This document shows positions 1-64,000 of a DNA stretch of 64,000 nucleotides, one piece after another. This DNA comes from Bacteroidia bacterium (GTDB lineage Bacteria > Bacteroidota > Bacteroidia > NS11-12g > UBA9320): contig JADLGN010000030.1 of the NCBI GenBank assembly GCA_020849295.1, positions 1 to 64,000 of the forward strand, given 5' to 3'. The notes under the pieces are model-generated. The model was not told the DNA's origin and did not search any database. It worked only from the letters and a program-made list of their open reading frames with translations. How positions within the stretch are numbered: the first letter of the stretch is position 1; each line of letters begins with the position of its first letter. The position numbers were made by a program, and so were the translations under genes.

Positions 1-3000
1 AAATTCAAACTTTATCTAAATCCGGTATAAATGTAACTTTGAGTAAAGGCGGTGGTACTTTTAATGTAAATGACGCCGATAGTAACAGTACAAACGAATT
101 GCAAACTATTTCTAAATCGGGCAATACTGTTACTTTGAGCAATGGCGGCGGCTCTTTTAATTTGAATGATGATAATGCTACAAACGAAATACAAAACCTT
201 AGTATTTCAGGCGGTAAAGGTAAAATTTATCTTACTAATGGAGGTAATGTTGTTCTTGATGATTCGAGTTCTACTAATGAACTTCAAACACTTAAAATAG
301 GACATGACACCATATATCTGAGCAACGGGGGGTATGTTGTATTGCCATCTACAGCCGGCAATTTTTGGAGCTTAAGCGGAAATACCGGAACAAATGCCTC
401 TAATTTTGTTGGTACTAAAGATGCTCAAGCACTTCGGTTTAGAATTAATAACCAAGTATCGGGTATAATAGATAGTGCCACAGGGGTGACAAGTCTGGGT
501 TATAAGTCACTTAACGCTAACTCAGGAGCCACATATAATACCGCCCTTGGCTTTAAATCATTAAACTCAAATACAACAGGTTCAGAAAACATTGCCGTGG
601 GTAGTTTCTCAATGCAAGATAATTCTACAGGTAATTATAATAATGCTTTTGGAAACTATAGCTTGCAAAATAATACTACAGGCAGTTACAATAGTGCTGT
701 GGGGTATCAAAGTTTATCAAGTAACACTACTGGATATATCAATAATGCTTTTGGAAACTATAGCTTGTATTCTAATACTACTGGTTATTATAATAGTGCT
801 GTGGGTTATAGTAGTTTATCAAGTAACACTACCGGATATAGCAATAATGCTTTTGGAAACTATAGCTTGGAATCTAATACTACTGGTTATTACAATAGTG
901 CTGTGGGATATGAAAGTTTATTCAGTAACACTACAGGAAATAGCAATAATGCTTTTGGAAACTATAGCTTGCATTCTAACACTACAGGCAGTGGTAATAG
1001 TGCTGTGGGGTATCAAAGTTTATCAAGTAACACTACTGGATATATCAATAATGCTTTTGGAAACTATAGCTTGTATTCTAATACTACTGGTTATTATAAT
1101 AGTGCTGTGGGGAATCAAAGTTTATCAAGTAACACTACTGGATATAGCAATAATGCTTTTGGAAACTTTAGCTTGCAATATAATTCTACAGGCAGTAACA
1201 ATAGTGCTGTGGGATATCAAAGTTTATTAAATAATACTTTTGGAAATAGCAATAATGCTTTTGGAAATAATAGCTTACAATATAATACTTCAGGCAGTAA
1301 CAATAATGCTTTAGGCTATGCAAGTTTATATAGCAACACTACAGGCAGTAACAATAGTGCTGTGGGATATCAAAGCTTGTATTCTAATACTACAGGGTAC
1401 ACTAATAATGCTTTTGGAAATATTAGCTTAAAATATAATACTACAGGCAGTCACAATAATGCATTAGGCTATGCAAGTTTATATAGCAACACTACAGGCA
1501 GTGGTAATAGTGCTGTGGGGTATGAAAGTTTATTCAGTAACACTACAGGAGAAGCAAATAATGCTTTTGGAAACTATAGCTTGCAATATAATACTACAGG
1601 GAACAATAATAATGCTTTTGGTGTGTCAAGTTTATCTAGTAACACTACAGGAAATAGCAATAATGCTTTTGGAAACTATAGCTTGCATTCTAACACTACA
1701 GGCAGTGGTAATAGTGCTGTGGGGAATCAAAGTTTATCAAGTAACACTACTGGATATAGCAATAATGCTTTTGGAAATAATAGCTTAAAATATAATACTA
1801 CAGGCAGTCACAATAATGCTTTAGGCTATGCAAGTTTATATAGCAACACTACAGGCAGTGGTAATAGTGCTGTGGGGTATCAAAGTTTATTCAGTAACAC
1901 TACAGGAGAAGCAAATAATGCTTTTGGAAACTATAGCTTGCAATATAATACTACAGGGAACAATAATAATGCTTTTGGTCTGTCAAGTTTATCTAGTAAC
2001 ACTACCGGTAGTTATAATAATGCTGTGGGGAATCAAAGTTTATCAAGTAACACTACTGGATATAGCAATAATGCTTTTGGAAATAATAGCTTAAAATATA
2101 ATACTACAGGCAGTAACAATAGTGCTGTGGGTTATAGTAGTTTATCAAGTAACACTACCGGAATTAGCAATAATGCTTTTGGAAATAATAGCTTACAATA
2201 TAATACTACAGGCAGTCACAATAATGCTTTAGGCTATGCAAGTTTATCTAGTAACACTACCGGTAGTTATAATAATGCTGTGGGGAATCAAAGTTTATTC
2301 AGTAACACTACAGGAGAAGCAAATAATGCTTTTGGAAACTATAGCTTGCTATTTAATACTACAGGCAGTAACAATAGTGCTGTGGGTTATAGTAGTTTAT
2401 CAAGTAACACTACCGGTAATAGTAATACTGCCATCGGTGCCGGGGCTTTGTATAACAACCAGAATGGAGATCAAAATGTTGCCATGGGAAATTCAGCACT
2501 TTATTCAAACACCGACTGCAGCAATCTGGTAGCCATTGGTGATAGTGCTCTTTATTATAATGGAACGTCGGTGTTTTCATCTCATCATGCAACAAATAAT
2601 GTGGCAATTGGATCAAAAGCACTTCTTTCTAATTCAAATGGGTACAACAACACAGCGGTCGGATCAAATTCTTTGACAAATAATACAGCTGGTTACTCAA
2701 ATACTGCTATTGGTTCCGCAAGTTTGTACAACAACATTGGTGGGTTCTTCAATTCAGCTTTTGGTGCCGGGGCACTTAGCAACAATACTCAGGGTGGTTC
2801 GAATACTGCCGTTGGACATTCCTCCTTATTGAGTAATACAATCGGAGGCGTAAATACTGCAGTTGGTGCGAATGCATTGTATTATAATACAGTTGGAGAC
2901 TTTAATACAGCCATTGGCGTTTCTGCCCTTTTAAGAAATGATACAGGCTCTTATAATGTTGCCATTGGAGCAACAGCCATGCAATTTAACGACTCCGGCT

Positions 3001-4307
3001 CATACAATGTAGCCGTTGGTCCGAATGCCATGGGAAGCAACACTATAGGCAATAACAATGTGGCCATTGGCAATGCAGCTATGTACCAAAACTACGATAT
3101 AGGAAGTAAAAATGTAGCAATTGGGGATAGTGCTATGTACAGCAGTATTACATCAGAGAATGTAGCCATAGGTAGCCGAGCCATGTTTTACAGTCCTTTT
3201 GCCGAACGCTCTGTAGCCATTGGTACCCACGCTTTGAGTTTAGAATCATCTGACGAAGACAATACGGCTATTGGGTATCGCAGTATGGTTTATGCTTCAA
3301 CCTCACGAAGTACTGCGGTTGGTTCCTATTCCTTAGAAGACAATTGGAATGGTTACGACAACAATGCCTTCGGTTATCAGGCATTAAAAAAGAATAATGG
3401 TGGATGGAGTAACCTGGCTATTGGCAACAGTTCGCTGGTAAATAATACTTTTGGGGACTATAATATTGCAATTGGTGAAGAAGCATTGGGTGGAAACGTA
3501 GGGAATAGCGGTAGCTTAGCAATAGGTTATCAAGCTATGCAATATGCAGATAATCGTACAAGCAATACGCAAAATACACGAAATACTGCGGTAGGTCATT
3601 ATTCATTGAGGGGAAGCTCCACGCCCGGCAACAATAAAGGGATGTATAATTCTGCATTTGGCGAAAGTACTTTAAGAAATAATGACTCCGGTTCTCAAAA
3701 TACTGCTGTAGGGTATGCCGCTATGTATTACACCACCAAAGGTTCATACAAGACTGCCATCGGGGCTGAAACATGGTATGGAAATGATTATGATAACACA
3801 ACCGCATTGGGTTACCAGGCATACATAGGTGGCAACAATCAAGTAGCTTTGGGTAATTACAGTGTAACAAGCCTCAACGCCCAGGTGAGTTCCATCACTA
3901 CCTATAGCGACAGCCGCATTAAGGAAAACATATTGGAAGACGTTCCCGGTTTGACTTTTATTTCAAAGCTGAGGCCTGTGAGCTATAATCTGAACGTCCA
4001 CAAGCAAAATGTTATTTTGGGAATAAGAGATTCATCTCATTGGGAAAGCAAATACGATATCGAAAAAATGAGGTTTAACGGACTGATAGCTCAGGAAGTG
4101 GATAGCGTAATGCAAATTACCGGAGCAAAATTTACCGGCATTGATAAACCAAATGCAAATAATAAATTGTATCAGATGAGATACGGGGATTTGATTATTC
4201 CATTAGTAAAAAGTGTTCAGGAGCTTGAAAAAGAAAATATTGAGCTAAAAAACAGGCTTGAGTTATTAGAAAAAAAACTTAATGTCATTTTGATTGACAA
4301 ACAATGA
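1..4307 (+). CDS. Giant repeat-built surface fibre protein with C-terminal S74 chaperone domain (5' end outside window)
   Basis: The frame is open from the first bases, so the true start lies upstream; the TTG at 39 is only an internal codon. Visible parts in order: three to four N-terminal beta repeats of the 'TNELQT...LSNGGG' kind (to about nt 350), a linker, 37 strict 17-residue repeats (537-2423), more diverged repeats of the same GxxNxAxG style to about 3860, then a Peptidase_S74 / intramolecular chaperone domain with the 'SDSRIKENI' motif (Ser codon at 3906) and 'GLIAQEV', ending in a charged coiled coil. S74 domains are known from phage tail spikes and bacterial fibres, where they trimerise the fibre and cut themselves off. 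The repeats resemble YadA-head-type beta-roll units. No T9SS sorting domain is visible, so the export route is unknown. Base composition is richer in G+C than the genes that follow. It ends in ATGA, overlapping a possible start of the next gene. A phage-derived origin is possible. Confidence 0.85.
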   Translation, partial: IQTLSKSGINVTLSKGGGTFNVNDADSNSTNELQTISKSGNTVTLSNGGGSFNLNDDNATNEIQNLSISGGKGKIYLTNGGNVVLDDSSSTNELQTLKIGHDTIYLSNGGYVVLPSTAGNFWSLSGNTGTNASNFVGTKDAQALRFRINNQVSGIIDSATGVTSLGYKSLNANSGATYNTALGFKSLNSNTTGSENIAVGSFSMQDNSTGNYNNAFGNYSLQNNTTGSYNSAVGYQSLSSNTTGYINNAFGNYSLYSNTTGYYNSAVGYSSLSSNTTGYSNNAFGNYSLESNTTGYYNSAVGYESLFSNTTGNSNNAFGNYSLHSNTTGSGNSAVGYQSLSSNTTGYINNAFGNYSLYSNTTGYYNSAVGNQSLSSNTTGYSNNAFGNFSLQYNSTGSNNSAVGYQSLLNNTFGNSNNAFGNNSLQYNTSGSNNNALGYASLYSNTTGSNNSAVGYQSLYSNTTGYTNNAFGNISLKYNTTGSHNNALGYASLYSNTTGSGNSAVGYESLFSNTTGEANNAFGNYSLQYNTTGNNNNAFGVSSLSSNTTGNSNNAFGNYSLHSNTTGSGNSAVGNQSLSSNTTGYSNNAFGNNSLKYNTTGSHNNALGYASLYSNTTGSGNSAVGYQSLFSNTTGEANNAFGNYSLQYNTTGNNNNAFGLSSLSSNTTGSYNNAVGNQSLSSNTTGYSNNAFGNNSLKYNTTGSNNSAVGYSSLSSNTTGISNNAFGNNSLQYNTTGSHNNALGYASLSSNTTGSYNNAVGNQSLFSNTTGEANNAFGNYSLLFNTTGSNNSAVGYSSLSSNTTGNSNTAIGAGALYNNQNGDQNVAMGNSALYSNTDCSNLVAIGDSALYYNGTSVFSSHHATNNVAIGSKALLSNSNGYNNTAVGSNSLTNNTAGYSNTAIGSASLYNNIGGFFNSAFGAGALSNNTQGGSNTAVGHSSLLSNTIGGVNTAVGANALYYNTVGDFNTAIGVSALLRNDTGSYNVAIGATAMQFNDSGSYNVAVGPNAMGSNTIGNNNVAIGNAAMYQNYDIGSKNVAIGDSAMYSSITSENVAIGSRAMFYSPFAERSVAIGTHALSLESSDEDNTAIGYRSMVYASTSRSTAVGSYSLEDNWNGYDNNAFGYQALKKNNGGWSNLAIGNSSLVNNTFGDYNIAIGEEALGGNVGNSGSLAIGYQAMQYADNRTSNTQNTRNTAVGHYSLRGSSTPGNNKGMYNSAFGESTLRNNDSGSQNTAVGYAAMYYTTKGSYKTAIGAETWYGNDYDNTTALGYQAYIGGNNQVALGNYSVTSLNAQVSSITTYSDSRIKENILEDVPGLTFISKLRPVSYNLNVHKQNVILGIRDSSHWESKYDIEKMRFNGLIAQEVDSVMQITGAKFTGIDKPNANNKLYQMRYGDLIIPLVKSVQELEKENIELKNRLELLEKKLNVILIDKQ
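537..2423 (+). repeat. In-frame tandem repeat array, 37 units of 51 bp
   Basis: Thirty-seven consecutive 51-bp units, each coding for 17 residues of the form N[NST]A[FVL]GxxSLxxNTTGxx, run with no length change between units. Units mostly alternate between NNAFG and NSAVG versions. Longer blocks are also copied: the stretch starting at 1451 recurs at 1808 (357 bp, 7 units), and the one at 1721 recurs at 2027 (306 bp, 6 units). This points to recent expansion by unequal exchange. The array then passes into older, diverged units. Confidence 0.95.
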
Positions 4308-4372
4308 AAATTGCAAATTATTTTCATAAGCTGTTTGCAATACTTTTGGTTTTATTGTACAATTGCGTATTG

Positions 4373-5095
4373 ATGTCAATAAAATTAAAGGCTTGTATAG
4401 TTGACGATGAAAGTTTGGCAATTTCTTCACTCAAAATTGACCTGAGTAAAAACTGTCATCAGGTTGATGTTATTGCAACATTTCAAAATCCGAAAGATTT
4501 TACTGAATTTATAAAGCAAAACCAAATTGATATTTTATTTTTAGATATTGAAATGCCCGAACAAAGCGGTATTTTAATGCTTGAGCAATTAGGTAACTTT
4601 CAGTTTGATGTTGTTTTTATAACAGCTTATACCGAGTATGCATTAAAAGCCATTAAGATACATGCCTACGATTATTTATTAAAACCTATAGATACCGAAG
4701 AGTTAAAAAAAACGGTAAATGAACTTTGTCTTAAAAGAACATCATTAATAAAAAACAATATTCACAGAATTGCACTTGCCGATATTAATGGATTAGAAAT
4801 AATTGATATTGATAAAATTATTTATTGCTTGGCAGATAAAAACTATACAACATTTTTTTTAACTGATAACAGAAAAATAGTAGTCAGCAGAAATATAGGT
4901 GAGTATGCTAAGTTGCTCAATCATTCAAAATTTTTCAGAATTCATCAATCATCTATAGTTAATCTTTTTCATGTAACTAAAATTACAAAAGGTACAAACG
5001 GAAGTGTAATAATGAGTAACGGAACCGAATTAAAAATTTCGAGAGCTAACAAAAATGATTTTTTTGAAAGTATTCAAAAAATAACTCTAATGTAG
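4373..5095 (+). CDS. LytTR-family response regulator
   Basis: DNA-binding two-component response regulator. The N-terminal receiver domain has the acidic pair 'CIVDDE', the phospho-acceptor Asp in 'LFLDIEMPEQSG' (Asp58 from this start), 'ITAY' and the Lys of 'LLKPI'. A LytTR DNA-binding domain fills the C-terminal 100 residues ('FFRIHQSSIVNL'). A start at 4304 would overlap the fibre gene's stop as ATGA and add 23 hydrophobic residues. I prefer ATG 4373, because the receiver then begins at once and the Asp falls at the usual position. If 4304 is used, the extension would be an odd membrane segment on a cytoplasmic regulator. The partner is very likely the histidine kinase that follows; the LytTR plus His_kinase (PF06580) pairing is standard in Bacteroidota. 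Target promoters are unknown; the adjacent fibre gene is a candidate. Confidence 0.9.
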   Translation: MSIKLKACIVDDESLAISSLKIDLSKNCHQVDVIATFQNPKDFTEFIKQNQIDILFLDIEMPEQSGILMLEQLGNFQFDVVFITAYTEYALKAIKIHAYDYLLKPIDTEELKKTVNELCLKRTSLIKNNIHRIALADINGLEIIDIDKIIYCLADKNYTTFFLTDNRKIVVSRNIGEYAKLLNHSKFFRIHQSSIVNLFHVTKITKGTNGSVIMSNGTELKISRANKNDFFESIQKITLM

Positions 5096-5152
5096 TAATT
5101 AGCTATTATATTACTTAAAATTTTTATGTAGTGTTTTAAAATCTTTATTTAG

Positions 5153-8100
5153 TTGAAAAATTACAAAACATTAATATTAACTTCTTTTTTTTTAGCTCTT
5201 ACAAGTCTTATTTATTGCCAAACAAACAATATTAATGTAATAAATTACAAAGTAAAAAACGGACTTTCAAATAACAATATAAATTTTATATTTCAAGATA
5301 ATAAAGGCTATATATGGATAGGAACATATAATGGGTTAAGCAGATACGATGGATATGAATTTAAAAATATTTTTATTCAAAGTAAATCATCAGCAAACAG
5401 TATAAATCACTTTAAGAATTATTTAAAATACAATGACACTACTTATTTTGTTACAACTCATACAGAAGGAATATTTATATTAAACACCAACAAATGTTCA
5501 TTGATAAAAATAGAAAACTCACCATCTGTTTCTACTAGTATTTGTAAAGGGAAATCAGGGTTGTATTGGATAGGAACACTGGCAGCAGGTTTTTTCAGCT
5601 ATGATATTAAAAGCAGTAAGTTTAAACAAATATTACTACATCCATTAAAAAAAGATTTCATATCAAACTGGGATAACAATACAGTAAATTCAATAATACA
5701 AGACCCTGCAAACGATTCTATAATATGGCTTGGGTGCCGCTCAGGTTTAAAATCTTATAATTTTTATACAAAAAAAATTACTGATTATAATCTTTATCAT
5801 CCCGACTTATCACATCAGTTGGCTTTAAATCATGTTATATCCTTAAATTTAGATAAAAACACTGTTTGGGTTGGACGATTTTTCGGCGGTTTAGGCAAAT
5901 TTGATTTAACTTCAAAAACTTTCAAAAACTACTTTTACAATCAGCAAAATTTTAATCAAACAATTTCAAATGACAATTCGATATTAAAAATACTAAACAA
6001 CAACAATAATTTATGGCTAGCTACATCTGCCGGAGTTTATACTTTTGATAAAAATACTGAAACATTTACCAAATATATGCTTCTTAAAGACAATATATTA
6101 TTAAACTTTGGAGTAACTTGTATATTGAAAGACAAATACGGCAATAAGTGGTTTGGATTAAATGAACAGCAGGGTTTATTAATGTCTTCTCCAAAATTAA
6201 ATGCTTCAGAAAAAATAATTTTTCCTAAGCAAAAATTCGCAAAAGACTATTATGGCTCGGTAATTACAGACATAATATACAGTAACAAACATAAGAGCTA
6301 TTTTGCAACTGTATCAAATCATGACGGTCTGTTTGAATATTCTGAAAATTTTGAGTTGAAAAGACAAATTACTTTGCCGTCAACTCTAAAAAATTACGAA
6401 CCACATGCTACCGAATTAGAAGAAGATGATAATGGTAAAATATGGATACTTAATATTACTAATACTTTAGTGTGCTTTGACCCACAAAGCGGGAAATACA
6501 GTAATTACATATCTGATAAATTTAAAAGTTGTGAAACCATAATTTCTGACAATAGCGGCAATTTGTTTTTTTTAACAGATAAGGGATTATTTAAACTTTC
6601 AAAAAACAACTGGCAGCTAATTGCCGATATTTCTGATAAATGCTTAATTTCAAATATCAGAAACCAAAAGTTTTATTTTATTGACAATCGTACAGTAAAA
6701 GAATTTGATTTAAACAAAAAAATAGTATCTAACATTTTTAATTTGCCAAAATTCAGTACAGAAAACTACAATTTTGTGCAGAGCATATATTTAGACTATA
6801 AAAATCGCCTTTGGATACCACTTGAAATTGGCGGAATATATCAATATGACATAAGTAATAAAAAATTAAAAGCATTAACTGGAAAACAAGGATTGAACTC
6901 AAATGCAGTTCGCCGAATTATTGAAGATAAGGAAAAAAGAATTTTCATACTATGTAATGACGGATTTTTTTATTACGATGAAAACAGCAAGCAATGTTTA
7001 GATTTTAATAATTTAATGAGTTCTACAGTAAACAATTGGTATGAGAGGTTTATAGCAATAACAGAGAGTAATAAGTTGCTACTATCAAAATCTGATTCTT
7101 TCTTTTTAATTGACCAATCAAAAGTATTAAATTTCACTAACTCTCAACCAATAGTTACATCTGTAAAAGGTATAAATTTTGATTTTTTTGATTTTAGAAA
7201 ATCTTTATCAATACCTGATTATGCCAACAACTTAAAAATCAGTTTTACAAATTTTGATTTTGCCGGCAGTCACGAAATTGTTTATGAATATACGCTAAGT
7301 GACAGCAAACACAAATGGTTTGAATTAGATAAAGGTATAAATTACGTAACTCTTACGGGATTAACCGAAGGCTCATATAATTTTAAAGTTAGAATTAAAG
7401 GAAGTACAAAAGTGTGTTCAGTAAAATTCAGAATAAATGTGATTTGGTACAAGAGCAAACTATTTTATATACTGCTTACGTCGCTTCTGGTTATAATAAT
7501 AATATCGGCTATTTATTATTGGCAAAGAAAAAAATTAAGTGAAGAAGCATTGTTAAAAAAGGTAGCTGAATTTAAGCTTCAAGCTGTACAAACTCAACTA
7601 AATCCACATTTTTTATTCAACAGCCTAAACTCAATAAGTGCATTAATAAAATTAGGTGAATATCAAAAATCTGAAGATACGTTAAATGCATTTGCAAAAT
7701 TGATGAGGTTAATTTTAAATATGTCGGGAGAACAGATAATATCATTAAAACATGAAATAGATTTAGATATTTTATATCTTGATATTGAAAGATTAAGAAA
7801 AGATTATACTTTTAAATATGAAATTATACATAACAATATTGACCTATATAATGTAAAAGTTCCACCTATGCTTTTGCAGCCGTTTTTAGAAAACTGCATA
7901 AAACATGGTTTTACTTATGTAAAAAACAAAGATGAATATTTGATTTTAATAAACATAAAAAAGATAAACGATAAAATTACTATAGAAATTACAGATAATG
8001 GAGATGGAGAAAACGCAAACAAAAAACGAATTTATGAGCCAAAAGGAATTAGAATACAAAAAGAAAGATTAAAACAGTATAAGTTCACAAATAATATAAA

Positions 8101-8164
8101 TTTTAATATAACAACAGGATATATAAAACCCAATGGTTACAGGGTATTTATCGAAATTTCATAA
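5153..8164 (+). CDS. Membrane sensor histidine kinase with periplasmic beta-propeller (Reg_prop/Y_Y_Y type)
   Basis: A 1003-residue sensor kinase. It begins with a signal peptide or anchor (about residues 1-22, ending 'LIYCQ'), then a long region of two-component-regulator propeller repeats ('GYIWIGTYNGLSRYDG', 'GLYWIGTLAAGFF', 'NSIIWLGCRSGLKSYN'). A Y_Y_Y-like domain lies near residues 697-763, one membrane helix near 768-790, then a His_kinase core with the phospho-acceptor His819 in 'LNPHFLFNSLNS', an N-box 'LLQPFLENCIKHGF' and G-box residues 'DNGDGE' and 'GIRIQKERL'. The start is a TTG directly after an in-frame TAG at 5150-5152; the signal peptide begins exactly there and no ATG would preserve it. 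No receiver or AraC domain is fused, so it is not a hybrid kinase. It should phosphorylate the LytTR regulator upstream. The ligand is unknown. Confidence 0.88.
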   Translation: MKNYKTLILTSFFLALTSLIYCQTNNINVINYKVKNGLSNNNINFIFQDNKGYIWIGTYNGLSRYDGYEFKNIFIQSKSSANSINHFKNYLKYNDTTYFVTTHTEGIFILNTNKCSLIKIENSPSVSTSICKGKSGLYWIGTLAAGFFSYDIKSSKFKQILLHPLKKDFISNWDNNTVNSIIQDPANDSIIWLGCRSGLKSYNFYTKKITDYNLYHPDLSHQLALNHVISLNLDKNTVWVGRFFGGLGKFDLTSKTFKNYFYNQQNFNQTISNDNSILKILNNNNNLWLATSAGVYTFDKNTETFTKYMLLKDNILLNFGVTCILKDKYGNKWFGLNEQQGLLMSSPKLNASEKIIFPKQKFAKDYYGSVITDIIYSNKHKSYFATVSNHDGLFEYSENFELKRQITLPSTLKNYEPHATELEEDDNGKIWILNITNTLVCFDPQSGKYSNYISDKFKSCETIISDNSGNLFFLTDKGLFKLSKNNWQLIADISDKCLISNIRNQKFYFIDNRTVKEFDLNKKIVSNIFNLPKFSTENYNFVQSIYLDYKNRLWIPLEIGGIYQYDISNKKLKALTGKQGLNSNAVRRIIEDKEKRIFILCNDGFFYYDENSKQCLDFNNLMSSTVNNWYERFIAITESNKLLLSKSDSFFLIDQSKVLNFTNSQPIVTSVKGINFDFFDFRKSLSIPDYANNLKISFTNFDFAGSHEIVYEYTLSDSKHKWFELDKGINYVTLTGLTEGSYNFKVRIKGSTKVCSVKFRINVIWYKSKLFYILLTSLLVIIIISAIYYWQRKKLSEEALLKKVAEFKLQAVQTQLNPHFLFNSLNSISALIKLGEYQKSEDTLNAFAKLMRLILNMSGEQIISLKHEIDLDILYLDIERLRKDYTFKYEIIHNNIDLYNVKVPPMLLQPFLENCIKHGFTYVKNKDEYLILINIKKINDKITIEITDNGDGENANKKRIYEPKGIRIQKERLKQYKFTNNINFNITTGYIKPNGYRVFIEIS

Positions 8165-8172
8165 TTATTTTT

Positions 8173-9456
8173 TTAATACATATCTTTTAAGGTGCTCATT
8201 TCGCTCGATCGTGTAGAATCAAGCTTTATCAAAGTAAATAATAAAACTGTAAATCCAATTAACGAAGAGCCACCATAACTAAAAAATGGCAATGGAATTC
8301 CTATTACAGGTACCAAACCTATTGTCATCCCAATATTTATAGTAAAATGAAAAAATAAAATTGAGGCAACACAGTAGGCAAAAATCCTGTTAAATCGGTT
8401 TTTTTGTCTTTCGGCAAGGTAATACACTCGGGCAATAAGTGTAACAAATAATATAATGATAACCATACTGCCAACCCAACCCCATTCCTCGCCTATTGTA
8501 CAAAAAATAAAATCGGTATGTTGTTCAGGCACATAACGAAGTTTAGTTTGTGTTCCCTGCAAGTAGCCTTTTCCTATTAATCCTCCTGAACCAATTGCAA
8601 TTTTTGATTGATGAACATTATATCCTTCTTTTTTTAGGTCTTCAAGTAATCCGAATGTTACCAAAATTCTTTTTTTCTGATGTTCTTTAAGCACATTGTC
8701 CATTATCAAATTTATACTCGAACTAAATGCGGTTACAACTAATGTAATAACTATAATAGGAATGGTTAAATATTTTTTTCGAGAGCTAAACAAATAAAAC
8801 AATAATGCTATCGCAGCAAAAACACCCGAAACCCAAATGTTGCCAAAATAAAGAGTAAGAATAAAAACAACAATTGAACATAGTGCAATGACAAACCAAA
8901 CACCTGAAAGGCCCTCTCTATATAATACAAGAAAAAAAGATAAAAACACCAGTGCAGAACCTGTATCTTTTTGCAGCAGTATTAAAATCATAGGAAGAAG
9001 AAATATCATTGTTGCAATTCTAAAAGTCATTTTGTCTTTTAGTCTGGCATCAGGAGTTCCTAAAAATTTTGCTAAAGCCAAAGAAGCACCATATTTAGCA
9101 AACTCGGCAGGTTGCAGATTAAAACTACCTATAGCTATCCAATTTTTATTTCCAGCTATTTCTTTACCTATTACAAATACCGAAATTACTAATCCAATTA
9201 GCAAAAAATACACAACATAAGAAAAAATATTAAATAATTTATGGTCTAAAAACAGCCAGAATATTGCAATAAAAGCAGAAATGCAAATGAACAAAAATTG
9301 CTTTCCATAATTTTTTGATAAATCGAAAATACTGCCTGTTGATTCGTTCCATGAAGCTGAGTAAATATTAAACCAGCCAAATAAAACCATTACAATATAT
9401 ATAATTATAATAGTCCAGTCGAATGAAGCTGTATCAATTATATTTTTTTCTTTCAT
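8173..9456 (-). CDS. rodA: Rod-shape SEDS peptidoglycan glycosyltransferase RodA
   Basis: SEDS-family inner-membrane protein (FtsW/RodA/SpoVE) that polymerises lipid II into glycan strands during elongation, paired with PBP2. The sequence is almost wholly membrane helices (about ten). It carries family motifs: 'GNKNWIAIGSFNLQPAEFAK', 'HTDFIFCTIGEEWGWVGS' and 'PLPFFSYGGSSLIGF'. I chose the ATG at 9456 ('MKEKNII'), giving 427 residues and the usual short N-terminus. An ATG at 9483 adds nine residues and increases the overlap with mrdA from 23 to 50 bp. It is the last gene of the mreB-mreC-mreD-mrdA-rodA run and is probably translated by coupling to mrdA. It converges with the histidine kinase gene with only 8 bp between stops and no visible terminator. 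Confidence 0.95.
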   Translation of the reverse strand: MKEKNIIDTASFDWTIIIIYIVMVLFGWFNIYSASWNESTGSIFDLSKNYGKQFLFICISAFIAIFWLFLDHKLFNIFSYVVYFLLIGLVISVFVIGKEIAGNKNWIAIGSFNLQPAEFAKYGASLALAKFLGTPDARLKDKMTFRIATMIFLLPMILILLQKDTGSALVFLSFFLVLYREGLSGVWFVIALCSIVVFILTLYFGNIWVSGVFAAIALLFYLFSSRKKYLTIPIIVITLVVTAFSSSINLIMDNVLKEHQKKRILVTFGLLEDLKKEGYNVHQSKIAIGSGGLIGKGYLQGTQTKLRYVPEQHTDFIFCTIGEEWGWVGSMVIIILFVTLIARVYYLAERQKNRFNRIFAYCVASILFFHFTINIGMTIGLVPVIGIPLPFFSYGGSSLIGFTVLLFTLIKLDSTRSSEMSTLKDMY

Positions 9457-11428
9457 TTTTGTTAAATGTAAATTTTTTGGCAATTACAGCTTCTTTATTC
9501 AAGTTGTTTTTTGTAGTACGTTTTTCGGTTGAGTCATTTTTTTGTTTTTTTATTTCTTCATTTTCTAATTCTTCTTTTTTAGCTGCTGAATCTTTATCAT
9601 TTGGATTTTTCAATAAACGAGCTTTTAAAATTCTTTCTTCCATTTCGGGTTTTGAAGAAACAGAGTCGCGTTTAAAGTATTTTTCTATTAAAAGGGTGGC
9701 TACAGGTGCTGCCCATGTTGCTCCAAATCCTGCATTTTCTACTATACATGCTATTGCAATTTTGGGGTTATCTTTTGGGGCAAAACACATGAAAACTGCA
9801 TGGTTTTTACCATGAGGATTTTGTACAGTACCTGTTTTACCGCAAATTTCTATTCCTTCAATTCCTGTTCGGGCAGCGGTACCGCTTATTAGCGTATTTC
9901 TCATTCCTTCTACTACTACCTCAAAGTGTTCTTTTTTTATATTTATTTTATGTTTTGTTTTAAATTTTTTGGGTATTGCATTTTTATTATCAATTTTACG
10001 AATACAATGAGGAGTATAATAATACCCCCTGTTTGCTATTGTACTTATAACATTAGCCATTTGCAATGGAGTAATTAATATTTCGCCTTGCCCAATAGAA
10101 AGTGAAATTATTCTAGTAAAACCCCATCGGTTGTTGTGCATTTTATCATAAAACTCGGGAGTTGGTATATTTCCTTCTGATTCAAAATTAATATCTGACC
10201 CAAGCTTATTATCAAGCCCAAATTGCAGCATATAGTTTCTCCATTTTATATATGCTTCACGGGGAGATTTGTATTTTGGGTTTTCAATAATTTCTTTAAA
10301 AGTATAACAAAAATAAGCATTACAACTATTGGCAACTGCACCTCTCAAATCAAGATTTTGTGGATGTGGATGACAGTTTACATGCAAATTGCCAATTGAA
10401 TAACCCTTGTAGCACGGAAAAGTGGTTTCTGGATATATCATTTCTTCTTCAAGACCAATCAATCCATTAAGCAATTTGAAAACCGAACCCGGAGGATATG
10501 CAGCAGTAACTGCTCTATTAAATAGTGGCAAAGTTGGGTCTTTCAGTAATTCTCCATAGTTCTTTTTTTTATTTCTAATAGTAAGTGCTTCTGGATTATA
10601 TTCAGGACTTGATACCAAAGTAAGAATTTCGCCGGTTGATGGCTCTATTGCTACTACACTGCCTGCTTTGTTCTGCATCAATCGGCTTGCATACTCTTGC
10701 AGTGTAAGGTCTAATGTGGTTGTTACCTTTTTACCGGGTATAGGAATTTTATCAAATTTCCCTTTTGAATAGCTTCCCTGTTGTTTTCCGCGACTATCTA
10801 CAAGTATTACTTCTTCGCCTTTTATACCTCTCAGTTCAGGTTCGTAGTATTTTTCTAATCCTGCCAAACCAATAAAATCTCCTTTTGAATAATAATTTTC
10901 TTCGTTTTTTTCTTCAAGTTGTTTTTTTGAAATTTCGCCTATATAGCCAAGTACGTGTGCCCCTGATGCTGTATTATATTTTCTGTCTGATTTTACTTCT
11001 ATATAAAATTTTCCATAATCATACATTCTTTCTTGTAATGCAGCAAACTTGTAAAACTCAAGATTTTTATAAAATGTAGCACTACCCTTGTAAACCGTTT
11101 TTTCAGCTTTTTTTAGTCTTTCTATAAAATTCTCTTTTGTAATTTCGAGTATTGTGCAAAAACCTGTTGTATCAAAGTTTTTTAATGTAAAAGGATACGA
11201 AATTGACAAATCGTAAAAATTATCATTATAGGCTATCAGTTTATTATTGCGGTCGTATATTAAGCCACGGTTTGGGTGTATTGTAAGTATTTTTTTTGAA
11301 TTTGCATTTGCAAAATCAACATAAGATTTGTCTATTACCTGCAGATAAAACAAACGTACAGAAAACAGCAAACCTATTGAAATTACTGCAATTATTAATG
11401 AAATATTTCTGTTTCCACCCTTAGACAT
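9434..11428 (-). CDS. mrdA: Penicillin-binding protein 2 (elongation transpeptidase)
   Basis: Class B penicillin-binding protein that cross-links new peptidoglycan in the elongation complex with RodA. It has one N-terminal membrane helix (about residues 8-30), a PBP dimerisation region ('NRGLIYDRNNKLIAYN'), and a transpeptidase domain with all three motifs: SxxK as Ser315-Val-Phe-Lys318, SxN as 'NSCNAY', and 'CGKTGT'. At 664 residues it is of usual length. The last 70 or so residues are a charged Lys/Glu/Asn tail beyond the domain, common in this phylum. The start at 11428 overlaps the end of mreD by 8 bp and the 3' end overlaps rodA, so the cluster is tightly coupled. Confidence 0.96.
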   Translation of the reverse strand: MSKGGNRNISLIIAVISIGLLFSVRLFYLQVIDKSYVDFANANSKKILTIHPNRGLIYDRNNKLIAYNDNFYDLSISYPFTLKNFDTTGFCTILEITKENFIERLKKAEKTVYKGSATFYKNLEFYKFAALQERMYDYGKFYIEVKSDRKYNTASGAHVLGYIGEISKKQLEEKNEENYYSKGDFIGLAGLEKYYEPELRGIKGEEVILVDSRGKQQGSYSKGKFDKIPIPGKKVTTTLDLTLQEYASRLMQNKAGSVVAIEPSTGEILTLVSSPEYNPEALTIRNKKKNYGELLKDPTLPLFNRAVTAAYPPGSVFKLLNGLIGLEEEMIYPETTFPCYKGYSIGNLHVNCHPHPQNLDLRGAVANSCNAYFCYTFKEIIENPKYKSPREAYIKWRNYMLQFGLDNKLGSDINFESEGNIPTPEFYDKMHNNRWGFTRIISLSIGQGEILITPLQMANVISTIANRGYYYTPHCIRKIDNKNAIPKKFKTKHKINIKKEHFEVVVEGMRNTLISGTAARTGIEGIEICGKTGTVQNPHGKNHAVFMCFAPKDNPKIAIACIVENAGFGATWAAPVATLLIEKYFKRDSVSSKPEMEERILKARLLKNPNDKDSAAKKEELENEEIKKQKNDSTEKRTTKNNLNKEAVIAKKFTFNKNERKKYN

Positions 11429-11939
11429 TGGTAGTTTTACGGCTGAAAATAAATCCTGTAACTATAATCAAAATTGTAGCTGAAACACCACTGGTAAATG
11501 CTTTTATTGAATTAAGCAAAAGTCCTTTGAATTGAAATGCTTCTAACACATACATTAGCCAATGATAAAACAAAGAACATATAAGTATATAAATTACATG
11601 CCATACAAATGAAATATTACGCAAATTTGGCGACATACCCCTTTCTATCTCTTCTTTGTCGAGTGAATATTTAATATAAAAAAATCTGAAATAACCTAAT
11701 GCCGTTCCGCAAAACGCATGAATTCCATAAGTATTTGACAAGCCGTCTATAATTCCTCCACTTATAAATCCTGCTGTAATACAAAGCCATATTTCGGTAT
11801 TAATTGGTAGTAAAAGCAAAAACATAATAAAAATTTGAATATTAAAATAACTGCTTATATCGAGATTATTTAATATAAAAACCTGAAAACTCCCGAGAAG
11901 TAAAAATGAAAAAATATGTCTTATAATATTAATCGTCAT
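11421..11939 (-). CDS. mreD: Rod-shape-determining protein MreD
   Basis: A small membrane protein of 172 residues with about five hydrophobic helices. It sits exactly where mreD is expected, between mreC (11-bp overlap) and mrdA (8-bp overlap). MreD bridges the MreB/MreC scaffold and the wall synthases. Its sequence is poorly conserved; the call rests on size, membrane pattern, a 'GIIDGLSNTYGIHAF' stretch seen in Bacteroidota MreD-like proteins, and position. Confidence 0.85.
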   Translation of the reverse strand: MTINIIRHIFSFLLLGSFQVFILNNLDISSYFNIQIFIMFLLLLPINTEIWLCITAGFISGGIIDGLSNTYGIHAFCGTALGYFRFFYIKYSLDKEEIERGMSPNLRNISFVWHVIYILICSLFYHWLMYVLEAFQFKGLLLNSIKAFTSGVSATILIIVTGFIFSRKTTNV

Positions 11940-12762
11940 TTTTCAAACTGTTTTCTAATTCTTCAATTTCGTTCTTTTGTAAATTATTAATTATATATAC
12001 ACTTCTAAGCATAGTAAAATTGGTAGAAAGTTTAACTTTTATTTGAAAAAACGCATCACTTACTGATGATTTTACTTCAGTAACTTTACCTATCATTACA
12101 TTTTCAGGAAAAATAGTAGAATATGGACTTGTTTTTACTTTTTCGCCCTTCTTTATTGTATTGTATTTATTTATTCCTTCAATGTTTATATAAAATGGCG
12201 AGCCACCTTTCCATGTAACTCTTCCTATTGATGAATTGCCCGCCAATTTTGGTGTTGTCTTAAATTTACTATTAAGCACAGACATGGCAATGCTAAAATT
12301 TTCTGATGCAACTACTATGATTCCTACAATACCTTCGGGGCAAATTACTCCCATATTTTTTCTTACACCATGCCTTGTGCCTTTATCAATTGTAATATAA
12401 TTATCATTTTTGTCTGTTGTATTTTGTATTACAATTCCCGGAATATATGTAAATTTTTGCCTAAACGATGTATCTGTATTTGTGATAGTATCGCCTTTGT
12501 CAATGTAATATGACTCAAGAATTTTTTTTCTTAATTCGTTGTTTTCTTTCTGTAAAATTTCGTTTTGATATTCAAGTGAAAAATATTTGCTTACGTTGGC
12601 TCTTTGTTTAATAATATTTCCATTTACATCATTAGAGGTGTTTAATATAACAGCATGATGATAAATATTAAAAGAATAAATAATATAAAAAGCTACTGAC
12701 TCAAGTATTATAAATAAAAAGAAGTGTGAATATTTCTGTATAAATAGGAAGAAATTCCGCAT
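11929..12762 (-). CDS. mreC: Rod-shape-determining protein MreC
   Basis: MreC is a bitopic inner-membrane protein whose periplasmic part activates PBP2. The 277 residues show an N-terminal membrane helix (about 12-30), a short coiled coil around residues 60-85 ('LEYQNEILQKENNELRKK'), then the two beta-barrel domains typical of the family, with 'GIVIQNTTDKNDNYITIDKG' and 'GVICPEGIVGIIV'. It starts 25 bp after mreB and overlaps mreD. The C-terminus is charged (Glu/Asn). Confidence 0.93.
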   Translation of the reverse strand: MRNFFLFIQKYSHFFLFIILESVAFYIIYSFNIYHHAVILNTSNDVNGNIIKQRANVSKYFSLEYQNEILQKENNELRKKILESYYIDKGDTITNTDTSFRQKFTYIPGIVIQNTTDKNDNYITIDKGTRHGVRKNMGVICPEGIVGIIVVASENFSIAMSVLNSKFKTTPKLAGNSSIGRVTWKGGSPFYINIEGINKYNTIKKGEKVKTSPYSTIFPENVMIGKVTEVKSSVSDAFFQIKVKLSTNFTMLRSVYIINNLQKNEIEELENSLKNDD

Positions 12763-12787
12763 GTATATTCCACTTTAGATTTTTGCT

Positions 12788-13810
12788 TTATTGCATAATT
12801 GATTTGAAAGATTCGAGGTTTTTAAGAGTATGTGCCGTACCTCTTACAACAGCTCTCAGTGGGTCTTCTGCAATATATACAGGCAATTTTGACTTTATTG
12901 AAATTCTTTTATCAAGTCCTCTTAATAAAGCTCCGCCACCAGTAAGATATAATCCGGTATTATAAATATCTGCACTCAATTCTGGCGGTGTAAGTTCTAA
13001 TGCTTTAAGTACCGCTTCTTCAATTTTAGATATAGATTTATCAAGTGCCAATGCAATTTCGGAATACGAAATATGAATTTGTTTTGGAATACCTGTCATA
13101 AGGTCTCTGCCATTTACGGGGTAATCTTCGGGGGGATTATCTAATTCAGGCAATGCAGAGCCTACTTCAATTTTAATAATTTCTGCTGTTCTTTCGCCTA
13201 TCAATAAATTGTGCTGACGTCTCATATATTCTACAATATCTTCTGTAAAATCATCTCCGGCTACTCTAATACTTTGGTCGCAAACTATACCCGATAGAGC
13301 TATTACGGCAATTTCGGTAGTTCCGCCTCCAATATCAATTATCATATTTCCCATTGGCTCTGATACATCAATACCTATACCTATTGCTGCTGCCATTGGT
13401 TCATGTATAAGATATACTTCTTTGGCACCTGCTCTTTCTGCTGATTCTTTTACGGCTCTTTTCTCTACTTCTGTAATACCTGATGGAATGCAAATTACCA
13501 TTTTTAGTTGTGGTTTAAACAATGATTTGCCTGGATTAATGAGTCTAATCATTCCTCTAATCATTTGCTCGGCAGCTTCAAAGTCAGCTATAACACCATC
13601 TTTTAATGGTCGGATGGTTTTAATGTTTTCGTGAGCTTTGCCATGCATTTTCTGAGCTTCGCGTCCTATAGCTATTACTTCGCCGGTGCTGCGATTCTTG
13701 GCAATTATTGACGGTTCGTCAACTACTACTTTGTCTTTATAAACTATAAGAGTATTTGCGGTACCCAAATCTATAGCCAATTCCTGTGTTAAAAAGTTAA
13801 ATATGCCCAT
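12788..13810 (-). CDS. mreB: Rod-shape-determining actin homologue MreB
   Basis: Bacterial actin that forms membrane-bound filaments steering the elongation machinery. The 340-residue protein has all actin-fold nucleotide motifs: phosphate-1 'IDLGTANTLIVY', phosphate-2 'MIIDIGGGTTEIAV', and adenosine 'LTGGGALLRGLDKRI'. Length is normal. It is the first gene of the elongation cluster. A TAnnTTTG-type box lies 25 bp upstream of its ATG, so it probably has its own promoter rather than depending only on purH. Confidence 0.98.
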   Translation of the reverse strand: MGIFNFLTQELAIDLGTANTLIVYKDKVVVDEPSIIAKNRSTGEVIAIGREAQKMHGKAHENIKTIRPLKDGVIADFEAAEQMIRGMIRLINPGKSLFKPQLKMVICIPSGITEVEKRAVKESAERAGAKEVYLIHEPMAAAIGIGIDVSEPMGNMIIDIGGGTTEIAVIALSGIVCDQSIRVAGDDFTEDIVEYMRRQHNLLIGERTAEIIKIEVGSALPELDNPPEDYPVNGRDLMTGIPKQIHISYSEIALALDKSISKIEEAVLKALELTPPELSADIYNTGLYLTGGGALLRGLDKRISIKSKLPVYIAEDPLRAVVRGTAHTLKNLESFKSIMQ

Positions 13811-13835
13811 TAAAGCTGAATTACTATTATTTCTA

Positions 13836-13843
13836 CAAATTTA
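13836..13843 (-). promoter_or_regulatory. Candidate -7 promoter box for mreB
   Basis: Read on the minus strand this is TAAATTTG, matching the Bacteroidota -7 consensus TAnnTTTG, 25 bp before the mreB ATG. No clear -33 TTTG is present at the expected distance, so this is a partial match only. Confidence 0.35.
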
Positions 13844-13921
13844 TTGCGATTTGCTTTGTTTTATTAAAAGATTAAAAAAAATATTTACACCAATGTTTAT
13901 ACTTTTTATCTTTTTGCTTTT

Positions 13922-15412
13922 TTAATGTTTAAAATGTCTAAAACCCGAAATTGACATCGAAATATTATTCGAATTGCAATAATCTACCGATAGCTGGTCT
14001 TTTATAGAGCCACCAGGTTGTATTATTGCATTTATTCCTTCTTTGCCTGCTATTTCTACGCAATCTGGAAATGGGAAAAAAGCATCGCTCGACATTACGG
14101 CATCTTTTAGGTCAAATCCAAATTTTTTTGCTTTATGTATAGCCTGTTCAAGTGAATCAATTCTGCTTGTTTGGCCAGTTCCCAACGCAAGTAATTGTTT
14201 GTTTTTAAATAAAACTATTGCATTAGATTTTGTATGTTTTACTATAATATCAGCATAAATCATATCTAAAATTTGAGACTGTGTAGGTTTTTTTTCTGTA
14301 ACAATTTTTAAATCTTCGGTTTTTAAAATAATGTCATCTCTGTTTTGCTCTAAAAATCCATTTAATACAGTCCTTACAGTGGAATTGCTTACTTGGGTAT
14401 CTTTTAATTCAAGTATAATCCGGTTTTTCTTGTTTTGCAATATCTCAATTGCTTTTTGAGAATATTGTGATGCAATAATTATTTCAAAAAACAATTTATC
14501 AATTTCTATAGCTGCTTTTTCATCTATTTTGCTATTGCAGCATAATATACCACCGAAAGCAGAAATCGGGTCACACGAAAGTGCTTTGATATATGCTTCT
14601 TCTACTGTATTTCCAAATGAAAATCCGCAGGCATTGTTATGTTTTATTATTGCAAACAAAATTTCTTCTTTTGGAAAATCTAAAACTAAATTTATTGCAG
14701 AATCAATATCCAAAAGATTGTTGTATGATAATTCTTTACCTTGATGCTTTGTGAAAAATTTATCTAAATTACCGGTAAAATATGCTTTTTGATGTGGATT
14801 CTCTCCATATCTAAGTTCATAAGATTTTATATCAGAAAAATAATTTTTTATCAAATTATCATACGCCGATGTATTTGCAAATGCATCTTTAGCAAAATTT
14901 CTACGATCATCAATTGTAGTTGAGCAATTGTTTTCTGATATGATGTTATACAAATTATCGTACTGATTTTTGTTTGAAACAATTACTGTGTCTGCAAAAT
15001 TCTTTGCTGCTGCTCTAATTAGTGAAACTCCACCAATGTCAATTTTTTCAATAATTTCATCTTCTGTCCCTCCATTTTTCACTGTTTCTTCAAACGGATA
15101 CAAATCAACTATTACCAAGTCAATAGGAGGAATATTGTATTCATTTATTTCAGAAATATCCTGTAAATTGTTTCTTCTGTATAGTATCCCTCCAAACACT
15201 GAAGGATGCAGAGTTTTTACTCTACCTCCAAGAATTGAAGGAAAACCTGTAATTTTTTCTACAGGTGTTACTTGTATTCCAATACTTTCAATAAAACTTT
15301 GTGTTCCTCCGGTTGAATAAATTTTTACTCCGTATTCACTAAGTTTTCGTACTATTTTATCTAACCCGTCTTTATAAAATACCGAAATAAGTGCTGAAGA
15401 AATTTTTTTCAT
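13922..15412 (-). CDS. purH: Bifunctional AICAR formyltransferase / IMP cyclohydrolase
   Basis: PurH carries out the last two steps of IMP synthesis: formylation of AICAR with 10-formyl-THF, then ring closure. The 496 residues show the N-terminal MGS-like cyclohydrolase domain ('IYSTGGT', 'GGRVKTLHPSVFGGIL') and the transformylase domain with 'KHNNACGF' (family KHxNPCG, here Ala for Pro) and 'SSDAFFPFPD'. Its position just upstream of mreB is the usual Bacteroidota order. On the minus strand a TAATTTTG box (15421-15428) ends only 8 nt before the ATG, suggesting a very short leader. Confidence 0.97.
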   Translation of the reverse strand: MKKISSALISVFYKDGLDKIVRKLSEYGVKIYSTGGTQSFIESIGIQVTPVEKITGFPSILGGRVKTLHPSVFGGILYRRNNLQDISEINEYNIPPIDLVIVDLYPFEETVKNGGTEDEIIEKIDIGGVSLIRAAAKNFADTVIVSNKNQYDNLYNIISENNCSTTIDDRRNFAKDAFANTSAYDNLIKNYFSDIKSYELRYGENPHQKAYFTGNLDKFFTKHQGKELSYNNLLDIDSAINLVLDFPKEEILFAIIKHNNACGFSFGNTVEEAYIKALSCDPISAFGGILCCNSKIDEKAAIEIDKLFFEIIIASQYSQKAIEILQNKKNRIILELKDTQVSNSTVRTVLNGFLEQNRDDIILKTEDLKIVTEKKPTQSQILDMIYADIIVKHTKSNAIVLFKNKQLLALGTGQTSRIDSLEQAIHKAKKFGFDLKDAVMSSDAFFPFPDCVEIAGKEGINAIIQPGGSIKDQLSVDYCNSNNISMSISGFRHFKH

Positions 15413-15548
15413 ATTTCCCGCAAAATTAGCTTTAATATAATACTCTTTGTTGCTAAGTTATAAAAATGTTTATTACTTAATTTTATTTAATAGGCTATAA
15501 ATATTTTTAGACAAAAAAATAATTAAAACGAATAGATTTTAAAAAATG

Positions 15549-16538
15549 TTAAATTAATAATTTAAGTTTTTTTGCTTCATCAGCAAGTTCGGATTTTTCA
15601 ATTGGTACAACCCCCAATTTTCTACATACTAGTCCACCGGCAAGATTTGTTATGTTTGCAAGTAAAGTAATATCTACATCAAGTGCTATACAAAGTGCAG
15701 CAACACTAACTACAGTATCACCTGCACCACTTACATCTTTTATTTTTCTTTTAAAAGCATTTACATGTACTGACTTACCGTTCTTTTTAAAAAAAACACC
15801 ATTTTCAGAAAGTGTAATCATAACTGAAGAACAACTCAACTTTTCTAAAATCAAGTCTGCACTCTTTTCTAAGTTTTTTATATCATTCAAATCAAAATTT
15901 AAATTTAATCCCTCTTTAACTTCCTTTCGGTTTGGCTTGAATAGTGTACAATTTTTATATTCAAAAAAATTATCTTTTTTAGGGTCAACTATCGTAGGAA
16001 TATTATTTTGATTCGCAATTTTTATTACTTCGTTTATCACTCTTTTGGTTAAAACTCCTTTATTATAGTCTTCAAAAATTATAGCATCAAATTTCTCTTT
16101 ATTTTTTTTAACAAATTGAATGATTTTGTCCTCGTTTGCCTTAGTTATATTATGAGTATCTTCACTGTCTATTCTTAGTAAATGATGATTTTCAGCAATA
16201 ATTCTTGTTTTAATTGTGGTTTTTCTGTTTTTTTCTGAAAAAATCCCATCAATACATATCCCATTTTCATGCAAAAGACTTTTTAGCTCATTTCCTTCAC
16301 TATCGTTCCCTATTACCGAACAAATACTTGCTTTTGCTCCAAGACTTTTAAGGTTTAAAGCTACATTTGCTGCTCCCCCGGGTCTATGATTTTTTTCTTT
16401 AACTGCTATAATTTGTACCGGTGCTTCTGGAGAAATTCTGTCAACTTTACCAATAAAATACGAATCAATCATTGCGTCTCCAATTACAAGAATATTTAGC
16501 TTGGCAAATGATTTAATTATGTCTGTTGCAGATTTCAA
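15549..16538 (-). CDS. rfaE1: D-glycero-beta-D-manno-heptose-7-phosphate kinase-like PfkB sugar kinase
   Basis: PfkB/ribokinase-family kinase of the RfaE domain I (HldE N-terminal) type, which phosphorylates heptose-7-phosphate at C1 for LPS core heptose. Supporting motifs are 'ILVIGDAMIDSYFIGKVDRI', 'SPEAPVQI', 'RPGGAANVALNLKSLGA' and the second PfkB signature 'DVSGAGDTVVSVAAL' with the catalytic Asp. At 329 residues it is the stand-alone kinase, without the fused nucleotidyltransferase of E. coli HldE. It lies 7 bp after the aminotransferase gene and is probably cotranscribed with it. A related sugar-phosphate kinase specificity cannot be excluded. Confidence 0.85.
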   Translation of the reverse strand: MKSATDIIKSFAKLNILVIGDAMIDSYFIGKVDRISPEAPVQIIAVKEKNHRPGGAANVALNLKSLGAKASICSVIGNDSEGNELKSLLHENGICIDGIFSEKNRKTTIKTRIIAENHHLLRIDSEDTHNITKANEDKIIQFVKKNKEKFDAIIFEDYNKGVLTKRVINEVIKIANQNNIPTIVDPKKDNFFEYKNCTLFKPNRKEVKEGLNLNFDLNDIKNLEKSADLILEKLSCSSVMITLSENGVFFKKNGKSVHVNAFKRKIKDVSGAGDTVVSVAALCIALDVDITLLANITNLAGGLVCRKLGVVPIEKSELADEAKKLKLLI

Positions 16539-16545
16539 TATTAAT

Positions 16546-17733
16546 TTAGCTTAATACTTCTTTGATTTTTTCGAAAGCATAGTTCAAATCATTCTGATTT
16601 ACAGAATACGAAATTCGTACACATTCAGGATTTCCAAACGCTTCACCTGACACAACAGAAACATTTGCTTTGTCGAGTATATAATAGCACAATTCTCTTG
16701 TAGAATTAATTTTTACACCATGCAATGTTTTTCCAATAAAATGGCTAAAATCAGGGAATATATAAAATGCACCTTGGGGTGTATTAGTAATTATACCTGG
16801 TATTTCTTTTATTTTTTGTAATACTAAATTTCTTCTGTTTAAAAATTCACTAACCATCGATTTAGTAGCATCAAGCGGACTTGTAATTGCTTCAATCGTT
16901 GCCATTTGTGCAATACTGTTAGCTCCACTTGTAAACTGTCCTTGAATTTTTTCGCATGCTTTTGCTATAAATTCAGGTGCACCAATGTATCCTATCCTCC
17001 ACCCTGTCATAGCAAATGCTTTTGCCACACCATTTACTGTAATTACTCTATCTGAAACAGATTCAAATTGACCAATACTTTCGTGTTTTGATACAAAATT
17101 TATATGTTCATAAATTTCATCAGACACTATATATATATTTGGGTGTTTAGCAAATACATCTGCTATATCTTTTAATTCTTGCTTGCTGTAAACAGAACCA
17201 CTTGGATTACATGGTGAAGAAAAAAGAAACATTTTTGTTTTCGGAGTTATAGCTTTTTCTATTTCTTGAGCAGACACTTTATAGTTGTTATTAACAGATG
17301 CTTTTACAAATACAGGTACACCTGAAGCAAGTTTTACCATCTCCGGATAGCTTACCCAGTATGGAGTTGGTAAAATCACCTCATCTCCCGGATTGATAAT
17401 TGATAAAATTACATTCATAATTGAGTGTTTAGCACCACTTGATACTACTATTTGTTCTGGTGAATATTTCAAAGAGTTCTCTCTCGAAAATTTTTCGGAA
17501 ATAGCTTGCCTAAGCTCTAAAAATCCTGCTACGGGCGAATACTTTGTAATACCATTGTCTATTGCCTTTTTGGCTGCATCAGCTATATGCGTTGGAGTAG
17601 CAAAATCAGGTTCACCAAGACTAAGGTTTATAACTCTTGTACCATTTGACGATAATTCTCTTGCTCTTTTTGCCATTTCGAGAGTTTGTGACTCGGCAAA
17701 ATAAAAAACTCTGTCTGCTAATCTATTGTCCAT
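16546..17733 (-). CDS. PLP-dependent class I aminotransferase (aspartate aminotransferase-like)
   Basis: Fold-type I aminotransferase of 395 residues. Visible motifs are 'LSLGEPDFATPTHI', 'YSPVAGFLELRQAI', 'SSPCNPSGSVYS', 'SDEIYEHI' and the PLP-lysine region 'NGVAKAFAMTGWRIGYIG'. The C-terminal Arg in 'CVRISYS' would bind the substrate carboxylate. The sequence is of the AspC/AAT subfamily I-gamma type, which usually moves amino groups between aspartate or aromatic amino acids and 2-oxoglutarate; the exact substrate cannot be read from sequence. The kinase gene follows after 7 bp. Confidence 0.9.
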   Translation of the reverse strand: MDNRLADRVFYFAESQTLEMAKRARELSSNGTRVINLSLGEPDFATPTHIADAAKKAIDNGITKYSPVAGFLELRQAISEKFSRENSLKYSPEQIVVSSGAKHSIMNVILSIINPGDEVILPTPYWVSYPEMVKLASGVPVFVKASVNNNYKVSAQEIEKAITPKTKMFLFSSPCNPSGSVYSKQELKDIADVFAKHPNIYIVSDEIYEHINFVSKHESIGQFESVSDRVITVNGVAKAFAMTGWRIGYIGAPEFIAKACEKIQGQFTSGANSIAQMATIEAITSPLDATKSMVSEFLNRRNLVLQKIKEIPGIITNTPQGAFYIFPDFSHFIGKTLHGVKINSTRELCYYILDKANVSVVSGEAFGNPECVRISYSVNQNDLNYAFEKIKEVLS

Positions 17734-17821
17734 TTCACTGCAAATTAAACTGAAATTATGTTTATTTCAGAATGATAAATATTAAAATTATTCAATTGAT
17801 GTCCATAATTTGTGTAGTAAT

Positions 17822-17855
17822 AAAAAAGGGTTTCAAATTTTGAAACCCCTTTTTA
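17822..17855 (-). terminator. Rho-independent terminator after gldJ
   Basis: An inverted repeat with GGGTTTCA / TGAAACCC arms and a short loop, flanked by an A-run on one side and a T-run on the other. On the minus strand it lies about 20 bp past the gldJ stop, so it should end the porP-gldJ transcript. Confidence 0.8.
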
Positions 17856-17873
17856 TTTATTAAAACTTAATAA

Positions 17874-19301
17874 TTATTTGCTAGATCCAACTCTGTGCAT
17901 AGCACATCTGAATCCTAAAGTTGATAAACTTTGTTCTTCATCAAGAAATCTTCTTGTGCCAGGACTTAACCAATATGCTCTGTCATTCCAGCTTCCACCT
18001 TTATAAACTCTTGCTTTGTTATTTATTAATGAAGATACTGAATATTCGTAACCTTGTTCACCATCAGAATAAGTTTCTTCATCAAGAAAACCCATATTGT
18101 CTGATTTTTTATAATTGCGTCTGTTTTGATTTTCTGTTTCAGTTACAGGAACATAAGTTATTCTCCCAAGACTGTCTTTTACATCTATTACACCATCTGC
18201 GTCAAGTTTTTTCTTCTTATAAACATTTCCTCTGAATGCATTAAAATCGGTCATATCTTCATAAGAAAGCGGACGATAAACATCCATTACCCATTCACTA
18301 ACATTTCCACTCATATTATACAATCCAACATCATTAGCCCAATAAGATTTAACATCTTTAGTTATAAATGCTCCATCATTTTCTTTACCGGCAATACCTG
18401 CCTGATCTCCTCGGTCACGTTTAAAGTTTGCCATCATCAAGCCTCTGTTTTTTTCTTTTCTTCCTTGATTTCTTGTAGTTAAACCACCCCATGAATATAT
18501 CTTTTTAACATTCACATTTTCATAAGTTGATTGCCCTATATTTCCATAAGATGCAAATTCCCATTCTGCTTCTGTAGGAAGTCTGTAATCTGGTAGAAAT
18601 ATTCCGTCTTCCATTCTTACTTTGCGTGTTCCTTTTTTATTTTTAATATCTTTTATTGGTTTTTTACCAGGTTTCCCGTCAAACTGACCAGCTAAGTAAG
18701 TTTTTGTATTAAAATTTTCTTCATTAACCTGACCTGCATCTGGTACAAGTATTCCTTCTCTAATCAAAATATATTCATTTACTCTGTCTGTTCTCCATGC
18801 TGCATAAGCAGTTGCCTGAAGCCAATTAACACCAACTACAGGGTAGTTTTTATAGGCCGGATGACGGAAATAATACTCTACAAATGGTTCATTATACGCT
18901 AATTTATCTCTCCAACATAATGAATCAGGAAGAGCTTGCTTATATACTTCTGGGTAATCAACATACACTCTGCTTAACCAATGCAAATATTCTAAATAGT
19001 GTAGATTGCTAACTTCTGTTTCATCCATATAAAATGAAGGAACAGTAATTCTTCTTTCTATATTATTATGTTCGTATGTAACATCCTGCTCACTCGAACC
19101 CATAGTAAAAGTACCTCCTTCTACAAGTACAAGCCCTGGTCCTGTTTCCTGTCCAGCATAATCATGCGTTTCAAATCCTCCCCATTTTGCATCATTGTAT
19201 TTCCAACCTGTTGTAGATGATCTTTCTTTTTTACTGCATGAAGTAGGAAGCAGAAAAGCTACTGCTATTGTAGCCATTGTTATACTTCTTTTTAAACTCA
19301 T
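17874..19301 (-). CDS. gldJ: Gliding motility / T9SS lipoprotein GldJ
   Basis: A 475-residue lipoprotein with lipobox 'LLPTSC' (lipidated Cys22), then the GldJ-style 'TTGWKYNDAKWGGFE' segment and a formylglycine-generating-enzyme (SUMF1) fold ('VEGGTFTMGSSEQD', 'RLPTEAEWEFASYG', 'MSGNVSEWVMDVY', 'KGGSWNDRAYW', 'LGFRCA'). The region matching the FGE catalytic cysteines has none, so it should be structural, as is known for GldJ and GldK. GldJ is needed for gliding and for stability of the GldK ring protein. GldK/PorK is the main alternative, but gldL, gldM and gldN do not follow, while porU and porV are next door as in known gldJ loci. It lies 84 bp after porP and before a strong terminator. 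Confidence 0.83.
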   Translation of the reverse strand: MSLKRSITMATIAVAFLLPTSCSKKERSSTTGWKYNDAKWGGFETHDYAGQETGPGLVLVEGGTFTMGSSEQDVTYEHNNIERRITVPSFYMDETEVSNLHYLEYLHWLSRVYVDYPEVYKQALPDSLCWRDKLAYNEPFVEYYFRHPAYKNYPVVGVNWLQATAYAAWRTDRVNEYILIREGILVPDAGQVNEENFNTKTYLAGQFDGKPGKKPIKDIKNKKGTRKVRMEDGIFLPDYRLPTEAEWEFASYGNIGQSTYENVNVKKIYSWGGLTTRNQGRKEKNRGLMMANFKRDRGDQAGIAGKENDGAFITKDVKSYWANDVGLYNMSGNVSEWVMDVYRPLSYEDMTDFNAFRGNVYKKKKLDADGVIDVKDSLGRITYVPVTETENQNRRNYKKSDNMGFLDEETYSDGEQGYEYSVSSLINNKARVYKGGSWNDRAYWLSPGTRRFLDEEQSLSTLGFRCAMHRVGSSK

Positions 19302-19385
19302 ATTGTATTTTTGTGTAATTTAACGATTAAACTGCAATTATATTGTATTTTTTTTAATCTTAAAATATTTTTATTTATTTAATAA

Positions 19386-20372
19386 TTAAAAATCAGGGCA
19401 AGTTAATTTTTTGTATCTAATTGGTCTTTTTTTAGCACACCACTCAAGCGAAGCAGATACTTCATGGCTCCCTGGTGCTGCTTGTCTTGCTGACGAAACT
19501 GTCAAATCATAACTATAACCAAATTTAAATCTTTCTTTTCTAAATCCAACCAAAAGCATAAGTGCATCAGAATTTACATAAGTACCAAAAGTTTGTCTGT
19601 ACCAAAGTCCTGAAACAAGAGGTCCTTTATTAAAATAAAAACCTAAGTTGAGCTGGGTAAATTTATTTTGCAACATAAATAATACATTTGGAGAAATAGT
19701 CATATTAGGATCATATTTATTATCAAGTGGTATTACTAATCCTGAATGAAAAGTGTATCTTCTTGGAAGTTTTGAATCTTGGGTTCCCAAAAATGATTGG
19801 ATTGGTTTTATAAGGTTATGAACTGCAACTCCCGCATAAAATCTTTCGGTATATCCCAATACGCCTGTACTGAAATTAGGAAAAGTTATTCGATTATAAT
19901 CGAGTGGTTCATTTGTAGCTTTCACAAAACCTTTAGTTGCATCAATCTGGTCGGGGAAACGTAATTTTGACCAATCAATTGCCCTGTTTATTACCTGAGC
20001 TTCAAGTCCAAATCTCATTGTAAATTTTCTATTTACAGATAATTGATAAGAATAAATACCTGCAAAAGAATTAGATGTTAATTTTCCTTCACCTGCTACA
20101 TCATTCATTGCAATTAACCCTATTCCGCCGCCTATTCCATCAAAATGCTGATCATAAGATGCAACAGTAGTAACAAATGTACCAGGTAAACTTGGCCATT
20201 GATTTCTATAATTAAGATTTATTCTGCCACCTCCATTACAACTTCCTGTTCCTGCCATAGCCGGATTTGTATAAATTGGTGCTGCGTAATATTGTGTCAT
20301 CTCTGGGTCTTGAGCTTTTAAAACTTCAAAACTTAGAATTAACATACAGATAGTAAAGAATTTTGTTCTCAT
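19386..20372 (-). CDS. Type IX secretion membrane protein, PorP/SprF family
   Basis: An outer-membrane beta-barrel protein of 328 residues with signal peptide (cut near 'VLKAQDPE'), the family opening 'QYYAAPIYTNPAMAGTG', then 'RINLNYRNQWPSLPGTFVT' and alternating beta strands to the end. PorP in Porphyromonas, and SprF paired with SprB in Flavobacterium, help T9SS cargo reach or attach at the surface. Bacteroidota carry many paralogues, so the exact partner is not fixed. It is first in a two-gene unit with gldJ and divergent from porU (123 bp between starts), suggesting shared control. Confidence 0.9.
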   Translation of the reverse strand: MRTKFFTICMLILSFEVLKAQDPEMTQYYAAPIYTNPAMAGTGSCNGGGRINLNYRNQWPSLPGTFVTTVASYDQHFDGIGGGIGLIAMNDVAGEGKLTSNSFAGIYSYQLSVNRKFTMRFGLEAQVINRAIDWSKLRFPDQIDATKGFVKATNEPLDYNRITFPNFSTGVLGYTERFYAGVAVHNLIKPIQSFLGTQDSKLPRRYTFHSGLVIPLDNKYDPNMTISPNVLFMLQNKFTQLNLGFYFNKGPLVSGLWYRQTFGTYVNSDALMLLVGFRKERFKFGYSYDLTVSSARQAAPGSHEVSASLEWCAKKRPIRYKKLTCPDF

Positions 20373-20495
20373 ATTTTAAAATTGTTTAAACTTTTTATCA
20401 TTTATAATTATTGTGTAAAAAATTAAATTAATTTACAAATGTTCATCTTTTTATTTAAATTACATAATAAAATTAAGATAATTTTGTTTCGGATT

Positions 20496-23400
20496 ATGTA
20501 CATGACTTCTTCCTATGCTAAAAAGTTGCTTTTGCTTGTAACTATAATACATATTTCAGTTTTTAGTTTTTCTCAATCAAAACATTACCAAATTGTATGG
20601 AATAATTGCATTAATAAATTTCCCTGCAATTTTAAAAATGCTGAATATCTTACCATCTCAGCAAGCTTGGTTATTCCTTTTTGGGTATTTTCAGAAGTTA
20701 CAGGTAATACACAATATGATGTAACTTTAACAAATGAAATTTATGAAAAAATTGAATGTTCTCCTGATTATTTATCCCTTATTAAAGATTTAAAAAAAAT
20801 TGAGTATTATAATTTGAATGAAGACTTAAAAAACAGATTAAAAATTAAAGTTATACCTTATAGAGTTATTAATCAAACTGTAGAAAGGCTTGTGAGTTTT
20901 GATTTAATATTAAAATATAAAGGCACTGTATCACAAAAACTTCTAAAAAAAGGAAATAAAACAAATTCAATACTTGCCGAAGGAACTTTTTATAAGATTA
21001 AAATAAAAGATGATGGGGCTTATAAAATTGACAAAAAATTTTTTAGTAAAAATTCTATTAATACCGATAATATTGATTTGTCAACTTTTAAAATTTTTGG
21101 TAACGGAGGTACTATGTTGCCAGAACCTATTAGCTACCAACGAACAGACGATTTAGCAGAAAACAGTTTATATATTTCAGATTTAAATGGAAATAATAAA
21201 TTAGACAATGACGATTATATTTTATTTTACGGAAAGGGACCAGATAGCTGGGATATAGAAAACGAAAATTATATTCATAAAAAAAATACATATTCTGATT
21301 TTGGGTATTATTTTATTACATGGGGTGGTTTGACAGGAAAAAGAATGCAAGAAACCAGCGATGGCAATGGAATAACTCCTCAAATTACAATTACTGAATC
21401 AGATTATTTATATGTAAATGACAATGACGAGATAAATTTTAGAAACAGTGGTAGAGAATGGTTTGGAGAATCTCTTACAATAGATAATAAAACTTTTGAA
21501 ATAAATATATCCGATGTGATAAGCAATCCATTTAACTCGTTGAAATCTGAAGTTGCTACCCGTACAGCAATACCAACTTTTACAAATCTTTATTTGAACG
21601 ATACCTTACTTTTAAATCATTTTGCCAATTCTGTTAATTTTGAAACAGATGACTATTACGCAAGTATTAGCACTAAAAACTCGCTTCTTAATAGTAATTT
21701 CCCGATAAAGTTAAAATATGAGTTTTTCAGACCACAACTAAGTTCTGAGTGTTGGCTTAATTATTTTGAAATAAAAGTTAAACGAAAAATGAAGACTGTG
21801 AATGGTCAAATTCATTTGTTCAACATTGAATCTGTAGTAAACCAAAAAGTAAAATACAGTATTGAATCATTATCTCCACAGCATTTTTTATGGGATGTAA
21901 CTGATATTAATAATGTAAGTTTTCAAAAAACTTATGATGATAATGGAAAATCTTCTTTTACAGTAAATCCAAATAATAAACTTCTGAAATTTCTATCATT
22001 TATAAGTGGAAGTGAGATGACACCTGAGTTTGTCGGCAAAGTAGAAAACCAAAATCTACATTCACTTTTGCCAGCAGATTATATTATTTTAACCCATCCC
22101 GACTTTAAGCAACAAGCCGAAAAAATAGGTGAATTTCATAAAAAACAAAATGGTTATACATATATAATAGCATATCCTGAAAAAATATATAATGAATTTT
22201 CAAGTGGTGCAGTTGATATTACAGCAATAAGAGATTTTATAAAAATGCTTTATGACAGAGCCGATAATCAACACAAACCAAAGGCACTTTTACTACTTGG
22301 TGACGCAAGTTATGACTATAAAAACAAACTGGCCAAAGGTGGAAATTTTGTACCGACAATGGAGAGTTACGAATCAATTAATTCTGTTTCAAGTTATTGT
22401 TCTGATGATTATTTTGTAATTTTAGACGATAATGCAGGTTTTTGGCCCAAACTTAATGTTCAAGAAAATCTTGATATGGGAATTGGGCGTTTGCCGGCAA
22501 AATCAGTTTATGATGCCGAAGTATATGTTGATAAAATAATTCATTATAAAACAGCTTCAACAAAAGGCGATTGGAGAGTTAATTTTACATTTCTTGGAGA
22601 TGACGAAGATGATGAAGTTCATTTTAAAGATTCTGAAACTTTAGCTACACTTACAGAAACTGAATACAACAAATCAAATATTAATAAAATTTATCTTGAT
22701 GCATTTAAACAAATATCATTAGGAAACGGAAATTCATACCCAGACGTAAACGAAACTGTAAATAATTCTATTTCAAAAGGCACTTTACTTTTTAACTATT
22801 TCGGACATGGAGGAGGAAGTGGTATGGCACACGAAAGAGTTGTTACAATTCCGCAAATTATGAGTTGGAAAAACTATGACAAACTCACGTTTTTTGTTAC
22901 TGGAACATGCGACCTTGCACAATTTGATAATCCAAAAGAAGAATCACCTGGCGAGCTAATGATAATAAATAATGAAGGTGGAGCAATAGGCATGATGACC
23001 ACTACCCGAAAAGTTTATATCGGAGTAAATACAAGGTTTTCATTAAATTTATACAGAGATAATCTTTTAAAATTTGATGGTAAAAATCATACTACATTCG
23101 GAGAATCTTATCGTATTGTAAAAAACAGAATGTGGAATGAATACAATGTAAGAAATTATGTAATGCTTGGCGACCCCATGCTATCGCTAAATTTACCAAA
23201 AATGAATACAAAAATTACAAAAATTAATTCAAAAAATATTTTAAACAACAATAGCGATACCTTAAAAGCACTTGCAAAAGTAGAAATTGAAGGAATTGTT
23301 ACAAATTTAAACGATTCGATACTTTCAAATTTTAACGGAGATGTAACAATTGTATTATTTGATAAAAAACAAGTTTTTAAAACACTTGCAAACGATATAA

Positions 23401-24290
23401 GCAGCACAGTTCAAACTTTTACAGTAAGAAATAATGTATTATATAGAGGTAAAGCAAGTGTAAAATCAGGAATTTTTAAGGTACAATTTATAATTCCAAA
23501 AGATATAGATTATTCAATAGGAAAAGGAAGAATATTCTCTTATGCTTACAATGACAATCAAGATGCATGTGGAATTTACGACAGTATTGTTGTAGGTGGA
23601 ACTTCATCATTAATTGCAAAAGATGACAAAGGACCTGAAATTGAAATATTCTTAGAAGACGAAAATTTTGTAGATGGTGGCTTAGTAAATAATAACCCTA
23701 AACTAATTGTAAAACTATGGGACGAAAATGGAATAAATACTGCCGGAAATGGCGTAGGTCGCGAAATACTTGCTAGTATAGACTATGAAAAGTCCTCAAA
23801 GAAAAATTATATATTAAATGATTTCTACTCAACAACTTTAGATAGCTATCAGGGAGGTGAAGTAAATTTCAATATACAACAAATATCATCAGGAAAACAT
23901 ACCTTAAAAATTAGAGCATGGGATGTATATAACAATAGTAGCGAAAAATCTATTGAATTTGAAGTAAGCAGCAATCAAAATTTATCAATCAATAATCTGT
24001 TAAATTATCCCAATCCATTCGTTTCAAATACCCAAATTATGTTTGACCATAACAAAGCCGGCAAAGATTTGGATATATCAATAAACATTATGACTATAAG
24101 CGGCAAAATTGTAAAAACAATTTATAAAAAAATTATAAATGCTCCTTCGCATATTGACAATATTGATTGGAACGGCAAAGACAATTACGGACAAAATCTT
24201 GCCAGAGGAGTTTACCTTTATAAAATAAAAATAAAATCAGATGATGGAAATACAGAAGAACTGTTGCAAAAAATGGTTTTAATAAAATAA
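20496..24290 (+). CDS. porU: Type IX secretion system sortase PorU
   Basis: Outer-membrane C25 (gingipain-like) cysteine protease that removes the CTD of T9SS cargo and attaches A-LPS. The C25 catalytic pair is visible: His in 'NYFGHGGGSG' (codon 22806) and Cys in 'VTGTCDLAQFDNP' (codon 22908), which are His771 and Cys805 from this start. An N-terminal PorU domain precedes it, and the C-terminus holds a FlgD/CTD-like beta domain ('NLLNYPNPFVSNTQIMF' ... 'GVYLYKIKI'). I chose ATG 20496 because a clean signal peptide ('KKLLLLVTIIHISVFSFSQ') follows; 20502 is equally possible, while 20439 adds a second unlikely hydrophobic stretch. PorU acts with PorV, coded next. Confidence 0.94.
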   Translation: MYMTSSYAKKLLLLVTIIHISVFSFSQSKHYQIVWNNCINKFPCNFKNAEYLTISASLVIPFWVFSEVTGNTQYDVTLTNEIYEKIECSPDYLSLIKDLKKIEYYNLNEDLKNRLKIKVIPYRVINQTVERLVSFDLILKYKGTVSQKLLKKGNKTNSILAEGTFYKIKIKDDGAYKIDKKFFSKNSINTDNIDLSTFKIFGNGGTMLPEPISYQRTDDLAENSLYISDLNGNNKLDNDDYILFYGKGPDSWDIENENYIHKKNTYSDFGYYFITWGGLTGKRMQETSDGNGITPQITITESDYLYVNDNDEINFRNSGREWFGESLTIDNKTFEINISDVISNPFNSLKSEVATRTAIPTFTNLYLNDTLLLNHFANSVNFETDDYYASISTKNSLLNSNFPIKLKYEFFRPQLSSECWLNYFEIKVKRKMKTVNGQIHLFNIESVVNQKVKYSIESLSPQHFLWDVTDINNVSFQKTYDDNGKSSFTVNPNNKLLKFLSFISGSEMTPEFVGKVENQNLHSLLPADYIILTHPDFKQQAEKIGEFHKKQNGYTYIIAYPEKIYNEFSSGAVDITAIRDFIKMLYDRADNQHKPKALLLLGDASYDYKNKLAKGGNFVPTMESYESINSVSSYCSDDYFVILDDNAGFWPKLNVQENLDMGIGRLPAKSVYDAEVYVDKIIHYKTASTKGDWRVNFTFLGDDEDDEVHFKDSETLATLTETEYNKSNINKIYLDAFKQISLGNGNSYPDVNETVNNSISKGTLLFNYFGHGGGSGMAHERVVTIPQIMSWKNYDKLTFFVTGTCDLAQFDNPKEESPGELMIINNEGGAIGMMTTTRKVYIGVNTRFSLNLYRDNLLKFDGKNHTTFGESYRIVKNRMWNEYNVRNYVMLGDPMLSLNLPKMNTKITKINSKNILNNNSDTLKALAKVEIEGIVTNLNDSILSNFNGDVTIVLFDKKQVFKTLANDISSTVQTFTVRNNVLYRGKASVKSGIFKVQFIIPKDIDYSIGKGRIFSYAYNDNQDACGIYDSIVVGGTSSLIAKDDKGPEIEIFLEDENFVDGGLVNNNPKLIVKLWDENGINTAGNGVGREILASIDYEKSSKKNYILNDFYSTTLDSYQGGEVNFNIQQISSGKHTLKIRAWDVYNNSSEKSIEFEVSSNQNLSINNLLNYPNPFVSNTQIMFDHNKAGKDLDISINIMTISGKIVKTIYKKIINAPSHIDNIDWNGKDNYGQNLARGVYLYKIKIKSDDGNTEELLQKMVLIK

Positions 24291-24320
24291 TTTGTTTGTT
24301 AAAAAAAAAATATATATTTG
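24291..24320 (+). promoter_or_regulatory. Promoter for porV (Bacteroidota -33/-7 type)
   Basis: TTTG at 24291-24294 and TATATTTG at 24313-24320 are separated by 18 bp, close to the Bacteroidota consensus TTTG-N19-TAnnTTTG. This would give a leader of roughly 45-50 nt before the porV ATG, so porV can be expressed apart from porU. Confidence 0.55.
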
Positions 24321-24374
24321 TTGAATATGTTTGAATAAAGTTCTAAAATTGCCAATATATTTAATAATATAAAA

Positions 24375-25622
24375 ATGCTTAAAAATAATTTAATTTTAGT
24401 TTGTTTAATTGCGATATCATCTAATATTTTTGGACAAACAACAATGACAAAAGATGAACTTGCGGGACAATTAAATGTAATTACCACTGCGGTTCCATTT
24501 TTAACAATAACACCAGACTCACGAAGCGCCGGAATGGGTGATGCCGGGGTAGCCCGCGATCCTGACATAAATTCTTATTTTTGGAATGTATCATCAATGG
24601 CATTTTTGCAAAAAAAAGCCGGAATAGCATTTAATGCAGCTCCATGGTTACGTCAATTAGTACCTGATGTTTGGTATTACAATATGGCAATGTATTCTAA
24701 AGTTGGCAGACGCAATCAAAGCGTAATAACAGGTTCTATAAGATATTTTTCACTTGGCGAAATTCAATTTACTGACGAATTTGCCAATACAATGGGCAAT
24801 GGAACACCTTACGAACTTGCGGTTGATTTAGGCTATGCTACTCAGTTATCAGAAAATTTATCACTTGGCGGAAATATGAAATTTATTAATTCTTGTCTTA
24901 CTTGTGGTTCTTCTGGTACCATAGGTAGTAATTTCAAACCAGGAAAAGCCGCTGCTGGTGACATTACTGTTTATTATAAAAAACCAATTAAATTGGGAGG
25001 AAAAGAAGGAAAATTAGCATTTGGAGCAGCAATAGCCAATATTGGAAATAAAATTACTTATTCTACCTCTGCCGAAAAAGATTTTATCCCAACTAACTTA
25101 AAAATAGGAACTAGTCTAAATACAAAAATTGATGATCATAACGAAATAACAGTATTGTTGGATATTAATAAATTATTAGTACCAACTTATCCTGTTTATA
25201 TGAAAAAAGCCGATAATTCAGGCGATAGTATTGATGTAAATGGAAAAAAAGTAATAGAATTTGGAAAAGACAATAAAGATGTTTCTGTAATTTCAGGAAT
25301 GTTCAGTTCTTTCGGTGATGCACCTGGAGGATTTAAAGAAGAAATAAAAGAATACAATATTGCATTAGGTTTTGAATACTGGTATGATAAGCAATTTGCT
25401 GTAAGAGCAGGTTATTTTAATGAATCAAAAACCAAAGGTGACAGAAAATATGCTACAATTGGTGTAGGAATAAAATATAATGTAATATCTGTAGATGCTG
25501 CATATTTGCAACCATTTACATCTCGTCATCCACTTCAAAACACAATACGTTTTTCGCTACTTTTTGATATTGATGCGTTCAAAAAACAAAAAGATAAAGA
25601 TAAGGATACTAAAAGCAAATAA
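24375..25622 (+). CDS. porV: Type IX secretion outer-membrane shuttle protein PorV (LptO)
   Basis: PorV is a FadL-like 14-strand barrel that collects cargo CTDs from the SprA translocon and passes them to PorU. The 415-residue sequence has a signal peptide (to 'ISSNIFGQ'), the very typical 'LTITPDSRSAGMGDAGVA' and 'NSYFWNVSSMAFLQKKAGIAF' segments, 'PWLRQLVPDVWYYNMAMY', and a C-terminal strand ending 'HPLQNTIRFSLLFDI'. It follows porU, matching the order of known porU-porV loci. A promoter candidate lies in the 84-bp gap and a terminator lies downstream. The lysine-rich last ten residues are a short extra tail. Confidence 0.96.
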   Translation: MLKNNLILVCLIAISSNIFGQTTMTKDELAGQLNVITTAVPFLTITPDSRSAGMGDAGVARDPDINSYFWNVSSMAFLQKKAGIAFNAAPWLRQLVPDVWYYNMAMYSKVGRRNQSVITGSIRYFSLGEIQFTDEFANTMGNGTPYELAVDLGYATQLSENLSLGGNMKFINSCLTCGSSGTIGSNFKPGKAAAGDITVYYKKPIKLGGKEGKLAFGAAIANIGNKITYSTSAEKDFIPTNLKIGTSLNTKIDDHNEITVLLDINKLLVPTYPVYMKKADNSGDSIDVNGKKVIEFGKDNKDVSVISGMFSSFGDAPGGFKEEIKEYNIALGFEYWYDKQFAVRAGYFNESKTKGDRKYATIGVGIKYNVISVDAAYLQPFTSRHPLQNTIRFSLLFDIDAFKKQKDKDKDTKSK

Positions 25623-25643
25623 ATATTGAAATATTATTCAAAT

Positions 25644-25682
25644 AAAAAAAGCCATTTTAGTAGTTGAAACGGCTTTTTTTAT
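25644..25682. terminator. Bidirectional terminator between porV and lon
   Basis: A-run, GCC..TTT arm, loop, AAA.GGC arm and T-run (imperfect stem, one mismatch) sit in the 78 bp between the convergent porV and lon stops. The A/T flanks allow it to work on both strands. Confidence 0.75.
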
Positions 25683-25700
25683 TAGTGCTTGTTTAATAAA

Positions 25701-28157
25701 TCAATTTTTCTTTTCCTCTACTTCAAATATTATTGGATTATCAACCTTTTCGTTTGTTAAAGCCATATCTAAAACCTGTAACATATTTTTAACATAATGA
25801 AACTTCATTTCTTTTGTGTATTCTTCACCTATATCCTCTACATCTTTACAATTGCTTTCGCTCATAATTATTTCTTTAATTCCAGCTCTTTTTGCTGCCA
25901 ATATTTTTTCTTTAATACCTCCTACAGGCAATATTTTACCTCTTAATGTAATTTCTCCAGTCATCGCAATATTTGGCTTTACTTTCTTTTGTGTGAACCA
26001 CGAAGCAAGAGAAGTTAAAATGGTAATTCCTGCCGAAGGACCATCTTTTGGAATTGCGCCAGCCGGAAAATGAATATGGATATCGTTCTGGTCAAATATT
26101 TTAGGATTTATTTCAAGATAATCTGCATTTGCCTTTAAATAAGTAAGAGCGGTAATTGCAGATTCTTTCATTACATCACCAAGCTGTCCCGTAAGAGTCA
26201 GTTTTCCGCTGCCTCTTGTTGTTTTACTCTCTACAAAAAGTATTTCACCGCCTACTGATGTCCAAGCAAGACCAGCTACAACACCTGCGTAAGAATTGTC
26301 TTGATACATTTCTTTTTCAACTTTCTGTCTTCCCAGAACTTTATTTACAAAATTTTCATCAATCTTTGCATCAAAAATTTCGTTTGCAACAATTTGTTTT
26401 GCTCTGTATCTTGCAAGAGAAGCAATTCTTTTTTCAAGATTTCTAACACCTGACTCTCTTGTATAATTTTCGATAACAACTTCAATTATCTTGTCTGAAA
26501 TTTTGAATTGAGCAGTTTTTAATCCATGCTCAGAAATTTGTTTTCTTATAAGATGATGTTTGGCAATATTTATTTTTTCTTCTACCGTATAACCATTAAT
26601 TTCTATAATTTCCATCCTATCAAGCAAAGCCGGTTGTATTGTATCTAACGAATTTGCAGTGGCAATAAACATTACTTTTGATAAATCAAATTCATGTTCA
26701 ACATAATTGTCATAAAAATCAGTGTTTTGTTCAGGGTCTAATACTTCAAGCAATGCTGATGAAGGATCTCCTCTAAAATCTCTTCCAACTTTATCTACTT
26801 CATCAAGTACAAATACCGGATTGGCAGTTCCGGCTTTTTTTAATGCCTGAATTATTCTTCCTGGCATTGCTCCAATATATGTTTTTCGGTGTCCTCTTAA
26901 TTCTGCTTCATCGTGCAATCCGCCCAAAGACATTCTGGCATATTTTCTGCCAATAGACTGTGCTACACTTTTCCCCAATGATGTTTTACCAACACCTGGC
27001 GGACCATAAAGACAAAGTATCGGACTTTTAAAATCACCTTTTAGTTTTAAAACTGCAAGATATTCAAGTATTCTGTCTTTTACTTTTTCAAGCCCAAAAT
27101 GGTCGCGGTCTAGTATTTTTTTTGATTTAGCAAGGTCAATATTGTCTTTGCTGTATTCATTCCATGGAAGTTCTAATAATAGTTCGCAATAATTATATGT
27201 AACAGAATAATCAGGTGCCGCAGGATTTGTTCTCATTAGTTTATCTAACTCCTTGTTGAATAAATCTGCCAACTTTGAATCCCACTTTTTTTTCATCCCT
27301 CTTAGTCTGAGTTTTTCTATTTCCTTATCAGTAGAATCTTGACCAAGTTCTGACTGAATAGCTCTCATTTGTTGCTGGAGAAAATATTCACGTTGCTGCT
27401 TGTCTATATCAGTTTTTGCTTTATTTTGAATTTGATTTTTTAATTCAAGATGTTGTAATTCGGTATCTAAGTATCCAAGAATTAAATTAGATTTTTCATC
27501 AAACGAAACCGAAGATAAAATTTTTTGCTTCTCTTTAACAGGTATATTTAGATTTGATGAAATAAAATTTATTAGAAAATTAGGATTTTCAATGTTTTTT
27601 AAAGCAAAATTTGCTTCTGATGGAATATTTGGAGATAGTTCAATAATTTTTGTAGCCATTTCTTTTATAGATGCTACAATTGCCTTAGATTCTTTCGTTG
27701 ATTTAACTTTATCGGTTAAAATAGGATTGACTTTACAAGTCAAATACGGGTTTGTTTTAAGAACTGTATCAATTTCTATTTTGCGTTTACCTTGTAAAAT
27801 TGCGGTTGTATTTCCGTCAGGCATTTTAAACATTCTTAAAATATGTGCCTCGGTACCTATTTTATATAAATCCTCAATATTTGGGTCATCATTATTTGAA
27901 TCAATTTGAGCTAAAACTCCAATTATCTTATCTTTTTTATAAGAATCTTTAATTAATTTTACTGATTTATCTCTCCCTACTGTAATTGGTATTACAACAC
28001 CCGGGAATAAAACTGTATTTCTTAAAGGTAAAATAGGTAATTCCTTTGGATCCTGTGCTTCGTTTGGATCTTCTTCTTCAGGAGAATAAATTGCAACATA
28101 ATCAGCCGATTCTTGTTCGGTCTCCATTTCATTTAAATCATATATCTTATCCAGCAT
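25701..28157 (-). CDS. lon: ATP-dependent Lon protease
   Basis: Cytoplasmic hexameric AAA+ serine protease for damaged and regulatory proteins. It has a LON substrate domain ('LPILPLRNTVLFPGVVIPI'), a coiled linker, Walker A 'LYGPPGVGKTSLGKS', Walker B 'PVFVLDEVDKVG', and a protease domain with catalytic Ser708 in 'PKDGPSAGI' and the lysine of 'LPVGGIKEK'. I chose ATG 28157 ('MLDKIYDL', 818 residues). A start at 28232 adds 25 residues unlike the family. A 288-bp AT-rich gap separates it from the divergent 28446 gene; I saw no firm promoter match there. Confidence 0.97.
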   Translation of the reverse strand: MLDKIYDLNEMETEQESADYVAIYSPEEEDPNEAQDPKELPILPLRNTVLFPGVVIPITVGRDKSVKLIKDSYKKDKIIGVLAQIDSNNDDPNIEDLYKIGTEAHILRMFKMPDGNTTAILQGKRKIEIDTVLKTNPYLTCKVNPILTDKVKSTKESKAIVASIKEMATKIIELSPNIPSEANFALKNIENPNFLINFISSNLNIPVKEKQKILSSVSFDEKSNLILGYLDTELQHLELKNQIQNKAKTDIDKQQREYFLQQQMRAIQSELGQDSTDKEIEKLRLRGMKKKWDSKLADLFNKELDKLMRTNPAAPDYSVTYNYCELLLELPWNEYSKDNIDLAKSKKILDRDHFGLEKVKDRILEYLAVLKLKGDFKSPILCLYGPPGVGKTSLGKSVAQSIGRKYARMSLGGLHDEAELRGHRKTYIGAMPGRIIQALKKAGTANPVFVLDEVDKVGRDFRGDPSSALLEVLDPEQNTDFYDNYVEHEFDLSKVMFIATANSLDTIQPALLDRMEIIEINGYTVEEKINIAKHHLIRKQISEHGLKTAQFKISDKIIEVVIENYTRESGVRNLEKRIASLARYRAKQIVANEIFDAKIDENFVNKVLGRQKVEKEMYQDNSYAGVVAGLAWTSVGGEILFVESKTTRGSGKLTLTGQLGDVMKESAITALTYLKANADYLEINPKIFDQNDIHIHFPAGAIPKDGPSAGITILTSLASWFTQKKVKPNIAMTGEITLRGKILPVGGIKEKILAAKRAGIKEIIMSESNCKDVEDIGEEYTKEMKFHYVKNMLQVLDMALTNEKVDNPIIFEVEEKKN

Positions 28158-28445
28158 TGTCAGCTTGTCAGTATTATTAAAAAAATATTTTGAACAAATT
28201 CTTTTGCAATTGATGTTCCATAAAATTAACAATAAAAATATAAAAATATTTAATATATTTTTAAATATGAGAAAATATTACATAACTATCCGAAAGCTTA
28301 AATTTATTAAAAAAAACAAAAAGGAACTCAAACTTTTGAGGCATCAAATAACCCAAAGGTTAGGTTGAGTGTGATAGAATTATAAATTTTTATCTTGTTT
28401 TATTAAATAACTTTTATATACTTTATACTTCTAATTCTAAATACA

Positions 28446-28988
28446 ATGAATCTAACAATTAAAAACACATCAAACCAACTGTTCAACTGTAAACTGATTA
28501 TTATGTTCTTGTCAGCATTTTTATTCACCAATTATGCCATAGGACAAGATTTTATTATTCATGACAATTCCTTATTAATACCTGATTCACCCACACCTTT
28601 TTTGCAGAGCAATCCTTATCCTACATCACTTTTCACTTCATCAAAACTTGAATTAATTTTTGCTTCCGGTCAAATTAAGGATTCAAAAATTATCAATACT
28701 CAAAATGAAATATTAAATCAACTTCCCCTTTTGTTTCAAAATCATCCTAATCCATTTAATGAAAAAACATTAATTGATTATTTTATTCCAGAAACCACTT
28801 CAAATGCTTTTTTAAAAGTTACTGATATTAACGGAAAAATAGTTAAAGTATTTCAAATAAGCAAATCCGGATTTGGACAAATGGAGTTAGACTGCTCTAA
28901 TTTGGCTATAGGGAAATATTTTTATTCTCTTATTGTAAATACACAAGTTGTTGATACAAAAGCAATGTTTATAAAACGTATAGATTAG
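28446..28988 (+). CDS. Small secreted protein with T9SS type A sorting domain
   Basis: A 180-residue protein of unknown function. It has a basic N-terminus then a hydrophobic signal segment ending near 'TNYAIGQD', about 70 residues of low-complexity linker, and a C-terminal type A sorting domain (about residues 95-178) with the hallmarks 'FQNHPNPFNEKTLIDYFIPE', 'LKVTDINGKIVK' and 'LAIGKYFYSLIV'. If the CTD is removed by PorU, only about 65 residues would remain mature. It lies 17 bp before the large Ig-like gene, so the two may be cotranscribed. It could be a remnant of a longer cargo that has lost its effector part. Confidence 0.7.
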   Translation: MNLTIKNTSNQLFNCKLIIMFLSAFLFTNYAIGQDFIIHDNSLLIPDSPTPFLQSNPYPTSLFTSSKLELIFASGQIKDSKIINTQNEILNQLPLLFQNHPNPFNEKTLIDYFIPETTSNAFLKVTDINGKIVKVFQISKSGFGQMELDCSNLAIGKYFYSLIVNTQVVDTKAMFIKRID

Positions 28989-29005
28989 ATTTTGCCAATT
29001 AATTT

Positions 29006-31906
29006 ATGATAAAATATATTTTTAATTTTTGTTTATTAATTTTGGGCATTACATACACATGTAATGCCCAAAATTATAAATACATAAAGCAATTTGGAGA
29101 TTTAAGTAGCGAAATGTTTCCAATTTGTAAAATTTTACCGAATGGTAATTCAATTGTTGCTTGGAGGTTTTTGGACTCTACCAAAATTGATAATTTTAAA
29201 ATTCATTCTTCATCAGGTAAAAATCCTACTTTTCCATCTGTTATAGCTTATTTAAATAAAGAAGGGAAAACGAAATGGATTTGGAAACCAGATGATTGCA
29301 ATTCATATTTTATAATCAATGATATTTTATTTTCGTCTTCCGATAGTAAAATTTATTTCATTTGTAGTTTTAATAATTATGCGAAAATAAACAATATCAC
29401 TTATAAAGGTAGATTCAATTATTGCATTATTAGTATTGATACTAATGGTAATTTTAATAATATATATACAATGTCTGATACTAGTAGGATACAATTTGAA
29501 TCGTTGACAATTAACAATAGAAATGAAATTTTATTAGGAATAAGTTATATAAAACATCAAAATTCTAAACTTTTTATTCCTGGTTTAAATCTTACAATTC
29601 AAAATACAAGTTGTTTTATAATAAAACTTGATAAAAATTTAAATCTTTTAAAATTATCTGAGCCTATTTTTGGCAGAGCAATAGGAAAATTTATTCTAAA
29701 TACATCACCCTCAAATACTTTATTATGTATGACATCTTTTTTGGACACATTTAAAATTTCTAATATAAAATATAATAAAGGACAAATTGTTCAAACAACT
29801 TATTTATTTTATTTAGATAGTAATCTCCAGTTTATAAAAAATGTTCAACTATTTTCAAGTAAAGGGAAAAAATCTTATATTTTAATTAATTCATTCAAAA
29901 TATTTAGTGATTTGAGTATTGTTATAGGGGGGGAGTTTAATGATTCTATAAATATAATTAAAGATTCTATAAAAATAATTAATAGAAAATTACCTTACAG
30001 TCATTTTCCTTTGATTGTACTTCTTGATTCTAATCTTAAATTAAAATGGATAAAATTACCAAAAATTGATACTTTTGATTATTTTAGTCATTTTTCTACC
30101 CAAGTTATTGACATTGAAATTGTAGGTGATTATATTGTTTTTGGAGGTACGATAGGGGGTAATGCAATATTTGACGATTTTAACCTTCCAGATTCTTTAG
30201 GTAGAATTTGGTTTTTTAAAACAGATAAATTTGGTAATATTTTATGGATGAATAGAATTTCTAATTCAATATACTACCAAATTTTAAGTAGTATAAGTGC
30301 AAATAATAGAAAAGAAATTTTGCTTTCAGGTTTCTTATCAGGTTCTGTATTATTAAACAATAAATTATATACTACTAATATTAATTATGATATAATCTTA
30401 ATGAAAATCCACGACATTGATATTATTCGAGGTTATGTAAAAAGCGGTCCCTACTGTGCTGGCGATACCATAAAAATACCATACTCTAAAAACGGAGATT
30501 TTAATAACAACAATGAGTTCATAGCTCAACTTAGCGATGAGTACGGAAATTTTACTGGTAAAGAAATGGAATTGGGAAGTATAAAAAGCGATACAGATGG
30601 GGTAATAAATGGGGTATTACCGCTGTTTGATATAGCAAGCAGCCCGCATTACCGAATAAGAATCATTAGCACAAGTCCTGTAGTGCAGAGCTATTACAAG
30701 TACGATACTTTGCGATTGCTCATATACAGTAAAGACACCGCAAATGCAGGAAGAGATACTTCAATATGCAAAGGTGCAAGCATAAAACTTACAACTAAAG
30801 GCGGCAGCCGCTGGCACTGGAGTCCGGGAGGATTAACGAAAGACAGTACTTTAAAAACCACAACTGCAAATCCCGATAAAACCACAAAATATAGAATAAT
30901 AATGAGCGACAGCAGCGGTTGTGGAAAAATAGATACAGCTTATAAAATGGTATATTTAAAACCACCACTAAAAATAACAGACTTGCCTCAAGATACACAA
31001 ATATGCAAAAACGATGAAGTTTATTTTAATATAAATCCAAACGGTGGTTTAGGTAATAATTATTACTATAAGTGGCTTTCGCAATACAATGTACCACTTT
31101 CTTTAAGCTATTCAATCAAACTGAAAATTACTAAACCTGTGAATATAAAGGCTGTATTAAGTGATGGATGTACTATAAAAAATGATACTCAAACTATAAA
31201 CATAAAATTTAAAAACCAAGCATTTTCTCAGCATTTAACAGATACTTTAATATGCAGCAATACAGAAACACTACTAAAATTAAGACCTTCAACGGGCGAA
31301 ACAAAAAATTACACTTATTGTTGGTATTCTCCATTGAATGAAGTTTTATCAAATACAGATACACTGCGATATAAGCCAGAACAAAATACAATTCTAAAAG
31401 CTATAATTACAAATGTGTGCAATGATATAAGCGATACATCAGAAATAAAAATTACAATACCCGAAGCTATTATTACCAAAATAGAAAAACCAACTTGTTT
31501 TGACAGCAGTTTAAAATTAAGTGTAAATGCCAAAGGCGGGTACAAAAACATACTTACTAATGTTTGGTATCGAGCCTCAAAACCAATAGACATGGGTAAA
31601 ACCTTGAGTCTGGAAGGAATTAATACAAAGCAGAAAATTAAGGTAATAAGCAGAGATTTTTGCAAAACCGAACAAAAGGATAGCATTATGCTATTTCCTC
31701 AGGCAAGGGCAAAAATAAAAACTACAAAAGATTCAGTATGTGAAAACCAAAGCATATTAATCCAAAATAAAAGTTCTTCAATAATTCCATATACTTCAAT
31801 TCTTAGTTGGGAAAATAACATTACACAACTCCTGATAAAAGACACCTCAATACAACTCAATAATATTGGAAAGCAATACATAAAACTTAGTATTAAAACA
31901 GTGTAG
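29006..31906 (+). CDS. Large secreted Ig-like repeat protein, interrupted at its 3' end
   Basis: A 966-residue open frame with a signal peptide (to 'ITYTCNAQN'). The first 470 residues resemble the beta-propeller-like 'SBBP' style ('NGNSIVAW', 'FIIKLDKNLNLL'). The rest is Ig/PKD-like modules, each with a 'DTSICKGASIKLTTKGGSRW'-type opening. The first part is markedly more AT-rich than the second, so the gene looks like a mosaic. It stops at a TAG inside what should be another module; the following 545 bases in another frame continue the module and end in a gliding-motility-type CTD. The two pieces are therefore probably one gene broken by a frameshift. Function is likely surface adhesion or display, by analogy only. 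Confidence 0.7.
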   Translation: MIKYIFNFCLLILGITYTCNAQNYKYIKQFGDLSSEMFPICKILPNGNSIVAWRFLDSTKIDNFKIHSSSGKNPTFPSVIAYLNKEGKTKWIWKPDDCNSYFIINDILFSSSDSKIYFICSFNNYAKINNITYKGRFNYCIISIDTNGNFNNIYTMSDTSRIQFESLTINNRNEILLGISYIKHQNSKLFIPGLNLTIQNTSCFIIKLDKNLNLLKLSEPIFGRAIGKFILNTSPSNTLLCMTSFLDTFKISNIKYNKGQIVQTTYLFYLDSNLQFIKNVQLFSSKGKKSYILINSFKIFSDLSIVIGGEFNDSINIIKDSIKIINRKLPYSHFPLIVLLDSNLKLKWIKLPKIDTFDYFSHFSTQVIDIEIVGDYIVFGGTIGGNAIFDDFNLPDSLGRIWFFKTDKFGNILWMNRISNSIYYQILSSISANNRKEILLSGFLSGSVLLNNKLYTTNINYDIILMKIHDIDIIRGYVKSGPYCAGDTIKIPYSKNGDFNNNNEFIAQLSDEYGNFTGKEMELGSIKSDTDGVINGVLPLFDIASSPHYRIRIISTSPVVQSYYKYDTLRLLIYSKDTANAGRDTSICKGASIKLTTKGGSRWHWSPGGLTKDSTLKTTTANPDKTTKYRIIMSDSSGCGKIDTAYKMVYLKPPLKITDLPQDTQICKNDEVYFNINPNGGLGNNYYYKWLSQYNVPLSLSYSIKLKITKPVNIKAVLSDGCTIKNDTQTINIKFKNQAFSQHLTDTLICSNTETLLKLRPSTGETKNYTYCWYSPLNEVLSNTDTLRYKPEQNTILKAIITNVCNDISDTSEIKITIPEAIITKIEKPTCFDSSLKLSVNAKGGYKNILTNVWYRASKPIDMGKTLSLEGINTKQKIKVISRDFCKTEQKDSIMLFPQARAKIKTTKDSVCENQSILIQNKSSSIIPYTSILSWENNITQLLIKDTSIQLNNIGKQYIKLSIKTV

Positions 31907-32451
31907 GATGTACTACCTCAGACTCTGCTATAATGCATGTAATACAAAATCCTGATGCCTTGTTTGATATAATTCCTCAAAATCCTACGGTTGATAATGG
32001 TAGTATAGAATTAAGCCCTAAAAACAAAGGTTATAATAAATACATCTGGCAAATAGGCAATGATTTAAAAATACAACATCTGTATTGGAGCATAGTACGA
32101 TTACCGGTTTTTGATACTTCAACTTTTAGAGCAACATTAACCGTAAAAAACAAATACGGATGCACAGATACCGTAAGTCAAACAATAAAAATAGCAGAAT
32201 CTGATGCATTTTATATCCCCAATGCGGTAAGCAATAACAGCGATGGGCTTAATGATGAATTTGCCCCATACGGATGGAAGGTAGAGAGCTACAATATGAT
32301 AATAGTTGCTAGAACATATCGTTTAGTTTACCAAGGCTGCACTCCTTGGCACCCTATACATGAAGAAGGCGTATATGTTTACCTAATGAAAGTAAAATTC
32401 AATGACGGTTCAGAAAAGTATTACAAAGGGAATTTGCATGTTTTGAAGTGA
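31903..32451 (+). pseudogene. Frameshifted 3' end of the 29006 gene with degraded CHU_C-type (T9SS type B) sorting domain
   Basis: From 31903 another frame reads 'VGCTTSDSAIMHVIQN', the natural continuation of the module that ends at 31906. The junction has GTGTA where GTA would keep frame, as if GT were doubled. Downstream is one more PKD-like module ('TLTVKNKYGCTDTVSQTI') and the type B sorting domain ('AFYIPNAVSNNSDGLNDEF' ... 'EEGVYVYLMKV'). The usual 'IFNRWG...GWDG' core is replaced by unlike residues. The ATG at 31933 would give a 172-residue orphan without signal peptide, so I do not believe in a separate gene. A sequencing or assembly error is the alternative. Confidence 0.6.
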
Positions 32452-32828
32452 ATTTGTAGTAATAAAAAAAATATTTTTGTATTATGAAATGCTAAGATTA
32501 TTTTACTGTATCGTACTAAAAAAAGTTTACAGATTAATTTATTAATCCTGTTATAATTTTACAATTCAATTTTAGTCCTGAAATGACTTTACTTTTTCTG
32601 ACAATTTTTACACTTTTTTTGTGTAAACCTATTTAACTTTTCTTACTCTTAACTGACGACTTTTTTTCTGGCTTTTCAAATTAAATCCCAATAACGACAA
32701 GGCTTTCTACCTCAATTATTTCCAAAATTAAAAAAAGTTCGGATAAGTGTAAAAAAATTAATAATATTTTGTTAATACGATAAAATCGTAGTTATTTTGC
32801 AAATTATATTATAAAAATTCAAAAAGCT
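32452..32828 (+). other. Intergenic region before the 32829 lipoprotein
   Basis: 377 bases with no supported gene. It is T-rich in its middle (32580-32660) and holds a short inverted repeat ACGAT/ATCGT near 32777-32789. A weak promoter-like pair, TTTTG (32767-32771) and TTATTTTG (32792-32799), has imperfect spacing and a one-base-off -7 box. The leader of the lipoprotein gene probably starts here. Confidence 0.4.
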
Positions 32829-33689
32829 ATGAAATTAAAAAAATTATTATTTTATTCAATTACAGTATTCGGTCTATTGTTTATTCTAAATTCTTGCGGA
32901 GATGAATCAGCTAATCCTGCACCTGAAATTGACCTTATTTCTGAGTCAGGCTCAATCACTACAGATATTAGTATGGATGGAGATACAACTTTTAAAATTG
33001 TATTCAGTGTAAGAGATGATTCAAAAAAGATTAAAAAAGTAGAAGTAACATCAACTGTTGATGGTAGAGTTACATTACAACTTGACACTACTATTAATGA
33101 AACATATACAAAAATCAAATTAAACCGTCGTACTCTTGCGCGTAAAGCAAGTGAAAAATGGACAATTACTGCCAGTGATGATGCAGGAATTAGTTCAAGC
33201 AAATCTATAACTATTACTACAACAACAGACAAAGCAGGAGCTCCACTTACATCTTATGATAAAGACGCTCTTGGTGCTCCTTTAAGAGTATGGAATTTCT
33301 TAGGTTCAAAAGCAGGTGCATTTGATTTGCTTGACGGTGCTCCAAAAGTATCTGGTGACAATAATGCTGATAAAGATTTACAAGATTCTGTTACAGTTTC
33401 TGAACTTGCTGCGTGGCCACACAGATGGACAAGTAAAAATGCTACAATGTTTAAAAAAGTAACTTCTTATACTTATGAAACTATTTCTAATACAGGTCAA
33501 CTAGATGCAGCTTGGGATGCTTCAGGTACTGCTGTAAAATGGATGGTAGTAAATACAGGTGATTTGATAATAGCAAAACTTAGAGGAACAGACACTAAAG
33601 TACTGATTAAAGTTACAGATGTTGTTGTTACTCCTGGTACTGGCGAAAATAATGACTACGTTCAATTTAACTTTAAGAAAAAGATTTAA
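32829..33689 (+). CDS. Lipoprotein of unknown function with Ig-like domain
   Basis: A 286-residue lipoprotein with a basic N-terminus, a hydrophobic stretch and lipobox 'LNSC' (lipidated Cys23). Residues about 35-140 look like an Ig/Bacterial_Ig beta domain ('VFSVRDDSKKIKKVEVTST', 'WTITASDDAGISSSKSITI'). The C-terminal part, beginning at 'GAPLRVWNFLGSKAGAFDL', has no family I recognise. Codon use is more regular and less AT-rich than its neighbours, and a strong UUCG-loop terminator follows, so the gene may be well expressed. No partner is evident; pfkA follows the terminator and is probably separate. Confidence 0.75.
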   Translation: MKLKKLLFYSITVFGLLFILNSCGDESANPAPEIDLISESGSITTDISMDGDTTFKIVFSVRDDSKKIKKVEVTSTVDGRVTLQLDTTINETYTKIKLNRRTLARKASEKWTITASDDAGISSSKSITITTTTDKAGAPLTSYDKDALGAPLRVWNFLGSKAGAFDLLDGAPKVSGDNNADKDLQDSVTVSELAAWPHRWTSKNATMFKKVTSYTYETISNTGQLDAAWDASGTAVKWMVVNTGDLIIAKLRGTDTKVLIKVTDVVVTPGTGENNDYVQFNFKKKI

Positions 33690-33717
33690 TTGTTTTTTTA
33701 AAAATATTTTACAAAAC

Positions 33718-33744
33718 AGCCTCGCTTCGGCGGGGCTTTTTTTA
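33718..33744 (+). terminator. Strong terminator with UUCG tetraloop
   Basis: Stem GCCTCGC / GCGGGGC (one T-G pair) closes a TTCG tetraloop and is followed by TTTTTTT. It lies 29 bp past the lipoprotein stop and ends about 10 bp before the pfkA start. Confidence 0.9.
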
Positions 33745-33754
33745 TTTTTGTGTT

Positions 33755-34723
33755 ATGAAAAAAATTGCAGTATTTACATCCGGTGGCGATTCGCCCGGAA
33801 TGAATGCCTGTATAAGAGCAGTAGTTCGTACTGCCAATTTTAATAATATAAAAGTTGTGGGGATTATGAATGGCTACAAAGGTATGATAGATGGCGAGTT
33901 TGTTAATCTTACAACTGAATCGGTAGCTAATATTATTCAAAGAGGTGGAACTATACTTAAAACATCGAGGTGTGAAGAGTTTAAAACGGTTGATGGCAGA
34001 AAAACAGCTTATGAAAATTTAAAAAAAAATCAAATTGAAGGATTAATATGTATAGGTGGCGACGGTACTTATACAGGTGCTGAAATTTTTTATAATGAGT
34101 TTGAAATTCCGTCAATTGGTATTCCAGGAACTATAGATAATGACTTATATGGCACTGACCATACAATAGGGTATGACACTGCTCTTAATACAGCAATGGA
34201 TGCTATAGATAAAATACGAGATACTGCCGATTCTCATAATAGAATTTTTATAGTAGAAGTAATGGGAAGAAGTGCCGGATTTATAGCACTTGCGGTGGGC
34301 ATTGCAGGTGGTGCAGAATCAATAATTATCCCTGAAGATACTGAAGACGAAATCAGATTGTTTGAAAATTTCAGGAATACTAATCGCCGTAAAAAGTCTT
34401 TTTCAATTATTGTAGTTGCAGAGGGCGAAAAAGGTGGCTCAACTTATATTTACAATAAACTAAAAAAAGAATTTCCTCAACTTGATATAAGAACAACTGT
34501 ATTAGGACATATTCAAAGGGGTGGTAATCCATCGGCACGTGACAGAATACTTGCTACACGTCTTGGTGTTTCGTCAGTAGAAAGATTGCTTGAAGGAGGC
34601 AAAAATGAATGTGCAGGAATGATAAACAATAAAGTTTGCTTTACCTCATATCATGATGCAATAAAAACAAAAAAGCAACTTCCTACATATATTTATTCTT
34701 TGATTAATATACTTTCAAGTTAA
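33755..34723 (+). CDS. pfkA: ATP-dependent 6-phosphofructokinase
   Basis: Glycolytic kinase making fructose-1,6-bisphosphate. Motifs: 'TSGGDSPGMNA' at the N-terminus, 'IGGDGTYTGA', 'PGTIDNDLYGTDHTIGYDTA' with the catalytic Asp, 'EVMGRSAGFIAL' and 'LGHIQRGGNPSARDR'. Gly in GGDG and Gly in PGTIDND mark the ATP-using type; pyrophosphate-using enzymes have Asp and Lys there. The length of 322 residues is standard for the bacterial A-type. It converges with the formate dehydrogenase genes with 20 bp between stops and no visible hairpin. Confidence 0.97.
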   Translation: MKKIAVFTSGGDSPGMNACIRAVVRTANFNNIKVVGIMNGYKGMIDGEFVNLTTESVANIIQRGGTILKTSRCEEFKTVDGRKTAYENLKKNQIEGLICIGGDGTYTGAEIFYNEFEIPSIGIPGTIDNDLYGTDHTIGYDTALNTAMDAIDKIRDTADSHNRIFIVEVMGRSAGFIALAVGIAGGAESIIIPEDTEDEIRLFENFRNTNRRKKSFSIIVVAEGEKGGSTYIYNKLKKEFPQLDIRTTVLGHIQRGGNPSARDRILATRLGVSSVERLLEGGKNECAGMINNKVCFTSYHDAIKTKKQLPTYIYSLINILSS

Positions 34724-34743
34724 GCTAAATTTTAATTGAAAAA

Positions 34744-37464
34744 TTAATTTACAGGTTTAAATTTACCTTTGCTTTTACGAATATCAACAGCCACAACTTT
34801 GTATTCAGGGCATAGGGCTTCACTGTCATTTACATCAGAAGTTAACAAATTCATCTGAACCAAAGGAAAATGAAACGTTGAAGACAAAACTCCCGAATTT
34901 ACTTCATAGGTAATATGGGCTTTTACATCAATTTTGCCTCTTGCACTTGTTATACAAACCATATCACCTTCTTCTATAAAGTGTTTTTGTGCATCAATTG
35001 GATTAATAAGTAATACATCATCCTCTACTATTTTAGAAATATTTGTACGCCTGGTCATAGCACCACAATTGTAATGCTCGAGTTCGCGATTTGTAGTAAG
35101 AATATATGGAAAATCTTTTGAATTCTCTAATAATTCAGGAGACTCTTTCCATGTTGCAGTATAAAACTTTCCTTTTCCTCTTTTAAAACTTTCAGTATGC
35201 AAAATTTTAGTATCACTACCATCGGGCAATACAGGCCATTGTTTTCCATTTTTACCTAATTCATTCCATTTTACTCCTGCAAAAAATGGCACAATTTGAG
35301 ATATTTCATCAAGAAGATTTTCTGGGTTATAGTTACTTTGGGGATATCCTAATTTATTCATTATATCACAAACTATCTGTCCGTCAGGTTTTGTTCCTTC
35401 AATAGGCTCAACAACGGCATTCACTTTCTGAATTCGTCTTTCACCATTTGTAAATGTTCCACTCTTTTCAAGAAATGATGAAGCCGGTAAAACTACATGA
35501 GCCATTTTTGCTGTTTCTGTCATAAAAATTTCTTTCACAACAAGCAAATCAAGCTGTAATAGTGCGTTTACAACATAATTTGTATTTGGGTCTGTTTGTA
35601 CAATATCTTCTCCCATTAACAACAATCCTTTCAGTTTGCCTTCGGTCATTGCATCATACATTTCAGGTATGCGATAGCCTACCTTATCAGATAGCTTTAC
35701 ATTATAAAAATCTTCATATCTTTTATGAATTTCAGGATTGGTTATATCAAGATAACCAGGTCCCTGATTAGGCTGACAACCCATATCTGCCGCACCTTGT
35801 ACATTATTTTGTCCCCTTAATGGATTTACTCCTACACCTTTTTTACCTATATTTCCGGTAATCATTGCTAAATCAGCAAGAAGCATTACAGAATATGTCC
35901 CTTGCGAGTGTTCTGTAACTCCTAACCCATGAAAAGACATTGCTTTATCTGCTGTTGCATAAGCTATTGCTGCCTCTTTTACCAAATTTTTATTTACACC
36001 ACATATATTTTCAAGTTCATCAATGTTTTGATTTAAGATATGATTTTTAAAATCTTCATATCCCTCTGTGCGATTTTCAATAAAATCATTATCTTCAAGA
36101 GATGCTTTTACAATAAAATAAAGCATCATATTCAAAATTGCCACATTTGTACCTGGCTTTAGTTGTAAATGGTATTTAGCATATCTTGATAGTTCTGTTT
36201 TGCGTGGATCAATTACTATAATTGGCTTTTTCATTGCAAACTGTTTTAGTTTTGCTCCTGTTACAGGGTGGGCATGAGTAGGGTTGGCACCTGTTATAAG
36301 TATTAAATCTGTAAAATTAATATCTTCTATGGAGTTGGTTGCTGCACTAGTGCCGAATGTTCTTTGCATACCTGTAGCTGTTGGGCTATGACATACTCTT
36401 GCACAACTATCAATATTATTAGTGCCTATAGCTACCCTCATAAGTTTTTGCATAAGATAGTTTTCTTCGTTTGTGCATCTTGCCGATGAAATACCTGCAA
36501 TATAATCGGCACCATGTTTTGATTTTATTTCATTAATTTTTGATGAAATATAGTTATATGCCTCATCCCATGTTGAAGGAATTAATTCTCCATTTTTTCT
36601 TATCAATGGAGTTGTCAATCTTTCGGGGTGATTATAAAATGAAAATGCATATCTTCCTTTTATGCATGTATGACCACTATTTACTTCTGCATCATAGGGT
36701 GCTTGTATTGATTTTACTTTTCCGTTTGATACTGCTACATCAAGATTGCAGCCAACCCCGCAGTATGTGCAAACTGTTCTTACTTTTTTATCAAATACTA
36801 CTGATTTTGATTCAAAAACATCAGAAATTGCTGAGGTAGGACATGCTTGAGCACATGCACCACAACTTACACAATCTGAATCAAAAAAGTTTTTATTATC
36901 GCTTTTTATTATATGACTGTCAAAACCTCTGCCAGCCATATTAAGTACCATTTCACCTTGTACTTCGTCGCAAGCTCTTATACATCTAAAACAATTTATG
37001 CATTTTGATAATTCAGAAGTCATAAATGGATGACTATGGTCTTTTTGCCTGTCAAAATGATTTTTTCCGTCAGGGTATCTTATATCTCTTATGCCAACTT
37101 TGGCTGCTACTGTTTGCAACTCACAATTATTATTTACTTCACAAGTAAGGCAATCTAACGGATGGTCAGTAAGAACCAACTCAATAATATTTTTTCTTAA
37201 ACGATTTACCTTGTCTGTATGCGTATAAATATATGAACCTTCAATTACCGGAGTATGACACGAAGCTACCGTTTTGGTATTTCCGTTTACTTGTAATGCT
37301 ACTTCTACGGTACACATTCTACACGACCCAAATGGTTCAAGATTTGGAGCATCGCACAATGTAGGTATGTAATCGTAATCATTGTACTTTCTTACAAATG
37401 AAAGTATGGTTTCGCCTTCTGCATAGTTAAAAGGCATATTATTTATAAATGCTGTTTTACTCAT
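34744..37464 (-). CDS. NAD-linked formate dehydrogenase, molybdopterin catalytic subunit (FdsA/FdhF type)
   Basis: A 906-residue catalytic subunit for formate oxidation to CO2 (or the reverse). In order: N-terminal [2Fe-2S] ferredoxin domain ('FGSCRMCTVEV'), a His-Cys [4Fe-4S] segment ('HPLDCLTCEVNNNCELQ'), a two-cluster ferredoxin domain ('CINCFRCIRAC', 'CVSCGACAQACP'), a Mo/W-bisPGD [4Fe-4S] site ('CTYCGVGCNL') and the molybdopterin domains. The active-site residue is Cys358 followed by His359 in 'CARVCHSPT'; the selenocysteine form would have TGA there. There is no twin-arginine signal, so it is cytoplasmic. Start ATG 37464 gives the usual 'MSKTAFINN' and overlaps the upstream gene by 8 bp. 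No fdhD or molybdopterin gene is in the window. Confidence 0.92.
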   Translation of the reverse strand: MSKTAFINNMPFNYAEGETILSFVRKYNDYDYIPTLCDAPNLEPFGSCRMCTVEVALQVNGNTKTVASCHTPVIEGSYIYTHTDKVNRLRKNIIELVLTDHPLDCLTCEVNNNCELQTVAAKVGIRDIRYPDGKNHFDRQKDHSHPFMTSELSKCINCFRCIRACDEVQGEMVLNMAGRGFDSHIIKSDNKNFFDSDCVSCGACAQACPTSAISDVFESKSVVFDKKVRTVCTYCGVGCNLDVAVSNGKVKSIQAPYDAEVNSGHTCIKGRYAFSFYNHPERLTTPLIRKNGELIPSTWDEAYNYISSKINEIKSKHGADYIAGISSARCTNEENYLMQKLMRVAIGTNNIDSCARVCHSPTATGMQRTFGTSAATNSIEDINFTDLILITGANPTHAHPVTGAKLKQFAMKKPIIVIDPRKTELSRYAKYHLQLKPGTNVAILNMMLYFIVKASLEDNDFIENRTEGYEDFKNHILNQNIDELENICGVNKNLVKEAAIAYATADKAMSFHGLGVTEHSQGTYSVMLLADLAMITGNIGKKGVGVNPLRGQNNVQGAADMGCQPNQGPGYLDITNPEIHKRYEDFYNVKLSDKVGYRIPEMYDAMTEGKLKGLLLMGEDIVQTDPNTNYVVNALLQLDLLVVKEIFMTETAKMAHVVLPASSFLEKSGTFTNGERRIQKVNAVVEPIEGTKPDGQIVCDIMNKLGYPQSNYNPENLLDEISQIVPFFAGVKWNELGKNGKQWPVLPDGSDTKILHTESFKRGKGKFYTATWKESPELLENSKDFPYILTTNRELEHYNCGAMTRRTNISKIVEDDVLLINPIDAQKHFIEEGDMVCITSARGKIDVKAHITYEVNSGVLSSTFHFPLVQMNLLTSDVNDSEALCPEYKVVAVDIRKSKGKFKPVN

Positions 37465-39109
37465 TGTAATTGATAAAAAAAGATGATAATTCTGATTTAA
37501 AATATTTAAGAGCATTTTTAACAGGAAGTGGTAGTCCTCCTCCAAGTGCACAAAGTGAAGCCGATTCCATAGTTTCTAGTAAATCTTTCATTAGGGTATA
37601 ATCAATTTTAAAATCTTCATTAATTGATTTTTCAAGCATTTCGTTTCCTCTTGTACTTCCAAGCCTACATGGAAAACATTTGCCACAACTCTCGTGTGCT
37701 GTAAATTTAAATAGGTGATTAATATATTCAATCATCGGAAAATCTTGAGGAATACAAACCACTGAGGCATGACCAAGTAAAAATCCATTTTGTGAAAATG
37801 ACTCAAAATCTATAGTTAAATCATTAATTTTATTTATTGGAACTAATCCTCCAAGTGGTCCGCCTATATGCAAAGCTTTTACGGGCGATTTAAAACCTTC
37901 ACCAAGTTCGTTTATTACTTTTGTTAGTGGAGTTCCCATTTCAACTTCATAAATTCCGGGTTTTTTAAAATTACTGTCAAGAGAAATAAGTTTAGTACCT
38001 GAACTTTTTTCTGTTCCTATTTTGGAATATTCTTTACCTCCATTTAAAATTATATATGGCAAGCAAGCAAGTGTTTCTACATTATTTACAATTGTTGGTT
38101 TATTATAAAGCCCAAATTGTACAGGATAAGGAGGACGAACTCTTACCTCTGGTCTTTGTCCTTCAATAGATGAAAGCAATGCGGTTTCTTCTCCACATAT
38201 ATAAGCACCTTGTGCCTTAATTATTTTAAAATTAAAAGTAAAGTTGCTGCCGCAAATATTTTCTCCAACTAATCCAAGATGTTCAAGTTCTTTTATTGAT
38301 TTATCAATGCTACTTACAGACTCAGGATATTCTCCTCTTATATAAATTACACCAAAAGTAGCTCCTGCAATATATGCTGTAATTAACATACCCATCAATA
38401 AATGATGTGGTTGGTTTTCCATAATATATCTGTCTGAATATGCTCCTGGATCGCCTTCGTCTGCATTACAAACTATATATTTAGTTTCTGAATTTTCTTT
38501 CATGCAGGCTTCTATTTTGAATGATATAGGGAAACCGGCTCCACCTCTGCCTCTTAGTTTTGATTCTTTTATTTCATTTAATAATTTTAATGGAGATTCT
38601 ATTAAGCATTTTCTAAAAATTTCGTAATATTTTTCAATGTTTTCGTAGCTTTCTGTTAAAATTTTTTTTCCACTAAATCCAACATTATAATTTTCAACAG
38701 TAGAAATTTTATCACTTATAATTTTATCAATACTATCAATATCTTTTCCCGAATAATTTTTACCATTGTATTGAAAAGCACTATTTTCATGACACCTTCC
38801 CAAACAGCACATTTCGCCTACTTTTTCTTTTGTAAAATAACTTGATATTTTATCTAAAAGTTTACTTTGTGTTCCTGCAGTTAAACAAGCTGAGCCATTA
38901 CAAACGTAAATTTTTTTATTTCTGTTTTCAGGCTTTAAAAAATCGTAAAACGAAATAGTTCCATACACACTTGACTTACCTACCAAATACTCTTCACTTA
39001 CATTTTCTATATCATTTGTTAGATTATTTGATGATATAACCGATAGTTTTTCAAACAAGTTTTCTGAAAGCCCTTTTCTGCCAGATAAATCAGAGATGTT
39101 TTTTGACAT
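37457..39109 (-). CDS. NAD-linked formate dehydrogenase, flavin subunit (FdsB / NuoE-NuoF fusion)
   Basis: A 550-residue fusion. The N-terminus (residues about 55-140) is a NuoE-like thioredoxin-fold [2Fe-2S] domain with 'YVCNGSACLTAG' and 'MCCLGRC'. The rest is NuoF-like, with the NADH/FMN site 'GRGGAGFPISFKIEA', 'YIVCNADEGDPGAYSDR', 'GAYICGEETALLSSIEG' and the [4Fe-4S] motif 'ESCGKCFPCRLG'. It passes electrons from the catalytic subunit, coded next with an 8-bp overlap, to NAD+. This two-gene form lacks the separate small FdsG-like subunit of Cupriavidus-type enzymes. A bifurcating or ferredoxin-linked mode cannot be excluded. A TAATTTTG box on the minus strand (39154-39161) may be its -7 element. 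Confidence 0.9.
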   Translation of the reverse strand: MSKNISDLSGRKGLSENLFEKLSVISSNNLTNDIENVSEEYLVGKSSVYGTISFYDFLKPENRNKKIYVCNGSACLTAGTQSKLLDKISSYFTKEKVGEMCCLGRCHENSAFQYNGKNYSGKDIDSIDKIISDKISTVENYNVGFSGKKILTESYENIEKYYEIFRKCLIESPLKLLNEIKESKLRGRGGAGFPISFKIEACMKENSETKYIVCNADEGDPGAYSDRYIMENQPHHLLMGMLITAYIAGATFGVIYIRGEYPESVSSIDKSIKELEHLGLVGENICGSNFTFNFKIIKAQGAYICGEETALLSSIEGQRPEVRVRPPYPVQFGLYNKPTIVNNVETLACLPYIILNGGKEYSKIGTEKSSGTKLISLDSNFKKPGIYEVEMGTPLTKVINELGEGFKSPVKALHIGGPLGGLVPINKINDLTIDFESFSQNGFLLGHASVVCIPQDFPMIEYINHLFKFTAHESCGKCFPCRLGSTRGNEMLEKSINEDFKIDYTLMKDLLETMESASLCALGGGLPLPVKNALKYFKSELSSFFINYNE

Positions 39110-39256
39110 TTTATTTATTTATTAAATTAACAATTAATTAAATTTTTAGTTCTCAAAATTAATTAATCAATATACTTTTTACTAAATGATATTTAACTTT
39201 ATTTCTAAATTTGTAGTAAAAATTGTTCAAATGGTTTTATTAATTAATAAATGTAA

Positions 39257-39805
39257 ATGAAGAATATTAATAAGGGTATGTTGCTAATATCTGAACCATT
39301 TTTGGGTGACCCCGAATTTGAACGTTCTGTAATAATTTTGGTAGAAAAGAATGAATTAGGTACTATTGGTTTTGTAATAAATTATGAGCTTGATGTAATA
39401 GTAGGTGAAGTTTTAGAACATTTTTCATTTGATAAAATTTTGTATAAAGGTGGTCCTGTAAGTATAAACTCATTGTATTTTATTTACAAAAGCGATAAAC
39501 CTTTAAAAAAATCTTTATCAATTGCTGAAGGATTTTTCTGGGGAGGAGATTTAAACGAACTTAGCGATAAAATAAATGATGGAAGTATTGATTATAAAAA
39601 TGTAAAATTTTTTATCGGTTATTCAGGTTGGGAACCAGGTCAACTTGAAATGGAACTTAAAAACAAAGCATGGGTTCTTGCAGAGAGTAATCTTGATATA
39701 TTGTTTGAAGAAAATAACGATATAATTTGGAAAACACTTATGAAATCTCTTGGAGGGAAATATGCACTAATGGCAGATTCGCCGATTGACCCTCAACTAA
39801 ATTAG
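39257..39805 (+). CDS. YqgE/AlgH family protein
   Basis: A 182-residue DUF179 (YqgE/AlgH) protein. Family signatures are 'GMLLISEPFLGDPEFERSVI', 'GTIGFVINYELD', 'LYKGGPVSINSLYFI', 'FFWGGDLNEL' and 'FFIGYSGWEPGQLEMEL'. The family is widespread and structurally known, but its biochemical role is unclear; AlgH was first linked to alginate regulation in Pseudomonas. No signal peptide, so cytoplasmic. A TAAATTTG box (39206-39213) lies 43 bp upstream of the ATG. Confidence 0.93.
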   Translation: MKNINKGMLLISEPFLGDPEFERSVIILVEKNELGTIGFVINYELDVIVGEVLEHFSFDKILYKGGPVSINSLYFIYKSDKPLKKSLSIAEGFFWGGDLNELSDKINDGSIDYKNVKFFIGYSGWEPGQLEMELKNKAWVLAESNLDILFEENNDIIWKTLMKSLGGKYALMADSPIDPQLN

Positions 39806-39823
39806 TAAAGCTATATTGTTTCT

Positions 39824-40288
39824 TTATTGTTCAATTATATAAATTTCGGCAATTTTTTTCTCAGTATCAATATTTATCTTGGCAGGATTTGCAAATGCTG
39901 ATTTAAGATTGCTGTTCAAAGTAATGTCGTAATGTTTTTGGTTGTATTTTACAACTGCTCCAGAAATAATATCAATTCCCCAGCCAAATACATCAAAAAA
40001 ATTAAGAATACTAACTATGTTAAACTCTTTACTTAACGTAATTACACGGGTGGTATAACCGTCAAGTTTGAACTCTACATCTTTTCTCAACAATGTTCTT
40101 TTCACATCTAATGTACACGGGGTTTTGCATTGTTCAACACCATTGATAAAAATAACAGCCCCATCTGGATTGCTATTAAATGTAATAGTATCGGAAGTGC
40201 CGGTAAATATTGTTGCACATGCCGATAATATAAAAAGTGGCACAACAGCTATAATTAATATATTAATTAAAAATTTCTTTTGTTTCAT
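39824..40288 (-). CDS. PEGA-domain lipoprotein
   Basis: A 154-residue lipoprotein with lipobox 'ILSAC' (lipidated Cys24), then a PEGA domain ('SNPDGAVIFINGVEQCKTPC', 'FKLDGYTTRVITL') and a short C-terminal region that includes a hydrophobic stretch around 'GWGIDIISGAVV'. PEGA domains are surface-associated beta modules with no fixed activity. It resembles small Bacteroidota lipoproteins whose function is unknown. It sits 32 bp after dnaE on the same strand, perhaps by chance. Confidence 0.8.
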   Translation of the reverse strand: MKQKKFLINILIIAVVPLFILSACATIFTGTSDTITFNSNPDGAVIFINGVEQCKTPCTLDVKRTLLRKDVEFKLDGYTTRVITLSKEFNIVSILNFFDVFGWGIDIISGAVVKYNQKHYDITLNSNLKSAFANPAKINIDTEKKIAEIYIIEQ

Positions 40289-40320
40289 TTTATCTCAATA
40301 TTATTAAAAATTTATGTGAT

Positions 40321-43300
40321 TTAATTTACCTTGTATCCGATATTCATCTGTTCAAGTTCTGCTTTTATTTCATCATTCCAATCAATTCTTATTTGTCTGC
40401 TTAGCAAATGCGATTGGTACTTTGTTTCAGTATCTATCACAGCAATTTTAAGAGTAGCTTTACCTGTATTTTTCTCAAAAAGTGTTTTTAATTTATTAAG
40501 AAAAAGTAAGTCTATCATACTATTATTTATTAGTAATTGTACTGATTTAAGTTGTTTTTCTTTTAAATCTGCAAGGTATGATATTTTATTTATTTTAAAC
40601 CTTAACTCATCATTATACTTTGATTTTATTTTGTTACCAATAATAAAAATCATTGCATTGTTTTTCAAAATTGAACTAAAATTTGCATAATCATCGCCAA
40701 ATAATGAAAATTCGTAAGAGCCACTAAAGTCTTCTAAAATAAATTTTGCCCAAGGTTTTCCATGTTTATCAATTTTATCTTCATATTTATTTACAATACC
40801 GGCTAATTTCACTTCATTTTTATTTAATTTATTTAAATCTGTAAGCTCAGTCAAGCCTGTGTTAGTAAACATTTCTATTTCTATTCTGAAGTTTTCTAAT
40901 GGATGACCTGAAATAAACATTCCTACTACTTCTTTTTCCCTATTCAGCTTTTCAAGGTTTTGCCATTCATCTATTACTGTAAGTTTAGGTTCAGGTATAT
41001 TTATTTCTGAACTTCCACCAAACAGCGACCCTTGAATATTGTTTTTATTTTCTTGAATACTGTTGCCGTATTTTATTGCTAATTCAACACCATTCATCAC
41101 TCTATCATTTTCTTTTTCTACATATTGGGCACGATTGTAAGTTTTAAATCCGTCAAAAGCTCCTGCAATTGCAAGTGCTTCGAGTGATTTTTTATTTACA
41201 GTTCGCAAGTTTACCCTGCATGTAAGGTCAAAAATGCTTTTAAATGGTCCATCAGCTTTTCTGATCTTAATTATTTCTTTTGAGGCAGATTCGCCTAATC
41301 CTTTTATAGCTCCTAATCCAAATCTAATTTCTCCACTTTTATTTACCGAAAAATCAATGTCACTTTCGTTTATATCAGGCCCTTTTACCGGGATTTTCAT
41401 TCTTTTACACTCATCCATAAAAAAGGTAATTTGTTCAATATTATTGTTATTGTGAGTTAATACCGAAGCAAGAAATTCAGATGGGTAATATGTTTTAAGA
41501 TATGCAGTATGAAAAGCAAAATAGGCATAACATGTTGCATGTGATTTATTAAAAGCATACTCTGCAAATGCTTCCCAGTCTGTCCAAATTTTTTCGCAGA
41601 TTTTATAATCATGACCATTATTATGACAGCCATCCATAAACTTTGGCTTCATTATATCTAGTTGAGCTTTGTCTTTCTTTCCCATTGCTCTTCTCAGATT
41701 ATCTGCATCACTTTTCGAGAAATTAGCAAGTTTTTGAGAAAGCAACATTACCTGTTCTTGATACACCGTAATACCATAGGTGTCTTCAAGAATTTCTGAC
41801 ATTACATCTATGTCATAAGTTATTTTTTCTCTACCATGTTTACGGGCAACAAAATTTTTAATATATTCCATTGGACCTGGTCTATACAAAGCATTTACAG
41901 CAATTAAATCATCTAATACTGTTGGTTTAAGATCTCTCACAACTTTTTTCATCCCATCACTTTCAAACTGGAAAATGCCATTTGTTTCTCCTCTATGAAA
42001 AAGCTCAAAGGTTTTTGTATCATCAAGAGGTATGTCGTCTGTAATAATTTTTACGCCATGATTTTGTTCAATTAATGCAATTGCATCTTTTACTATTGTA
42101 AGGGTTTTAAGTCCCAAAAAATCCATTTTTAGTAACCCGGCTTCTTCTACATTTTTACCATCATACTGCGTTACCCACATCTCACTTTCTTTTAAAGTAC
42201 AAACAGGTATTATATCTGAAATATCTGAAGGAGCTATAATTACTGCCGAAGCGTGAATTCCTACATTTCTTACAGTTCCTTCCAGAAGTCTTGCTTCGCT
42301 AAGAACTCTGGCTTGCAAAGTGTTTTCTGTAATTTTTTTTCTAAGTATTTTTATTGAAGCAATTTCATCAGAATTAAAATTTTCATTTAATTCCTGATCT
42401 TTATATTCGTAAATCTGATTAAAATTAATATTTGGATTTTCGGGAACAAGTTTTGACAATGCACCTGATTCGTCAAGTGAAAGTTCAAGTACTCTGGCAA
42501 CATCTTTTATTGCACTTTTGGCTTTCATTGAGCCATAAGTGATAATTTGTGCCACTTGCTGTTGTCCATACTTTTCAATTACATAATCTATAACTTTTTG
42601 CCTTCCTACATCATCAAAATCTGTATCAATATCAGGCATACTATTTCGCTCAGGGTTCAAAAATCTTTCAAAAAGCAAATTGTACTTTATTGGATCAATA
42701 TTAGTGATGCCAATACAATATGCAACTGCCGAACCTGCTGCCGAACCGCGTCCGGGACCTACAAGCACATCTAATTCTTTAGCTTTAATGCAAAAATCAG
42801 AAACAACCAAAAAATATCCGGCAAACCCCATGTGTTTAATAACGCCAAGTTCAAAATCTAATCTTTCTGTAACATTTTCGGTCAATGTTCCATATCTTTT
42901 TTTCGCTCCTTCAAAGGTTAAAAATTTTAAATAATCATCTATATCCAAAAAATTGTCAGGAATAGGAAAATTGGGCATCATTACTGCCTTTTTAAGATTT
43001 ATTTTCTCAATTTTATCTGCAATTTCTATTGTATTTTCCAAAGCAAAAGGCATATCCGGAAATACTTCGAGCATTTCGCTCTTGGTCTTAAAGAAAAATT
43101 CATCATTTGAAAATCCAAACCTGTATCCTTTTCCTTCTCCTTTTGGTTTGCTTTGCAAATCACCTGTATTAATGCAAAGTAAAATATCATGTGCATTTGC
43201 ATCTTTTTTTTCTAAATAATGTGAATCGTTTGATACTATCATTTTCACATTATATTTTTTTGAAAAACGAATTAATGTTTCGTTTACTTTTTGTTGTTCA

Positions 43301-43845
43301 GGCAATTTATGATTCTGAAGTTCAATATAAAAATCGTCTCCAAATAAATCAAGCCACCATTTTAGTTTTGTTTCAGCTGCTGCTTCACTTTCATATAGTA
43401 TTGACTGAGGTATTTCGGCTCCTATACAACATGATGTGGCAATTAGCCCTTTATGATATTTTGTTATTAATTCTTTATCTATTCGCGGATATTTGCTGTA
43501 TAATCCTTCGATATATCCCAAAGAACAAAGTTTTGCCAAATTATGGTATCCTTCCATGTTTTTGGCAAGCATCAATTGATGATATCTGTTATCAGAAATT
43601 TCTCTCGAGAATTGTCTTTTATGTCGGTTTTCTACAAGGTAAAACTCGCAACCTACTATTGGCTTTATATTTTTTTTAGTACACTCAGACACAAACTTAA
43701 ATGCTCCAAACATGTTGCCGTGGTCTGTTATCGCAATAGCTTTCATTTCGTCAGCCACTGCTTTTTTTACCATACCTTCTATGCTGCTTGCCCCGTCAAG
43801 CAAACTGTATTGTGTGTGACAATGTAAATGACAAAAATCTACCAT
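40321..43845 (-). CDS. dnaE: DNA polymerase III alpha subunit
   Basis: Replicative DNA polymerase. The 1174 residues show an N-terminal PHP domain ('DFCHLHCHTQYSLLDGA', 'ITDHGNMFG'), the C-family palm with 'MPDIDTDFDD' and 'GPGRGSAAGSAVAYCIGI', the fingers ('YRPGPMEYI'), 'LRRAMGKKD', a helix-hairpin-helix region and an OB-fold near 1000-1070 ('VKLAGIVNKYEDKID'). No intein is visible. I chose ATG 43845 ('MVDFCHLH'); the ATG at 43872 adds nine residues unlike the family. A TAAATTTG box on the minus strand lies 24 bp upstream. Confidence 0.97.
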   Translation of the reverse strand: MVDFCHLHCHTQYSLLDGASSIEGMVKKAVADEMKAIAITDHGNMFGAFKFVSECTKKNIKPIVGCEFYLVENRHKRQFSREISDNRYHQLMLAKNMEGYHNLAKLCSLGYIEGLYSKYPRIDKELITKYHKGLIATSCCIGAEIPQSILYESEAAAETKLKWWLDLFGDDFYIELQNHKLPEQQKVNETLIRFSKKYNVKMIVSNDSHYLEKKDANAHDILLCINTGDLQSKPKGEGKGYRFGFSNDEFFFKTKSEMLEVFPDMPFALENTIEIADKIEKINLKKAVMMPNFPIPDNFLDIDDYLKFLTFEGAKKRYGTLTENVTERLDFELGVIKHMGFAGYFLVVSDFCIKAKELDVLVGPGRGSAAGSAVAYCIGITNIDPIKYNLLFERFLNPERNSMPDIDTDFDDVGRQKVIDYVIEKYGQQQVAQIITYGSMKAKSAIKDVARVLELSLDESGALSKLVPENPNINFNQIYEYKDQELNENFNSDEIASIKILRKKITENTLQARVLSEARLLEGTVRNVGIHASAVIIAPSDISDIIPVCTLKESEMWVTQYDGKNVEEAGLLKMDFLGLKTLTIVKDAIALIEQNHGVKIITDDIPLDDTKTFELFHRGETNGIFQFESDGMKKVVRDLKPTVLDDLIAVNALYRPGPMEYIKNFVARKHGREKITYDIDVMSEILEDTYGITVYQEQVMLLSQKLANFSKSDADNLRRAMGKKDKAQLDIMKPKFMDGCHNNGHDYKICEKIWTDWEAFAEYAFNKSHATCYAYFAFHTAYLKTYYPSEFLASVLTHNNNNIEQITFFMDECKRMKIPVKGPDINESDIDFSVNKSGEIRFGLGAIKGLGESASKEIIKIRKADGPFKSIFDLTCRVNLRTVNKKSLEALAIAGAFDGFKTYNRAQYVEKENDRVMNGVELAIKYGNSIQENKNNIQGSLFGGSSEINIPEPKLTVIDEWQNLEKLNREKEVVGMFISGHPLENFRIEIEMFTNTGLTELTDLNKLNKNEVKLAGIVNKYEDKIDKHGKPWAKFILEDFSGSYEFSLFGDDYANFSSILKNNAMIFIIGNKIKSKYNDELRFKINKISYLADLKEKQLKSVQLLINNSMIDLLFLNKLKTLFEKNTGKATLKIAVIDTETKYQSHLLSRQIRIDWNDEIKAELEQMNIGYKVN

Positions 43846-43869
43846 ATAAAACCCTCGTTTCGTTTTAGG

Positions 43870-43877
43870 CAAATTTA
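43870..43877 (-). promoter_or_regulatory. Candidate -7 promoter box for dnaE
   Basis: TAAATTTG on the minus strand, 24 bp before the chosen dnaE ATG. A second copy on the plus strand (43990-43997) precedes the divergent 44006 gene by 8 bp. Neither has a good -33 TTTG at consensus spacing. Confidence 0.35.
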
Positions 43878-44005
43878 ATCTTAGCCTTTCTTACATTTTA
43901 TTTAGTGGATAAAATATTAATAAATCTAAATGCCTAATTTCTTGTGTAAAAAAAATCTGAAGATTCAATATTGTAAATAATTTTATTTATAAATTTGAAA
44001 ATATC

Positions 44006-44527
44006 ATGGAACATTTAAAATATCCAATAGGTAAATTTACTCCTCAATCTAATTATACTCTTGAACAAATTAATGAATATATAAAAAGTATTAAACTTTT
44101 TCCTGCAATATTATTGACTACAGTTGATAATATAAGCAATGATGATTTCAAAAAACAATATCGTGAAGGAAGTTGGAATATATGTCAACTTATCCACCAT
44201 ATAGGCGAAAGTCACCTGAATGCTTATATGAGAATTAAACTTGCATTAACTGAAGAAAACCCAACTATAAAACCATATAACGAAAACTCATGGGTAAATA
44301 CCTCCGAAAATAAAATTTTGGATTTTTCAGTTTCTATTAAACTTATAGAAGCAATTCACGAAAAATTTTCATGTTTGGCTGGCACATTATGTGAATCTGA
44401 CTTAAAAAGAACTTTTTTTCACCCCCAAAATAATAGAACTTTTAGTATTGCAGATATGCTTTGCCTTTATAGCTGGCATGGCAATCATCATTTGGCTCAT
44501 ATAAAAATTGCTCTTGGTATTAATTAG
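44006..44527 (+). CDS. DinB/YfiT-like putative metal-dependent protein
   Basis: A 173-residue protein of the DinB/YfiT four-helix family. Metal-ligand histidines are in 'CQLIHHIGESHLNAYMR' and 'WHGNHHLAHIKIAL'; 'REGSWNICQ' is the usual opening motif. In Firmicutes YfiT/BstA relatives are bacillithiol S-transferases, and in Bacteroidota they are annotated as putative metal-dependent hydrolases or thiol transferases. Its thiol partner is not known here. It converges with the SDR gene, and the two stop codons overlap in TTAG. Confidence 0.85.
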   Translation: MEHLKYPIGKFTPQSNYTLEQINEYIKSIKLFPAILLTTVDNISNDDFKKQYREGSWNICQLIHHIGESHLNAYMRIKLALTEENPTIKPYNENSWVNTSENKILDFSVSIKLIEAIHEKFSCLAGTLCESDLKRTFFHPQNNRTFSIADMLCLYSWHGNHHLAHIKIALGIN

Positions 44528-45321
44528 TTCTTTTCAAAATTTAGTTTTAAGGCAATCTTATAAAATAAATACGGAAAATATCTTTTAATATATACCAATA
44601 GAACATCCAGTTTTCCTATGTAAACTTCTCTTTTTTTATTAGCTACTGCTTTAATTATTTTTTGTGCACATTCGCTTGCAGGCATTCCATTTCGTTGACC
44701 TTCATCAAGTTTATTATGTTTTTTTCCGCTGCTTTCAAGTGCATTAAAAGAAATATTAGTCAATACTCTTCCGGGGCATACAAGGGTTACAAAAATATTG
44801 TGCTTTCTATTTTCTAAAGATAAAGCCTCAAAGAAACCTAACAATGCATGTTTTGAAGCAGAATATGAACTTCTAAGCCCAAAGCCAAATTTTCCTGCAA
44901 GGCTACTTAACACTACTACTTGTCCTCCTCCTCTGTTTATCATATATGGGATTACAGCTTTTGACAAAGCAACTTGTGCAAAGAAATTAACTTCCATTAT
45001 TTTTCTTACTATTTGCATAGGGGTTTCAAGTGCATATCCTCTCTGTGAAATTCCGCCGTTGTTTATTAAAATGTCTATCTTGTCTTTAAATTTAATTGCT
45101 TTATTCACTATTTGCTCAAGATTTTCTAATTGTTCTAAATCTAAGGGCAACACTAAACATTCAGCATTCATTTTTCTACATAGTTCGGCTACCTTATCTA
45201 ATTCTTCAATTCTGCGTGATGAGAGAATAAGATTATACTGCATAGCTGCATATTGCAATGCAAGTTCTTTTCCAATACCACTACTTGCTCCTGTTATCCA
45301 AACTGTTTTTTTCAAATCCAT
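44524..45321 (-). CDS. Short-chain dehydrogenase/reductase (SDR)
   Basis: A classical SDR of 265 residues with Rossmann motif 'TGASSGIGKELA', 'ILINNGGISQRG' (family NNAG), catalytic Ser in 'VVVLSSLAG' and Tyr/Lys in 'YSASKHALLGFF', followed by 'VCPGRVLTNI'. The Ser-Arg-Arg after the second strand ('LILSSRRIEEL') suggests NADP(H). A C-terminal hydrophobic tail ('YIKRYFPYLFYKIAL') resembles membrane-associated DHRS7-type SDRs acting on lipids or steroids; the substrate is unknown. Its start overlaps the 3' end of the phosphopantetheinyl transferase gene by 10 bp. Confidence 0.9.
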   Translation of the reverse strand: MDLKKTVWITGASSGIGKELALQYAAMQYNLILSSRRIEELDKVAELCRKMNAECLVLPLDLEQLENLEQIVNKAIKFKDKIDILINNGGISQRGYALETPMQIVRKIMEVNFFAQVALSKAVIPYMINRGGGQVVVLSSLAGKFGFGLRSSYSASKHALLGFFEALSLENRKHNIFVTLVCPGRVLTNISFNALESSGKKHNKLDEGQRNGMPASECAQKIIKAVANKKREVYIGKLDVLLVYIKRYFPYLFYKIALKLNFEKN

Positions 45322-45980
45322 GTTAATATATAATGTTCGTTATTTTGAATTTCTTTGTCACTTTTAATATTTGTTTCAGAAACTACAGAGTTTTTAAATT
45401 CAAATAATTTATAATTTACAGCAAGATTAATTTCTTTATTTTTTTTAAAACAATAATGCAAAATATTATTATTTATATCAATATTTTTTAATTCAATATG
45501 CAATTTAAAATCTATATCAGCCAAAGGCGAATACTTAAATACAGTTTCTTTTCCGCTCCAAATAATACAACAAAATAAATTATATAAATCTTTATTTAGC
45601 AAACTTGTTTCACTTTCAGAAGTAAATTTATTAGCAATTTTTGAAATTCTGTGATCATATTTTTCTAAGTCTATTCCGCACAAATCATTTGAATTATATA
45701 TAGCAGCAGCCATATTACCTGAGTGAGTAATTGATATATGTTTTTCAGAATTTTCAAGGTAGGGTTTACCGTGTATATTTTTGATTATCTTAAAATTTTC
45801 ATGTGGTAAGGTTTCCTGCAAAGCAATTCGGGCTGATAGCCAATGAATATTTCGTTTTGAATTTTTATAAGGAATAAAATCATCAATCAGTAATTTATCT
45901 TGCAGTTCATCTGACGTTTCGTTGATGTACCATAGAGCAATCGTACTTTTATCAAAAATATATTTTGCAATAAGTGGCAA
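45312..45980 (-). CDS. 4'-phosphopantetheinyl transferase (Sfp-like)
   Basis: A 222-residue Sfp-type enzyme that moves phosphopantetheine from CoA to a carrier-protein serine. Motifs: 'KPYLENSEKHISITHSGN', 'CGIDLEKYDHRISKIANKF' with the Mg-binding Asp, and 'IIWSGKETVFKY' with the catalytic Glu/Lys. Whether it serves fatty-acid ACP or another carrier is not shown; no polyketide or peptide synthase is nearby. It lies 15 bp after asnS and overlaps the SDR gene, so asnS, this gene and the SDR probably form one transcript. Confidence 0.87.
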   Translation of the reverse strand: MPLIAKYIFDKSTIALWYINETSDELQDKLLIDDFIPYKNSKRNIHWLSARIALQETLPHENFKIIKNIHGKPYLENSEKHISITHSGNMAAAIYNSNDLCGIDLEKYDHRISKIANKFTSESETSLLNKDLYNLFCCIIWSGKETVFKYSPLADIDFKLHIELKNIDINNNILHYCFKKNKEINLAVNYKLFEFKNSVVSETNIKSDKEIQNNEHYILTWI

Positions 45981-45995
45981 TGAAAATTTTATTTA

Positions 45996-47510
45996 CTAAG
46001 GTAATAATCTTCCATACATTCTTGGAAAAGGTATTGATTCTCTAACATGTTTGAGTTTACAAATCCAAGTAACCAAACGCTCAAGACCAAGACCAAAACC
46101 GGCATGTGGCACAGAGCCATAGCGCCTCAAATCTAAATACCATTCAAAAGCCTCCATTGGAAGTTTATGTTCATTAATTTTTTCAATTAACATATTCAAA
46201 TCTGTTTCTCTTTCACCACCTCCAACTATTTCACCATACCCTTCAGGGGCAAGTACATCTACACCTCTTGCAAATCTGCTGTCTTCTGGGTTTCTTTTCA
46301 GATAAAAAGCTTTTACTGCATGGGGCCAGTCATATACCATTATTGGCGAATTAAACAATCTTGTTATTACTGTTTCATCACTTCCTCCAAGGTCATTTCC
46401 ATATTCAAAGTTTTTTGCCGAATTTATCCATTGAGGTATATTTCTTAATTCTTCTTCTATTTCTTTTAAGTCGTTTTTTAACTGATCTATTTTATTTTGA
46501 TTAAAGTTAATTTCACCTTTTTTCATACCGGGTGTTTTAATTTTTTGCTCTCTTTCTGTAATCTCATTTGTAATTTCTTCAGATTTACTCTTAGTTTCAT
46601 CAAGTAATTTTTCGAGAGAAGTAATGCTGTTTTGCCCGTTTACATCTTGTTCGCCTTTTATTATTCTTACTGCTTCGTCATAGGTAAGGCGTGGAAAAGG
46701 TTGAAGACTGCTTTCAAGCATTGATGTATTGCGTTCAATTGTTTTAAGTTCATTTTTACAATTTTTAAGTACATCTATTATCACATATTGTAGAAATTTT
46801 TCAATCAAATCCATGTTTTCATATATATCGAAATAAGCCATTTCAGGCTCTATCATCCAAAATTCTGACAAATGTCTTCTTGTTTTAGATTTTTCGGCTC
46901 TGAAAGTTGGACCAAAGGTGTAAATTTTGCCCATAGCCATTGCCATTGCTTCGCCATACAATTGCCCAGATTGAGACAAATACGCAGGTTCTCCATAATA
47001 GTCTGTTTCAAAAAGTGTGGAAGTTCCTTCGCATGCATTTCCTGTAAAAAGCGGTGCATCCATTTGAACAAAATCTTCACTTTGAAAAAAGTTATGAATA
47101 GAATAAATTATTCTGTTCCTTATTTTCATTATAGCCCACTGCCTGTTGCTTCTAAGCCACAGATGACGATTATCCATAAGAAATTCTATACCATGTTCTT
47201 TTTTTGAAATAGGATAATTTTTTACGTCTTGTAAAATTTTAATTTCTCTTATCTGTAACTCAAACCCACCAACTTGTCTTTCATCTGCAACAACCTTTCC
47301 ACTTAAAATTACCGAACTTTCTAATCCTAAGCTTACAGCATTATTAAAGCTATCTTCACCCAAAATATTTATATCTCCTACACATTGACAAAGTCCGCTG
47401 CCATCTCTAAGTATTATAAAAACTAATCCTTTACTATCTCGTTTATTTGCTACCCAACCTTTAAGAGTAACTTCTTCACCACAAAATTTTGATAAATCTT
47501 TAATCAACAT
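45996..47510 (-). CDS. asnS: Asparaginyl-tRNA synthetase
   Basis: Class IIb synthetase that charges tRNA-Asn. The N-terminal OB anticodon-binding domain ('VTLKGWVANKRDSKGLVFI') is followed by the catalytic core: motif 2 'GPTFRAEKSKTRRHLSEFWM', 'MIEPEMAY', and motif 3 'GFGLGLERLVTW'. An insertion of about 80 charged, coiled-coil-like residues (nt about 46420-46665) sits inside the core before 'YDWPHAVKAFYLKR'. Inserts here are known in AsnRS of this phylum, but this one is rich in Lys/Glu heptads. It is divergent from rpoN across a 17-bp palindrome. Confidence 0.96.
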   Translation of the reverse strand: MLIKDLSKFCGEEVTLKGWVANKRDSKGLVFIILRDGSGLCQCVGDINILGEDSFNNAVSLGLESSVILSGKVVADERQVGGFELQIREIKILQDVKNYPISKKEHGIEFLMDNRHLWLRSNRQWAIMKIRNRIIYSIHNFFQSEDFVQMDAPLFTGNACEGTSTLFETDYYGEPAYLSQSGQLYGEAMAMAMGKIYTFGPTFRAEKSKTRRHLSEFWMIEPEMAYFDIYENMDLIEKFLQYVIIDVLKNCKNELKTIERNTSMLESSLQPFPRLTYDEAVRIIKGEQDVNGQNSITSLEKLLDETKSKSEEITNEITEREQKIKTPGMKKGEINFNQNKIDQLKNDLKEIEEELRNIPQWINSAKNFEYGNDLGGSDETVITRLFNSPIMVYDWPHAVKAFYLKRNPEDSRFARGVDVLAPEGYGEIVGGGERETDLNMLIEKINEHKLPMEAFEWYLDLRRYGSVPHAGFGLGLERLVTWICKLKHVRESIPFPRMYGRLLP

Positions 47511-47534
47511 TTTAAAATTTTCGTATTAATGTTA

Positions 47535-47551
47535 TAATTTTGGCAAAATTA
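47535..47551. promoter_or_regulatory. Palindromic divergent promoter/operator between asnS and rpoN
   Basis: TAATTTTGGCAAAATTA is a perfect 8+1+8 palindrome. Each arm read outward matches the -7 consensus TAnnTTTG, one for rpoN (+) and one for asnS (-). Starts lie 35 bp and 24 bp away. It could be back-to-back -7 boxes or an operator for a dimeric regulator; no good -33 boxes were seen. Confidence 0.45.
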
Positions 47552-47586
47552 ATTCAAAATTTTATTGTTTAATTTAAAATTAAGTA

Positions 47587-49092
47587 ATGTTAAAGCAAAA
47601 CCAGAGTCAAAAGCTATTACAAAAACTGTCACCACAGCAATTGATGTATGTCAAATTGCTTGAACTTAATACTCTTAATTTTGAACAACGACTTGAAGAA
47701 GAACTTATTGAAAATCCTGCACTTGAAACCGGTAAAGATGATGATGAACTAAACTATGAAGATCAGGAAGAATCTTACGTTGAAAACACACCTGAAGAAA
47801 CTGACGACTTCCTCTCAGAAGAATATGAAGCAGAACTATTGAATGAAACTGATACTTTTGAGGATATAGACCTTGAAGATTATATTGAAGATGACTCTGA
47901 AGATTATCGATTAAATGAAGAAAACTATAACGATTCTGATGAAAAAAAATACCCTCAAATTGTATTTAATTCAAGCTATAGAGATATATTGTCTGAGCAA
48001 TTACACAACTCTTTTGAAAACGAAGATGATATTTTAGTTGCAGAACAACTTATTGGTTCACTTGATGATGATGGATACTTAAGACGCGAACTTCAGTCTG
48101 TTGTAAATGACTTATTATTTCAGTATAATTTTAATACAAATACTCAAAAGGTAGAGAAAATATTAAATAAAATACAAAAATTTGACCCACCTGGAATTGG
48201 TGCCAGAAATCTGCAAGAATGTCTTTTGATTCAAATACACAGAAAAGAAGAAAAAGGCAATAATCCAATTATAAAACTGGCAAAAGAAATTATTGAAAAA
48301 TGCTTTGAAGATTTTACAAAAAGGCATTTTGAAAAAATTGCGCACAAACTCAATGTACATATTGAATATCTTAAAGAAGCAGTGCAATTAATTACAAAAC
48401 TAAACCCCAAGCCTGCAGATTCTGACGAAGACATTAAAACAGAAACTGTAATACCAGATTTTACAGTAGTTGATAATTTTGGAGTTTTTGAAATAATATT
48501 AAACCAAGGAAACCAACCTGAATTAAGAATTAGCCAAGACTTTAATGATTCTGTAAAATATTATGACAAAAATGGGTCAAAAGACAATAAGAATAAAGAA
48601 GCATTTCAGTTTCTTAAACAAAAAGTAGATAGCGCAAAATGGTTTATAGAAGCAGTAAAACAAAGGCAAAACACACTTTTAATAACAATGTCAGCAATTG
48701 TTGATTATCAAAAAGAGTTTTTCAAAACTGGGGATAGCTCAAAACTTAAACCAATGAGGTTGAAAGATATTGCCGAAAAAATAAAAATGGATATTTCTAC
48801 TATTTCAAGAGTTGCCACAAGCAAATATGTCCAAACAGATTTTGGCATATTTCTCTTAAAATATTTTTTCTCTGAAGGAATAGTAAATGAAGAAGGTGAG
48901 GAAATTTCAACAAAAGAAGTAAAACGCCTATTACAAGAAAATATAAATAACGAAGACAAAACTAACCCAATGACAGACGATGAACTTACAGAACTTTTAA
49001 AAACAAAAGGTTATAACATGGCAAGGAGAACTGTAGCTAAATATCGCGAACAACTTAATATACCCGTAGCACGACTTCGCAAATCTTTCTAA
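47587..49092 (+). CDS. rpoN: RNA polymerase sigma-54 factor
   Basis: Alternative sigma factor that needs an AAA+ activator to open -24/-12 promoters. Region I is the Gln/Leu-rich N-terminus ('QSQKLLQKLSPQQLMYVKLLELN', first part), region II is a long acidic linker (residues about 45-125), then the core-binding domain ('FDPPGIGARNLQECLL'), the HTH part ('DISTISRVATSKYVQT') and the RpoN box 'ARRTVAKYRE' (residues 479-488). Length 501 is normal for the phylum. The linker is unusually acidic. No sigma-54 activator gene lies in the window. It is followed within 8 bp by the PAP2-like gene. Confidence 0.97.
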   Translation: MLKQNQSQKLLQKLSPQQLMYVKLLELNTLNFEQRLEEELIENPALETGKDDDELNYEDQEESYVENTPEETDDFLSEEYEAELLNETDTFEDIDLEDYIEDDSEDYRLNEENYNDSDEKKYPQIVFNSSYRDILSEQLHNSFENEDDILVAEQLIGSLDDDGYLRRELQSVVNDLLFQYNFNTNTQKVEKILNKIQKFDPPGIGARNLQECLLIQIHRKEEKGNNPIIKLAKEIIEKCFEDFTKRHFEKIAHKLNVHIEYLKEAVQLITKLNPKPADSDEDIKTETVIPDFTVVDNFGVFEIILNQGNQPELRISQDFNDSVKYYDKNGSKDNKNKEAFQFLKQKVDSAKWFIEAVKQRQNTLLITMSAIVDYQKEFFKTGDSSKLKPMRLKDIAEKIKMDISTISRVATSKYVQTDFGIFLLKYFFSEGIVNEEGEEISTKEVKRLLQENINNEDKTNPMTDDELTELLKTKGYNMARRTVAKYREQLNIPVARLRKSF

Positions 49093-49099
49093 AAAATAA

Positions 49100-49765
49100 A
49101 TGACAAAAATTGCAGAACTGATTTCATATATTTTTCATCCAGTTTTTATTACTTTTTTCAACTTTCTATATATACTGTTAAATATAGGAAACCAAGGTCC
49201 TGTAGTAGGGTTTACATTTATGCTTTTTCTTTTTTTTATTATTCTGATACCTGTATTTTTCACCTTTTTGATAGTTTACAGAGATAAGAAAAATTTTAAG
49301 CTTAAATATTATGACGATATAGAAACAGATCAAAGGACTAAAATTTTAGCAATTTCAATATTGCATTACATAATATTTCTAATTATAGTTGCCAATCTTC
49401 ATATTGTGTTTTTAGGATATTATAAACCAATGATTACATCAATGATAATGGGAATGGTAATGTCAACTATATTGTCATTTATTTTTCATTTTTTTAATTT
49501 CAAAAACAGTTTACATAGTTTATCACCGGCATTTTTCTCATCATTTTATATTATTTTTTTATGGAATATACCCGGTTTAGATTCTCTGAATACATTCGCT
49601 GAACACTTATTGAACATAGGAATTATTACAAATTTGATAATTTTGATAATTACAAGTTTTGCCAGAGTAATGCTAAAAAAACACAACTGGACAGAAATTG
49701 CAGCAGGAGTTTTTATAGGTGTTATTTGTCCTTTATTGCTAACTTTGTTATCAAATGGAATTTAA
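49100..49765 (+). CDS. PAP2-like integral membrane protein
   Basis: A 221-residue protein with about six membrane helices. The stretch 'SFARVMLKKHNWTEIAAGVFIG' resembles the third motif of PAP2 phosphatases (R...H...E/D...G), and 'HSLSP' stands where the SGH motif would be. The first motif (K...RP) is only suggested by 'DDIETDQRTK'. Catalytic competence is therefore uncertain. Similar proteins commonly follow rpoN in Bacteroidota. It begins 8 bp after rpoN and overlaps the enoyl-CoA hydratase gene by 11 bp. Confidence 0.6.
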   Translation: MTKIAELISYIFHPVFITFFNFLYILLNIGNQGPVVGFTFMLFLFFIILIPVFFTFLIVYRDKKNFKLKYYDDIETDQRTKILAISILHYIIFLIIVANLHIVFLGYYKPMITSMIMGMVMSTILSFIFHFFNFKNSLHSLSPAFFSSFYIIFLWNIPGLDSLNTFAEHLLNIGIITNLIILIITSFARVMLKKHNWTEIAAGVFIGVICPLLLTLLSNGI

Positions 49766-50537
49766 AACATTAAAGTACACAAAAACTGATTCTGTATTGA
49801 CAATTACTTTAAATAGACCAGAAGTATATAATGCAATAAATGATGAAATGAGCTTTGAATTACAAGATGCTTTTTCAAATTCATTAAAAGACGAATCAAT
49901 TAGAGTAATTATATTTACAGGCAATGGTAAAGCATTTTGCTCAGGACAGGATTTAAAAGAATTTGTAAGTGACGAAAAGCGTTCTTTCATAGAATCAATA
50001 AACAAAAGGTACAATCCACTTATTAGGCAAATGAGAGAATTGCCCAAACCAATAATTTGTAAACTAAACGGTATAGCAGCAGGTGCAGGGTGTTCTCTTG
50101 CGCTTGCCTGCGATTTTATAATTGCACATAATGACGCTTCACTTGTTGAAGCATTTATCAGTATTGGTCTTGTGCCCGACTCTGGTTCTTCATTTTTTTT
50201 AAAAAGACTACTAAGCAGTAATCTTGCATTTGAAATAGCAAGTTTGGGAGAAAAAATTTCTGCATCAAGAGCTTATGAATTGGGAATAATAAACAGGCTT
50301 TGTAATGATGAAAATTTTGAAAACACAGTTGAAGAAATAGTGAATTATTACAAAAATGCACCTACAAAATCAATTGGATTAATTAAGAAAATGTTAAATA
50401 AATCAGGTACAACAGATTTTGAAACACAACTTGATTATGAAGCATTTTGCCAGGAAATAGCTGGCAATACAGAAGACTTTAAAGAAGGAGTAAGTGCATT
50501 CCTTGAAAAAAGAAAACCAATTTTTAAGGGTATATAA
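49755..50537 (+). CDS. Enoyl-CoA hydratase/isomerase family protein (PaaG-like)
   Basis: Crotonase-fold enzyme of 260 residues. Visible are 'LNRPEVYNAIND', the CoA oxyanion-hole segment 'GKAFCSGQDLKEF', the second oxyanion Gly in 'GIAAGAGCSLALACDF', and 'AFISIGLVPDSGSSFFLKRL' with the Asp used by PaaG-type isomerases in place of hydratase Glu. This fits the 1,2-epoxyphenylacetyl-CoA isomerase / delta3-delta2 isomerase branch. No other phenylacetate gene is nearby, so general beta-oxidation isomerase is equally likely. It overlaps the membrane protein gene by 11 bp. Confidence 0.87.
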   Translation: MEFKTLKYTKTDSVLTITLNRPEVYNAINDEMSFELQDAFSNSLKDESIRVIIFTGNGKAFCSGQDLKEFVSDEKRSFIESINKRYNPLIRQMRELPKPIICKLNGIAAGAGCSLALACDFIIAHNDASLVEAFISIGLVPDSGSSFFLKRLLSSNLAFEIASLGEKISASRAYELGIINRLCNDENFENTVEEIVNYYKNAPTKSIGLIKKMLNKSGTTDFETQLDYEAFCQEIAGNTEDFKEGVSAFLEKRKPIFKGI

Positions 50538-50561
50538 AATGATATTAGTTATTAAAAACAA

Positions 50562-51851
50562 ATGAGAAAAATTATTTATAAAATTTTAATTTTATTATCG
50601 GTTATAGTAAGTTCTGGATTTTCATTTTCGCAAGTAAGATGTGGAACTTTTGATTATGAAAATTATTTACGTCAAAAAAATCCTGATTTTGGAGATGCTT
50701 TAGACAAAACAAGAAGAGAATCAATAAATGCAAACTCAATAAATTATAAAAATGATGATGAAACAATTTATTATATTCCTGTAGTTTTTCATTTAGTATG
50801 GAATACTCCGGATATGAATCTTGATGATTCATTATTTCACTCACAAATAAAAACTTTTAACGAAGCATTTAATCACAATCATAAAGACACAAACAAAATA
50901 AGAAGTATCTTTAAACCTGTGGCTGGCAATGCAAGAATTATATTTTACTTAGCCAAAAAAGATCCAAACGGAAAACCAACAACAGGTATTAACAGAGTAA
51001 AAACCAAAAAAGGAGATTTTGGAAATAATTTATATGCAGAAACTGTAAAATACAGTGATGAAGGAGGGGCTGATGCATGGGATCCTGAAAAATACCTGAA
51101 TATTTGGGTATGCAGATTTACTTATAATGGAATAATGGCAGTAAGTGCTTATGCTTTTCCTCCAGTAAATGCCAAATATTGGAGTTCGAGCTATTATAAA
51201 GATTTAGAATTGCAGGGAGTAGTTGTTAATTATCCTTATGTAGGTGTAAAAAATCCTAATGATGTAATGCAAGGCTCAATGAGAGAAAAAACATTAATTC
51301 ATGAAGTTGGTCATTATTTAGGTTTAAGACATATATGGGCCGATAAAAACAATTGCACCGGTGAAGATGACGGATTTAAAGACACTCCATTATGTTCAAA
51401 GCAAAGTACAAATTGCCAAGCAAATAAAAACACATGTAATGAAGGGAGTGGAGACAAACCTGATATGTACGAAAATTACATGGATTACTCTGCATATCCT
51501 TGTACTATAATGTTTACCCAAGAACAAATAAAACAAATGAGATGGAATTTGTTAAATCTAAGACCCAAAGTAGGAAGCACAAAAATTGATAACTCAATAC
51601 CAGCTTCCGAATCGGTATATTTTTATCCAAATCCTGCAAGTAGTCAAATAAAAATAAATGTTGACAAACAAGGATTATATACTATACAACTTACAGATAT
51701 GCTTGGACAAAATATTGATAAAGCAATTTTTAATATTTCAGAAAGTTACCAATATAAATACAATATTTCAGATTTTTCATCAGGTATTTATCAAATTAAA
51801 ATTTTATACGGAAGCAAAACTGTGGTTAACCAAAAACTATTTATACAGTAA
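50562..51851 (+). CDS. Secreted M43-family zinc metalloprotease with T9SS sorting domain
   Basis: A 429-residue pappalysin-type (M43) metalloprotease. It has a signal peptide (to 'SSGFSFSQV'), a pro-like segment, and a catalytic domain with zinc motif 'HEVGHYLGLRH' (His247, Glu248, His251, His257), the conserved 'CTGEDDGFKDTP' loop and the Met-turn region 'ENYMDYSAYPCTIMFTQEQ'. A type A sorting domain ends the protein ('ESVYFYPNPASSQIKINV', 'LTDMLGQNID', 'FSSGIYQIKI'). It should be exported by T9SS and cut by PorU. Its target proteins are unknown. It lies 24 bp after the hydratase gene. Confidence 0.92.
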   Translation: MRKIIYKILILLSVIVSSGFSFSQVRCGTFDYENYLRQKNPDFGDALDKTRRESINANSINYKNDDETIYYIPVVFHLVWNTPDMNLDDSLFHSQIKTFNEAFNHNHKDTNKIRSIFKPVAGNARIIFYLAKKDPNGKPTTGINRVKTKKGDFGNNLYAETVKYSDEGGADAWDPEKYLNIWVCRFTYNGIMAVSAYAFPPVNAKYWSSSYYKDLELQGVVVNYPYVGVKNPNDVMQGSMREKTLIHEVGHYLGLRHIWADKNNCTGEDDGFKDTPLCSKQSTNCQANKNTCNEGSGDKPDMYENYMDYSAYPCTIMFTQEQIKQMRWNLLNLRPKVGSTKIDNSIPASESVYFYPNPASSQIKINVDKQGLYTIQLTDMLGQNIDKAIFNISESYQYKYNISDFSSGIYQIKILYGSKTVVNQKLFIQ

Positions 51852-52057
51852 GAATTTATAATCTATTATACACCTGAAAAAAGCAATTTGTTCAGGAATA
51901 TATACATAAAAAAATAATGCAAATAAAGCTGTAATTCAAAGCTATTATACAATCTATATAATTATTTGCTTATATTAATAAATGTTTAGTATCATATTTT
52001 AACTATATCAACATTTTTTGAATGACAATACATTTTTTATATACTGTTAGGGCTTAG

Positions 52058-52065
52058 TAAATTTG
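52058..52065 (+). promoter_or_regulatory. Candidate -7 box for the PorP-SPOR / LytTR unit
   Basis: TAAATTTG, 28 bp before the ATG at 52094, in a 242-bp gap after the M43 gene that is otherwise featureless and AT-rich. No consensus -33 box was seen at the right distance. Confidence 0.35.
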
Positions 52066-52093
52066 AGATTAATTCATTTAAACAGGTAGAATT

Positions 52094-54022
52094 ATGAAAA
52101 TTTTAAAAAATATAATATCAGTATTTTTGATATTATTTTCGATAAATGCAACAGCTCAGCAATTGCCACTATTGAGCAGTTATTATGCAAATTCATATTT
52201 ATCAAATCCGGCTTTTGCAGGTATAAAAGGAAATAAAATATTTTTATTAAACCGAAGCGACTGGAAAAACATCCTATCAAAAACTGAAACATTTCTGGCT
52301 TCATACAATGGTAATTTTAAAAACGGCAGTGATGGTATTGGTTTTACTGTTTATAATGATATGCGTGACATTATTTCGAGAAGTGCTGTTTTTGGTACTT
52401 ATAGTTACAAAGTACAAATAGCAAAAAAGAGCGTATTAGCATTTGGGTTTTCTCTGGGGTACGAGCAAAGCAAAATTATAACAGAAAGGGTTGACCTTGA
52501 AAAAAAACAAAATATAACATTTCCTAATAATGCAAATTCTTCAAATTCATTTGATGGAAATTTTGGAATTTCATTTCATAAAAATTCGCTTAATATAGGA
52601 ATTGCAGGGTATCGTCTATTAGAAACAAATGAAATAAAGCTAAATCCCGAAACAAAACACGATTTTGATTATATTTTCGAAAAACAATTGATTGGATTAA
52701 TTTCTTATTCATTCAACTTAAGCAAAAATTTATTAAAAATAGAACCTTTATTACAGGTACATAAAGGAATAAAATCAAAACCCGCTATAAATTTTAATGC
52801 TACAGCTAATTACAAAAATAAATATTGGTTTGGAAGCGGTTACAGACAATTATATGGTTTTGATTTTTCTGCCGGTACAACTTTATATGAAAAAATATCA
52901 TTAGGCTACACATTTGCTTTAGCTCAAAATAATAATAATAACAATTTTCATGAAGTATTTTTTGGGTTTAATCTTGGAGGAAAAAGTTTTGAAAATGATA
53001 AAGATAAAGATGGTGTTTCTGACTTATTTGATAAAGAACCAATGAGTATAGAAGGTGGAATTGTAAATAATGACGGAATAAATTTAGACAGTGACAACGA
53101 TAGCATACCAGACGGTATTGATAAAGAACCTAACACCCCCAAAGGTGCAGCAGTAAATCAACTTGGAATTGCTTTAGATTCTGACGAGGATGGCATTATA
53201 GATTTATTCGATATGCAGGCAAATACTCCAACGGGATGTGTCGTAGATAATTTTGGAATAGCCTCAGATAGTGATAATGATGGAATTTTAGACTGTAATG
53301 ATAAAGAAATTAATACAATTAATGGAGCAAAAATAGATAAGAACGGCGTAGCTATTGATACAGACAAAGATGGAGTACCAGACGTAAAAGACCAAGAACC
53401 TGAGACTCAACATTGGAAACATATTGGAGAAAAGCAAAGTAAAGATGCTTCAAGCTGTGTAGTTGATGAATGGGGCGTAGCTAAAGACAGTGATGGTGAC
53501 GGGTTTAAAGATTGTATTGATGGACAGGTTTTTTCACCAAAAGGAGCTAAAGTAAACAAAAACGGTATTGCAATAATAAAACCCGACGAAGTGATTACTG
53601 AAAAAGTAGAAGATAGTGATGGTGATGGTATTTCTGATGATTTAGACCTTGAACCAAATACTCCAAAAGGTACCAGCGTAGATCAGTGGGGAAGAAGTCC
53701 ACTTGTAAATAATGACCCTTCAGCTATTCACAGAATAGATGTAAATGAAATAGAAGACAATTCTCAAATTTGGGATTATTATGTAATAATCGGCGTATTC
53801 AGATACTATAATAATCTTAAGAATTATCAAAAATATTTATTAAAAACTTATGATGAAACAACACAAGTACTTGTAACACCACAGAATTACTATTATACAT
53901 GGACTAAAAAAATCACAACAAAAGAAGAAGCAAAAGCAGAAATAAGCAGGCTAAAAGAAAAACGATTGAAAGATTATATTGTTGGCAATCCGTGGATGTG
54001 GCGTGAATCAAAAAACAAGTAA
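52094..54022 (+). CDS. PorP/SprF-like outer-membrane protein fused to TSP3 repeats and a SPOR-like domain
   Basis: A 642-residue three-part protein. Residues 1-21 are a signal peptide ('INATAQ'); 22-295 are a PorP/SprF barrel ('QLPLLSSYYANSYLSNPAFAG', first part); about 302-533 are seven calcium-binding thrombospondin type 3 repeats ('DSDGDGISDDLDLEPNTPKG'). Residues about 559-633 look like a SPOR domain ('WDYYVIIGVFRYYNNLKNYQ', 'YTWTKKITTKEEAKAEISRL'). Usual PorP fusions in the phylum end in an OmpA domain; here SPOR, a binder of denuded glycan, seems to take the anchoring role. The barrel would sit in the outer membrane with the rest in the periplasm. The LytTR regulator gene follows after 12 bp. 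A T9SS accessory role is inferred from family only. Confidence 0.8.
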   Translation: MKILKNIISVFLILFSINATAQQLPLLSSYYANSYLSNPAFAGIKGNKIFLLNRSDWKNILSKTETFLASYNGNFKNGSDGIGFTVYNDMRDIISRSAVFGTYSYKVQIAKKSVLAFGFSLGYEQSKIITERVDLEKKQNITFPNNANSSNSFDGNFGISFHKNSLNIGIAGYRLLETNEIKLNPETKHDFDYIFEKQLIGLISYSFNLSKNLLKIEPLLQVHKGIKSKPAINFNATANYKNKYWFGSGYRQLYGFDFSAGTTLYEKISLGYTFALAQNNNNNNFHEVFFGFNLGGKSFENDKDKDGVSDLFDKEPMSIEGGIVNNDGINLDSDNDSIPDGIDKEPNTPKGAAVNQLGIALDSDEDGIIDLFDMQANTPTGCVVDNFGIASDSDNDGILDCNDKEINTINGAKIDKNGVAIDTDKDGVPDVKDQEPETQHWKHIGEKQSKDASSCVVDEWGVAKDSDGDGFKDCIDGQVFSPKGAKVNKNGIAIIKPDEVITEKVEDSDGDGISDDLDLEPNTPKGTSVDQWGRSPLVNNDPSAIHRIDVNEIEDNSQIWDYYVIIGVFRYYNNLKNYQKYLLKTYDETTQVLVTPQNYYYTWTKKITTKEEAKAEISRLKEKRLKDYIVGNPWMWRESKNK

Positions 54023-54034
54023 AAAATAATTGCA

Positions 54035-54805
54035 ATGGATGTTTCATTGCATTCAAAAATTAAAGTTGCTATAATAGATGACAGTTTATTAAGCATCACT
54101 GCAATAAAAAAACTATTAGAAAAATTTAATGATACAATAGATATTTCTTTTACATCTACAAATGCGAACGATTCTCTATTACAACTTTCAAATAATAAAA
54201 TCGACATTTTATTTTTAGATATAGAAATGCCTTTATTTAATGGTTTTGAAATACTTGAAAAAATTGGACAATATTCATTTTTGGTTGTATTTACTACAGC
54301 TCATGAAAATTATGCTTTGCAAGCATTTAAAATACACGCTTTTGATTATTTAATTAAACCAATTGAAAAAAATCAACTTGAAGACATAATAAAAAGATAT
54401 TTTGAACGAGTAAATTTCAATAAAAAAATATCATTAAACCAAAATAAAAAACCAGACAGTAATGTATTAGAGGCTAATGGAAGACTGATAATTGATACAC
54501 ATGGTAAGACTTTCTTTGTAAATATTTCAAATATTCAATATTTTAAGGCTGAAAGAGCTTATTCAAAAATTTACTATAATAATTCAAATATATTAGTTTC
54601 AAAAAACACAAATTACTTTGAAAAATTATTGAACAACCCGTGTTTCTATAGAATTCACCGCTCATTTTTGATAAATATAAACCAAGTGAAAGAATTTGTT
54701 AAAAAGAACAACTCATATTTTGTTATTATGAATAATGGCGATGAGCTTGCAATTGCAAAACAGAATAAAAAGGAGTTACTCTCAAAATTGCAATTTCAAA
54801 ATTAG
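54035..54805 (+). CDS. LytTR-family response regulator (no adjacent kinase)
   Basis: A 256-residue response regulator. The receiver has 'AIIDDS', phospho-acceptor Asp62 in 'ILFLDIEMPLFNG', 'FTTAHENYALQAF' and Lys in 'YLIKPI'. The LytTR DNA-binding domain fills the C-terminus ('YFKAERAYSKIYY', 'FYRIHRSFLININQVKEF'). It lies 12 bp after the PorP-SPOR gene, in the same transcript. No histidine kinase is adjacent, so its partner is elsewhere or it is served by another kinase. It is similar in layout, though not close in sequence, to the regulator at 4373. Its stop codon overlaps that of the convergent 54802 gene in TTAG. Confidence 0.92.
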   Translation: MDVSLHSKIKVAIIDDSLLSITAIKKLLEKFNDTIDISFTSTNANDSLLQLSNNKIDILFLDIEMPLFNGFEILEKIGQYSFLVVFTTAHENYALQAFKIHAFDYLIKPIEKNQLEDIIKRYFERVNFNKKISLNQNKKPDSNVLEANGRLIIDTHGKTFFVNISNIQYFKAERAYSKIYYNNSNILVSKNTNYFEKLLNNPCFYRIHRSFLININQVKEFVKKNNSYFVIMNNGDELAIAKQNKKELLSKLQFQN

Positions 54806-55233
54806 CTTATCTCAGAAAGATAAAATTGGCATACTGCCATTACAATAAATAATGGAGAATAAATCCAAGTATCAAGTAATGCAAAATTTCCTTTGTTAAA
54901 TGTTTTAGTAAATCCAAAATAGCTAAAACTGCCTACTGCTCTATATAAGAATATGATTGATATAATTCTATTGATCCATTGGTTTATAAAATTATCATTT
55001 ATTGTAAAAAATAATCCTAATTGTGAAAAATTAAAAATTATGATAATTCCAAGCAATATTAAAAATAAAAATATTTTGAAAATTTTTTTTGATTTTGATT
55101 TTTTATTTCTTTTATGTGTAAGATAATTTGTGAAATGTAACCCAAAATTTCCATTAAAAAGCCAATATAAGTGGAACATAAAAAATGGGATACAAATGCT
55201 TTGTAAAAATAATATCAAATATAATTTTAGCAT
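54802..55233 (-). CDS. Small membrane protein, DUF3995-like
   Basis: A 143-residue protein with four hydrophobic helices and a lysine-rich loop after the first ('THKRNKKSKSKKIFK'). 'FHLYWLFNGNFG' and the C-terminal 'NKGNFALLDTWIYSPLFIVMA' fit the DUF3995 membrane family, which has no known function. The match is by recall of the pattern, so modest. It reads into nothing else; the ribosomal terminator lies upstream of it at 55264-55292. Confidence 0.55.
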   Translation of the reverse strand: MLKLYLILFLQSICIPFFMFHLYWLFNGNFGLHFTNYLTHKRNKKSKSKKIFKIFLFLILLGIIIIFNFSQLGLFFTINDNFINQWINRIISIIFLYRAVGSFSYFGFTKTFNKGNFALLDTWIYSPLFIVMAVCQFYLSEIS

Positions 55234-55263
55234 ATTTACAATATTAATGTCTTTTATGAAATG

Positions 55264-55292
55264 TAAAAAAAAAGAGGCTTTAGCCTCTTTAT
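55264..55292 (-). terminator. Terminator of the ribosomal protein operon
   Basis: A stem of AAGAGGC / GCCTCTT with a TTTA loop. On the minus strand a long T-run follows. It lies about 35 bp after the rplQ stop and closes the spc/alpha operon. Confidence 0.9.
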
Positions 55293-55328
55293 AAAATTAT
55301 TGTTATATAAATTTTTCAGTTGTCTTAA

Positions 55329-55898
55329 TTAAGATTCAGTTGAAGTATCAGTAGATGTTTCGCTATCTGCTATGCTATTATCTACTTCAGTAGTCTCACT
55401 ATTTTCAACTGTTTCAATTGGGTTCGGTGTATTTATAGCAGTTTCTTCTACTTTAACAGTTTCCTTTTTTGCGCTGCTTCTACGAGTACGTTTAGCTGCT
55501 GTTTTTACCTTTTCAGAAATTTTACCTCCTCCAAGAAGTTCATTAAAATCTACAAATTCAATCATGCACATCTCAGCGTTGTCACCTGGTCTTACACCTG
55601 TTTTAAGAATTCTAACATATCCTCCTGGTCTATCTGCAACTTTTGTAGCAATAGTGCTGAAAAGTTCTTTAACTGAATGTTTATTTTGCAAATAGCTGAA
55701 TACAATTCTTCTTGAATGTGTAGAATCTGATTTTGATTTTGTAACAAGTGGCTCAATGAATTTTCTCAAAGCTTTTGCTTTAGCAAGGGTTGTAAAAATT
55801 CTTTTACTTATTATCAATGATGATGCCATATTTGCCATCATAGCATGACGATGGCTTGTAGTCCTTCCTAACTGATTAATCTTATTTCCGTGTCTCAT
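55329..55898 (-). CDS. rplQ: 50S ribosomal protein L17 with long acidic C-terminal tail
   Basis: The first ~120 residues are L17 ('[20 protein letters not shown]', '[20 protein letters not shown]', '[20 protein letters not shown]'). About 60 more residues follow: a short basic stretch, then a Glu/Thr/Ser-rich tail. E. coli L17 is 127 residues; extended tails occur in this phylum. L17 helps line the polypeptide exit tunnel. It is the last gene of the operon, 9 bp after rpoA. Confidence 0.97.
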
Positions 55899-55907
55899 GT
55901 GTGTATT

Positions 55908-56900
55908 TTAATCTTCGTTTAGGTTGTATTTTGCTGTGTCCATACCAAAATTCAAACCTTTTTCCTGTACAAATTCTTCTAACTCTGTAAGTGATTTTTT
56001 ACCAAAATTTCTAAACTTTAATAAATCTTCAATATGATAACTTACTAATTCTCCAAGAGTTCTTATTTCTGCTGCTTTCAAGCAATTGTATGCTCTAACT
56101 GATAAATCAAGATCAGACAATGGAGTTTTCAAAATCTTTCTCATTTGAAGAAGGTTTTCATCAACTTCCTGTGCTTTTGATTTCACTTGTGTATCAAGCA
56201 AAATATTATCATCAGAAAATAGAAGATAATGTTGAATAAGGATTTTTGCAGCTTCTTTTAATGCATTTTCAGGGTGAATAGAGCCATCTGTACTAATCTC
56301 AATCAACAGTTTTTCATAGTCTGTTTTCCCCTCAACCCGATAATCTTCTACGCTGAATTTTACATTTTTTATTGGTGTAAAAATTGAATCAATAGGAATT
56401 AAACCGATTGGTGCATCTGAAATTAAATTTTCTTCAGCAGGTACATAACCACGTCCTTTATCAACAGTAATTTCCATTTCTAAATTAATGATTGGTTCTA
56501 AATTGCAGATAACTAAATCAGGATTTAAAATTTCAAACATTGATGAAAATCTGCTTATATCTCCGGCTGTAATTTGCTCCTGACCTTTAATATTTAGATA
56601 AATTTTTTCAGAATTTCCTCCTGAGCCAATTTTTTTAAATCTCACTTGTTTAAGATTTAAAATAATTTCGGTTACATCTTCTACCACTCCTCTAATATTG
56701 CTGAATTCATGCTCTACGTTTGACATCTTAATAGAAACAATTGCATACCCTTCTAAAGAAGAAAGCAAAATTCTTCTAAGTGAATTACCTATTGTAACTC
56801 CATAGCCTCTTTCTAGTGGACGAAATTCAAACAAACCAAAAAAGTCTGTTTCTTTATGCATTATTACCTTATCTGGTCTCTGAAATGCTAATATTGACAT
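55908..56900 (-). CDS. rpoA: RNA polymerase alpha subunit
   Basis: The alpha subunit dimerises to start polymerase assembly and contacts promoter UP elements. The N-terminal domain has '[20 protein letters not shown]' and '[11 protein letters not shown]'; the C-terminal domain has '[20 protein letters not shown]' and '[18 protein letters not shown]'. At 330 residues it is of normal length. It sits between rpsD and rplQ as in the alpha operon. Confidence 0.98.
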
Positions 56901-56926
56901 TGTTAAATTATTTGTTTGTTTATTTA

Positions 56927-57529
56927 TTATTTTGAATATAGTTCAACTATAAGTTGTTCTTTAATTTTTTCAGGGATTTCTTCTCTTTCAGGCATTGTTA
57001 AAAAAACACCTTCAAAATGGTCAGCATCCCATTGCAACCAATTGTATGATTTGCGTTTTGCAAGTGAATTATTTATTACTTCAAGAGATTTTGATTTTTC
57101 TCTTACAGCAATTTTGTCACCTGGTTTTAAATGGTATGAAGGAATATTTACTACATCTCCATTTACTGTAATGTGATTGTGCGAAACAAGTTGTCTTGCA
57201 CCATCGCGTGTATTAGAAATTCCAAGTCTATAAACTGTATTATCAAGTCTTGCTTCTAAAAATTTTAATAAGTTTTCGCCCGTAATACCATGTTTTCTGG
57301 CTGCTTTATCAAAAAGGTTTGCAAACTGGCGTTCTAAAACACCATAAGTATATTTTGCTTTTTGTTTTTCGCCAAGTTGTATTGCATATTCAGATTGTTT
57401 TGATTTTCTTCTTGAATTACCATGCATTCCCGGTCTGTAATTTTTTCGGTCTAATGCTTTATCAGGTCCGAATATCGGTTCTCTGAATCGTCTTGCAATT
57501 TTTGATTTTGGTCCTGTATATCTTGCCAT
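56927..57529 (-). CDS. rpsD: 30S ribosomal protein S4
   Basis: S4 starts 30S assembly at the 5' domain of 16S rRNA. The 200 residues have the S4 RNA-binding domain ('[20 protein letters not shown]', '[16 protein letters not shown]'). The N-terminus lacks the four zinc cysteines found in some S4 proteins, so it is the zinc-free form. Confidence 0.98.
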
Positions 57530-57561
57530 TTATTTTTTTATAAATCTATATCTTAATTCTA

Positions 57562-57951
57562 TTAAACTCTTCTTCTTTTGGGCGGACGACAACCATTGTG
57601 TGGCATTGGTGTTATGTCATTAATTGAAAGAACTTCAATTCCTGCTGCTTGAATTGTTCTAATTGCTGATTCGCGTCCAGAACCTGGTCCTTTTACGAAT
57701 ACATCAACTTTTTTTACACCTAAATCATTGGCTACTTTGCAACAATCTTGAGTAGCAATTTGTCCTGCGTAAGGTGTGTTTTTTTTCGAACCTTTGAAAC
57801 CCATTTTTCCTGCGCTTGACCATGAAATTACTTGCCCCTGATTATTAGTAATAGCAATGATAATATTGTTGAACGATGCTTTAATGTGTGCTTGTCCGTG
57901 TGAATCAATAGTTACTTTACGTTTTTTTACAGCTTTTTTTCCTGTTGCCAT
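57562..57951 (-). CDS. rpsK: 30S ribosomal protein S11
   Basis: A 129-residue S11 of the 30S platform, with '[20 protein letters not shown]', '[18 protein letters not shown]' and the ending '[18 protein letters not shown]'. It follows rpsM by 20 bp and precedes rpsD by 32 bp. Confidence 0.98.
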
Positions 57952-57971
57952 TTAATACTTATAATATTATT

Positions 57972-58349
57972 TTATTTGGTTACTTTTTTCTTGTTTGCTA
58001 CTGTTTTACGTTTTCCTTTACGTGTTCTTGCATTGTTTTTTGTTGTCTGCCCTCTTACAGGAAGTCCTTTTCTGTGTCTTAAACCTCTGTAACAACCAAT
58101 GTCCATTAGCCTTTTAATGTTCATTTGTTCCTCAGATCTTAATTCGCCTTCTACTTTATAATCGTCAGTAATAATTTTTCTGATATGTGTTAAATCATCA
58201 TCAGTCCATTCACTAACTTTTTTGTTTAAATCTACTCCAGCGTCTTTAAGTATTGTTACGGCATTAAATCTTCCAATGCCATATAAATACGATAATCCGA
58301 TATAACCTATTTTGTTTTTTGGTAAATCTACTCCTGATATCCTTGCCAT
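57972..58349 (-). CDS. rpsM: 30S ribosomal protein S13
   Basis: A 125-residue S13 of the 30S head, contacting tRNA and bridge B1. It carries '[20 protein letters not shown]', the helix-two-turn-helix region and the basic '[20 protein letters not shown]' tail. Directly after rpmJ. Confidence 0.98.
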
Positions 58350-58352
58350 TTT

Positions 58353-58469
58353 TTAACCTTGTCTTTGTTTAAATTTTGGATTTTTCTTGTTTATTACGTA
58401 AATCACTCCTTTTCGCTTCACTATTTTGCAGTCAGCGCTTCTTTTTTTTACTGATGATGTTACTTTCAT
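58353..58469 (-). CDS. rpmJ: 50S ribosomal protein L36, zinc-free (C-minus) form
   Basis: A 38-residue protein read on the minus strand: it begins '[20 protein letters not shown]' and ends '[12 protein letters not shown]'. Of the four zinc ligands (three Cys and one His) of the usual L36 only one Cys remains, so this is the zinc-independent form, as in other Bacteroidota. It lies between infA and rpsM with almost no gaps (1 bp and 3 bp). Confidence 0.95.
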
Positions 58470-58470
58470 T

Positions 58471-58689
58471 TTATTTATATCTAAAACTAATTCTTCCTCT
58501 TGTTAAATCATAAGGCGACATTTCTACTTGTACCTTATCCCCGGGTAAAATTCTAATATAATTCATTCTCATTTTACCACTTATTGTTGCTATAATTTTG
58601 TGCCCGTTTGTAAGTTCTACTCTAAACATAGCATTTGATAATGCTTCGGATATTACTCCGTCTTGTTTTATAGAATCTTGTTTTGACAT
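58471..58689 (-). CDS. infA: Translation initiation factor IF-1
   Basis: A 72-residue OB-fold factor that binds the 30S A site during initiation. Motifs: '[20 protein letters not shown]', '[18 protein letters not shown]' and '[15 protein letters not shown]'. In many Bacteroidota map (methionine aminopeptidase) sits between secY and infA; here only 58 bp separate them. Confidence 0.98.
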
Positions 58690-58712
58690 TTATACCTTTT
58701 TTTTGCGGGCTG

Positions 58713-58720
58713 CAAATATA
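58713..58720 (-). promoter_or_regulatory. Candidate internal promoter box before infA
   Basis: TATATTTG on the minus strand matches TAnnTTTG and lies 23 bp before the infA ATG in the secY-infA gap. No clear -33 box. It may give the infA-rplQ part its own start. Confidence 0.4.
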
Positions 58721-58747
58721 GTAATTAATTTTTATTTTTTTAATAAA

Positions 58748-60118
58748 TTATGTTAATGAACCGCCGGTTGCCGTTCTTCCTTTAATTCTGCCATATTTCA
58801 TTAGTCCATCATATTTTCTCATTGATAAATGAGTATCTATTTGTGCTAACGTATCTAAAACTACTCCTACTAAAATTAACAATGAAGTTCCTCCGTAAAA
58901 CTGAGCAAACTGATCATTTACACCGGATACAATTGCAAATGCTGGTAAAATTGCAACTATACCAATAAATATTGATCCGGGAAATGTAATTCTTGAAATT
59001 ATTGTATCAATAAAGTCTGCTGTTTTTTTACCTGGTTTAATTCCAGGTATAAATCCTCCGTTTCTTTTCAAATCTTCTGAAATTTGTACTGGATTGTATG
59101 TGATTGCTGTATAAAAATATGTAAAAAGTATTATTAATATAAAAAACAAAACATTATATCCTATTGAAGTTATACTTAAGAATTGAGCAAAAAATCCTGA
59201 AACTGCAGTATTTTTTCCAGCCATAAAACTTGTAACAGTTGATGGAATAAACATAAGAGCTTGTGCAAAAATAATTGGCATTACACCTGCTCCGTTTATT
59301 TTTAATGGTAAATATTGGCGAACACCTCCATATTGCTTATTTCCAACTATTCTTTTAGCATATTGAACAGGAACTCTTCTTGTGCCTTGTACTAATAATA
59401 TTACACAAAGTATTACTGAAAGCCATATTGCAATTTCTACTAAAAATATAATTGGTCCTCCAGCTCCGCCCAATCTGCTTTGCAATTCTCCAATTAATGA
59501 AAAAGGCAAACGAGAAATTATACCTACCATTATTATAAGTGATATACCATTTCCTAAACCTCTGTCTGTAATTCTTTCACCAAGCCAAGTAGTAAACATT
59601 GTACCGGCAATTAATGTAACAACAGCAAGAAGAGTAAATGTAAATACTGACATTGAAGCACTTTGTTGTAATGCATATATTGCGTCTCCTTTTGTAGCTT
59701 TTAGCTGTACAATGTAAGCTATTGCTTGCACACCCGATACCAAAATTGTAAGATATCTTGTAATTTGATTAATTTTTCTTCTTCCGTCTTCGCCTTCTTT
59801 AGATAATCTTTGAAATGCCGGTAAAGCAAAAGTTAATAACTGAACTACAATTGATGCCGAAATATAAGGCATAATACCTAATGCAAATATTGAAGCTCTA
59901 TCAAAAGCACCTCCCGAAAAAGTATTTATCAATCCTAATAAACCTCCTTGAGTAGATGTTCCGTATTTAGCGTTCATTACCACGGGGTCAATACCTGGCA
60001 AATATATAAAAGTACCAACTCTGTAAACTGCCAATAAAATCAATGTTTGGATTATTCTTGAACGTAGTTCTTCAATACTCCATATATTTTTTATTGTAGA
60101 GATAAGTTTTTTCATCAA
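58748..60118 (-). CDS. secY: Preprotein translocase channel subunit SecY
   Basis: The inner-membrane channel of the Sec pathway, through which all signal-peptide proteins in this window should pass before T9SS or Lol sorting. The 456 residues have ten hydrophobic helices and the family segments 'GIMPYISASIVVQLL', 'GLGNGISLIIMVGI' and 'FTYFYTAITYNPVQISEDLK'. It is in its usual place after rplO (4 bp gap). Confidence 0.98.
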   Translation of the reverse strand: MMKKLISTIKNIWSIEELRSRIIQTLILLAVYRVGTFIYLPGIDPVVMNAKYGTSTQGGLLGLINTFSGGAFDRASIFALGIMPYISASIVVQLLTFALPAFQRLSKEGEDGRRKINQITRYLTILVSGVQAIAYIVQLKATKGDAIYALQQSASMSVFTFTLLAVVTLIAGTMFTTWLGERITDRGLGNGISLIIMVGIISRLPFSLIGELQSRLGGAGGPIIFLVEIAIWLSVILCVILLVQGTRRVPVQYAKRIVGNKQYGGVRQYLPLKINGAGVMPIIFAQALMFIPSTVTSFMAGKNTAVSGFFAQFLSITSIGYNVLFFILIILFTYFYTAITYNPVQISEDLKRNGGFIPGIKPGKKTADFIDTIISRITFPGSIFIGIVAILPAFAIVSGVNDQFAQFYGGTSLLILVGVVLDTLAQIDTHLSMRKYDGLMKYGRIKGRTATGGSLT

Positions 60119-60122
60119 TAAA

Positions 60123-60569
60123 TTAAATTATTTGGATTGTACCTCCGCTATTTTCTATCGCTGTTTTAGCTTTATCAGAAAAGGCATGTGCTGATACATT
60201 AAGTTTCATTTTCATTTCTCCTCTTCCAAGTATTTTAATCTTCTCGTTTTTGTTAATTATTCTACTATTCAAAAACAAATCAAGATTAATAGTATCTGCA
60301 TTATTTTTTTGAGCAAATTCTTGCAATCTGTCAAGATTCATACCTACAAATTCTACTCTGAATGGATTCTTAAATCCAAACTTTGGCACTCTTCTTTGAA
60401 GTGGCATTTGGCCACCTTCAAAACCGGTTTTTCTTGAATATCCTGAACGTGACCCGGCTCCTTTATGACCTCTTGTAGAAGTGCCACCCATACCAGAACT
60501 ATAACCACGTCCTTTTCTTTTATTACTTTTTACCGAACCTTTTGCCGGTTTTAGATTACTTAAATTCAT
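60123..60569 (-). CDS. rplO: 50S ribosomal protein L15
   Basis: A 148-residue L15, a late-assembly protein of the large subunit. Features are 'MNLSNLKPAKGSVKSNKRKG', 'GHKGAGSRSGYSRKTGFEGG' and 'MPLQRRVPKFGFKNPF'. It lies between rpmD and secY. Confidence 0.98.
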   Translation of the reverse strand: MNLSNLKPAKGSVKSNKRKGRGYSSGMGGTSTRGHKGAGSRSGYSRKTGFEGGQMPLQRRVPKFGFKNPFRVEFVGMNLDRLQEFAQKNNADTINLDLFLNSRIINKNEKIKILGRGEMKMKLNVSAHAFSDKAKTAIENSGGTIQII

Positions 60570-60572
60570 TTT

Positions 60573-60752
60573 TTATACGCTTTCTACTTTTAATAAATGT
60601 TTTACTGAATTTATCATTCCAAGAATTGCCGGATTTTCTTCAAATTCCTTTGATTGATTTAATTTTTTTAAACCTAATGCTATAAGAGTTCTTTTTTCTC
60701 TTTTAGTACGGTCAATTCCGCTTTTTACTTGTGTTATCTTGATTTTTGCCAT
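60573..60752 (-). CDS. rpmD: 50S ribosomal protein L30
   Basis: A 59-residue protein read on the minus strand, beginning 'MAKIKITQVKSGIDRTKREK' and ending 'SVKHLLKVESV'. It matches L30 in size and in the 'KRTLIALGLKKLNQ' helix. It fits exactly between rpsE (6 bp) and rplO (3 bp). Confidence 0.95.
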   Translation of the reverse strand: MAKIKITQVKSGIDRTKREKRTLIALGLKKLNQSKEFEENPAILGMINSVKHLLKVESV

Positions 60753-60758
60753 TATTTA

Positions 60759-61277
60759 TTAACCGTTAAATATCTTCTCTAGGCTTACACCTCTTTGTTC
60801 TGCTATTGTATATGGGTCTCTCAATTTTGAAAGTGCATCTATTGTTGCTTTTACAACATTGTGTGGGTTTGATGAACCTTTTGATTTAGCCAACACGTCA
60901 TGTATTCCGGCACTTTCTAATACTGCACGCATAGCACCGCCGGCAATAACTCCTGTACCATGTGAGGCTGGTTTAATAAATACTAATCCTCCTCCAAATT
61001 TTCCAATTTGCTCATGTGGTACTGTGTTGTTTATTATAGGTACATTAATCAGATTTTTCTTTGCATCTTCAATTCCTTTAGAAATAGCATCTGTTACTTC
61101 ACTTGCTTTACCAAGTCCATGCCCTACTATGCCTTTTCCATCTCCTACCACAACTATAGCAGTAAAACTAAAAGTTCTTCCTCCCTTAGTAACTTTCGCT
61201 ACACGATTAATGCTTACTACTGTTTCTTTTAGTTCGATATCTGCTGATTTTACTTTCAATAATGTTTGTGTTGCCAT
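60759..61277 (-). CDS. rpsE: 30S ribosomal protein S5
   Basis: A 172-residue S5 with '[20 protein letters not shown]', '[20 protein letters not shown]' and '[20 protein letters not shown]'. S5 contributes to decoding accuracy and the mRNA entry tunnel. Confidence 0.98.
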
Positions 61278-61286
61278 TTCTTTATT

Positions 61287-61643
61287 TTAAAAATTTAATC
61301 CTCCCTCTCTTGCACCTTCGGCTAATTTTTTCACTCTTCCATGATACAAATAGCCATTTCTATCAAAAACTACGCTACTTATTCCGTTGCTTGAAGCACT
61401 TTCTGCTATTTTTTTCCCTACTTCATACGCTCTATCAGATTTTGTTTTGCCTGAGGTAGAAAATTCTTTGTTTTTTGATGAATATGATAGCAATGTTTTG
61501 CCTGACAAATCATCTATAAGTTGAGCATAAATTTCGGTATTGCTTCTAAATACAGATAATCTTGGTTTTTCTGTACTTCCACTCACGTTTCCTCTTACTC
61601 TTTTCTTAATTTTTATTCTTCTTAAACCTTTTTTGTTTAACAT
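61287..61643 (-). CDS. rplR: 50S ribosomal protein L18
   Basis: A 118-residue 5S rRNA-binding protein with '[20 protein letters not shown]' and the ending '[19 protein letters not shown]'. It lies 9 bp before rpsE and 5 bp after rplF. Confidence 0.98.
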
Positions 61644-61648
61644 CTTAA

Positions 61649-62203
61649 TTATTTTTTAGCTGCTGATTTACCTGCTTTCTTTCTTAATTTTTCGTTTTCA
61701 AATTTTATACCTTTACCTTTATATGGTTCAGGTTTTCTTAATGAACGTATTTTTGCTGCAACTTGTCCTAAAAGTTGCTTGTCACATCCTTCTAATATTA
61801 TTACTGGATTTTTCCCTTTTACAGTTTCTGTTGTTACTTTAATTTCTACTGGTATATCGAAAAATATATTGTGCGAAAATCCTAAATGAAGTTCTAATAA
61901 ATTTCCTTGATTGCTTGCTTTATAACCAACTCCAACAACCTCTTGCTTTATTTTATAACCATCGCTTACACCTTTTATCATATTATTTATTAGTGCTCTG
62001 TTCAAGCCGTGTAATGCTTTTTGACTTTTATTGTCGTTGCTTCTGTTTACATTAATAACTCCTTCATTTATTTCTACAGAAATTCCTTCAGACAAAGTAT
62101 GACTTAATTGTCCTTTTGAGCCTTTTACATTTATTGAATTGCTATTTACCTGTATTTCTACTCCTTTTGGTATTGAAATCGGATTTTTTCCTACTCTTGA
62201 CAT
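61649..62203 (-). CDS. rplF: 50S ribosomal protein L6
   Basis: A 184-residue L6 with two related domains, '[19 protein letters not shown]' at the start and the signature '[16 protein letters not shown]' near the end. It binds near the sarcin-ricin loop. Confidence 0.98.
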
Positions 62204-62222
62204 TTTATTCTATTTTTTATTA

Positions 62223-62618
62223 TTATGAAACAAAACAAATCAATTCTCCGCCTACATTTTGTTTACGGGCTTCCTTATCAGTTATTACACCTTGCGAAGT
62301 TGTAATAATAGCTATACCTAAGCCATTTTTTACTCTTGGCATTTCCTCTGCTGATGTATATCTTCTTGAACCCGGCTTGCTTACTCTTGTAATTTCATTT
62401 ATTGCAGGCAGTTTTGTAAGCGGATGATATTTTAAAGCAATTTTAATTATACCTCCCAATGAATTTTCTTCAAATTTGAAGTTTAATATATATCCTTTTT
62501 CAAATAACACTTTAGTTATTTCTCTTTTAATTTTTGAAGACGGAATTTCTACAATTCTATGATTTGCCTTTATGGCATTTCTCAATCTTGTTAAATAATC
62601 TGCTATTGGATCTGTCAT
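62223..62618 (-). CDS. rpsH: 30S ribosomal protein S8
   Basis: A 131-residue S8 starting 'MTDPIADYLTRLRNAIKANH' with the signature 'GLGIAIITTSQGVITDKEAR'. S8 binds the central domain of 16S rRNA and in E. coli represses the spc operon; whether it does so here cannot be told. Confidence 0.98.
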   Translation of the reverse strand: MTDPIADYLTRLRNAIKANHRIVEIPSSKIKREITKVLFEKGYILNFKFEENSLGGIIKIALKYHPLTKLPAINEITRVSKPGSRRYTSAEEMPRVKNGLGIAIITTSQGVITDKEARKQNVGGELICFVS

Positions 62619-62642
62619 TTTTTTCTTTTTATCTTTTTATAT

Positions 62643-62912
62643 TTACCAGCTTGCTTTTGATACTCCGGGTATTTTACCATTTGAAGCCAGTTCTCTAAAC
62701 TGGTTTCTGCATATACCAAAAACTCTCATATAGCCTCTTGGTCTTCCTGATATTGAACATCTGTTTCTTAATCTAACAGGTGATGCATTTCGTGGGATTA
62801 GTTGTAATGCATCATAATTGCCTTCAGCTTTTAATTTTGCTCTTTTCTCAGCGTATCTTTCTACCATTTTTGCACGTTTTACCTGGCGTGCTTTCATTGA
62901 TTCTTTTGCCAT
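62643..62912 (-). CDS. rpsN: 30S ribosomal protein S14 (zinc-free form)
   Basis: An 89-residue S14 with '[20 protein letters not shown]' and '[11 protein letters not shown]'. The CxxC pairs of the short zinc-type S14 are missing, so this is the zinc-free form. Confidence 0.97.
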
Positions 62913-62920
62913 TTTATATA

Positions 62921-63466
62921 TTAATTTTTAAAAGGTAATCCAAATTCTCTTAATAATTCTAAACATTCAATATCATTTTGTGCTGTGGTTACAAATGTTA
63001 TATTGTAACCATTAATTTTACCTACTTTATCAATATTAATTTCGGGAAAAATTAATTGCTCTGTAACACCAAGAGTATAATTTCCTCTTCCGTCAAATCC
63101 TTTGTTGCTTATTCCTTGAAAATCTCTTACTCGTGGAAGTGCAATTGATATAAGTCTATCAAGAAACTCATACATATTATTGTTTCTCAATGTTACTTTA
63201 CATCCGATAGCTACTTTTGAACGAAGTTTGAAATTTGAAATATCTTTTTTAGATATTGTTGCAACTGCTTTTTGTCCAGCTATACTTGATAATTCTGCAA
63301 CTGCTGTATCAATTAATTTTTTATCAGCTACTGCTGCTCCAACTCCTTGATTAATCGAAATTTTTAGGAGTTTAGGAATTTGCATTTCATTTTTATACTG
63401 AAATTTTTCTTTCAGTGTTGATGTTATCTGATTTTTATATTTTTCTTTTAATCTTGGTGAATACAT
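62921..63466 (-). CDS. rplE: 50S ribosomal protein L5
   Basis: A 181-residue 5S rRNA-binding protein with '[20 protein letters not shown]', '[20 protein letters not shown]' and '[20 protein letters not shown]'. It lies 6 bp after rplX and 8 bp before rpsN. Confidence 0.98.
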
Positions 63467-63472
63467 TTTTTA

Positions 63473-63808
63473 TTACTTTATAAAATCTCCTGTTTTTTTA
63501 GAATATCTCTGTAATTTACCTTCATTATTTCTTTTTCTGCCAATTCTGGTAGCAGTACCTCCTACTACAAGCATTAGTTTTGAAAGATTAACAGGTGCTT
63601 CAAGTTTTATAATTGAGCCATTGGGATTGTTTGCATCAGGTTTTTTATGTTTTGAAACCAAATTTACTCCTTCTACTATTGCTCTTCTTTCCTTAACCAA
63701 AACACTTAGTACTTTTCCGGTTTTATTTTTATCATCACCGGATAATACTTTTACATTGTCACCTTTTTTGATGTGTAATTTTGGTATTTTATTAAATCTT
63801 CTTTCCAT
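63473..63808 (-). CDS. rplX: 50S ribosomal protein L24
   Basis: A 111-residue L24 with the KOW motif ('IKKGDNVKVLSGDDKNKTGK') and 'VEGVNLVSKHKKPDANNPNG'. It is an early-assembly protein near the exit tunnel. Confidence 0.98.
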   Translation of the reverse strand: MERRFNKIPKLHIKKGDNVKVLSGDDKNKTGKVLSVLVKERRAIVEGVNLVSKHKKPDANNPNGSIIKLEAPVNLSKLMLVVGGTATRIGRKRNNEGKLQRYSKKTGDFIK

Positions 63809-63814
63809 TTTATT

Positions 63815-64000
63815 TTATAATACTTCAGGTGCTAAAGAAACTATTTTCATAAATTGCTTATCTCTTAATTCACGTGCTACTGGACCAAAAATACGTGTAG
63901 CTCTTGGCTCATCATCTTTTGTTAATAGTACACATGAATTATCATCAAATCTTATATATGAACCATCAGGACGTCTTACTTCTTTTTTGGTTCTTACAAT
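63815..64000 (-). CDS. rplN: 50S ribosomal protein L14, C-terminal part (5' end outside window)
   Basis: The last 61 codons are visible on the minus strand, running from '[20 protein letters not shown]' to '[12 protein letters not shown]' and the TAA at 63817-63815. This matches the second half of L14 (122 residues in full). The gene continues past the window edge. It lies 6 bp before rplX, as in the spc operon. Confidence 0.96.

Follow-up and report, generated by a model that had tools for sequence, protein, structure and literature searches.

A repeat-fibre gene adjoined by a LytTR regulator and a propeller-sensor kinase in a Bacteroidia genome: a candidate surface-fibre operon

At the start of the window (the whole stretch of 64,000 nucleotides that was analysed), an S74-ended repeat-fibre gene is followed on the same strand by genes for a LytTR response regulator and a Reg_prop sensor kinase. 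The three genes may form a co-transcribed surface-fibre operon equipped with its own two-component system, which would control it; we infer co-transcription, the direction of control, the target and the ligand, and we give this reading a probability of roughly 0.5. The same trio is kept in a second genome of the genus (G001) at another genomic place, and the three genes therefore probably work as one unit.

The locus and its predicted fibre

As shown in Table 1, the three open frames and their domains are present as the initial annotation had described them, but the fibre gene is incomplete: it lacks its 5' part because its contig (C30 of the window's genome, G000) begins at window base 1. Two other contigs of the same genome, C29 and C13, each end in a fibre N-terminus with a homologue of a T9SS-tail gene upstream, and the missing part is probably the end of either one. 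Contigs C13, C28, C29, C30, C40 and C54 all have ends that break inside fibre genes, so the fibre repeats limit this assembly and the fibre count is uncertain.

Table 1. Positions of the fibre, regulator and kinase genes and of their main features in the window
Feature	Position	Strand	Description
Fibre gene	3-4307	+	Open frame of 1434 codons, 5' open; fibre of repeats, with an S74 chaperone and a coiled coil at the C-terminus
Fibre repeat array, most regular section	625-2413	+	51-base units, 102-base double units
Peptidase_S74 domain	3906-4112	+	Pfam; Ser1302 and Lys1307 of the frame match the catalytic Ser-Lys dyad
LytTR regulator, frame from the ATGA overlap	4304-5095	+	REC-LytTR
Possible hydrophobic N-terminal extension of the regulator	4304-4372	+	Begins in the ATGA overlap
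LytTR regulator from the usual start	4373-5095	+	REC 4394-4717, LytTR 4793-5074 (Pfam); orthologue in G001
Sensor kinase	5153-8164	+	Signal peptide-like start, Reg_prop propellers, His_kinase core 7574-7801, ATPase-like end; orthologue in G001

The fibre consists of repeats of 17 residues each, arranged as 102-base double units. A structure model of residues 1000-1434 (pLDDT 85) contains YadA-like heads and an MyRF-like S74 end; it matches the BpaC head (Z 19.3, 229 residues, 2.3 Å), UspA1 (Z 18.2) and YadA (Z 12.8), while its C-terminal part matches the self-cleaving domain of MyRF (MyRF ICA; Foldseek). The sequence profile gives a match to SadA (E 0.0024), and model and profile together place the repeats among the left-handed beta-roll head repeats of trimeric adhesins. 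The Peptidase_S74 domain scores 6.2e-7 in Pfam, with 30.1 bits against a curated cut-off of 22, and the Ser, Asp and Lys of its site show no variation across 43 relatives. Ser and Lys stand five residues apart, and it has been reported that MyRF depends on this dyad spacing and that endoNF has an equivalent one (PMC8326128); with a domain above the cut-off and the dyad in place, the fibre groups by sequence with the self-cleaving S74 chaperone proteins. Because of the adhesin-head and MyRF fold matches and the invariant S74 residues, the fibre is predicted to be a trimer that cleaves off its own S74 chaperone, a prediction well supported by sequence. Pfam finds no YadA-type membrane anchor at its C-terminus, which ends in S74 and a long helix, and no Por_Secre_tail sorting domain in the fibre; that domain is carried by a small gene upstream of the G001 fibre (8.7e-10), the gene whose homologues lie on contigs C29 and C13. 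The N-terminal domain was compared with Bdello_MAT_N in the G001 fibre, since the window fibre is without its N-terminus, and reaches 49.6 bits, below the model cut-off of 60. The C-terminal part of the fibre also matches phage tail-spike families; a phage origin was rejected, as housekeeping and T9SS genes surround the fibre in the chromosome and none of the other genes examined was of phage type.

Two further loci stand out in the window. At 20439-24290 a protein of 1283 residues carries a C25 (gingipain-type) peptidase domain and is possibly the T9SS sortase PorU. At 52094-54805 the window has another surface gene with a LytTR regulator behind it: 13 bases separate the end of a gene for a PorP/SprF-like protein, which has DSDxDxxPD-type repeats, from the second LytTR regulator gene, which has no kinase directly beside it. 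G001 keeps both the PorP/SprF-like protein (74% identity) and this regulator (63%).

The regulator-kinase pair and its junction with the fibre

The regulator contains Response_reg (1.5e-20) and LytTR (8.8e-18) domains in Pfam and adjoins a kinase with Reg_prop (1e-18) and His_kinase (6.3e-19) domains, and the two are thus by sequence a LytTR two-component pair. The propeller sensor of the kinase is of the Reg_prop type found in hybrid two-component systems (HTCS) and is closest to the hybrid-system sensor PDB 4a2l (1.2e-35); Pfam finds no receiver or DNA-binding domain in the kinase, so it is not a single-protein HTCS. It has been reported that hybrid systems usually sit beside the surface locus under their control and that the known ligands of sensors in this class are oligosaccharides (PMC3243724). 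By family, a glycan or other small ligand is a likelier ligand for this sensor than the fibre or its assembly, and the inferred function, a sensor acting on the adjacent fibre locus, is drawn mainly from the analogy with hybrid systems.

No terminator-like site lies between the fibre and the kinase in the window, and none was found on the coding strand of the counterpart stretch in G001. Folding of the fibre-regulator junction is no better than in shuffled sequences in the window (z -0.96) and somewhat better in G001 (z -2.15). In contrast, a paralogous fibre of the same genome (G000:C40, 68% identical over the C-terminal part), which has no regulator beside it, stops at a TAA codon with a strong terminator behind it, formed by a hairpin and a T run (z -7.3), and this contrast favours read-through from the fibre into the regulator. 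A -7-like element, TACTTTTG, stands before the regulator at 4341-4348 in the window; a conserved promoter at this place was rejected, as no -7-like element was found in the G001 counterpart. Likewise, the search for a LytTR binding consensus or a common motif upstream of the T9SS-tail and fibre genes returned AT-rich words only.

The overlap between fibre and regulator noted in the initial annotation is present, with the ATG at 4304 overlapping the fibre stop TGA (4305-4307); this ATG is one possible start, and another, the ATG at 4373, lies where a REC domain would usually begin. Reading from the overlap adds 23 residues to the window regulator and 32 to that of G001, among them a strongly hydrophobic stretch. 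It is conceivable, if unlikely, that translation of the regulator begins in the overlap and is coupled to that of the fibre, and that this segment keeps the regulator at the membrane, which would be compatible with the operon reading. Both the overlap and the open frame of the extension recur in G001, and among 147 LytTR frames such an N-terminal segment is found only in these two and in none of the 145 others. Over the 45 nt upstream of the internal start the two genomes differ at 13 positions, close to the mean of 13.9 in the regulator body, with few changes at second codon positions (4/2/7 by codon position), and a 16-base block at 4350-4365, which contains the palindrome ATTGTACAAT (4354-4363), is identical. 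However, the usual start at 4373 is kept as well (ATG/GTG), the overlap has a simple origin since a Lys or Gln codon before TGA suffices to create ATGA, and the extension is hydrophobic by composition because the stretch is T-rich; moreover, the comparison is one of two sequences, whose extensions differ in length by an in-frame 27 nt. Were translation coupled at the fibre stop and the regulator membrane-anchored, fibre synthesis itself would set how much of this LytTR regulator of surface fibres is held at the membrane, an idea that we regard as doubtful.

Conservation of the trio and the wider survey

In G001 the trio has the same order, with the T9SS-tail gene before the fibre and the ATGA overlap kept. 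Identities between the window and G001 are about 57% for the fibre (80% in the C-terminal part), about 62-63% for the regulator and 54% for the kinase. By comparison, the mre, rodA and purH genes are 77-99% identical, and the window's second LytTR gene is 63% identical. The trio is flanked by rodA in the window and lies beside gltX on G001:C8, while the other window genes are matched on G001:C44, and the trio has thus remained intact through a change of setting. In its NELQ repeat region (L064 14893-14942) the G001 fibre breaks into two frames that overlap, which may be a frameshift, an assembly error or a repeat rearrangement.

The initial annotation would have been contradicted by an absence of the fibre-LytTR-kinase order from relatives. 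This was not the case, since G001 keeps the order in another genomic context, but among the surveyed Bacteroidia it was found in no genome beyond these two. Among six other genomes of the genus only G001 has an orthologue of the regulator, the other five reaching at most about 37% identity, and no LytTR gene beside an S74 fibre appeared among the matches listed for those five. In GTDB contigs, where very near genomes may be omitted, no named orthologue exceeds 41% identity.

S74 proteins are present in 37 of 58 relatives' genomes, and a fibre stands directly beside a LytTR/Reg_prop pair at 5 of 140 other LytTR loci. In three of these (L103, L121 and L339) the order is fibre, kinase, regulator; in L122 the fibre is divergent from the pair, and in L144 kinase and regulator are followed by an S74 remnant. 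Fibres occupy 5 of the 276 slots adjoining LytTR pairs versus 3 of 1027 other slots, which gives about p = 0.013 when the counts are treated as eight random placements (hand calculation) and a computed per-locus product of 0.002, both generous values in that L339 was fetched with the fibre on its contig already known and the regulators of L103 and L121 are close relatives. Approached from the fibres, 80 fibre regions covering 1.3 Mb contain a LytTR/kinase pair in four cases, one immediate with a divergent neighbour (L257) and three within a few genes (L207, L251 and L252), where kinase, regulator, at least one further gene and fibre run in one direction. Because two to three such regulators would be expected by chance, as estimated from LytTR counts, this survey gives no clear excess, and a general excess of LytTR pairs beside fibres is unsupported from the fibre side. 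Of the genomes that have such a pair next to a fibre, two carry just one S74 gene.

In a tree built from 109 regulators, those next to a fibre do not cluster but are scattered (nine changes, at least five of them forced, against a shuffled mean of 10.6), which rules out a single dedicated fibre-regulator subfamily. Judged from these sequences, the fibre-LytTR association recurs by repeated recruitment and not as one inherited system, because of this scatter. In two distant genomes (L257 4652-11576 and L122 3668-11869) a common upstream region serves a fibre gene and, in the opposite direction, the genes for a LytTR regulator and a Reg_prop kinase, and in L207 (9419-19499) a Reg_prop-type kinase, a LytTR regulator, a secreted protein, a T9SS-tail gene, a fibre-N-domain protein and an S74 fibre form a one-way run.

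Candidate mechanism, alternatives and known systems

In the proposed operon, the S74 end would assist the folding of a trimeric fibre of YadA-head-like repeats and then cleave itself off, and the gene just upstream would encode a small protein that carries a T9SS sorting tail, as seen in G001 and in the homologues at the C29 and C13 ends. The same transcript would continue into the regulator and the kinase, whose propeller sensor would face outward. The kinase would be activated by a ligand, for which a glycan or another molecule derived from a surface is the likeliest candidate, and would phosphorylate the regulator, which in turn would set how strongly the fibre operon, and perhaps other fibre genes, are transcribed. 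The regulatory link suggested by the initial annotation gains from the retention of the trio in G001, where order and overlap outlasted a change of flanks, and from the terminator-free junction; it loses from the other orders found elsewhere and from repeated recruitment. The fibre-adjacent pairs at 5 of 140 LytTR loci, and the pairs that lie in or near gene runs with fibres in 4 of 80 fibre regions, also speak for the operon, as does a sensor nearest to those of hybrid systems, a class usually controlling the adjacent surface locus (PMC3243724). Against it stand the exact order in two genomes only, the fibre-centred survey without clear excess, the other fibres of the window's genome, which have no such pair, and a motif search that found no binding site of the regulator.

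Much of this evidence also bears on a somewhat unlikely alternative, in which an ordinary LytTR/Reg_prop pair landed downstream of a fibre in the ancestor of both species and regulates unrelated genes, its position reflecting chance or convenient read-through. Such pairs are common and varied, their fibre-adjacent members are scattered on the tree, fibre regions show no clear excess of them and the paralogous fibre does without a regulator, all as chance placement would have it; yet the trio stayed intact while its surroundings changed, and fibres are more frequent in slots beside LytTR pairs than in other slots. The initial annotation had further suggested a sensor that detects the assembly or the ligand of the fibre; in the version in which the kinase senses the fibre itself, a cut-off S74 piece or a misassembled periplasmic fibre would bind the propeller and give feedback on assembly. 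A freed chaperone piece is indeed to be expected because the S74 dyad is intact, and fibre and sensor genes occur together in two genomes, but most fibres with intact S74 ends have no linked sensor, and the sensors of this class with known ligands take oligosaccharides (PMC3243724), which makes sensing of the fibre improbable. We consider the co-transcribed fibre operon with a ligand-responsive sensor the best explanation. To our knowledge, there is no case of a kinase sensing an S74 piece or a misassembled fibre.

In the open-access papers searched we found no published fibre with a LytTR or Reg_prop partner and no account of how such S74 fibres are controlled. A fibre with a linked sensor offers a direct way to ask which signal makes a cell display its fibres, and should the fibre prove to be under its control, the pattern of encoding a sensor next to its surface locus would reach beyond glycan uptake to adhesion.

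The locus shares parts with several known systems. Hybrid two-component systems of PULs in Bacteroidota (e.g., PDB 4a2l) likewise have a large periplasmic Reg_prop propeller sensor and usually lie beside the surface locus that they control, whereas here the kinase and a regulator of the LytTR type are separate proteins, with a fibre gene as their neighbour. LytS/LytR-type pairs have the same His_kinase (PF06580) and LytTR (PF04397) side by side, but here the sensor is a propeller and the upstream neighbour is the fibre gene. The mosaic adhesive trimer (MAT) fibres of Bdellovibrio have been reported as long, bacterial, non-phage trimers ending in S74 (PMC10769870); the G001 fibre resembles them in its N-domain, although below the cut-off, and the present fibre differs in its YadA-head-like repeats and in that no predatory context is known. 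The heads of trimeric autotransporters (YadA, BpaC and UspA1) have the same repeat fold, but the fibre has an S74 chaperone with a coiled coil at the end where type Vc proteins carry their autotransporter barrel. Finally, the S74 domain and the Ser-Lys dyad of the window fibre also occur in MyRF and in phage tail spikes that carry S74 as an intramolecular chaperone (endoNF, PDB 3gw6); the window fibre, unlike them, is chromosomal and lies amid housekeeping and T9SS genes.
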